Below, piece after piece: positions 1 to 22,842 of a DNA stretch of 22,842 nucleotides. The position numbers were made by a program, and so were the translations under genes. Origin of the DNA: a virus. The stretch is from positions 1-22,842 of the IMG/VR virus record IMGVR_UViG_3300022602_000451; one strand, written 5' to 3'. Positions within the stretch are counted from its first letter, which is position 1. Each line of letters begins with the position of its first letter. The notes under the pieces are model-generated. The model was not told where the DNA came from. It saw nothing but the letters and a program-made list of their open reading frames with translations, and did no database searches.

Positions 1-2
1 TC

Positions 3-551
3 ATCATTGGTAGCCAAATCTATAACATCATCAAGGCAGCTTTGCTAGATCCAGATTTCGCAGAACTACCAACTGATTATGTACGTGGTACAGATTTCCG
101 TATCACAAAAACATCAAAAGGTGGATATGCTGATTATTCAACATCAGTATGGGCACGTCGTGAACGTGCTCTAGATGATGCTGAACAGGCCGCTATCGCT
201 CAATATGGATTGTTTGATTTAAAATCATTCTTACCAAAGAAACCAGGTGACGTTGAACTTAAAGTCATGAAAGAAATGTTTGAAGCATCAGTAGATGGCG
301 ATGCGTTTGACATGGAAAAATGGGGACAATACTTCAAACCAAATGGATATAACAATGCGAATAAGCCAACAGCATCAACTCCATCAGCGGCATCTGTGTC
401 AAGCACACCAGCATCAACAGATGAAGATGGCGACGACGAACCAGCAAGTGTGTCACCAGCACCTACAGCGCCAGCATCAACAACAGGTGACGCAGGCAGC
501 AGAGCGCAAGACATCCTTGCGATGATCCGTAACCGTCAAAAAGCAGAATAA
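3..551 (+). CDS. 32: ssDNA-binding protein gp32, C-terminal part (5' end outside window)
   Basis: The frame is open from base 3 with no stop before it, so the gene enters from the left edge; the TTG at 42 is an internal codon. Seen: an opening GSQIYNIIKAAL segment, then GTDFRITKTSKGGYADYSTS, which matches the end of the gp32 core (OB-fold) domain, then an Ala/Ser/Thr/Pro linker with an acidic patch (DEDGDDE) and a short basic tail (MIRNRQKAE). Known: gp32 coats single-stranded DNA and recruits replication and recombination proteins through its C-terminal domain. Odd: T4 gp32 ends in an acidic tail, whereas here the acid patch is internal and the end is basic. The next gene, uvsX, follows after 11 nt. 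The gene-32 identity is inferred from this fragment plus context. Confidence 0.8.
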   Translation: MIGSQIYNIIKAALLDPDFAELPTDYVRGTDFRITKTSKGGYADYSTSVWARRERALDDAEQAAIAQYGLFDLKSFLPKKPGDVELKVMKEMFEASVDGDAFDMEKWGQYFKPNGYNNANKPTASTPSAASVSSTPASTDEDGDDEPASVSPAPTAPASTTGDAGSRAQDILAMIRNRQKAE

Positions 552-562
552 GGAGATAGACC

Positions 563-1621
563 ATGGTAAAGAGCTTTGATATCTCAAAGTTCCGTAAGTC
601 TATCACTAAAAGTATCGATGGCTTAGGAATTGGTTTCAATGATCCAACTGATTGGATTTCAACTGGCAACTATGCCCTAAACTATCTTATCTCTGGGGAC
701 TTCTTTAAGGGGGTTCCCCTAGGTAAGGTTACAGTTTTTGCGGGCGAAAGTGGAGCAGGTAAGAGTTATATTTGTTCCGGCAATATTGTGCGTCATGCAC
801 AAGAACAAGGTATTTTTGTTATCCTTATTGACAGCGAAAATGCTTTAGATGAAGACTGGTTGAAAGCATTGGGTGTCGACACTGGCGAACAAAAACTGCT
901 TAAACTCAACATGGCGATGATTGACGATGTAGCAAAAACTATCCATGAGTTCATGAATGAATATAAAACTATGGATGCTACAGATCGTCCAAAAGTTTTA
1001 TTCGTCATCGATTCATTGGGTATGTTGTTGACTCCTACTGATATTAATCAGTTTGAAGCAGGTGATTTAAAAGGTGACATGGGTCGTAAGCCCAAGGCAT
1101 TGACAGCACTTGTTCGTAACTGTGTAAACATGTTCGGTAGTTATAATGTTGGATTAGTTTGTACTAATCACACATACGCAAGTCAAGACATGTTCGATCC
1201 AGATGATAAAATCTCAGGCGGTCAAGGATTTGTTTATGCGAGTAGTATCGTAGTTGCCATGAAAAAACTCAAACTCAAAGAGGATGAGGATGGTAATAAA
1301 ATTAGTGATGTAGTAGGCATTAGATCAGCCTGTAAAGTCATGAAAACTCGGTATGCTAAACCTTTTGAAAGCGTCCAGGTCAAGATTCCATATTCGACTG
1401 GTATGAGCCCTACAAGTGGGCTGGTTGACATGTTTGAGAAGATGAATGTATTATCTAAAGTAGGAAACAAACTAGCCTACACCAATAAAGAAACTGGTGA
1501 AATAATGGCTGAATTCCGTAAAAATTGGACTGAAGACAAACTAAAGTTGATCATGCAACAATGGGATGAAAGTTCAGTCAATCCAGTAACTACTGTCGAA
1601 GAGGAGGCTGAAGAAGCATAA
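563..1621 (+). CDS. uvsX: UvsX, RecA-like recombinase
   Basis: A 352-aa RecA-fold protein. Walker A is GESGAGKS (residues 61-68), the catalytic-glutamate region is LIDSENALDEDW (about 88-99), and Walker B is VLFVID (145-150). A DNA-binding-loop-like stretch with ISGGQGF lies near 215-225. Length is close to T4 UvsX (about 390 aa). UvsX forms filaments on gp32-cleared ssDNA and drives strand exchange for recombination-dependent replication and repair. The ATG is preceded by an AAGGAGA ribosome site at good spacing. It sits directly after gp32, its partner, and its TAA overlaps the next ATG (TAATG), so the downstream genes are probably translationally coupled. Confidence 0.93.
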   Translation: MVKSFDISKFRKSITKSIDGLGIGFNDPTDWISTGNYALNYLISGDFFKGVPLGKVTVFAGESGAGKSYICSGNIVRHAQEQGIFVILIDSENALDEDWLKALGVDTGEQKLLKLNMAMIDDVAKTIHEFMNEYKTMDATDRPKVLFVIDSLGMLLTPTDINQFEAGDLKGDMGRKPKALTALVRNCVNMFGSYNVGLVCTNHTYASQDMFDPDDKISGGQGFVYASSIVVAMKKLKLKEDEDGNKISDVVGIRSACKVMKTRYAKPFESVQVKIPYSTGMSPTSGLVDMFEKMNVLSKVGNKLAYTNKETGEIMAEFRKNWTEDKLKLIMQQWDESSVNPVTTVEEEAEEA

Positions 1622-1866
1622 TGGATGAAACTTTAATTATGGAAATATGGGATACATTCAAAGAATATATTCCTGAGAAAAACAAAGACATGTCTGCAAC
1701 TCAATACGTCGATTACCTATTAGGTAAAGATGTTGATACTAGCATCCTCGAAGGCCTAGTAGGTTATGATAGTCATCTCGATGATGCTATCAAACAGGCA
1801 TTGGCTGAAGAAGGTTCTATCGAAGACGACACTGAAGAAGACTACGACGAAGAAGAGGACTATTAA
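1621..1866 (+). CDS. small acidic protein between uvsX and the uvsY-like gene
   Basis: 81 aa. The N-terminal two thirds looks helical (MDETLIMEIWDTFKEYIPEKNKDM...), with a YVDYLLGKDV motif. The last 20 residues are almost all Asp/Glu (EEDYDEEEDY at the end). It overlaps the uvsX stop and the next start by one base at both ends, so it is locked into the recombination operon. I do not recognise a named family. The acidic tail is of the kind that mimics DNA or contacts ssDNA-binding proteins, so a role with UvsX/gp32 is a guess from context only. Confidence 0.75.
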   Translation: MDETLIMEIWDTFKEYIPEKNKDMSATQYVDYLLGKDVDTSILEGLVGYDSHLDDAIKQALAEEGSIEDDTEEDYDEEEDY

Positions 1867-2324
1867 TGGCCCATTGGTATGCCAAGGTTAGCCAAGACAT
1901 ATCACACTTACCCAGTTGTATTGACTACTTTTATAAAGAACTAGCTGAAGCAAAAGTTGAAACAAAAATCTCTGGAAACATAGAGAAAGCTAGTTCAATA
2001 TTACCAGGAATCGTAGAACATCGTTTTAATCAGCTTCAAGAAATTGAAGCTGTTTTAGAATATCTCAATATTGAGTTGCGTCGTGTGAGGTCTAAAACCT
2101 TTAAAAAATATTTAGAAAACTATCAACGGGCTCTTAGTTCGAGGGATGTTGAAAAGTATGTCGACGGAGAAGCAGATGTTGTTGATATGGAAAAAATTAT
2201 CAACGAGTTTGCTCTTTTGAGAAATCAATGGCTGGGCATTGTTAAAGGACTTGACATTAAACAATGGCAGCTTTCAAATATTATCAAACTTAGGACCGCG
2301 GGATTAGAAGACGCATCATTATAA
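1866..2324 (+). CDS. uvsY: UvsY-like recombination mediator (probable)
   Basis: 152 aa, mostly alpha-helical. Near residues 70-95 it carries a RSKTFKKYLENYQRALSSRD segment, and it ends in WQLSNIIKLRTAGLEDASL. This resembles the UvsY plan (T4 UvsY 137 aa): a middle helix with a KxxYxxxYxxxL pattern and a C-terminal helix with an aromatic or Q residue before an N/H-I-x-x-(M/L)-R motif. UvsY loads UvsX onto gp32-coated ssDNA. Context supports this: the gene lies between uvsX and uvsW, where T4-like phages keep the mediator. Start and stop overlap both neighbours by one base (TAATG type). No catalytic motif is expected. The call rests on length, pattern and location, not on a clear signature, so an uncharacterised helical protein remains possible. 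Confidence 0.55.
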   Translation: MAHWYAKVSQDISHLPSCIDYFYKELAEAKVETKISGNIEKASSILPGIVEHRFNQLQEIEAVLEYLNIELRRVRSKTFKKYLENYQRALSSRDVEKYVDGEADVVDMEKIINEFALLRNQWLGIVKGLDIKQWQLSNIIKLRTAGLEDASL

Positions 2325-3541
2325 TGTACATAGAAGATATACTTGATCATTTAGTAGGCATTTACGGTAGTCTTGGAAAGGGTCAAGCGACCTTTTTTAG
2401 TTCTAATGACCTCAAACTTTTATCTAGTATATCTTCACAACTAGGTATGGCATATGCCATTTCAGAAAAACAGGCAAATGTAGTAGAAAGGATACTGACC
2501 AATCATATCTCTGACATTTCTTTATTCTTTTCCAAAGATATGGCCTCTCATATTACTAATCCTGTTTATAAAATGGGTAAACGTAAAATTGATAATAGTA
2601 AGACTGTAAAAATTATCACAGATAGTAAAGGTATTAAAAAGATTTCTGTATCTTTTCCTTTCAATGAGGCGTTAGTAAACAAAATAAAACTATTCCGTGG
2701 CGAACATCAAAGTAATGAAATCCTTCCCGGAAAAAGAGGCATTAATTGGGAACCAGTATCAAAGAGTTGGATTTTTAATCTGTATGAACCTTTTATATCT
2801 TGGATAAGAAATACATTTTCTTCAGAAGGATTTATTTTTGATGAACAGTTTTTAGAGTTCTCCAATAAAATCAAAGACATCGAGGAACAGGTTGAAAAAT
2901 ATGTTCCTATGGTAACCTTCAACGAAGGGAAATTTAGTTATGTCAACACACATAAAAATATTCTTCAGCCTTCTAGTACTGATTTGTTAGAAGTATTGTT
3001 TGAATCTAAAAAATACGGAATATCTGTATGGGATGAAAGCATTGCGCTGGCATTAGCAGACGATAGTATTTCTCAACTGACAAACTTATTCTTAAATCAT
3101 CAACTGACTGTATCATATTCCAAATGCATAGAAGTAAACAATGCTACAGTAGACTTTTTTGAGTTCGATGATATACTAAAATATAACGGTGTCGCTATGA
3201 TCATAATACCCAACGGCGATGAATATTTCAATCTTACAAAAAGTCACGAAGAATTGAAAAAAATGGGATTTAAAGATGAAGAAATGTGTGTGTTATTTAG
3301 AACTGACAACTCTACATCATCTAATACAAATGATTTTATCAAGGAACACAATCTTAATAATCCTATATCAGAAAATATTAAAATCTACTTTACCAGTTTA
3401 AAGTTTCCTAAACCATTAATAGCTAAAAAAATCAAAATTGGCACAATCATCAATCTAGGGGCCAGTAACGCCCATCACACTATGAGAACATTTGTAAAAA
3501 ATCATCATAATGTGTTAAACTATAAAATAAAAAAACAATAA
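2324..3541 (+). CDS. uvsW-adjacent protein with HARP-like region, possible degenerate helicase relative
   Basis: 405 aa, function not known. Residues about 30-60 (LLSSISSQLGMAYAISEKQA) resemble the short N-terminal helical module that precedes many phage helicases. Residues about 105-160 (ISVSFPFNEALVNKIKLFRG ... INWEPVSKSWIFNL) resemble the HARP pre-helicase fold (V-x-F-P-[FY]-N ... W-[DE]-P-x-x-[KR]-x-W-x-F). The C-terminal third looks like alternating beta/alpha (GVAMIIIPNGDEYF) but has no Walker A GxGKT and no DExH. It overlaps the uvsY-like stop and ends one base before uvsW starts. A DNA-junction accessory factor for UvsW is an inference. Codon use is strongly AT-rich, like its neighbours. 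Confidence 0.6.
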   Translation: MYIEDILDHLVGIYGSLGKGQATFFSSNDLKLLSSISSQLGMAYAISEKQANVVERILTNHISDISLFFSKDMASHITNPVYKMGKRKIDNSKTVKIITDSKGIKKISVSFPFNEALVNKIKLFRGEHQSNEILPGKRGINWEPVSKSWIFNLYEPFISWIRNTFSSEGFIFDEQFLEFSNKIKDIEEQVEKYVPMVTFNEGKFSYVNTHKNILQPSSTDLLEVLFESKKYGISVWDESIALALADDSISQLTNLFLNHQLTVSYSKCIEVNNATVDFFEFDDILKYNGVAMIIIPNGDEYFNLTKSHEELKKMGFKDEEMCVLFRTDNSTSSNTNDFIKEHNLNNPISENIKIYFTSLKFPKPLIAKKIKIGTIINLGASNAHHTMRTFVKNHHNVLNYKIKKQ

Positions 3542-3542
3542 G

Positions 3543-5006
3543 ATGGCAACCTGTAAAGTTATTTTAAAAGACGAAGTTAATGTCAAGATAGAAAATCTAG
3601 ATCTCGACACGAGGAAGGCATTAGTTAAGAAATTTAAGTACGAAGATCCTACAGCACGCTATCGCCCTGCTTATAAACTAGGTCGATGGGACGGTGGTAT
3701 ACCATTTTTTGGACTGGGCGGAACTACTTACCTTTCGATGATTGAACGTGTACTTGAAGAGTTAGAAAATCGTAACTATTACATTGAGATAGAAGATCTA
3801 CGAACTACGCCCACCCTGGAATTTCCTGAAATTTCTGAGGATTTTTGGGGTGACGCCACATGGCCAGAAGGCCATCGATATGCTGGCGAAAAGATTAGAT
3901 TGCGGGACGATCAAGTTGAAGTTGTAAACATTTTCTTACGCAATCCTCAAAGCATACAAGAGATCGCTACTGGATTTGGTAAGACTATAACCACCGCTAC
4001 GTTGGCGAAAATTTGTGAAAAATACGGTCGTACCGTAACCATTGTTCCTAATAAAAGTCTAGTTGAACAAACTGAAGAAGATTTTATTAATGTTGGATTA
4101 GACGTAGGTGTTTACTATGGTGACAGGAAACATCTTGACAAAACACACACTATCTGCACTTGGCAAAGTCTTAATATTTTAGAAAAAAACTCAAAAAATG
4201 CCTCAGAAAATTCAGAAATTTTAACACTGGCAGAACTGCTTGAAGGAGTTAAATGTGTAATGGTTGATGAAGTGCATCAAGCCAAAGCAGAGGTGTTAAA
4301 AAAGTTAATGACACATAATCTAGCAAATGCTCCTATACGTTGGGGATTAACAGGGACTATTCCAAAACAGGATTTTGAGGTAGAAACTATCAAGGCCAGT
4401 ATTGGAGAAATCGTAAATCAAGTTAAGGCACATACACTGCAGGAAAAAGGTGTATTGAGTAACTGTCATGTTAATATTGTACAAACAAGTGAGTGGAAAG
4501 AATTTGGAAGCTATCCTGAAGAACTAAAATATCTTGTCACGGATGAGAAAAGAATGAGTTATATAACCAACCTCGTACGAGAAATCGCTAAGAATGGAAA
4601 TACGTTAGTGTTGGTTGACAGAATAGAATCAGGACGTATAATAACAAATAGTATAGAGGATAGCGTCTTCATTTCCGGCGAAGTGAAAACAAAAGATCGG
4701 AAAGAAGAATATGATGAAATTAAAACAAGCGATAACAAGATTATTGTGGCGACTTATGGTGTGGCCGCTGTGGGTATTAATATTCCAAGGATTTTTAATC
4801 TGGTTCTTCTTGAACCCGGAAAGAGCTTTGTCCGTGTTATACAAAGCATTGGGCGAGGTATTAGGAAGGCAGAGGATAAGGACTTCGTACAGATCTGGGA
4901 CCTTACAGCCGCATCAAAATACGCCAAGAGACATTTAACAGAACGTAAGAAGTTTTATAAAGAAGCACACTATCCTTATACGATAGAAAAAACAAAATAT
5001 CAATGA
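3543..5006 (+). CDS. uvsW: UvsW, SF2 RNA-DNA and branch-migration helicase
   Basis: 487 aa, the normal UvsW length. The N-terminal substrate-recognition region carries RYRPAYKLGRWDGGIPFF (about 40-57). Helicase motif I is ATGFGKT (142-148), motif II is DEVH (242-245), motif III is LTGTIPK (about 269-275), and motif VI is QSIGRGIR (434-441). The C-terminal tail contains YAKRHLTERKKFYKEA. UvsW unwinds R-loops, which shuts off origin-dependent initiation, and drives fork regression and branch migration for recombination-dependent replication. It closes the uvsX/uvsY/uvsW block. The stop overlaps the end of an antisense endonuclease remnant by 7 nt. Confidence 0.93.
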   Translation: MATCKVILKDEVNVKIENLDLDTRKALVKKFKYEDPTARYRPAYKLGRWDGGIPFFGLGGTTYLSMIERVLEELENRNYYIEIEDLRTTPTLEFPEISEDFWGDATWPEGHRYAGEKIRLRDDQVEVVNIFLRNPQSIQEIATGFGKTITTATLAKICEKYGRTVTIVPNKSLVEQTEEDFINVGLDVGVYYGDRKHLDKTHTICTWQSLNILEKNSKNASENSEILTLAELLEGVKCVMVDEVHQAKAEVLKKLMTHNLANAPIRWGLTGTIPKQDFEVETIKASIGEIVNQVKAHTLQEKGVLSNCHVNIVQTSEWKEFGSYPEELKYLVTDEKRMSYITNLVREIAKNGNTLVLVDRIESGRIITNSIEDSVFISGEVKTKDRKEEYDEIKTSDNKIIVATYGVAAVGINIPRIFNLVLLEPGKSFVRVIQSIGRGIRKAEDKDFVQIWDLTAASKYAKRHLTERKKFYKEAHYPYTIEKTKYQ

Positions 5007-5158
5007 TTTTGTTTATTAGTCAAATCGTTTGACCCACCCAAACTTTTAGGTATAATATGATGATTCTCTGAGTAAATTTCTTTTGATAAATCTCTTGACC
5101 TTGCTCGGTTAATAATGCTATTATAAACATTAGTATACTTGTTCTGTAAATATATCAT
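5000..5158 (-). pseudogene. HNH homing-endonuclease remnant (N-terminal fragment)
   Basis: Reading the minus strand from ATG at 5158 gives a 52-codon ORF beginning MIYLQNKYTNVYNSIINRA, with the HNH core SENHHIIPKSLGGSNDLTN, then a stop at 5000. This core (E-x-HHIIPKSLGGSN-x-x-x-N) is the signature of the GIY/HNH-type free-standing homing endonucleases of T4-like phages. Those normally continue with an LT-x-REH-x-x-x-H block for 100 or more further residues, which is absent here. A perfect late promoter TATAAATA (5179-5186) and a GAGGAA ribosome site lie in front, so the expression signals survive. The ORF overlaps the uvsW 3' end by 7 nt. Probably a decayed mobile element; an inactive or regulatory short product cannot be excluded. 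Confidence 0.75.
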
Positions 5159-5178
5159 TTAATAGTTCCTCGTATACT

Positions 5179-5186
5179 TATTTATA
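5179..5186 (-). promoter_or_regulatory. late promoter TATAAATA of the HNH remnant
   Basis: Exact T4-type late promoter core on the minus strand, 20 nt upstream of the remnant's ATG, with GAGGAA between. It overlaps the ribosome-binding site of the + gene that starts nearby. Confidence 0.65.
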
Positions 5187-5266
5187 GGAGAATTAAAGTT
5201 CAAATACTAACACTAGAAAACAAAACATTTTATCTCAATGATTTACCAGAAGAGATCGAGGACGAC
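5186..5266 (+). other. probable N-terminal extension of the next gene, with GTT where the start codon should be
   Basis: In the frame of the gene at 5267 the reading is open upstream. From 5198 it gives VQILTLENKTFYLNDLPEEI, which looks like genuine protein and leads smoothly into MRFAVLDNSD. A strong AGGAG site at 5186-5190 is spaced 7 nt from codon 5198, which reads GTT, not ATG or GTG. Either a non-canonical start is used, or the start codon was lost by mutation or sequence error and the ATG at 5267 serves instead. Confidence 0.5.
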
Positions 5267-5701
5267 ATGAGATTCGCTGTATTAGATAACAGCGATGCAA
5301 GTAATCCTGATTATTTTTACATACCGCTGATTTTTCTGGAAAGTTTTACAGGACCAGCAGTAGTTCTAAAAATAGGCGAACACGAAATAACTATGCCATT
5401 AGATTGGTGTACTATCGTAGGAGATCCAGAAGGGCCCGAAATGGAAGTGTTGCCAATCACTAGTCTTAATGATCGAGGATTCAGAACATTTTGTTTTAAT
5501 CCATTGGGAAGTTTTCGACCAGAGTTTCATGACATTGATATTATAAATGTCTATCAAGACGTAAAATGGTATTTTCCAAAGATGCGTCAAGGTCAACTGT
5601 TATGCACTCCTTTACATGCCGGAGACAATCCACTCTGTGCTTATTTTGTTAAAGAAGTCAGCAGACAAAGCGAGTTGGTGGATTACACCAAATGCTGGTA
5701 A
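5267..5701 (+). CDS. conserved T4-like phage protein of unknown function (start uncertain)
   Basis: 144 aa from the first ATG; probably about 23 residues longer (see 5186-5266). It is rich in beta-type segments: YFYIPLIFLESFTGPAVVLKI, ITMPLDWCTIVGD, FRTFCFNPLGSFRPEF and VKWYFPKMRQGQLLCTPL. It ends in a YFVKEVSRQSELVDY segment. I recognise this as a type of conserved hypothetical protein in marine T4-like phages but know no function. There are no catalytic signatures or membrane segments. It is the first gene after the uvsW block and is overlapped by 10 nt by the following ORF. There is no ribosome site close to 5267, which favours the upstream start. Confidence 0.7.
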   Translation: MRFAVLDNSDASNPDYFYIPLIFLESFTGPAVVLKIGEHEITMPLDWCTIVGDPEGPEMEVLPITSLNDRGFRTFCFNPLGSFRPEFHDIDIINVYQDVKWYFPKMRQGQLLCTPLHAGDNPLCAYFVKEVSRQSELVDYTKCW

Positions 5702-5946
5702 AGCACAGTATAGAAATGGTTATATTCCACTATGATGGAGGCAAGCACGGTGGATGGGCTAAATCGCAAAGTGGTGACGGAAAAGTATCCGGACACTATG
5801 ATCGAACCGAATGGTGGCCTTGCGAAAATGTCCTAGAACCTTTACAATATACTCAAGCACTAGAATTAGCAGAAGATGTTCCTGCACTAAAAAAAGCTCT
5901 AGAGCAAGTAGCAATATTGTATAAACTAAGCAAGGATGAAAAATGA
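5692..5946 (+). CDS. small unknown protein, first of a tandem pair
   Basis: 84 aa, or 76 aa if the second ATG at 5716 (MVIFHYDGG) is used; that start removes the overlap with the preceding gene. Contains HYDGGKHGGWAKSQSGDGKV and a WWP motif, then a helical tail, AEDVPALKKALEQVAILYKL. The tail is similar to that of the next protein (AKKTPSVKIALQNLINLHNL), so the two share a C-terminal module. The stop overlaps the next start (ATGA). The family is not recognised. Confidence 0.65.
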   Translation: MLVKHSIEMVIFHYDGGKHGGWAKSQSGDGKVSGHYDRTEWWPCENVLEPLQYTQALELAEDVPALKKALEQVAILYKLSKDEK

Positions 5947-6164
5947 GTAGTGTGATGTATGGTGCTGGTCCTAGTTATGCCAAGACAGGGCAGGTATTGA
6001 CAGCAAGTGGGTGGAAAGATCTATCAGGAATACCATTGAATGATTACCAACTTTGGAGAGAGATACAAGAAAACGCAAAAAAGACTCCATCAGTTAAAAT
6101 CGCATTACAAAATCTAATCAACTTACACAACCTAACTAAAGACCATGGCGACAGCAAAACTTGA
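5943..6164 (+). CDS. small unknown protein, second of a tandem pair
   Basis: 73 aa. A Gly/Ser/Tyr-rich start (MSSVMYGAGPSYAKTGQVL) and SGWKDLSGIPLNDYQLW are followed by a helical tail related to that of the preceding protein (P-[AS]-[LV]-K-x-AL ... L-x-x-L-[ST]-KD). It starts inside the preceding stop (ATGA) and overlaps the next ORF by 20 nt. The shared tail suggests duplication of an interaction module. Function unknown. Confidence 0.65.
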   Translation: MSSVMYGAGPSYAKTGQVLTASGWKDLSGIPLNDYQLWREIQENAKKTPSVKIALQNLINLHNLTKDHGDSKT

Positions 6165-6609
6165 TATTAAGCGTGAACTATCGGCAGTAGATCATAAAAA
6201 CTATGATTTTTATGATAAGTTAACGGATGACGAAAAGAAAGCGTTTAGTCCCTACATACTAATGAGATATGTATCAAATGTCCAGGGAGACAGAGATACA
6301 CAGGAATGGTTTTTAGAAATGACTAACGAGTTAGTTAATAAAAATCATTGGACGTTAAGCAAAGATCATAAACCTCTGTTATGGAAGTTATTCGCTGGTA
6401 CGGGTACAGGTGCCAGCGCCTATCATCCCTATCTTGCAGGTGGCAAAAAAGAAAAAGCAGTTAAGATTGAAAAACTGTTAGCAGAAATATATCCAGCTAA
6501 AAAGATGGAAGATATTAAACTATTAGCCAGCCTAATGGATAATAAAGACAAAGAAGAGCTATTTGATAAAATGGGCTTTGATAAGAAACAACGTAAGGAA
6601 TATGAGTGA
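6145..6609 (+). CDS. conserved T4-like protein, possibly clamp-loader small subunit (gp62)-like
   Basis: 154 aa, helical. It starts MATAKLDIKRELSAVDHKNY, has YDKLTDDEKKAFSPYILMRY (about 22-41), a YHPYLAGGKKEK basic stretch (about 92-103) and a charged C-terminus. The 'E-x-x-KAFSPY-x-x-x-R-x-[VL]S' pattern and the short helical build are what marine phage clamp-loader small-subunit-type proteins show. T4 gp62 (187 aa) is the non-ATPase subunit that helps gp44 load the gp45 clamp. gp44 and gp45 are not in this window, so context does not confirm the call. Treat the gp62 link as tentative. Start overlaps the previous gene; stop overlaps the next start (GTGA). Confidence 0.6.
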   Translation: MATAKLDIKRELSAVDHKNYDFYDKLTDDEKKAFSPYILMRYVSNVQGDRDTQEWFLEMTNELVNKNHWTLSKDHKPLLWKLFAGTGTGASAYHPYLAGGKKEKAVKIEKLLAEIYPAKKMEDIKLLASLMDNKDKEELFDKMGFDKKQRKEYE

Positions 6610-7301
6610 TAGCATTGGTTGAGCAACCACACAATTGTGTACATTGCGGCAAGAGTTTTATGCAAGAAAAAACTCTTTATGCTCACATGTGCGAAAATAA
6701 AAGAAGGGCCATGCAAAAAGATGAAAAACGAGTACAGGCCGGTTATATGGCGTTTAATAGATTTTTTAGGCTTACACAAAACTCGAAGAAAGATAAGACT
6801 TATGAAGATTTTTGTAAAAGTCCGTACTATAATGCTTTTGTTAAGTTTGGGAGTTTTATCAATAACGTTAACCCTTTATATCCTGATAAATTTATTGATT
6901 ATGTTATTAAGAGCGGTGTTAAGTTAGATCAATGGGCGAGAGATGAACTGTATGACAGATACCTTTACGAAACCATAAAAATTGAACCAGTAGAAAGTGC
7001 CATACAACGAAGTATACAAAATATGATGGAGTGGGCAGATACAAGTGGAGCTCAGTTTAACCATTATTTTAACTATGTTAATCTTAATAGAGCAGTACAG
7101 GATATACGCAATGGTAAAATAACTCCTTGGCTAATATTAAACTGTAGATCAGGTAAAGACCTGTTAAATAAATTTAACGATGAACAGTTAGACATTATTG
7201 CGCCAGCACTAGATTTACCTTATTGGTTAAAAAAGTTCAAACAAGTGCCTGCTGATGTTGCGCTGGTAAAAGAGATTTGCCAAGGAGCGGGAATAGAATG
7301 A
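6606..7301 (+). CDS. conserved phage protein with N-terminal C2HC zinc-finger motif
   Basis: 231 aa from a GTG start fused to the previous stop (GTGA). The N-terminus carries C-x2-C-x12-H-x-C (Cys11, Cys14, His27, Cys29), with a finger-like K-[ST]-F ... L-x-x-H layout followed by a basic KRR. The rest is helical with several aromatic and charged motifs (NRFFRLT, YEDFCKSPYYNAFVKFGSF, VESAIQRSIQNMMEWAD, ITPWLILNCRSGKDLL). I recognise the type as conserved in T4-like marine phages without assigned function. A nucleic-acid-binding role is inferred from the finger and from its place in a replication-gene strand. It overlaps the next gene by 4 nt. Confidence 0.75.
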   Translation: MIALVEQPHNCVHCGKSFMQEKTLYAHMCENKRRAMQKDEKRVQAGYMAFNRFFRLTQNSKKDKTYEDFCKSPYYNAFVKFGSFINNVNPLYPDKFIDYVIKSGVKLDQWARDELYDRYLYETIKIEPVESAIQRSIQNMMEWADTSGAQFNHYFNYVNLNRAVQDIRNGKITPWLILNCRSGKDLLNKFNDEQLDIIAPALDLPYWLKKFKQVPADVALVKEICQGAGIE

Positions 7302-7699
7302 CTGAACAAGAAAAAGAAATATTAGAGCAGTGGACGGCGAGGCACAATGTAGCGATCCTAGATACTAATAAACGTGTATCAAGGTATATGAGATTACAGC
7401 CTAGATACTTCACAGATGATTTTGATTACAATTATATAGATCAAAATCATATTCAACATCACACCGAAACCCTATATACGGTAACCATACCAGAAAGCAG
7501 TCTACATCGCATCGCTGAATTTGAACAACGTGTGTTCAACCGCATGATAAAAGATGGTAGTTACAATCTGTTTGAAATCATGATGGGACAGAAGGAACGT
7601 GAAAAATATCTCGCTGAAAAATATCCAGCAGTTAAGAAAGCACAAGAACAATATAGTATGGTATTGAAACTAGCAGAAAGCGGAGAGCTCAGTGCCTGA
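7298..7699 (+). CDS. unknown phage protein
   Basis: 133 aa from ATG 7298, chosen because it makes the usual ATGA overlap and has GGAG upstream; a GTG/ATG further left would overlap the zinc-finger gene more. Begins MTEQEKEILEQWTARHNVAI, with YFTDDFDYNYIDQNHIQHHT in the middle and a helical, charged C-terminus (EREKYLAEKYPAVKKAQEQY). The family is not recognised. It overlaps the following DnaE-like gene by 8 nt (GTGCCTGA), so the pair is likely translated together. Confidence 0.65.
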   Translation: MTEQEKEILEQWTARHNVAILDTNKRVSRYMRLQPRYFTDDFDYNYIDQNHIQHHTETLYTVTIPESSLHRIAEFEQRVFNRMIKDGSYNLFEIMMGQKEREKYLAEKYPAVKKAQEQYSMVLKLAESGELSA

Positions 7700-8270
7700 T
7701 ATTGATTTAGATTTTCCAGATAGGAACAAGGTACTTGATATTGTTAGGCACGTCCCTGCTATTTTAACAGATGGAAAGAAACACAATACAGGAGTCTATT
7801 GTCAAGAGATTCCCGTAAATCCCTTGACAGGGTTTGCCACTATAGATTATGCCACTGCGGAAGAAAGAGGATATTTTAAGATTGATTTCCTAAATGTCAG
7901 CGCCTACGAAGGTGTTAAAAATGAAGAACATATTAACAAGCTGTTGAGTATTGAGCCCCTGTGGGAGTTGATGTATGAGAAAGAAGTATGCGACCAACTG
8001 TTCCATATTAATGGTTATCACAATCTAGTGGCAAGACTTAAACCTAATACTATTTTAGAGTTGGCAACGGTACTGGCACTCATAAGACCGGGCAAACGTC
8101 ACTTGGTAGATCAGTGTGCCCGTGATGGGTTTGATAGTGTTCAGGATGAAGTTTGGTCCAAAACTGACGAAGGGTATAGTTTTAAAAAGAGTCATGCTGT
8201 GGGCTATGCCCACGTGATAATTATGCAGTTAAATTTAATCTGCGAGCGTGTCAGTTACGGGATTTCTTAG
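7692..8270 (+). CDS. miniature DnaE-like protein (C-family polymerase palm/fingers motifs)
   Basis: 192 aa from a GTG. It begins PDIDLDFPDR (residues 2-11), the catalytic palm motif of bacterial Pol III alpha (PD-x-D-x-DF). Further DnaE-like blocks follow in the same order: HNTGVY (31-36, like HAAGV), GYFKIDFLNV (60-69, like the K-[FM]-DFLGL third catalytic Asp, here Asp65), ALIRPGKRHL (129-138, like AL-x-RPG) and FKKSHAVGYAHV (164-175, like FNKSHAAAYA). Full DnaE is over 1000 aa, so the PHP, OB and tau-binding parts are missing. All three carboxylates appear kept (Asp5, Asp7, Asp65). Polymerase activity is unproven. The 3' end overlaps the convergent gene by 20 bp. Confidence 0.75.
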   Translation: MPDIDLDFPDRNKVLDIVRHVPAILTDGKKHNTGVYCQEIPVNPLTGFATIDYATAEERGYFKIDFLNVSAYEGVKNEEHINKLLSIEPLWELMYEKEVCDQLFHINGYHNLVARLKPNTILELATVLALIRPGKRHLVDQCARDGFDSVQDEVWSKTDEGYSFKKSHAVGYAHVIIMQLNLICERVSYGIS

Positions 8271-8634
8271 GTGATCTTACCAGTTGTATGGATCGACGTT
8301 TAATTCTTTTTTCTGCTATTTCGCCTAGATTTACTGTGGGGCCAAATACAACTTCTATATCTTTGCTATTAAATGTTTTGATGTAGGGCCTATAATAGAT
8401 CATATTTTCTTTAAGAAATATATTGATAGGAATTTTGCGATTACTTTCCCACCACCAAGTTTCTCCCAGTTCTAAAAACGCCTGTTTTTCTTCATCAGAT
8501 TTCATGCACTCCAAATCATAGATGCTGGTAACAAATTCATCATAGTTGATAATAATACCAACGTATTCTATCTCATTTGATTTTACACAGGTAATAAAAG
8601 GAAGTTTTTCTTGGATCGTGTTCTTAATCGACAT
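8251..8634 (-). CDS. conserved T4-like phage protein of unknown function
   Basis: 127 aa, small alpha/beta. Seen: KSNEIEYVGIIINYDEFVTS, an aromatic ELGETWWWESNRKIPINIFL block (about 56-75), and a basic end (KRIKRRSIQLVRSPKK). The 'ELGE-x-WWWESNR-x-IPINIFLK' and 'KR-x-KRRSIQLVR' strings are typical of a conserved hypothetical protein of marine T4-like phages. No enzyme motif is evident; the basic tail could touch nucleic acid. A perfect late promoter lies 38 nt upstream inside the divergent gene, so it is likely expressed late. It converges on and overlaps the DnaE-like gene. Confidence 0.75.
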   Translation of the reverse strand: MSIKNTIQEKLPFITCVKSNEIEYVGIIINYDEFVTSIYDLECMKSDEEKQAFLELGETWWWESNRKIPINIFLKENMIYYRPYIKTFNSKDIEVVFGPTVNLGEIAEKRIKRRSIQLVRSPKKSRN

Positions 8635-8641
8635 AGGTTAA

Positions 8642-8649
8642 AATAAATA
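8642..8649 (+). promoter_or_regulatory. late promoter AATAAATA, 4 nt from ATG
   Basis: NATAAATA late core followed by CATA and then the ATG at 8654. No ribosome site fits between promoter and start, so the transcript would be leaderless or nearly so. Confidence 0.6.
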
Positions 8650-8653
8650 CATA

Positions 8654-9508
8654 ATGCTAAAATGCCCAATCTATTTATACCCCAATTCAGTCGACGTAAT
8701 ATTGGATTTGGATCAGAACACAAGGATTAACAACGTTATGTACCAACGCGAACTACAGATCCAAAAGGGTCTGAAAAACAAGATACAGTTCCAATTTAAG
8801 AACAGTGATCAGAAGCCTATCACTATTACCAGTGGTACATATACATTCAGTATGTTCGATGCTATCAATCAAAGACAGCTACTTTCTAAGACGTTGACAG
8901 TTTTAGACACAGGAACTATTACAACCAAAGGTTTGGCATTATTAGAGATTAATGATGGCGATACTGTGGATTTAGACGATGGAAAATATCAGTTCACTGT
9001 AGCGGCTCTAAATGATGATGGTAACTATGAGCCTACGTATTCTAACACCTACTACGGTATCAGCGGAACGCTAGAACTGCGCAGTGATAGTTTTCCTACG
9101 CTACAACCTAGTTATGAAATATTTGAGTTTCAACCTCAATACGATTATACTCAGAGCCTTTATGTTTACTACAGCGGAAACATACCTAGCCATCCAGAGT
9201 TTGCTAGTCCTATAGGATTACATACAGTATCATATCACATGACAGGATTCCGCGGACAGGTTTGGTTAGAAGGCACCCAAGAAAACGATCCCGGATACTT
9301 TGGACATTTTGTAGAAATACAAGGTTCACGTCAAACATATGGCTCAGGACTGTTAGGATTTACAGGCAATGATTATGTTAACTTTTATGGAGTTTGGAGT
9401 TATATCAGAGTCAAATATCAACCAACTGCCAATCCAGTAAACATGCAGAACGACAACTCGTCAATCCCCTATCGCGGTACATTTGACAAAGCTATCTATA
9501 GAAGTTAA
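8654..9508 (+). CDS. probable virion structural protein (baseplate/tail-type, beta-rich)
   Basis: 284 aa, dominated by beta-type segments. The first half (RELQIQKGLKNKIQFQFKNS ... ITSGTYTFSMFDAINQRQLL ... DGKYQFTVAALNDDGNYEP) reads like an Ig/beta-sandwich domain of the kind found in phage baseplate upper or fibre-attachment proteins. The second half is Tyr/Gly-rich (VYYSGNIPSHPEF, SGLLGFTGNDYVNFYGVW). No signal peptide or membrane segment. The late promoter right at the start fits a structural role. The exact location in the virion is not known. Confidence 0.6.
   Translation: MLKCPIYLYPNSVDVILDLDQNTRINNVMYQRELQIQKGLKNKIQFQFKNSDQKPITITSGTYTFSMFDAINQRQLLSKTLTVLDTGTITTKGLALLEINDGDTVDLDDGKYQFTVAALNDDGNYEPTYSNTYYGISGTLELRSDSFPTLQPSYEIFEFQPQYDYTQSLYVYYSGNIPSHPEFASPIGLHTVSYHMTGFRGQVWLEGTQENDPGYFGHFVEIQGSRQTYGSGLLGFTGNDYVNFYGVWSYIRVKYQPTANPVNMQNDNSSIPYRGTFDKAIYRS
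8672..8679 (-). promoter_or_regulatory. late promoter TATAAATA for the minus gene 8251-8634
   Basis: Exact late core on the minus strand, inside the first codons of the divergent structural gene and 37 nt before the minus ATG. This gives a normal-length leader, unlike most other late starts here. Confidence 0.6.
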
Positions 9509-9517
9509 ACTGTATGC

Positions 9518-10516
9518 ATGAGTCTCATGCTAACGGCCCTACAGGCTGTATTACCTCCAAATAGAAAACAAACACCAAGTGGTTGGATAAGTTTTGACGC
9601 ACCCTGTTGTCATCATAGGGGTGAAACTCAAGACGATCGTAAACGTGGTGGAGTTATGATCACAGGAGATGCTTTTACCTTCCATTGCTTTAACTGCAAC
9701 TTCAAAGCTGGATGGAGTCCTGGTAAACCAATGAGTGCCAATACACGTAAATTGTTTAGTTGGATGGGTATTCCAGAAACAGAAATCACCAGACTGGCGA
9801 TGGAGGCGTTAAAAGAACATGACGCCATTCCCTCTCAAAAGAAAGCATTTAGTTTTGAACTAGATACAGTCGAACTACCGGAAGATACAGCTACTATTGT
9901 AGATTGGTCTAGCACCACATACCCACCGGACTTTGCAGAAGATTTAGGCAAGGCGGCAGAATATATTATCAACAGAGGAATGGACATCTATTGGTATGAT
10001 TGGATGTGGTCACCTGCGGCAGGATATAAGGATCGAGTGATCATTCCGTTTTATCAAGACGATCGAGTGGTAGGATATACAGCACGTAAGATTACAGAGG
10101 GTAAGCCAAAATATCTAGCACATGGACAACCTGGATATGTGTTCAACTTAACTAGACAACCTAGGGAACGAAAGTATACAATCGTAGTAGAAGGACACTT
10201 TGATGCTATTGCCATTGACGGAGTCTGCATTGGTCACAATGATCCAAATGAAACGCAGATAGCACGTATCAACGCATTAGCCAAAGAAATTATTGTAGTG
10301 CCTGATAGAGATCGTCCAGGTGCTAAAATGTTAAAAGCGGCTATCGATAACGGATGGAGCGCCAGCTTGCCACCTTGGGGTGATGATATTAAAGACGTAG
10401 CTGACGCAGTCAGGCGTTATGGAAGATTATATGTATTGTCCACGATTTTACACTATAGAACCGACAATCAACTAAAAATACAAGTAATGAAAAAGAAACT
10501 AGAAGGACTTAAATGA
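9518..10516 (+). CDS. 61: DNA primase gp61
   Basis: 332 aa, same size as T4 gp61 (342). N-terminal zinc site: CCHH (30-33) paired with C-x2-C (57, 60). TOPRIM fold: EGHFDA (225-230) with the acidic DRDRPG (263-268, PDRDRPG) metal motif. gp61 makes pentaribonucleotide primers and forms the primosome with gp41 helicase, whose gene starts in its stop codon (ATGA). The ATG at 9518 has no clear ribosome site; ATG 9527 (MLTALQAV) is an alternative three codons in. Confidence 0.9.
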   Translation: MSLMLTALQAVLPPNRKQTPSGWISFDAPCCHHRGETQDDRKRGGVMITGDAFTFHCFNCNFKAGWSPGKPMSANTRKLFSWMGIPETEITRLAMEALKEHDAIPSQKKAFSFELDTVELPEDTATIVDWSSTTYPPDFAEDLGKAAEYIINRGMDIYWYDWMWSPAAGYKDRVIIPFYQDDRVVGYTARKITEGKPKYLAHGQPGYVFNLTRQPRERKYTIVVEGHFDAIAIDGVCIGHNDPNETQIARINALAKEIIVVPDRDRPGAKMLKAAIDNGWSASLPPWGDDIKDVADAVRRYGRLYVLSTILHYRTDNQLKIQVMKKKLEGLK

Positions 10517-11961
10517 TAAAGCAAGACAAAGAAAAACCAAACTATGATTATGAAATACAGAAGCTATATTTAGAAATGTTTCTCAGCGACGCTGAAACAT
10601 TCAGTCGTTGTCAAAGCATTTTTGATCCAGAGAATTTTGACCAAAGACTCCGTGAGACAGCAGAGTTTGTTACCCGCTACGTAGACGAATATAAAATCAT
10701 TCCAGACGTTAGTATTGTTAATGCGGCTTGTAAAAGAGAACTACAGATAGTCGAGTTACCGCAACAGAACTATGAATGGCTCAAGGACGAGTTTGAGCAA
10801 TTTTCCAGGCATAAAGCACTAGAACGTGCCATTATGAAAAGTTTTGATTTACTGGAAAACGGTGAGTATGGGCCAGTTGAAAAACTGGTCAAAGATGCTA
10901 TTCAGGTCAGTCTAACTAAAGATATGGGCACTGATTACTTTGAAGACCCTAAAGCGAGATTGACAGCACTCAAGGACGGAAATGGTCAAATTTCCACTGG
11001 TTGGCCCAGCATTGACAAGAAATTGTATGGTGGCTTTAATCGAGGTGAGTTGAACATTTTCTGTGCTGGATCAGGCGGTGGTAAAAGTTTATTCTTAGCT
11101 AACATGGGCGTAAACTGGGCACTACAGGGATTAAATGTGCTGTATCTAACTTTTGAGTTGAGCGAGAAATTAGTGGCGATGAGGCTAGATTCTATGGTCA
11201 CAGGTATCACAACACGTGACATATTCAAAAGCATAGATGACGTGGAATTAAAGGTTAAAATGGTCGGAAAAGCCTCGGGTAGTATACAGATCAAGTATAT
11301 GCCCTCAGGAAAAAATTGTAACGATATTCGGTCATATTTGAAGGAATATGAGGTCAAAAAAGGCCTAAAACCTGACGTAATTTTAATAGATTACCTCGAT
11401 TTGATGATGCCACTAAATGTGAAGGTATCGCCCAGTGATCTGTTTGTTAAAGACAAATATGTGTCAGAAGAGATAAGAAACTTGGCTATGGAAACACAAT
11501 GTATCACAGTTACAGCGTCGCAGTTAAATCGTGCGGCAGTTGAAGAAATCGAGTTTGATCACAGTCATATCAGTGGCGGATTGAGTAAGATTATGACAGC
11601 AGATAATGTGATAGGTATCTTTACAAGCCGTGCTATGCGTGAACGTGGTCGCTATCAGATACAGTTTATGAAGACTAGATCAAGCAGTGGTGTAGGACAA
11701 AAAGTAGATCTAGAGTTTAATGTAGAAACACTACGTATCAGCGATCTAGGAGAAGATGGGGATCAATCAAATCCACAACAGAGTAGCAGACCCGGTAACA
11801 GCGTGTACGCAGGACTCAAGCGTAGCAGTACAGTTACACCAGACCCAGAAACAGGTGAGATAGATCCCACAGTGGGCGTCAACGTACCAAAGATTAAAGC
11901 TGAAGTTGGGGGTGCGGCCATCCGCAAAATGCTGGCATCACTGAACAGTGAGCGTGATTAG
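10513..11961 (+). CDS. 41: replicative DNA helicase gp41 (DnaB-like)
   Basis: 482 aa; T4 gp41 is 475. The N-terminal domain (about 1-140) is helical. The RecA-like motor has Walker A GSGGGKS (186-192), a TFELSE segment (213-218), Walker B ILIDYLD (290-296) and SQLNRAA with a later ISGGLSKIMTADNVIG (motif H4-like). gp41 is the hexameric 5'-3' fork helicase. The tail after about residue 420 is low complexity (DGDQSNPQQSSRPGNS). Translation is coupled to the primase. The stop shares 4 bp with the convergent YqgE-like gene. Confidence 0.93.
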   Translation: MIKQDKEKPNYDYEIQKLYLEMFLSDAETFSRCQSIFDPENFDQRLRETAEFVTRYVDEYKIIPDVSIVNAACKRELQIVELPQQNYEWLKDEFEQFSRHKALERAIMKSFDLLENGEYGPVEKLVKDAIQVSLTKDMGTDYFEDPKARLTALKDGNGQISTGWPSIDKKLYGGFNRGELNIFCAGSGGGKSLFLANMGVNWALQGLNVLYLTFELSEKLVAMRLDSMVTGITTRDIFKSIDDVELKVKMVGKASGSIQIKYMPSGKNCNDIRSYLKEYEVKKGLKPDVILIDYLDLMMPLNVKVSPSDLFVKDKYVSEEIRNLAMETQCITVTASQLNRAAVEEIEFDHSHISGGLSKIMTADNVIGIFTSRAMRERGRYQIQFMKTRSSSGVGQKVDLEFNVETLRISDLGEDGDQSNPQQSSRPGNSVYAGLKRSSTVTPDPETGEIDPTVGVNVPKIKAEVGGAAIRKMLASLNSERD

Positions 11962-12518
11962 AACCAGGCTTTGACTTCTAGTTTGCCCGCGGCTTCGACG
12001 GCTTCTAGCCATTGATCGTCACCTACTTTGTCAAATATGTAGGTAGGATCTGCGGGCACTGTTAGCCAACGGTGTTGTTTAGTCCAGGGATATTCGCCTG
12101 ACATTTCACCTTCTAAAAATCCGGGCTTGTTGTTTTTACTGCCTATCACACAGCGCCAACGTATTGGACCCAGTCCTTGGCTGATAGCGGCCAATATGCT
12201 GATTTCAGTAGTGATGCCAATGTTTTCATTTAACATACGTGTGCTGGCCGTGGCCCAATCTAGTGTGTGTATGAAATGCACTTTGCTCTGTTCATCCGGC
12301 CCTCCCCAATATACAGGATCGTTTCCTGAATACTTGAGACCACTGTGTGCCATTATGGTACCGATGTTTAATCCGTTCAATATGGGCTTGTTAAACTGTA
12401 TACAGTTGCTGAAACTGCGTCCATGGCTGGTGACTAACAGCAGGCCCCTATGATAGTGTTCATGGGCCGTATTAGGTATGGCAACTAGTATCTGTCCGGT
12501 GAGATTTTTGTAATCCAT
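11958..12518 (-). CDS. YqgE/AlgH (UPF0301)-like protein
   Basis: 186 aa. The collinear pattern matches the bacterial YqgE/AlgH family: GQILVAIPN (8-16), HRGLLLVTSH (about 23-32), QFNKPI (family VNKP), VYWGGPDEQSKVHFIHTLDW (family V-x-GGPV ... FVLH), ISILAAISQGLGP (family L-x-ALA-x-G-x-GP), then FLEGEMSGEYPW (family GQLE-x-E). Known: bacterial members (about 190 aa) are poorly understood and have been linked to alginate and stress gene control. The phage copy has GFLEGEM instead of the usual GQLE. It is a late gene by promoter, 5 nt from its ATG, and is convergent with gp41. Role in the phage unknown. Confidence 0.7.
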   Translation of the reverse strand: MDYKNLTGQILVAIPNTAHEHYHRGLLLVTSHGRSFSNCIQFNKPILNGLNIGTIMAHSGLKYSGNDPVYWGGPDEQSKVHFIHTLDWATASTRMLNENIGITTEISILAAISQGLGPIRWRCVIGSKNNKPGFLEGEMSGEYPWTKQHRWLTVPADPTYIFDKVGDDQWLEAVEAAGKLEVKAWF

Positions 12519-12523
12519 ATAGG

Positions 12524-12531
12524 TATTTACC
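12524..12531 (-). promoter_or_regulatory. late promoter GGTAAATA, 5 nt from ATG (YqgE-like gene)
   Basis: Late-type core on the minus strand with spacer CCTAT and then ATG at 12518. No ribosome site in between. It is separated by one base from the divergent late promoter at 12533-12540. Confidence 0.55.
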
Positions 12532-12532
12532 C

Positions 12533-12540
12533 AATAAATA
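12533..12540 (+). promoter_or_regulatory. late promoter AATAAATA, 7 nt from ATG (nucleotidyltransferase gene)
   Basis: Late core on the plus strand with spacer TAGCATC and then ATG at 12548. The entire 29-nt gap between the two divergent ATGs is taken by the two promoters. Confidence 0.6.
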
Positions 12541-12547
12541 TAGCATC

Positions 12548-13240
12548 ATGAACATATCAGAATTTACGCCCGGTGTAGAGATACACGATCAACTGAATCC
12601 TTTACTGTGGGATGGAGACAGACTTAAACCAGAAGTTAGATTGAGCCTACAGCACACGGCCCATCGTTTTGAGCTATTCCTAGGAATACCAGTCAAGGTC
12701 GTTGACACCATCATCACTGGCAGCCAAACAGCCTACACCTACACAGCCATGAGCGATATCGATCTACACCTCGTGGTAGACTACCGTTCAATACAAGGCT
12801 GTGACGTGCCCGTACACGAGCTGTTTGATACCAAACGCAAACTGTGGAAAGAAGAACATGCGATAGAGATATATGGTATACCTGTAGAATGCTATGTAGA
12901 AGATCTAGCAGAACCCGTTAACGGACACAGCTACTCCATCGAGCACAATCATTGGATCAAAGAACCCAGACAGATCGAGGACCATACACTGCCCGATGAT
13001 GTTATAGCGGGCACAGCGGCATGGACCACAGTGATCAAAGATGCTATCGCCAGCCGCAATCTAGATGTACTGAACAAAACCAAACAGCTACTGCGTGACT
13101 ACAGAGGTAGGGGATTAGGCAGCCAGGGCGAAATGGGTACTGCTAACTTGGTGTTTAAGACACTGCGCAACAATGGCGTTATCAGTGATCTGATGAAATC
13201 CATACGAAAACTGGAAGATCGCAATCTCAGTTTACGCTAA
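12548..13240 (+). CDS. nucleotidyltransferase-fold protein (Pol beta-like)
   Basis: 230 aa. An opening LNPLLWDGDRLKPEVRLSLQ is typical of a widespread group in marine T4-like phages. The NTase core is IITGSQTAYTYTAMSDIDLH: the GS pair (58-59) followed by D-x-D (Asp70, Asp72), with a candidate third carboxylate near Glu114 (IPVECYVED). The C-terminal half is helical (TAAWTTVIKDAIASRNLDVL ... LLRDYRGRGL). The fold transfers nucleotides to proteins, RNA or small molecules. The substrate is unknown and no antitoxin-like neighbour is seen. Expressed from a late promoter at its start. Confidence 0.75.
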   Translation: MNISEFTPGVEIHDQLNPLLWDGDRLKPEVRLSLQHTAHRFELFLGIPVKVVDTIITGSQTAYTYTAMSDIDLHLVVDYRSIQGCDVPVHELFDTKRKLWKEEHAIEIYGIPVECYVEDLAEPVNGHSYSIEHNHWIKEPRQIEDHTLPDDVIAGTAAWTTVIKDAIASRNLDVLNKTKQLLRDYRGRGLGSQGEMGTANLVFKTLRNNGVISDLMKSIRKLEDRNLSLR

Positions 13241-13244
13241 CAAG

Positions 13245-13679
13245 TTATGATGTTTTGGTTAGGAACGCAATGGCGTTACTGCCCCCGCCCTGTCCGGAAT
13301 CAGCACCAATGGATAGCGTTTGATTGGCAGTCTGTCCTGTAATGGTAAATCTATAGGTAGCTATGTTACTGGCGTACATATAACGTCCGTGACCGCCATC
13401 TCCAGTGACCACAAAGTGCACAGTGACAGTGCAACCGCCCACGTTGGTAACGTTGGCTGTGCGTGAAGCATCATAATAGCCGCCGCCTCCGCCATCATTG
13501 AATCTTCCATCTAGGGTCAACAGCCAAGTGCCTGGATCTAAGGCCACTGCCATGCTGTTGGCGCTGTTGTCAGTGGCCAACATGTAACTGGTGGGGTTCT
13601 TTTGTATGTAAGCGGAAGTCTGTAGTGTGCTGTCCGGAAACAGCACTCCTGTGGGTTCTAGTTTGGTAGTATTACTCAT
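13245..13679 (-). CDS. tail-fibre-like or other virion surface protein, Gly-rich
   Basis: 144 aa. The N-terminus carries GVLFPDSTLQTSA (about 11-23), the 'G-V-x-FPD-x-T-x-QT-x-A' motif that opens repeats and head-binding parts of many phage tail fibre and virion appendage proteins. The middle is beta/glycine-rich (LDPGTWLLTLDGRFNDGGGG, VTGDGGHGRYMYAS). The end is a TLSIGADSGQGGGSNAIAFL strand region, like a C1q/TNF-type or fibre-tip beta sandwich. It has the best late promoter of the window (TATAAATA). Either a short fibre or a decoration protein. Confidence 0.65.
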   Translation of the reverse strand: MSNTTKLEPTGVLFPDSTLQTSAYIQKNPTSYMLATDNSANSMAVALDPGTWLLTLDGRFNDGGGGGYYDASRTANVTNVGGCTVTVHFVVTGDGGHGRYMYASNIATYRFTITGQTANQTLSIGADSGQGGGSNAIAFLTKTS

Positions 13680-13686
13680 AGTCCTA

Positions 13687-13694
13687 TATTTATA
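13687..13694 (-). promoter_or_regulatory. late promoter TATAAATA, 7 nt from ATG (fibre-like gene)
   Basis: Perfect late core on the minus strand with spacer TAGGACT before ATG 13679. An AGGA lies within the spacer but would be at or upstream of the expected transcript start. Confidence 0.7.
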
Positions 13695-13697
13695 CTG

Positions 13698-13727
13698 TTG
13701 ACAAACACAGACTCGTTATAGTACACT
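13698..13727 (+). promoter_or_regulatory. sigma-70-type promoter, TTGACA-N18-TACACT (HAD gene)
   Basis: -35 at 13698-13703 and -10 at 13722-13727, ending 6 nt before ATG 13734. The predicted transcript would start at or next to the A of the start codon. Its -35 is 3 nt from the divergent late promoter. Confidence 0.4.
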
Positions 13728-13733
13728 AGTAGT

Positions 13734-14240
13734 ATGAATACACTATATCTAGACATGGACGGGGTGGTAGCAGATTGGGATCGTGCGGCCACAGAGCTAA
13801 TAGGCCTACCCCGCAAGAGCCAAGACGGCAAGTGGAGCCACGAAGATTGGCAGAAGATCAAACATGACACACACTTCTATAGGCATCTGCCCTTGATGCG
13901 GGATGCACACCGGCTGGTAGAAACGGCCCGAGGTTTTAGAGCTCTGGGCTGGCGGCTCTTGTTCCTCACCGCCATACCCAAACACAACGATCAACCCTGG
14001 GCGCCCAATGACAAGATGCTGTGGGCCCGAGATCACTTTCCCGACATACCAGTGCATTTTGGACCCTACGCAGAGGACAAACAGGTGCACGCCAGACCTG
14101 GAGACATACTGGTAGATGACCGACTAAGTAACTGCGAAGAGTGGCAGGCCCGAGGCGGTGTCAGCATACTGGTACGAGATGGTGATATATCACCAGCGAT
14201 AGAACGACTGAGCCAGCTACTGGACCAAGAAAGAATGTAA
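13734..14240 (+). CDS. HAD-superfamily 5'(3')-deoxyribonucleotidase-like phosphatase
   Basis: 168 aa. HAD motif I is YLDMDGVVADWD (5-16; nucleophile Asp7, acid/base Asp9), motif II is FLTAIPK (Thr79), a Lys near 94 (NDKMLWARDHFP) serves as motif III, and motif IV is ILVDDRLSNCEEW (Asp128/129). The layout (DMDGV-x-ADWD ... LT-x-x-P ... LVDDR-x-x-N-x-x-W-x-x-x-GG) fits the small 5'(3')-nucleotidase group, which dephosphorylates nucleoside monophosphates. In a phage it could trim dNMP pools from host DNA breakdown. The substrate is inferred from family only. Clearly more GC-rich than the left part. Confidence 0.75.
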   Translation: MNTLYLDMDGVVADWDRAATELIGLPRKSQDGKWSHEDWQKIKHDTHFYRHLPLMRDAHRLVETARGFRALGWRLLFLTAIPKHNDQPWAPNDKMLWARDHFPDIPVHFGPYAEDKQVHARPGDILVDDRLSNCEEWQARGGVSILVRDGDISPAIERLSQLLDQERM

Positions 14241-14247
14241 TACAAAT

Positions 14248-14907
14248 ATGTTAAACTTTATAGAAATAATACGCGGCATCTACGGAGACCAAGGACCGCA
14301 AGTGGCCCTGGATGTGGGCACCAGAGACCTAGATGACAGCATCACGCTGAGCAAGGCATTTCCCCGCACCAAGATCTACAGCTTTGAACCCAATCCCGAG
14401 CAGTTCAAGATCTGCCAACAGAACCAACAGTGGTATCAGGCACCGCATCGCAATCCCCTGGGTGAAGGACCATTCCCCAACATCACGCCCATAAACTGCG
14501 CCATATCAGATCAAGAAGGCATCATGGACTTTTGGGTGGTGGGTAAAAATCCCGGAGGTAGCAGTCTATTGGAACCCATAGACGTGCCCTACAGCGATGG
14601 CACCTGGCGTAAGATACAGGTACCTTGCCGCAGACTGGATCGCATACTGCCTGAACTGGGCGTGTTCTCAGTGGACTGCGTGTGGATGGATGTACAAGGA
14701 GTAGAGCTCAAGGCCTTAGAAGGCATGGGACATCTAATCAACACTGTCAAATGCCTGCACGTGGAAGCGGCACCCCAACCCTACTATGTGGGCATGGGAC
14801 TGAAAGATGACATAGAGCAGTTTCTACTGGCCAAGGGCTTTGATCTACAGTTCCGCCCAGAAGGACATCCCTACGGAGAAGGCAACTTTATCGGGGTTAG
14901 GCGCTAG
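14248..14907 (+). CDS. FkbM-family SAM-dependent methyltransferase
   Basis: 219 aa. SAM-binding motif I is VALDVGTRDLDDSITLSKAF (19-38), the ribose-binding acidic step is YSFEPNPEQF (44-53), then INCAISDQEGIMDFWV, and the FkbM hallmark C-terminal V-x-x-D-V-x-G-x-E-x-x-x-L-x-G appears as VWMDVQGVELKALEGM (about 148-163). FkbM proteins O-methylate sugars or small molecules. Phage copies may alter surface glycans or DNA-linked sugars, which is not provable here. It follows the HAD gene after 7 nt with a weak AAGAAAG site. A GCGC-GAA-GCGC hairpin followed by nine A's lies just after the stop. Confidence 0.8.
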   Translation: MLNFIEIIRGIYGDQGPQVALDVGTRDLDDSITLSKAFPRTKIYSFEPNPEQFKICQQNQQWYQAPHRNPLGEGPFPNITPINCAISDQEGIMDFWVVGKNPGGSSLLEPIDVPYSDGTWRKIQVPCRRLDRILPELGVFSVDCVWMDVQGVELKALEGMGHLINTVKCLHVEAAPQPYYVGMGLKDDIEQFLLAKGFDLQFRPEGHPYGEGNFIGVRR

Positions 14908-14959
14908 GGTCCACCCGGCGCGAAGCGCGAGCGGAAAAAAAAAGATTTCAGCCGGAGGG

Positions 14960-15002
14960 GTTAAATACCTATATAAAATCGTATATAGGAGACAGACCCA
15001 TT
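14960..15002 (+). promoter_or_regulatory. 5' region of the micro-membrane gene: late-like box and hairpin over the ribosome site
   Basis: A weak late-like box GTTAAATA (14960-14967) is followed by a perfect 8-bp inverted repeat: CCTATATA (14968-14975), a 6-nt loop, then TATATAGG (14982-14989). The 3' arm includes the first half of the AGGAG site (14987-14991), so folding would partly hide the ribosome site of the ATG at 15003. Confidence 0.45.
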
Positions 15003-15089
15003 ATGTTAGAACTACTGGCTTTATTTGCTGTTGCCGCCGTGATCGCCACTGTGCTGATCAAGGTCATCAACTATTTTAACAACAACTAA
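15003..15089 (+). CDS. 28-aa single-span membrane peptide
   Basis: ATG at 15003, AGGAG 11 nt upstream, stop at 15087. The product starts MLELLALFAVAAVIATVLIK and ends VINYFNNN: one hydrophobic helix of about 18 residues with a Lys near its end and a short polar tail. It is too small for automatic callers but the strong ribosome site and clean helix support it. Function unknown; lysis-inhibition or envelope-targeting peptides of phages look like this. The next gene begins 14 nt later. Confidence 0.6.
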   Translation: MLELLALFAVAAVIATVLIKVINYFNNN

Positions 15090-15103
15090 AAAAACTCTTT
15101 TAT

Positions 15104-15352
15104 ATGGCAAAAATAACATTAACCTGGACCATACCCTTAGAGGGCGGTGAAATCAAAATGGGTCACAGACACTTGAGCAAACTGCACGTACAGCTGGAAA
15201 GCTGGCACAAGCAGTACAGTCCAGCTGAACGGATCATCGATCTAGTACAACCTAGACCCTATACCTATCAGTGTGAACTGGATGAGGATGAAGATAGTAC
15301 AGTGCTGTTTCTAACCACTTGGATGGGTATGCCATTTAAAACTGGCGGTTAA
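15104..15352 (+). CDS. small unknown protein
   Basis: 82 aa. Begins MAKITLTWTIPLEGGEIKMG, a beta-type start, then HRHLSKLHVQLESWHKQYSP, and an acidic DEDEDS near the end followed by a TVLFLTTWMGMPF strand. No family recognised. No clear ribosome site (CTTTTAT before ATG), so it may depend on translation from the micro-membrane gene upstream. The stop overlaps the convergent gene by 4 bp (TTAA). Confidence 0.6.
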   Translation: MAKITLTWTIPLEGGEIKMGHRHLSKLHVQLESWHKQYSPAERIIDLVQPRPYTYQCELDEDEDSTVLFLTTWMGMPFKTGG

Positions 15353-15606
15353 CGATCGTAGGCCAGCAAAAACAGCGTGCATGATCGCTCACGACGAAAG
15401 CTGACTGCTAGCCTATCCGATCGATCTTGGGGCCAAGTGTGCCAACACCATTCTAGATAGTGTGGTCCTATACTGCGCAATAACCATGTGTTGACTGAAT
15501 CTACAGCTTCTATCCAATCAGGCTGTCCATTGCGTTCTACTAAGGGCCAATAGGCTCGAGCTATGTAGGGTAGCTGTAGCGCAGGATGGTCATACAATGC
15601 TAGCAT
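15349..15606 (-). CDS. small late protein, unknown
   Basis: 85 aa. Starts MLALYDHPALQLPYIARAYW and has a Trp-rich centre (DWIEAVDSVNTWLL ... YLEWCWHTWPQD), then a basic strand FRRERSCTLFLLAYDR. No recognised family. The late-type promoter AGTAAATA is 5 nt before the ATG, so its mRNA would be leaderless. It is the last of four small minus-strand late genes (15349-16162). Confidence 0.6.
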   Translation of the reverse strand: MLALYDHPALQLPYIARAYWPLVERNGQPDWIEAVDSVNTWLLRSIGPHYLEWCWHTWPQDRSDRLAVSFRRERSCTLFLLAYDR

Positions 15607-15611
15607 ACAGT

Positions 15612-15619
15612 TATTTACT
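15612..15619 (-). promoter_or_regulatory. late promoter AGTAAATA, 5 nt from ATG 15606
   Basis: Minus-strand late-type core with spacer ACTGT. It sits in the 8-nt gap and the 3' end of the preceding gene. Confidence 0.5.
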
Positions 15620-15836
15620 GGCTGGCAAGAAAACTCCGCTGTAATGGGCTCAATAGAGCAAGATGATGATGGGCGAACTGTGTGAGCTGAAGTGCAGACA
15701 GCTGACTAAACAGCTCTAAGGGCATGGTGGCCACTAGACTGGCACTCAATGACAACATGTCTAAAGTGGAGACCTGCTCTGGTGGGAAATCTAGCCAAAA
15801 TTCCAATGCCTGTAGATGTTCTGTATCAAGAGCCAT
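15615..15836 (-). CDS. small Leu-rich helical late protein
   Basis: 73 aa from ATG 15836, chosen because GGAGG sits 8 nt upstream; the TTG at 15851 has no such site. The sequence is Leu-rich and helical (MALDTEHLQALEFWLDFPPE ... LFSQLSALQLTQFAHHHLAL), with repeated L-[ST]-x-x-Q-L steps resembling the 'LSPEQL' type repeats of some phage proteins. It overlaps the end of the preceding gene by 11 nt. Function unknown; the cluster's promoter suggests late expression. Confidence 0.6.
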   Translation of the reverse strand: MALDTEHLQALEFWLDFPPEQVSTLDMLSLSASLVATMPLELFSQLSALQLTQFAHHHLALLSPLQRSFLASQ

Positions 15837-16020
15837 TAGGGGTCCCTCCAAACGCTTCTAGCAGAGCTTGACTCTCTGTAAGTATGTGTCCTTGACTGCG
15901 ACTGTCGGGACGCATATAGTAGTGTCGTAGCCAGATCCAATGTCCAGAATGGCCCATGGTGGGAAGCCATGCGAAAAACTCAGTATAGGTATGTCCGTTG
16001 ATTCTAACAGGGCGACTCAT
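15826..16020 (-). CDS. small unknown late protein
   Basis: 64 aa. Begins MSRPVRINGHTYTEFFAWLP, has an aromatic/His-rich middle (MGHSGHWIWLRHYYMRPDSR) and a helical end (ILTESQALLEAFGGTPNGS). No family recognised. An AAGG site lies 9 nt upstream. It starts 4 nt after the stop of the 45-aa ORF, and its 3' end carries the ribosome site of the next gene. Confidence 0.6.
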   Translation of the reverse strand: MSRPVRINGHTYTEFFAWLPTMGHSGHWIWLRHYYMRPDSRSQGHILTESQALLEAFGGTPNGS

Positions 16021-16024
16021 GGGG

Positions 16025-16162
16025 TTAACCTTGCGTGAGCAGAGTGATCTGTTGTGTGATCAACTGTTGATAAGAGGGAACGAGACTGCTTACAAACAGA
16101 GGATCGAGCGATTGTAACTGTGCCAGTGAGAAACTGACTATAAGTGTAGCTGTAGTATCCAT
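16025..16162 (-). CDS. 45-aa Leu/Gln-rich peptide, first gene of the late minus cluster
   Basis: ATG at 16162, stop at 16025. Begins MDTTATLIVSFSLAQLQSLD and ends VPSYQQLITQQITLLTQG. Support comes from the late-type promoter TGTAAATA 5 nt upstream and from the 4-nt gap to the next gene. The Leu/Gln helix resembles the Leu-rich protein at 15615-15836, and the two may be related. Function unknown. Confidence 0.55.
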   Translation of the reverse strand: MDTTATLIVSFSLAQLQSLDPLFVSSLVPSYQQLITQQITLLTQG

Positions 16163-16167
16163 AATGT

Positions 16168-16175
16168 TATTTACA
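16168..16175 (-). promoter_or_regulatory. late promoter TGTAAATA, 5 nt from ATG 16162
   Basis: Minus-strand late-type core with spacer ACATT and no ribosome site. It would drive the four-gene leftward late cluster. Confidence 0.5.
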
Positions 16176-16293
16176 CAAGAATAGAACAGGGCAGGAAGGG
16201 AAAAGGGTCTTTAAGGAGGGAAAAATTCTGCTGTGCAAAATTTGCAGGCCGTGGAGATCTCGGCCCCTGGTGATTACATCTAACTGGGGAAGG

Positions 16294-16345
16294 TTTTTGG
16301 GGATTTTTTTTTTGAGAGATTTTTTGGGATTTTTTGAGATTTTTT
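16294..16345. repeat. phased T-tracts (predicted bent DNA)
   Basis: Runs of 5 to 10 T begin at 16294, 16304, 16320, 16330 and 16340, separated by short G/A linkers (GGGA, GAGA). Three six-T tracts are exactly one helical turn apart, the classical layout of intrinsic curvature. Confidence 0.6.
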
Positions 16346-16401
16346 GAGAGAATTTGCACGCCAAAATCATTTTGCTAGCGCTCAAAGGCTGCATGCACCC
16401 T

Positions 16402-16425
16402 GGTGGGGGGAGAGTGTCCCCCACC
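16402..16425. repeat. GC-rich hairpin 1
   Basis: Perfect 8-bp inverted repeat, GGTGGGGG (16402-16409) with CCCCCACC (16418-16425), 8-nt loop. No T-run on either side, so not a standard terminator. Confidence 0.55.
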
Positions 16426-16465
16426 TAATTCAAAAGGTAATTAGAATAGTTTTTGTGAAAATTGC

Positions 16466-16479
16466 GGGGAGAAATCCCC
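16466..16479 (-). terminator. GC hairpin 2 with tetraloop, possible leftward terminator
   Basis: GGGGA, loop GAAA, TCCCC on the plus strand. On the minus strand it is followed by GCAATTTT, a weak U-tract that could end leftward early transcripts. Confidence 0.35.
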
Positions 16480-16521
16480 CACTGTTCTCCTAGGAATCCT
16501 GCACCTACAGCTAGCAGAGTG

Positions 16522-16542
16522 CCGGGGGACCGGCCTCCCCGG
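16522..16542. repeat. GC-rich hairpin 3
   Basis: CCGGGG (16522-16527) pairs with CCCCGG (16537-16542), 9-nt loop. Third of three GC hairpins within about 140 bp. Confidence 0.5.
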
Positions 16543-16602
16543 AGCTAATCTGCTGTGTAGTAAACTGTGCTAGGGGTATAGCGTAGCTTAGTTGCCCCGT
16601 AT

Positions 16603-16666
16603 GTAACCTAACACTGTGCAGGATTAAGCTGTGAGATAACCCCGGGTGGTAACCTAGCACTGTGCA
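16603..16666 (+). repeat. two copies of an 18-bp direct repeat
   Basis: GTAACCTAACACTGTGCA at 16603-16620 and GTAACCTAGCACTGTGCA at 16649-16666, one mismatch, 46 bp apart, each preceded by a CCCCG block. Confidence 0.7.
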
Positions 16667-16813
16667 TAGGTACAAGGAGGATAATGTATAGGGACTGCCC
16701 CGTAAGCAGTGTCAGGGCATTGTGCAGCCTTTAAGCGTGGCGTGTAGTGTGTGTAGTGTAAGTGTGCGCTACCCCGTGGAACAGTGTGCGATATTGTAAA
16801 CTGCCTACAGGGA

Positions 16814-16918
16814 TTAGCTGTCCCCCTGTGCGCAGTGTAAGGCCCAGCAATAGCCTATCACCATCCAAGCCCCAACAAGGATCAGCGCTGCCAACATCAT
16901 GACCAGTTCGGGATTCAT
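16814..16918 (-). CDS. 34-aa membrane peptide
   Basis: ATG at 16918 overlaps the previous stop (ATGA), stop at 16814. Product begins MNPELVMMLAALILVGAWMV, one hydrophobic segment of about 20 residues, and ends in a polar HCAQGDS tail. Coupled to the 37-aa membrane peptide just upstream; the pair could act together in the envelope. Below the size limit of most gene finders; the ATGA link and clean helix are the evidence. Function unknown. Confidence 0.55.
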   Translation of the reverse strand: MNPELVMMLAALILVGAWMVIGYCWALHCAQGDS

Positions 16919-17028
16919 ACGATCAACCCAGCGAGGTAGTGGACCAAGGCCACGGCAGTGATAGATGATACCAGCAGTGTGAGAGCCAGTATGAGTAGCA
17001 GTAGGGGAATCAGTGTGTCCTGTTTCAT
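16915..17028 (-). CDS. 37-aa membrane peptide
   Basis: ATG at 17028 with AAGGA 11 nt upstream, stop inside the next start. The sequence starts MKQDTLIPLLLLILALTLLV and continues into SSITAVALVHYLAGLIV: a long hydrophobic stretch, one or two spans. A TATAAT box lies at 17064-17069, overlapping the stop codon of the upstream gene. First of two overlapping micro-membrane genes. Function unknown. Confidence 0.6.
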   Translation of the reverse strand: MKQDTLIPLLLLILALTLLVSSITAVALVHYLAGLIV

Positions 17029-17063
17029 GCTCAGTGTGTCCTTGATAGTGTGTGTGTGCTTGT

Positions 17064-17069
17064 ATTATA
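17064..17069 (-). promoter_or_regulatory. -10 box TATAAT for the micro-membrane pair
   Basis: GTAGTATAATAC on the minus strand, about 35 nt before ATG 17028. The TAA of the upstream gene is part of the box. No good -35 seen. Same leader style (ATCAAGGACACAC) as the early cassettes. Confidence 0.5.
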
Positions 17070-17301
17070 CTACAGCTCGATATAACCCTACGCAGCCTAT
17101 GGCTAATGCCACTAGGTTAATCACTAGCTGAGGCCTATTTGACGCCCGGAGGCTCCACGTGAGAAACATGATGGTACCCACTAGGAATGATACTATGTTC
17201 CAGGGATAGACCGAGGGGCCAATGCTGTTCATAAGGTGTCCCCCTATGATAAAAGCGGCTCCTATCCATTGTAGCGTGTCGTTGATCTGTTGAGGTGTCA
17301 T
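17065..17301 (-). CDS. small integral membrane protein, about three spans
   Basis: 78 aa. Spans near residues 12-30 (WIGAAFIIGGHLMNSIG), 33-50 (YPWNIVSFLVGTIMFLTWSL) and 59-75 (LVINLVALAIGCVGLYRA). The GHLMNS-x-GP-x-x-YPWNI pattern is of a type seen repeatedly in marine phage membrane proteins of unknown function. The ATG lies inside the reading frame of the preceding ORF, giving a 167-nt overlap that is unusual for this genome. Stop codon overlaps the next promoter. Confidence 0.7.
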   Translation of the reverse strand: MTPQQINDTLQWIGAAFIIGGHLMNSIGPSVYPWNIVSFLVGTIMFLTWSLRASNRPQLVINLVALAIGCVGLYRAVV

Positions 17302-17449
17302 TATTTGGTCTTTCAGGATGTACAGCGGGGTTTGGGCTAGATAATGCCTGTGCCAGCAGGTTGCCAGCTGTGAATACGGCTAGAGCTATCAAGAAGGATG
17401 CTACCAAGACTGCGATCACAGCCATGAGTTGTTTCACACTATTAGCCAT
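17135..17449 (-). CDS. membrane-anchored small protein, C-terminus probably frameshifted
   Basis: From ATG 17449 (AAAGG upstream): MANSVKQLMAVIAVLVASFL then IALAVFTAGNLLAQAL, one strong membrane helix, then a polar SSPNPAVHPERPNND. After about residue 52 the frame runs for 167 nt through the next gene, giving an unlikely His/Pro-rich tail. A one-base shift in the CCCC run near 17327 would end the protein at a TGA just upstream of the next gene. The start and helix are trusted; the C-terminus is not. Confidence 0.5.
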   Translation of the reverse strand: MANSVKQLMAVIAVLVASFLIALAVFTAGNLLAQALSSPNPAVHPERPNNDTSTDQRHATMDRSRFYHRGTPYEQHWPLGLSLEHSIIPSGYHHVSHVEPPGVK

Positions 17450-17550
17450 TTGATACCTTTCACTTGCTGACCGCGGCTGCTCCAATAAGGGACAGCCCAC
17501 GCTAGGTTAGTCTCTGTGACTATTAACCTGTTGTTGAGATATACCAGCAT
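17434..17550 (-). CDS. 38-aa small protein
   Basis: ATG at 17550 begins one base after the stop of the preceding gene, and the stop at 17434 overlaps the following start by 16 nt. It reads MLVYLNNRLIVTETNLAWAV then PYWSSRGQQVKGIKWLIV, a compact beta-like sequence. No obvious ribosome site, so coupling to the upstream gene is assumed. The protein-like sequence and tight packing support it, but it is small. Confidence 0.45.
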   Translation of the reverse strand: MLVYLNNRLIVTETNLAWAVPYWSSRGQQVKGIKWLIV

Positions 17551-17551
17551 T

Positions 17552-17758
17552 TTAGCATTCTGAGTCATAGCTGATCCATTCGTCGTGCTCTGTGGGCGCT
17601 CCATCGATTTCTTCTTCCTCGAGAAATATCTCTTCGATCTCCAAGCTAGCGTAGGTAGTGTCTAAGATCTCGTATAGTTCAGACATGCTGTCCGCTTCTA
17701 TCTGCAGCTGACCGTAGGGTTGATCAGGGGTGTAATAACAGACTGTGTAAACTGACAT
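17552..17758 (-). CDS. small acidic early protein
   Basis: 68 aa from ATG 17758, preceded by AAAGGAGCACACACT, the standard early leader; a longer ORF upstream runs through the promoter and is rejected. Begins MSVYTVCYYTPDQPYGQLQI, with a strongly acidic IEEIFLEEEEIDG patch. A near-perfect promoter (TTGACA-N17-TATAAT) stands in front. No family recognised. Early expression plus acidity would suit a host-takeover inhibitor, which is only a guess. Confidence 0.7.
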   Translation of the reverse strand: MSVYTVCYYTPDQPYGQLQIEADSMSELYEILDTTYASLEIEEIFLEEEEIDGAPTEHDEWISYDSEC

Positions 17759-17788
17759 AGTGTGTGCTCCTTTGTTGCTATGTTGTGT

Positions 17789-17817
17789 ATTATAACTCCA
17801 AATCAACTATTTGTCAA
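17789..17817 (-). promoter_or_regulatory. early promoter TTGACA-N17-TATAAT
   Basis: -35 at 17812-17817, -10 at 17789-17794, exact consensus and spacing, about 30 nt before ATG 17758. The -35 lies 5 nt past the end of the codons of the upstream gene's tail. Confidence 0.8.
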
Positions 17818-18006
17818 TACTCCGGCTAGCTGTAGGGCTATTTGAGTGCGGAACTCCTCAGAGGGGATACCAGTCTTGTCCACATAGATTTGAATCAGTT
17901 GATCGCGAAGATCAGCCCAACGTTTGAAACTACGATAGATCGCGAATTGAAAAACAGGTTGTTCCATGTCTTTAAGAAACAATTCAAAAACTTTCTCTTT
18001 TCCCAC
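17803..18006 (-). CDS. small unknown early protein (GTG start)
   Basis: 67 aa from GTG 18006, chosen because AAGGAGCACACT stands right before it; the ORF is open further upstream but that part is promoter. Begins MGKEKVFELFLKDMEQPVFQ and continues FAIYRSFKRWADLRDQLIQI, helical and amphipathic. The stop lies between the -10 and -35 of the next promoter. No family recognised. Confidence 0.65.
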   Translation of the reverse strand: MGKEKVFELFLKDMEQPVFQFAIYRSFKRWADLRDQLIQIYVDKTGIPSEEFRTQIALQLAGVLTNS

Positions 18007-18037
18007 AGTGTGCTCCTTGTGTGCTGTTGATGTTAGT

Positions 18038-18065
18038 ATTATACGATCAAAACAGTGGCTGTCAA
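18038..18065 (-). promoter_or_regulatory. early promoter TTGACA-N16-TATAAT
   Basis: -35 at 18060-18065, -10 at 18038-18043. Drives the GTG-start gene at 18006 through a 31-nt leader. Confidence 0.75.
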
Positions 18066-18108
18066 CCATTATTTTTCTACTTTTACATTTCTTTACAATA
18101 CATTATCT

Positions 18109-18146
18109 TACCCCTGTCATGCATGCGCACGCTTGTGACCGGGGTA
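18109..18146 (-). terminator. strong hairpin after the zinc-motif gene
   Basis: TACCCC-T-GTCA pairs with TGAC-C-GGGGTA (one mismatch), 16-nt loop, directly after the stop at 18149. No U-run follows, so it may block readthrough or protect the 3' end and is not a standard intrinsic terminator. Confidence 0.5.
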
Positions 18147-18148
18147 GA

Positions 18149-18388
18149 TCAGCTGAACTCTTCGATAAGGTAATCGTTGTAGGCCGCGTTGAGATCATCG
18201 ATGAGATCCTGCAGGCTCAGCTGGCGTTGATGTCGTTTGCGGCCCTTGACCGCTGAACCTTCCTGGTACACGGACCACACGTGATGACCGCAATAGCTTT
18301 TGTTGGGCACGCTAGGATTACTGCAGGTCTTTGATTCCGACTCGGGCCCCATCCACTGACAGGTTGGTTCGTGATGCGTTGCTTTCAT
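18149..18388 (-). CDS. small protein with GcrA-like CxC...CGHH zinc motif
   Basis: 79 aa. Residues 10-45 read CQWMG ... KTCSNPSVPNKSYCGHHVWS followed by VYQEGSA. This copies the zinc-binding C-terminal block of alphaproteobacterial GcrA (C-[KR]-W-x ... F-C-G-x-P-x-x-P-x-x-PYC-x-x-H-x-x-x-x-Y). The N-terminal GcrA DNA-binding domain is absent; instead a basic GRKRHQRQ link leads to an acidic helix (LQDLIDDLNAAYNDYLIEEF). GcrA works with sigma-70 RNA polymerase, so interference with host transcription is a possible role, not shown. It overlaps the upstream gene's end by 71 nt. Confidence 0.65.
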   Translation of the reverse strand: MKATHHEPTCQWMGPESESKTCSNPSVPNKSYCGHHVWSVYQEGSAVKGRKRHQRQLSLQDLIDDLNAAYNDYLIEEFS

Positions 18389-18641
18389 GGTGTTCCCTTA
18401 ATTCTTTTAGTTGTCGTTGATATTGCGTGGCCAGCATGTTGGCCTGCTTGATCCCCTCGGCGGCTGTCTGCAGTGCATCCGCGTACTCCCAGGCGGCATC
18501 TCGGTGGCCTTCATCTCGGGCCACCCATTCGATCGCCCAGAACAAGGCTATGAGACACCAAAACTGCCAGCCCCAGGCAGTTACCCCAAGGCTGTCGATT
18601 ACCAAGCCCAAGGTAGCGTACAGTGCTATGCGTTCTATCAT
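18318..18641 (-). CDS. membrane protein with coiled-coil tail, coupled to AAA+ gene
   Basis: 107 aa. Two hydrophobic segments (ALYATLGLVIDSLG, and WQFWCLIALFWAIEWVA; residues about 6-42), then a charged helical tail (YADALQTAAEGIKQANMLAT, QYQRQLKELREHHESN) likely to form a coiled coil in the cytoplasm. It starts in the stop of the AAA+ ATPase gene (ATGA) and its end overlaps the zinc-motif gene in another frame by 71 nt. A membrane anchor for the ATPase is a reasonable inference. Rz-type spanins also have a membrane helix plus coiled coil, but no lipoprotein partner is seen. Confidence 0.65.
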   Translation of the reverse strand: MIERIALYATLGLVIDSLGVTAWGWQFWCLIALFWAIEWVARDEGHRDAAWEYADALQTAAEGIKQANMLATQYQRQLKELREHHESNASRTNLSVDGARVGIKDLQ

Positions 18642-19510
18642 AACAAGTTACGACGCATACAGGTAGTACGAGCCATAGCCTGCCAGTTAGAGGGGAACGC
18701 TTTGCGTAAGTCTGCTAGCTTTAGCACCATGCGTAGACTTAGCTCACGTAACTTATCCTTGTGATCTTCTACGAACTGTACGATCTCTGCCTTAACAGCG
18801 GGGTCTTCCCACTCGTACCTATCAAGCATACCCTCGGACACGATCTGTTTGATACGCAAGATCTTCTCGCGTGTTGTGTCCATCTGTAGATCGATATAGT
18901 GGCAGCGGCTTTCCAATGCGTTCAAATGCTCACGTAGCTTTTTGCTCTTCACATGCTCGAACTTGATGTTCGTGATAAAGATAGCCGACCCCTTGAACTC
19001 AAAGCGATCAGGAATGCCTTCCCCGCGCAATAATCTTGAGTCTGTGTTCCAGGCTATAAAGCGTCTCTCACTGCTGTCAAGTGCACCCTTGAGTATGTTC
19101 AGGGAAAGCTCGTCTAGCAAGATCTGATCACAGTCGTCGAACACCACCACGTGATTCTCTGCGGCAAATGCGTAGAGTTTAGCGTATAATCCTAGCGCAG
19201 ACATCGCACCTTTAACCACTTCGTACTTGGGAGGACGTTCACCTAACATGTCAAACAGGCCATCCTTCTGGAGTACTGCTTCCACGCCGTGGCTTTTGCC
19301 CACTCCCGGAGGACCGCTCACGATCATAGCTCTGACATCCCCGCGCTTGATAGCTTTGGTCATGTCATCAAGAATGTTGAAACGTTCTTTAAGGCGCAGT
19401 GTGATCTCCTCGTCTGTCTCTTGCGCTACAGCTTGCTCGCGTGCACGGATAGCCTCGAGATCAAACTCCAGGATAGTGGTGCCCTTGTCTACAGCTTGTG
19501 CTTTTGCCAT
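18638..19510 (-). CDS. AAA+ ATPase (early)
   Basis: 290 aa. Walker A is GPPGVGKS (66-73), Walker B is VVVFDDCD (121-128), sensor-1-like ITN (179-181) with a possible arginine finger at ALESRC (about Arg202), and a helical lid domain at the C-terminus (EIVQFVEDHKDKLRELSLRM). It lacks extra domains. The build is like small phage AAA+ proteins of the MoxR/CobS or clamp-loader-like type; the exact clade is unclear. It has its own consensus early promoter and heads a three-gene unit with a membrane coiled-coil protein and a zinc protein. A role in remodelling a host complex is inference. Confidence 0.85.
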   Translation of the reverse strand: MAKAQAVDKGTTILEFDLEAIRAREQAVAQETDEEITLRLKERFNILDDMTKAIKRGDVRAMIVSGPPGVGKSHGVEAVLQKDGLFDMLGERPPKYEVVKGAMSALGLYAKLYAFAAENHVVVFDDCDQILLDELSLNILKGALDSSERRFIAWNTDSRLLRGEGIPDRFEFKGSAIFITNIKFEHVKSKKLREHLNALESRCHYIDLQMDTTREKILRIKQIVSEGMLDRYEWEDPAVKAEIVQFVEDHKDKLRELSLRMVLKLADLRKAFPSNWQAMARTTCMRRNLL

Positions 19511-19542
19511 TTGTGTTCCTTATGTGCTGTTGTAAAAAGTGT

Positions 19543-19571
19543 ATTATAACACTATTTACGGATGTTGTCAA
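19543..19571 (-). promoter_or_regulatory. early promoter TTGACA-N17-TATAAT (AAA+ unit)
   Basis: -35 at 19566-19571, -10 at 19543-19548, full consensus. Leader ends ATAAGGAACACAA before ATG 19510. Confidence 0.8.
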
Positions 19572-19574
19572 CGG

Positions 19575-19772
19575 TTAATCTTTGTTAATCTTAACATTTC
19601 CTCTAAGAGCGGCCCCTAGTAGGATAGTGGCAGACCAAGTGCTGATGTTGTAGTCGATGGCTAACACAGGGAACAGTGTGTTGAGTGCCCAGATGGTCAG
19701 CAGGGGTCCTACCACGACCATGGCTATGATCACTATCAGTACCCCTAATGCTTTTGCTGTTTCTTCTGTCAT
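19575..19772 (-). CDS. small two-span membrane protein
   Basis: 65 aa. Begins MTEETAKALGVLIVIIAMVV, then VGPLLTIWALNTLFPVLAID and a second span YNISTWSATILLGAALRG, with a basic end (NVKINKD). The GPLLTIWALNTLFP block is of a type seen in many phage small membrane proteins of unknown function. No ribosome site precedes the ATG; instead a promoter's -10 box ends 6 nt before it, so the message is probably leaderless. The stop lies 4 nt before the -35 of the AAA+ promoter. Confidence 0.7.
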   Translation of the reverse strand: MTEETAKALGVLIVIIAMVVVGPLLTIWALNTLFPVLAIDYNISTWSATILLGAALRGNVKINKD

Positions 19773-19778
19773 GCTATA

Positions 19779-19807
19779 ATTGTACTTTCTTCATTGGTTA
19801 AGATCAA
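19779..19807 (-). promoter_or_regulatory. sigma-70 promoter TTGATC-N17-TACAAT, 6 nt from ATG
   Basis: -35 at 19802-19807, -10 at 19779-19784, spacer TATAGC before ATG 19772. Predicted start of transcription is at the start codon. Confidence 0.55.
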
Positions 19808-19812
19808 GTGGG

Positions 19813-19847
19813 ACCCCGGCGAGGATTCTCGAAACCGCCTCCGGGGT
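19813..19847 (-). terminator. GC hairpin between micro-membrane gene and next promoter
   Basis: ACCCCGG (19813-19819) pairs with CCGGGGT (19841-19847), with AGG/CCT extending the stem inside. No U-run follows. Lies between the stop at 19859 and the promoter at 19779-19807. Confidence 0.4.
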
Positions 19848-19858
19848 AGGGTTTGAGG

Positions 19859-19939
19859 TCACCAGGGACCGCCATTGATCAAACAGGCTAATCCTACGGC
19901 AGCGGCTGAGCCTGCTGTCCATGCGAGATAAACTAACAT
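19859..19939 (-). CDS. 26-aa membrane peptide
   Basis: ATG at 19939 with ACAAGGAGAACGCA in front, stop at 19859. Reads MLVYLAWTAGSAAAVGLACL then INGGPW: one short hydrophobic helix. The strong ribosome site and following hairpin support it. A perfect 12-bp palindrome (GCTGTATACAGC, 19958-19969) lies just upstream of the ribosome site. Function unknown. Confidence 0.5.
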   Translation of the reverse strand: MLVYLAWTAGSAAAVGLACLINGGPW

Positions 19940-19984
19940 TGCGTTCTCCTTGTTGCGGCTGTATACAGCGGGGTCTTTATGTAC

Positions 19985-20000
19985 GGGGGCGTGTGCCCCC
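19985..20000 (-). terminator. perfect GC hairpin after the acidic gene
   Basis: GGGGGC-GTGT-GCCCCC, 6-bp stem with 4-nt loop, 6 nt after the stop at 20007. No clear U-run; probably a transcript end or 3' protection element. Confidence 0.5.
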
Positions 20001-20006
20001 TCCTAG

Positions 20007-20300
20007 TTAGTAGTGATATCTGCTACCTACGTAGTTAAAATCCTCCATAGGATCTATAGCTTCGTCACTGTGTCCTCCTTCAAAGATGTAGTCCTCTTCT
20101 TCCTCATCTACTTCGTCCTCGTCCTCATCCCCAAGGTCAAGCAAACTGTTTACGCGGATCATGTCCTCTACGTCGCCTTCGCTCATATAGCAAAGGCATG
20201 CACGCAGTGCCGCCTCTGGGTCTAACAGTCCTTCTTCTACCGCTTCTAACAGTTTGCATGTGTATTCACGGGATTTTGCTGAATCATAAAACATTGTCAT
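20007..20300 (-). CDS. conserved acidic early protein
   Basis: 97 aa from ATG 20300, where AAGGAGCGCAAA gives the ribosome site. N-terminal half helical: MTMFYDSAKSREYTCKLLEA, then VEEGLLDPEAALRACLCYMS and EGDVEDMIRVN. The second half is Asp/Glu-rich (LGDEDEDEVDEEEEDY). The 'ACL-x-YMSE-x-[DE]V-x-DM' string belongs to a conserved hypothetical protein of T4-like marine phages. Function unknown. Its promoter's -35 sits within the loop of the upstream gene's hairpin. Confidence 0.75.
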   Translation of the reverse strand: MTMFYDSAKSREYTCKLLEAVEEGLLDPEAALRACLCYMSEGDVEDMIRVNSLLDLGDEDEDEVDEEEEDYIFEGGHSDEAIDPMEDFNYVGSRYHY

Positions 20301-20327
20301 TTTGCGCTCCTTGTTAAACATGTCTAC

Positions 20328-20363
20328 ATTATATAACATAAAGTGGGCCTGTCAACCCACTTT
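20328..20363 (-). promoter_or_regulatory. fused hairpin and early promoter (TTGACA in the loop)
   Basis: AAAGTGGG (20340-20347) and CCCACTTT (20356-20363) form an 8-bp stem whose 8-nt loop holds TTGACA (minus strand, 20350-20355). The -10 TATAAT is at 20328-20333, spacer 16. The same 36 bp serve as the 3' hairpin of the gene at 20372 and as promoter for ATG 20300. Confidence 0.7.
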
Positions 20364-20377
20364 ACAAAACTTTACAC
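20360..20377 (-). repeat. CTTTACAAAA repeat (copy A)
   Basis: CTTTACAAAACTTTACAC, shared with 21679-21706, both at the 3' ends of early genes. Here it includes the stop codon at 20372. Confidence 0.55.
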
Positions 20378-20701
20378 AGTTTCCCTCTGTCTAAAGAACT
20401 CATCTATTGCCGTTCTCACGCAGTGCTCCGCGTCGTTAGTGTGTCCACCTATGTGCCAGTCAACTACACGCTCGGGGTCTACTCCGTACTGTTTCCAGTC
20501 GTATATGGTCGCTACTGTAGTAGCATCGCTAACAGGGTCTGTAAAGACTAACACCCACTCCGCTTGTACTTTGTCCCCCGCCGCCCATCTCTCTGGCTCC
20601 CCAAAGATTTCCACCAGCGAGGCGTAGTTTATGTTGATGTGGCCCCGTAAACTAGTGCCATTTACTACGTCCCAGTCTGTTGCTCTTTGCCATGCTTTCA
20701 T
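20372..20701 (-). CDS. conserved phage protein of unknown function
   Basis: 109 aa from ATG 20701 (AAAGGAGCACACG in front). Begins MKAWQRATDWDVVNGTSLRG, with HININYASLVEIFGEPERW, KVQAEWVLVF, VATIYDWKQYG and WHIGGHTNDAEHC. The 'NGTSL-x-G-x-I ... Y-x-x-LV-x-x-FGEP ... AEW ... ATIYDWK ... WHIGG' order is a recurring conserved hypothetical family in phages. No catalytic residues are obvious. It is an early gene in its own terminator-promoter cassette. Confidence 0.75.
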   Translation of the reverse strand: MKAWQRATDWDVVNGTSLRGHININYASLVEIFGEPERWAAGDKVQAEWVLVFTDPVSDATTVATIYDWKQYGVDPERVVDWHIGGHTNDAEHCVRTAIDEFFRQRETV

Positions 20702-20728
20702 CGTGTGCTCCTTTGTTAAAGTAACGGT

Positions 20729-20760
20729 ATTATAACACAAATAAAAGCCCTTGCGGGCTT
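20729..20760 (-). promoter_or_regulatory. cassette: intrinsic terminator plus TATAAT promoter
   Basis: Terminator AAGCCC-TTGC-GGGCTT (20745-20760), with TTTTA after it on the minus strand, followed at once by TGTTATAATAC (-10 at 20729-20734, extended -10). Then leader GTTACTTTAACAAAGGAGC and ATG 20701. A near-identical cassette is at 22719-22750. Confidence 0.8.
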
Positions 20761-20764
20761 AGGG

Positions 20765-21085
20765 TTAATCCATCCTGCTGCCTGCATAAGCTCTAAGTCC
20801 CAAGCTCTGCAGATATGTAGCCAGTGCCTGTGCACCCGCCTCTTTCACTGAAATACTCTGTGTGGGAATCTTTGCGGGATCCCAGTAATTGAGGCATTTG
20901 GGTTTGTAGTCCTTCTTAAAGCCGGCCTTGATCAATTCTTTGGCCTGTGGGGAATTTGTTCGGTCTACGTAGACATCCACCCAACCGAAGCCGCAGGCAT
21001 CACGCTCCCCTACTTTATTGTGCATCTCAACACCTGCGAGATGTGCTAGTAAAAAACCTGCTTGGATCTGTTCTGCTGTAATCAT
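20765..21085 (-). CDS. conserved phage protein of unknown function
   Basis: 106 aa. AAAGGAGCAGACG precedes the ATG. Starts MITAEQIQAGFLLAHLAGVE, then CGFGWVDVYVDR (about 31-42), LIKAGFKKDYKPK, NYWDP, and a conserved end EAGAQALATYLQSLGL then RAYAGSRMD. The 'CGF-x-WV-x-V ... W-[ND]-P ... EAGA-x-A ... L-x-x-x-G-x-x-AYAGSR-x-D' order recurs in phage hypothetical proteins. No known activity. It has its own promoter and a terminator behind it. Confidence 0.75.
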   Translation of the reverse strand: MITAEQIQAGFLLAHLAGVEMHNKVGERDACGFGWVDVYVDRTNSPQAKELIKAGFKKDYKPKCLNYWDPAKIPTQSISVKEAGAQALATYLQSLGLRAYAGSRMD

Positions 21086-21112
21086 CGTCTGCTCCTTTGT
21101 TAAAGTAAGTGT

Positions 21113-21150
21113 ATTATAAGTTCAAAAAGAAACCCGCACAAATGGCGGGC
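21113..21150 (-). promoter_or_regulatory. cassette: terminator plus TATAAT promoter
   Basis: CCCGC (21133-21137) and GCGGG (21145-21149) with a 7-nt loop and TTTCTTTTT after it on the minus strand, then -10 TATAAT at 21113-21118 for ATG 21085. Confidence 0.75.
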
Positions 21151-21160
21151 TTTTGTGTTG

Positions 21161-21334
21161 TTAAGCGTCCACTTCCATTACATCCACATTAATAACAGCA
21201 TCCCCATCCCAGTCCGCTTGTATTTGCTGTATGTGTGCGTTTGCTAGTTTTTGTGTACTATGTGCGCTTATGTTGTAAAATGCGTCCTCGTCATCCCCCC
21301 ATCCCTTTACTTGTACTATGTAAACTTTTTGCAT
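21161..21334 (-). CDS. 57-aa early protein
   Basis: ATG 21334 with AAAAGGAGCACAAC in front, TAA at 21161. Begins MQKVYIVQVKGWGDDEDAFY, continues NISAHSTQKLANAHIQQIQA and DWDGDAVINVDVMEVDA: a small beta-alpha-beta-like protein. It sits in a full cassette (own promoter at 21363-21368, terminator after the stop). Function unknown. Missed by a 60-aa size limit. Confidence 0.7.
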   Translation of the reverse strand: MQKVYIVQVKGWGDDEDAFYNISAHSTQKLANAHIQQIQADWDGDAVINVDVMEVDA

Positions 21335-21362
21335 GTTGTGCTCCTTTTGTTAAAGTAAATGT

Positions 21363-21400
21363 ATTATAACACAAAAAGAAACCCGCACAAGTGGCGGGTT
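21363..21400 (-). promoter_or_regulatory. cassette: terminator plus TATAAT promoter
   Basis: AACCCGC (21380-21386) and GCGGGTT (21394-21400), 7-bp stem, TTCTTTTT behind it on the minus strand, then TGTTATAATAC (-10 at 21363-21368) for ATG 21334. Confidence 0.8.
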
Positions 21401-21410
21401 ATTGTTATTG

Positions 21411-21596
21411 TTAAGCGCCCGTATAGTATTTTACGCTGTCCCGCCCTCCAAATATGTTTATGTAAAGCCACACGCCATTTGCTTTCATTTTGTATCCCTC
21501 AGCATACCAATTTTTTAATTGCCTTGTGCTTTGTCTGTTTGTTTTTGTTTTTGCATTATTAAACGCTAATGCTTGTGCTAGTGTAAGTCTGCGCAT
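21411..21596 (-). CDS. small basic early protein
   Basis: 61 aa from ATG 21596 (ATGGAGCACAT in front; upstream in-frame codons belong to the leader). Begins MRRLTLAQALAFNNAKTKTN and continues RQSTRQLKNWYAEGYKMKAN, basic and probably helical, then GVWLYINIFGGRDSVKYY. It might bind nucleic acid given its charge; family not recognised. Its leader is longer than in other cassettes and holds an extra hairpin (21621-21640). Confidence 0.65.
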   Translation of the reverse strand: MRRLTLAQALAFNNAKTKTNRQSTRQLKNWYAEGYKMKANGVWLYINIFGGRDSVKYYTGA

Positions 21597-21620
21597 ATGT
21601 GCTCCATATTTGTTAAAACG

Positions 21621-21640
21621 CTTTAGCACTATTGCTAAAG
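21621..21640 (-). promoter_or_regulatory. 5'-leader hairpin of the 21596 gene
   Basis: CTTTAGCA (21621-21628), loop of 4, TGCTAAAG (21633-21640): perfect 8-bp stem between -10 box and ribosome site, only in this cassette. Confidence 0.6.
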
Positions 21641-21647
21641 TAAATGT

Positions 21648-21682
21648 ATTATACACAAAAAAAGCACAGTTTCCTGTGCTTT
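21648..21682 (-). promoter_or_regulatory. cassette: strong terminator plus TATAAT promoter
   Basis: AAAGCACAG (21661-21669) and CTGTGCTTT (21674-21682), 9-bp stem with 4-nt loop, followed on the minus strand by a run of T, then GTGTATAATAC (-10 at 21648-21653). Confidence 0.85.
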
Positions 21683-21706
21683 ACAAAACTTTACAAAACT
21701 TTACAC
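21679..21706 (-). repeat. CTTTACAAAA repeat (copy B, three units)
   Basis: Three units of CTTTACAAAA/CTTTACAC in tandem, between the stop-side hairpin (21708-21727) and the terminator. The same motif occurs twice at 20360-20377. Confidence 0.6.
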
Positions 21707-21707
21707 T

Positions 21708-21727
21708 GTGTGGCATTTATGCCACAC
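21708..21727 (-). terminator. 3' hairpin of the YubB-like gene
   Basis: GTGTGGCA-TTTA-TGCCACAC, perfect 8-bp stem, 8 nt past the stop at 21736. It is followed by the CTTTACAAAA repeats and then by a second, U-tailed hairpin. Confidence 0.55.
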
Positions 21728-21735
21728 ATCATGAT

Positions 21736-22341
21736 TTATTCGTTTACAGAATCGATACCGCCGTCTAGTTCAATCTCTTGATTCTCCTCGTCTTCATACT
21801 CGGCAATCGTTTCTGATATCGCAAACATCTCATCGAGATCCTCGGGGATCTCATCCTTGACTTGATCGCTAGTCATGTCAGAGAGATCGTAGCCTTCGTC
21901 CCCGTCTGCATCAAACACGCCACAGAAGGCCATACCGGGTTCATAGTAGTAGGCTTTGACACCAAACCCTAGATCAAGTAATCTCTCGTAGGCAGCGGTG
22001 GGAGGTGCCCATGCTGAATCAAATGACATACGGACACTGTTAGAATCCAGCTTAGTGACCATACTGTCATCGCCGCCGATGTCCCACTTGGTGCCCCACT
22101 CGTTGACGCAGAAGTCATACCAGTTTTTGTAACCGTGTGTGACTTTATTGTCTAGCTCTTTCTGCTCTAAGGCCTTTTGCTCTTCAGGATCTCCCACACG
22201 GCCTGCCACGATATGCAGGTCTGGAGGTATAGGAATGAACTCATCAAGCAGTCTGCTATCGATAAATGCTTTAGTCGCACGCTCGATCATCAGGGGATCA
22301 TCGTGGGTTAAAGTGAGATTGTTGTTACACCAGTTTGGCAT
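21736..22341 (-). CDS. YubB/DUF1281-like protein (ferredoxin-like api domain)
   Basis: 201 aa, CTAAGGAGCTTCT before the ATG. Starts MPNWCNNNLTLTHDD, the hallmark MPNWC-x-N opening. Then FIPIPPDL (about 35-42), NWYDFCVNEWGTKWDIGGDD (about 73-92; family WY-x-W ... WGTKWD), SFDSAWAPPTAAYERLLDLG (family F-x-TAWSPP) and YYYEPGMAFCGVFD (family Y-x-EPG-x-x-FCG). The C-terminal 45 residues are an acidic tail (DLDEMFAISETIAEYEDEEN). The family is common on plasmids and phages; its job is not known. Third gene of an operon starting at 22697. Confidence 0.85.
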   Translation of the reverse strand: MPNWCNNNLTLTHDDPLMIERATKAFIDSRLLDEFIPIPPDLHIVAGRVGDPEEQKALEQKELDNKVTHGYKNWYDFCVNEWGTKWDIGGDDSMVTKLDSNSVRMSFDSAWAPPTAAYERLLDLGFGVKAYYYEPGMAFCGVFDADGDEGYDLSDMTSDQVKDEIPEDLDEMFAISETIAEYEDEENQEIELDGGIDSVNE

Positions 22342-22350
22342 AGAAGCTCC

Positions 22351-22524
22351 TTAGATTGTTGAAGTGTCGATTACGCTGTCTGCAAGTAAGACCGTGATCT
22401 CGTAGCCTTTTTTGCAACGGAATCTCGCCTGTGCCAGTCGCTGTGCCTCATATGAGCTCGAAGCTTGGACAGCGATTTCCTTGCCGCGATAAACGCAGAT
22501 GTAGTCTCTTATGGTCAGTGTCAT
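22351..22524 (-). CDS. 57-aa conserved small protein
   Basis: ATG 22524 overlaps the stop of the preceding gene (ATGA), CAAGGAGATCGC in front; TAA at 22351. Reads MTLTIRDYICVYRGKEIAVQ, ASSSYEAQRLAQARFRCKKG, YEITVLLADSVIDTSTI. The 'Y-x-GKE-x-x-V-x-A-x-SSYEAQ ... KK-x-Y-[DE]-[IV]-TV-x-LA' pattern is a conserved small hypothetical protein of marine phages. The next gene follows after 9 nt. Not listed by 60-aa cut-offs but well supported. Confidence 0.75.
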   Translation of the reverse strand: MTLTIRDYICVYRGKEIAVQASSSYEAQRLAQARFRCKKGYEITVLLADSVIDTSTI

Positions 22525-22697
22525 GCGATCTCCTTGGGGGTAAAAAGTTGTTTGAAACCAGCCATTACGATAAAGTAATGTGATAGTTCTAGTAAACTAA
22601 ACTCATATTGATGATCGCCTATGTAAAGCAGTGTCTCTAACATAGGCATCTCCAGTTGCTCTGATATAGCTTGTACGGTTGCTAGTGCGTCGTCCAT
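22521..22697 (-). CDS. 58-aa early protein, first of the operon
   Basis: From ATG 22697 (AAAGGAGCACACG in front). Begins MDDALATVQAISEQLEMPML and continues ETLLYIGDHQYEFSLLELSH, YFIVMAGFKQLFTPKEIA. Helical, no membrane span, family not recognised. Its stop overlaps the next start. Promoter and upstream terminator at 22719-22750. Confidence 0.65.
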   Translation of the reverse strand: MDDALATVQAISEQLEMPMLETLLYIGDHQYEFSLLELSHYFIVMAGFKQLFTPKEIA

Positions 22698-22718
22698 CGT
22701 GTGCTCCTTTAAAACTGT

Positions 22719-22750
22719 ATTATAACACAATAAAAAGCCCTTGCGGGCTT
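22719..22750 (-). promoter_or_regulatory. cassette: intrinsic terminator plus TATAAT promoter
   Basis: AAGCCC-TTGC-GGGCTT (22735-22750) followed on the minus strand by TTTTTATTG and TGTTATAATAC (-10 at 22719-22724). Nearly the same sequence as the cassette at 20729-20760, including the flanking AGGGTTAAT with the upstream stop codon. Confidence 0.85.
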
Positions 22751-22754
22751 AGGG

Positions 22755-22842
22755 TTAATATTGTCCGTAGTAGGCAAACGTCACGTAGGGATCTAACGCT
22801 GCCAGCTCAGAGGCCGCCCCTGTGAGTAGTGCTTGCTTTTGG
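22755..22842 (-). CDS. C-terminal fragment of an early gene (enters from right edge)
   Basis: Open frame from the right edge to TAA at 22755: 28 codons starting QKQALLTGAASELAALDPYV and ending TFAYYGQY. The terminator 5 nt behind the stop and the shared cassette structure support a real gene. Too little is visible to name it. Confidence 0.5.
   Translation of the reverse strand, partial: QKQALLTGAASELAALDPYVTFAYYGQY

Follow-up and report, generated by a model that had tools for sequence, protein, structure and literature searches.

The window (the whole stretch of DNA that was analyzed, 22,842 nucleotides of a viral record from IMG/VR) contains a series of T4-like replication and recombination genes, and among these lies a small gene that we refer to as the C-half gene (Table 1). 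An earlier note, made from the letters alone, had placed this gene inside a T4-like replication cluster, which is supported by its neighbors, and had described a reading frame with the motifs PDIDLDF, KIDFLN, ALIRPG and FKKSHAVGYA in that order, all of which we confirmed. Only six codons separate the GTG start from the preceding in-frame stop, and in several relatives a stop codon immediately precedes the start; because of these nearby stops, we take the protein to begin truly at the DxDxD strand, with no long upstream extension. Between uvsY and uvsW the window encodes a 405-aa protein (positions 2324-3541) without family matches. In phage PBECO4, a DnaQ-like exonuclease gene occupies the position between uvsY and uvsW.

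Table 1. Features of the window around the C-half gene, with the equivalent residues of E. coli DnaE in brackets.
Feature	Position	Strand	Remarks
UvsX recombinase	563-1621	+	context
UvsY-like recombination mediator	1866-2324	+	context
UvsW-like helicase	3543-5006	+	context
Conserved upstream gene, phrog_11058, possible zinc finger	6606-7301	+	context
GGAGAG, likely ribosome-binding site of the C-half gene	7682-7687	+	sequence
C-half gene	7692-8270	+	192 aa, GTG start; palm metal-binding part and reduced fingers
Codons of Asp3 and Asp5 (catalytic; D401, D403) and Asp7 (D405)	7698-7712	+	invariant in 60/60 homologues; alignment
Codon of His31 (H511)	7782-7784	+	invariant
Codons of Lys63 (K553), Ile64 and Asp65 (D555, third catalytic Asp)	7878-7886	+	Lys63 and Asp65 invariant
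Codons of Arg132-Pro133-Gly134-Lys135 (R639-P640-G-)	8085-8096	+	R132, P133 and K135 invariant
FKKSHAVGY fingers helix: Lys165, His168 (H760, steric gate), Tyr172 (Y764)	8184-8207	+	H168 and Y172 invariant
Convergent gene of unknown function, phrog_11637	8251-8634	-	conserved neighbor
TATAAATA, T4-type late promoter box of the convergent gene	8672-8679	-	
DNA primase	9518-10516	+	context
DnaB-like (gp41-type) replicative helicase	10513-11961	+	context

The 3' end of a convergent gene, relatives of which occur in 58 phage records, overlaps the C-half gene by 20 bp. The box TATAAATA was found 32-60 bp upstream of this convergent gene in 84 of the 91 scored loci, against a background of 1.2% of random stretches from the same loci, and upstream of the C-half gene in 1 of 82. 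Judging from this promoter box, the convergent gene probably belongs to the late genes; it faces the replication operon, and late transcripts may run antisense into that operon.

The C-half is homologous to the palm and some of the fingers of Pol III alpha

The family phrog_11778, labeled as DNA polymerase, matched residues 3-186 of the window C-half with an E-value of 1.1e-59, and relatives were present in 63 phage records and at least 80 IMG/VR loci. Alignment of a profile of 60 C-half relatives with a DnaE alignment (hhalign) gave a probability of 97.3% and an E-value of 2e-11, and when the C-half profile was compared with the sequences of the PDB, Pol III alpha chains ranked first (5lew, E-value 9e-5). 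The Pfam model DNA_pol3_finger matched below the Pfam cut-off and TIGR00594 matched weakly. The PolC model TIGR01405 gave no match to the C-half, whereas the DnaE models did.

Structure models were built from alignments in which the rows from named phage records had been left out. The AlphaFold2 model of the C-half (mean pLDDT 84, pTM 0.71) places residues 3-7 on one strand and residues 63-67 on another. Foldseek ranked Pol III alpha structures in the first 13 places for this model (probability 0.60-1.00, query TM 0.34-0.54), beyond which the scores collapse. The Foldseek E-values were modest, at 0.002 for the C-half and 0.05 for the partner protein described below, which in the case of the C-half results from comparing a small part with very long chains. 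Profile and fold thus agree on a homology of the C-half with the palm of bacterial Pol III alpha and part of its fingers, as the earlier note had suggested; the motifs are not a product of chance, and the contrary outcome, a profile search without a DnaE match, did not occur.

In the alignment to DnaE, the C-half lacks everything before the DxD strand, approximately 90 residues of the palm and all later domains, and the fingers section with YQEQ...LRRAMGKK is deleted. Its length and alignment indicate that PHP, thumb, clamp-binding and OB domains as well as complete fingers are not part of this chain, and the GS nucleotide-binding motif is carried by a separate protein. With 99% identity to one IMG/VR contig and 35-89% to the other aligned sequences, the window C-half is a new sequence of a known split family; nothing structural distinguishes it.

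The N-half partner and the split point

A search of the relatives with PF07733 identified a second small ORF elsewhere in the genome. This protein of approximately 172 aa (phrog_11127), referred to here as the N-half, carries the NTP-binding part and ends in WGVGRGSSVASYxLYLxGVHKIDSIKYxLDIxEFLK, corresponding to the GS turn of DnaE and the helices up to FERFLN. After FERFLN, DnaE runs on with PERVSMPDFDVDF, and the window C-half opens with MPDIDLDF. Comparison of these two ends with DnaE places the cut in the loop that connects the GS helices to the DxD strand. This boundary is kept within a few residues across 66 distinct C-halves and 67 distinct N-halves, the N-halves ending 0 to approximately 8 residues past EFLK and the C-halves starting at or shortly before the DxD strand. 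The N-half profile matches residues 321-392 of E. coli DnaE, directly before the DxD strand (hhalign against DnaE: 96.8%, E-value 2e-10), and the 12 best Foldseek matches of the N-half model (pLDDT 86, pTM 0.59) are Pol III alpha.

No fusion or close pairing of the halves was found among 84 + 84 loci, none of which contained both genes. In the loci that were read (L087:1207-2366 and relatives), the N-half gene is followed downstream by a small conserved gene, phrog_14844, and a gene for a GroES-like co-chaperonin.

Active-site residues are conserved across both halves

The three aspartates of the C-half previously proposed to be catalytic were Asp5, Asp7 and Asp65. A set of three is indeed present, but the numbering has to be corrected: alignment to E. 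coli DnaE identifies Asp3 and Asp5 as the catalytic pair, completed by Asp65, and Asp7 as the equivalent of D405. Catalytic roles of D401, D403 and D555 have been described for DnaE (PMC8485763; PMC3919608), and D405 is a further aspartate that is conserved in the DnaE groups and replaced by asparagine in PolC (PMC3919608), as it also is in the PolC sequences compared here. His168 aligns with H760, for which a role as steric gate was proposed from structural modeling (PMC8485763).

In the alignment of 60 homologues, whose C-halves share 35-89% identity with that of the window, 17 columns do not vary, among them D3, D5, D7, H31, K63, D65, R132, K135, H168, and Y172; of these, Lys135 is specific to the phage family. 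The aspartates therefore do not vary freely, the outcome that would have spoken against the earlier proposal. G-R-G-S-S is invariant in the N-half alignment, and the equivalents of D401, D403, D405, H511, K553, D555, R639, H760, and Y764 are kept together with GRGS in 17 of 17 paired genomes. Residues R362, G363, S364, D401, D403, H511, K553, D555, H760, and Y764 do not vary among the compared DnaE and PolC sequences, and the phage pairs retain every one of them. At the position of R390, an acidic residue is found instead across the 17 paired genomes. Such a conservation pattern is what one would expect of an enzyme with binding sites for two metals and a dNTP, and not of a decoy.

Co-occurrence, distribution and phylogeny

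In each of the 20 large phage genomes examined, 14 from named phages and six from IMG/VR (221-372 kb), there is a single N-half, a single C-half and a family B polymerase (scored above the Pfam cut-off). The coexistence with a family B polymerase assumed in the earlier note thus holds in the relatives, and its description of the C-half as a lone miniature does not, as the NTP-binding half is a separate gene in every large genome examined. The two half genes lie closest together in phage CM1 (14 kb) and farthest apart in Phosso (224 kb). By BLAST alone, the N-half was detected in 58 of the 60 listed phage records that have a C-half; the exceptions are XacN1, where it was recovered by profile, and a 109-kb record. 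The record of the window, at 22.8 kb, does not extend to the partner gene or a family B polymerase, and from its relatives we infer that the genome of the window phage itself contains an N-half gene.

A DnaQ-like exonuclease was considered as an obligate third partner and rejected, being above the cut-off in 12 of the 14 named phages and none of the six IMG/VR genomes. The two halves co-vary (r 0.74 over 136 pairs); shared ancestry by itself would produce this, and we do not count it as evidence.

C-half genes free of internal stops occur both in phages that infect alpha- and gammaproteobacteria and in many metagenomes. In cellular genomes, the sole strong match is on a 3.7-kb contig in an archaeal metagenome-assembled genome, and the remainder are ordinary DnaE. 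This contig (L217), assigned to the bin of a Natrialbaceae archaeon and coding for a C-half with 51% identity, is most likely misbinned phage DNA.

In a phylogenetic tree (266 columns, 12 DnaE/PolC sequences), the split sequences form one clade with a support of 100 on a long branch (1.71). This clade is placed beside phage DnaE with a support of only 27-59, too low for the tree to settle its origin. The tree speaks neither for nor against the ancestral (pre-LUCA) reading of the split core (PMC7824862).

Proposed function

We consider it likely that the C-half is the metal-binding C-terminal half of a two-protein minimal DnaE-type Pol III alpha core, an auxiliary polymerase assembled in trans. 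The N-half and the C-half would bind each other and rebuild one palm active site, in which the GRGSS turn of the N-half would hold the triphosphate and the C-half would provide the metals and the sugar gate. The pair may then add dNTPs to primer ends as an auxiliary DNA polymerase, a step of which we are less certain than of the association. Processive synthesis is unlikely, since the YQEQ/LRRAMGKK segment of the fingers, R390, and the thumb, clamp-binding and OB domains are missing or changed. The location of the C-half gene among the genes for UvsX, UvsY, UvsW, primase and helicase leads us to prefer gap filling or repair in recombination-dependent replication as its role; the auxiliary work could also include recombination-linked synthesis beside UvsX/Y/W, with bulk replication left to the family B enzyme.

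In its full form, this proposal describes a phage-only heteromeric DNA-synthesizing enzyme of fewer than 370 residues in total, with a single active site made from two distant genes, operating without YQEQ/LRRAMGKK, thumb or clamp-binding domain beside a family B replicase; we give this even chances. If the halves do rebuild an active site, it would be, to our knowledge, the smallest C-family polymerase core. Its natural cut would lie within the palm, with the nucleotide-binding turn on one side and the metal ligands on the other, and such a core would help to explain why T4-like giant phages keep two unrelated polymerases. As both proteins are small and conserved throughout the clade, the question lends itself to direct testing.

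With the fingers segment missing, an enzyme that synthesizes short tracts or adds to ends is also conceivable. The halves could form a non-templated nucleotidyltransferase that extends, for example, DNA ends or another acceptor by one or a few nucleotides: the Pol beta-type nucleotidyltransferase palm fold, its metal ligands and the GS motif are kept, and much of the fingers and all of the outer domains that handle the template are gone. However, the fingers helix with the equivalents of H760 and Tyr764 is invariant, residues that in DnaE act on the dNTP opposite the template (PMC8485763), and we regard this alternative as unlikely.

A C-half working on its own as a nuclease or primer handler, with a functionally unrelated N-half, would fit the separation of the two genes and their different neighborhoods, but each half lacks essential parts of one catalytic domain, the halves abut exactly, and single copies of both are found in all 20 large genomes. 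In addition, we know of no nuclease activity of the DnaE palm. A lone nuclease, which the earlier note had listed among the options, is therefore not favored, and we judge the C-half acting alone to be improbable.

Many phages inhibit host replication, and the resemblance of the C-half to host DnaE could point to a decoy or poison of the host Pol III holoenzyme, which would mimic part of alpha and bind a host replisome subunit. Against this, the metal ligands, GS motif and steric-gate histidine are strictly conserved, the C-terminal domains that provide the clamp- and tau-binding surfaces of alpha are absent, and the partner half is always present. The identity of the phage halves to DnaE is approximately 18-30% whatever the host, host DnaE being no closer than non-host DnaE (for PBECO4, 19.9% to E. 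coli DnaE and 25.4% to a Bacillales DnaE). Both a decoy, which we hold to be very improbable, and the repurposed fold also raised in the earlier note are thus unlikely. A decaying remnant of full-length DnaE, suggested by the large deletions, hardly deserves consideration given intact genes across alpha- and gammaproteobacterial phages and metagenomes, one copy of each half per large genome and an invariant active site.

Relation to other split and phage-encoded polymerases

In cyanobacteria, DnaE is also encoded by two distant genes, the products of which carry split-intein parts and are ligated, with the split site in the fingers. The phage proteins differ in being cut inside the palm, and no intein-sized extension was found at the split ends of the phage N- or C-halves.

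A split minimal Pol III alpha in group 2.2 jumbo phages was described computationally by Iyer et al. (2021; PMC7824862), and the pieces had been noted earlier in phage papers as truncated alpha subunit or Pol III subunits (PMC5259590; PMC6102473). The finding itself is therefore already published as a prediction, and the view that a C-family core beside these replication genes is unexplained was out of date. Types of group 2.2 jumbo phage with the split core are RaK2, PBECO4, PA5oct, and Atu_ph07. The system analyzed here shares with the published one the two-protein split, the absence of the other DnaE domains and, in the relatives, the accompanying family B polymerase. Beyond that description, our analysis locates the split point exactly and shows it to be constant, corrects the Asp numbering, finds the steric gate retained and a fingers segment lost, and documents the co-occurrence in 20/20 genomes. 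No experimental study of a split Pol III alpha was found in the literature searched.

Compared with bacterial DnaE, the palm metal ligands, K553, the fingers helix with H760, and D405 are alike, and the GS motif sits in the partner; the phage pair consists of two chains of 192 and approximately 172 aa, whereas DnaE is a single chain of approximately 1100-1200 aa. Firmicutes PolC belongs to the same C family and has the metal ligands in common, but differs in the asparagine at the position of the invariant Asp7, and its identity to the phage halves is lower (15-21%).

Full-length phage DnaE proteins, such as those of Streptomyces phage Circinus and Escherichia phage kaset, are likewise phage-encoded C-family polymerases, but form single ORFs of approximately 970-1270 aa that are not split at the palm. 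Bacteroides phage DAC22, kaset, NoodleTree, Circinus, and BcoS136 were rejected as examples of the split, as each has a single long DnaE ORF. Thomasclavelia phage TR-TP2 was also rejected, as its first ORF extends approximately 160 residues beyond the GS region. In this phage (L300:2026-6195), an ORF for a DnaE-type polymerase, an HNH endonuclease gene and a second polymerase ORF lie in a row, likely representing an endonuclease-interrupted DnaE that is cut elsewhere.

What the first reader, a model, noticed from the sequence alone, without database searches (positions are those of the whole stretch)
16928..22750. Array of terminator-promoter-leader cassettes (PeSL-like) in a marine-type phage
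About ten early genes carry the same upstream block: hairpin with T-run, TATAATAC, an ACTTTAACAAAGGAGCACAC-type leader, then ATG. Two copies (20729-20768 and 22719-22758) are nearly identical over about 40 bp, up to the stop codon of the gene before. T4-type phages are known to carry mobile promoter-early-stem-loop cassettes that shuffle small genes; this looks like the same principle with different sequences. Identical ends would let single genes be swapped by recombination.
Basis: partly seen in the sequence, partly recalled or inferred. Interest (0 to 1): 0.75.

Follow-up and report, generated by a model that had tools for sequence, protein, structure and literature searches.

The report
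Plug-in promoter-terminator cassettes of a phage
Many small early genes of this uncultured T4-type phage each sit behind a short block that seems to end the previous message and start the next one, and comparison with related phages shows genes being gained, lost and swapped at such blocks, as known for other T4-type phages but with the parts arranged differently.

Summary
The blocks are real. Ten promoters precede minus-strand genes between 22.76 and 17.03 kb; six carry a strong hairpin (five with a T-rich tail), four do not, so "the same block at about ten genes" overstates it. The strict promoter-leader pattern occurs 304 times on the gene strand and never on the other in 80 relatives. Across 1,487 distinct blocks, 352 have strong stems, mostly far above column-shuffled controls, in three layouts: before the -35 box, over it, or in the spacer. 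Stem mismatches favour G.U over A.C 67:21, so the hairpins act in RNA of the gene strand. Exchange at blocks is visible: of 51 distinct clean indels between close relatives, 18 fall in blocks against 3.8 expected, 13 of 18 with direct repeats of 8 bp or more against 2 of 15 at plain gene starts. Two phages 96% alike differ by a segment ending at a block's ribosome site. This works like the PeSL cassettes of T4-type phages; RB49's hairpins often sit around the -10 box, these over the -35 box. New variant of a known kind. Termination and promoter activity are inferred.

The parts
22719..22758 (-). Block A: stop codon of the gene before (22757-22755), hairpin 22750-22735 with T-run, extended -10 TGTGTTATAAT (TATAAT 22724-22719); no -35 match; gene starts at 22697
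21648..21682 (-). Block B: hairpin 21682-21661 with T-run, TATAAT 21653-21648; leader has a second hairpin 21640-21621; gene starts at 21596. The same hairpin fronts a different gene in L003
   Evidence: exact 25-mer found only in the contig of L003 in the viral collection
21363..21400 (-). Block C: hairpin 21400-21380, TTGTGC at the -35 place in loop and 3' arm, T-run as spacer, TATAAT 21368-21363; gene starts at 21334
21113..21152 (-). Block D: hairpin 21152-21130, T-run, TATAAT 21118-21113; gene starts at 21085
20729..20768 (-). Block E: near copy of block A; hairpin 20760-20745, TATAAT 20734-20729; gene starts at 20701
20328..20365 (-). Block F: 12-bp hairpin 20365-20338 that holds the full TTGACA (20355-20350) in its loop region, TATAAT 20333-20328; gene starts at 20300
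   Evidence: fold -16.1 kcal/mol, 0 of 200 shuffles as good
19543..19571 (-). Block G: TTGACA-17-TATAAT promoter without hairpin; AAA ATPase gene starts at 19510
   Evidence: weak fold
18038..18065 (-). Block H: TTGACA-16-TATAAT promoter without strong hairpin; gene starts at 18006 (GTG)
17789..17817 (-). Block I: TTGACA-17-TATAAT promoter without strong hairpin; gene starts at 17758
17064..17069 (-). Block J: weak promoter, TATAAT only; gene starts at 17028
21411..21596 (-). Small gene (61 aa) between blocks B and C, absent at this place from L005 and L007
21161..21334 (-). 57-aa gene between blocks C and D; L005 carries an allele 98% identical to it where its near-twin L007 has one 52% identical

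Best explanation
The early region is a row of plug-in gene units. Many unit borders are a block of about 60-90 bp in which the intrinsic terminator of the upstream gene and the sigma-70 early promoter of the downstream gene are fused. In the window the hairpin lies on the -35 site, its T-rich tail fills the -35/-10 spacer and TATAATAC follows at once; a short A-rich leader with AAGGAGCACA leads to the start codon. An upstream transcript would stop just before the next promoter's start site, so a gene can be added or removed without disturbing its neighbours' expression. Because blocks within a genome resemble each other, mostly in the -10 box, leader and ribosome site, recombination (presumably the phage's UvsX system) between blocks adds, deletes or swaps single genes and leaves hybrid blocks. 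Shown by sequence: blocks, hairpin enrichment and RNA-sense bias, indels and replacements at blocks, hybrid blocks. Inferred: promoter activity, early timing, termination, the recombinase. It works like the PeSL cassettes of T4-type phages, with the hairpin placed differently.
For: Strict pattern 304 on the gene strand, 0 on the other, 0 in shuffled or reversed sequence in 80 relatives. Stems of score 18 or more in 352 of 1,487 distinct blocks: before -35 113 (14.0 column-shuffled), over -35 116 (14.7), spacer 92 (6.3). G.U 67 vs A.C 21 in one-mismatch stems, p=9e-7; over -35 40 vs 8, spacer 12 vs 2. More T after stems than expected, clearest over -35 (0.50 vs 0.34). 51 distinct clean indels: 18 in blocks, expected 3.8, sd 1.7; repeats of 8 bp or more at 13 of 18 block indels vs 2 of 15 at plain starts, p=0.0013. 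L039/L054: single gene between two TATAATACACACATGGACA copies, hybrid block where it is absent. L003 vs window: 96% identity ends at a block whose hairpin in the window fronts another gene. L005/L007: 96.3% alike over 8.4 kb, a mosaic segment ends 9 bases before a start codon, and L005's inner block matches block A of the window 97% over 39 bp. Unrelated genes share exact 22-nt leaders: 83 leaders, 44 of them within one locus.
Against: Four of the ten window blocks lack a strong hairpin, and 1,135 of 1,487 distinct blocks (window included) have no stem above the threshold, so many units are not insulated. 15 of 51 indels lie at plain gene starts (expected 4.2) and 18 elsewhere; per base the excess of blocks over plain starts is only about 1.6-fold (18/18,964 vs 15/25,183). 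The two blocks flanking an inserted gene are not significantly more alike than other blocks of that genome (8 testable of 18, p=0.14). The class before -35 shows no clear G.U bias (15 vs 11), and T enrichment in the spacer class is slight (0.50 vs 0.46). Exact sharing of a whole hairpin by unrelated genes is rare (6 of 339 distinct hairpins). Blocks A to E of the window lack a recognisable -35 box.
Confidence: 0.78

Rival explanations
1. The blocks are only ordinary strong host-type promoters and terminators in a compact genome. Gene gain and loss happen by illegitimate recombination anywhere, and only events at gene borders survive selection, so blocks look like hot spots.
For: Indels are also enriched at plain gene starts (15 vs 4.2 expected); L039/L054 at 2413 gained or lost a gene with no block repeat; flanking blocks not more alike than others.
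Against: Direct repeats of 8 bp or more at 13 of 18 block indels vs 2 of 15 at plain starts; hybrid blocks; per border 18 of 268 vs 15 of 602, p=0.006.
Confidence: 0.25
2. The hairpins are not terminators but 3' end protectors or RNase sites of the upstream message, with transcription reading through.
For: Several stems, mainly in the spacer class, lack a real T-run (T 0.50 vs 0.46 expected).
Against: T-runs after the window hairpins and after stems over -35 (0.50 vs 0.34); hairpin placed directly before a start site.
Confidence: 0.2
3. The dyads are DNA operators bound by a repressor or activator that regulates the early promoters.
For: Dyads overlap -35 and -10; a recurrent spacer motif TGGTAAAACC in 76 of 517 blocks could be a protein site.
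Against: Stem sequences differ from block to block while pairing is kept; G.U favoured over A.C, which a DNA site would not show.
Confidence: 0.06

Closest known systems
PeSL cassettes (promoter-early stem-loop) of T4-type phages RB49, phi1, PST, nt-1 (Arbiol 2010; Comeau 2014; titles seen only in reference lists, abstracts and phage names recalled)
   Same: Sigma-70 type promoter fused with a stem-loop, between small non-core genes of a T4-type phage, with gene gain, loss and exchange at the cassettes. [quoted passage not shown]
   Different: In the 62 kb of RB49 examined, 15 of 18 promoters have stems: 7 around the -10 box, 4 in the spacer, 3 before -35, 1 in the leader, none over -35 (stem score 16 or more). 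Here stems lie before -35, over -35 or in the spacer, and around -10 at about chance (7 vs 4.3, score 18 or more).
Salmonella phage Munch and other jumbo T4-superfamily phages
   Same: UvsX 61-67% identical; Munch has 7 matches of the TTGACA/TATAAT/GGAG pattern, one with the spacer motif TTGGTAATACC and one RB49-like.
   Different: No match in three other jumbo relatives by UvsX (Vibrio 2.275.O, XaC1, Phosso) nor in PA5oct. No dense block array was seen by this pattern.

Membership tests
PeSL cassette (definition recalled; papers not held) | Strong sigma-70-like early promoter | tested here: met
   By sequence: four perfect 12 of 12 promoters in the window; family consensus GGTTGACA-17-TATAATAC. 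Activity and timing not testable.
PeSL cassette (definition recalled; papers not held) | Stem-loop terminator combined with the promoter | tested here: met
   By sequence: six of ten window blocks; 352 of 1,487 distinct blocks, G.U bias. Termination itself not testable.
PeSL cassette (definition recalled; papers not held) | Lies between small variable genes of a T4-type phage | tested here: met
   T4-type single-strand binding protein, UvsX, helicases and primase in the window; gp23 in 6 of 10 relatives' contigs; gene content shuffled.
PeSL cassette (definition recalled; papers not held) | Recombination at the cassettes produces gene indels and replacements | tested here: met
   By comparison of relatives.
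PeSL cassette (definition recalled; papers not held) | Exchange between nearby cassettes yields packaged mini-circles (recalled) | not testable with these tools
   Needs reads or virion DNA.
PeSL cassette (definition recalled; papers not held) | Common descent with RB49 cassettes (not a defining feature as I recall it) | tested here: inconclusive
   Hairpin layout differs; some RB49 leaders resemble ones here, e.g. GCACACATACCAACTAAGGAG, which may be chance or shared need.

The most novel reading that the evidence does not exclude
A whole clade of uncultured jumbo T4-superfamily phages has its own form of composite border, in which the -35 box is shown in the loop of the upstream gene's terminator and the terminator's T-tract is the promoter spacer. 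Fused terminator-promoter exchange cassettes would then have been built more than once, with the -10 box in the loop in RB49 and the -35 box in the loop here, as a general solution that lets large phages trade single early genes without breaking expression.
Probability: 0.4. Interest if true: 0.62.

Novelty: new variant of a known kind. Interest (0 to 1): 0.5.

Why it matters
It extends the cassette-shuffling idea from a few cultured T4-type phages to a large uncultured clade with over a thousand distinct cassettes, gives base-resolved exchange events, and shows a different way of folding terminator and promoter into one another. That makes the question of how big phages trade early genes testable with simple reporters and read data.

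Tried and rejected
Blastn of the early region against named phages: no match. Key PeSL papers: not held. Rfam: 0 matches at gathering scores; tRNAs: 0. Of ten proteins given to Pfam, only the 19510 gene gave a family over its cut-off (AAA ATPase); a sub-threshold CEP76_N hit for window 12548-13240 was rejected as chance. Tested and not significant: likeness of the two blocks that flank inserts. The class before -35 lacks G.U bias. Considered and rejected: DNA operators (G.U bias). KVP40 first 50 kb and PA5oct 20.8 kb gave too few promoters to compare. Rows dropped: L001 and L002 (pieces of the window) from counts; an acidic promiscuous family from the neighbour test; near-duplicate inserts (92 to 51); redundant loci (81 to 55); loci L083-L093. 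In one search the no-cassette class includes later genes, so its contrast (upstream neighbour kept in 1135 of 3588 pairs without, 312 of 2613 with cassettes on both sides) is weak evidence. BLAST ends run on through conserved block motifs, so the enrichment (38% of 112 ends within 30 bp of a -10 box vs 19% in the control) is partly built in. Gene calls in relatives are from my own simple caller, not curated.
Full report
What the window is. The window is a 22,842-base virus record of its own. Its plus-strand genes include a T4-type single-strand binding protein, UvsX, a helicase, a primase and a DnaB-like helicase, and UvsX is 61-67% identical to jumbo T4-superfamily phages. Related contigs of 322-355 kb carry gp23, so the window is probably a fragment of a jumbo T4-superfamily phage (inference). 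No named phage matches the early region by DNA. The promoter matches of relatives cluster in one early region per contig, e.g. 12 of 12 at 22-33 kb in contig G009.

The observation. Ten promoters precede minus-strand genes from 22697 down to 17028. Five have a hairpin with T-rich tail whose stem covers the -35 site and whose -10 box is TATAAT, mostly preceded by TGTG; one (20300) has a 12-bp hairpin with the complete TTGACA in its loop region; three are plain TTGACA-TATAAT promoters; one is weak. Chance is excluded.

The same blocks in relatives. A scan for the ATPase gene at 19510 gave 80 loci. The strict pattern TATAATA[CA]-leader-AGGAG-ATG occurs 304 times on the gene strand and 0 times on the other, 0 in shuffled and 0 in reversed sequence; with the window, 309 blocks in 63 of 81 sequences. 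Three more scans brought the set to 238 sequences including the window, 3.0 Mb, 2,055 genes with a block, 1,487 distinct blocks in 187 sequences.

Hairpins. In the first set of 517 distinct blocks, stems of score 20 or more number 69 against 4.0 when each column is shuffled among blocks. In the 1,487-block set, stems of score 18 or more number 352: 113 before the -35 box, 116 over it, 92 in the spacer, 7 around -10, 24 mixed; the shuffled means are 14.0, 14.7, 6.3, 4.3 and 12.0. Pairing is therefore kept while sequence varies. Among stems with one mismatch, G.U on the gene strand outnumbers A.C 67 to 21, against 15.0 to 13.4 in shuffles; this holds over -35 (40:8) and in the spacer (12:2) but not before -35 (15:11). 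The hairpins thus act as RNA of the gene strand. T is in excess after stems over -35 (0.50 vs 0.34) and before it (0.41 vs 0.30), little in the spacer class (0.50 vs 0.46).

Exchange at the blocks. Gene order maps show single genes with their own promoters gained, lost and moved among relatives. Clean indels of 90-1600 bases with flanks at least 82% identical: 92 raw, 51 distinct; 18 in blocks, 15 at plain gene starts, 18 elsewhere. Random placement in the same aligned spans gives 3.8 in blocks (sd 1.7, largest of 2,000 trials 10) and 4.2 at plain starts. Direct repeats of at least 8 bp occur at 13 of 18 block indels, 2 of 15 start indels and 4 of 18 others, of which three repeats read like promoter pieces. 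Four cases were read base by base. L039 has one small gene between two blocks that share TATAATACACACATGGACA; L054 has a single hybrid block there. L054 has an extra gene between two copies of a ribosome-site repeat, TAAGGAAACAA(A/G)ATGAC. L064 has one relative to L053 at ACTAA(A)CAAGGAGCA. The fourth, L039/L054 at 2413, has no block.

The window's own neighbourhood. L005 and L007 lack the gene at 21596-21411 between hairpins. L003 is 96% identical to the window from 20831 to 20360, then turns, inside a block, into a block whose hairpin AAAGCACAGGAAACTGTGCTTT stands in the window before a different gene. L005 and L007 are 96.3% identical over 8.4 kb, but L005's allele of the 21334 gene is 98% identical to the window's while L007's is 52%. 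The stretch from about 5429 to 5909 is mosaic, returns to full identity at 5910, nine bases before the next start codon, and contains a block 97% identical over 39 bp to the window's block A, which in the window fronts an unrelated gene. Identity also drops at L005 4876-4950 inside a gene, so not every difference lies at a block.

Blocks are alike within a genome. Blocks of unrelated genes are on average 49% identical within a locus and 43% between loci, and pairs of at least 75% identity are 0.98% vs 0.04%. A shared host could also cause this. Exact 22-nt leaders are shared by unrelated genes in 83 cases, 44 of them within one locus; exact hairpins in only 6 of 339. So the shared stretch is mainly -10, leader and ribosome site, and hairpins diverge fast.

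Comparison with the known. PeSL cassettes are the closest known kind; their two papers are not held, so the definition is recalled, and only titles in reference lists and a citing passage were seen. I scanned 62 kb of RB49 myself: 18 promoters with ribosome site, 15 with stems of score 16 or more, 7 around -10, 4 in the spacer, 3 before -35, 1 in the leader, none over -35. The present clade uses the -35 place instead. Functionally it works like a PeSL array; by the broad definition it meets every feature that could be tested; common descent is open. Searches of the held paper library for terminator-promoter overlap in phages found nothing useful; this does not show that it is unpublished.

Noticed in passing
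window 16201-16345: Conserved non-coding element between the converging gene blocks; similar stretches in 31 other loci of 238 sequences searched (some from one contig), with a dyad GGCCGAGATCTCCACGGCC and an A/T-run on one side; no Rfam match. Perhaps an origin, terminator or RNA.
   Followed up: partly
promoter spacers of relatives, e.g. contig G009 22004-33042: Recurrent spacer motif TGGTAAAACC between -35 and -10 in 76 of 517 blocks versus 8 farther upstream; also in one Munch promoter. Could be a short hairpin or a protein site.
   Followed up: no
window 21640-21621: Second hairpin CTTTAGCAATAGTGCTAAAG inside the leader of block B, between promoter and ribosome site; unlike the other leaders.
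   Followed up: no
window 20701-20372: The 109-aa gene after block E is rare: 9 loci found, one at 93% (L003's contig), the rest at most 44%, as expected for a newly gained gene.
   Followed up: partly
L005 4876-4950 vs L007: A variable patch inside the gene homologous to window 22341-21736, away from any block.
   Followed up: no
RB49 promoters and relatives: RB49 leaders such as GCACACATACCAACTAAGGAG resemble leaders of this clade; shared origin or shared need not resolved.
   Followed up: no
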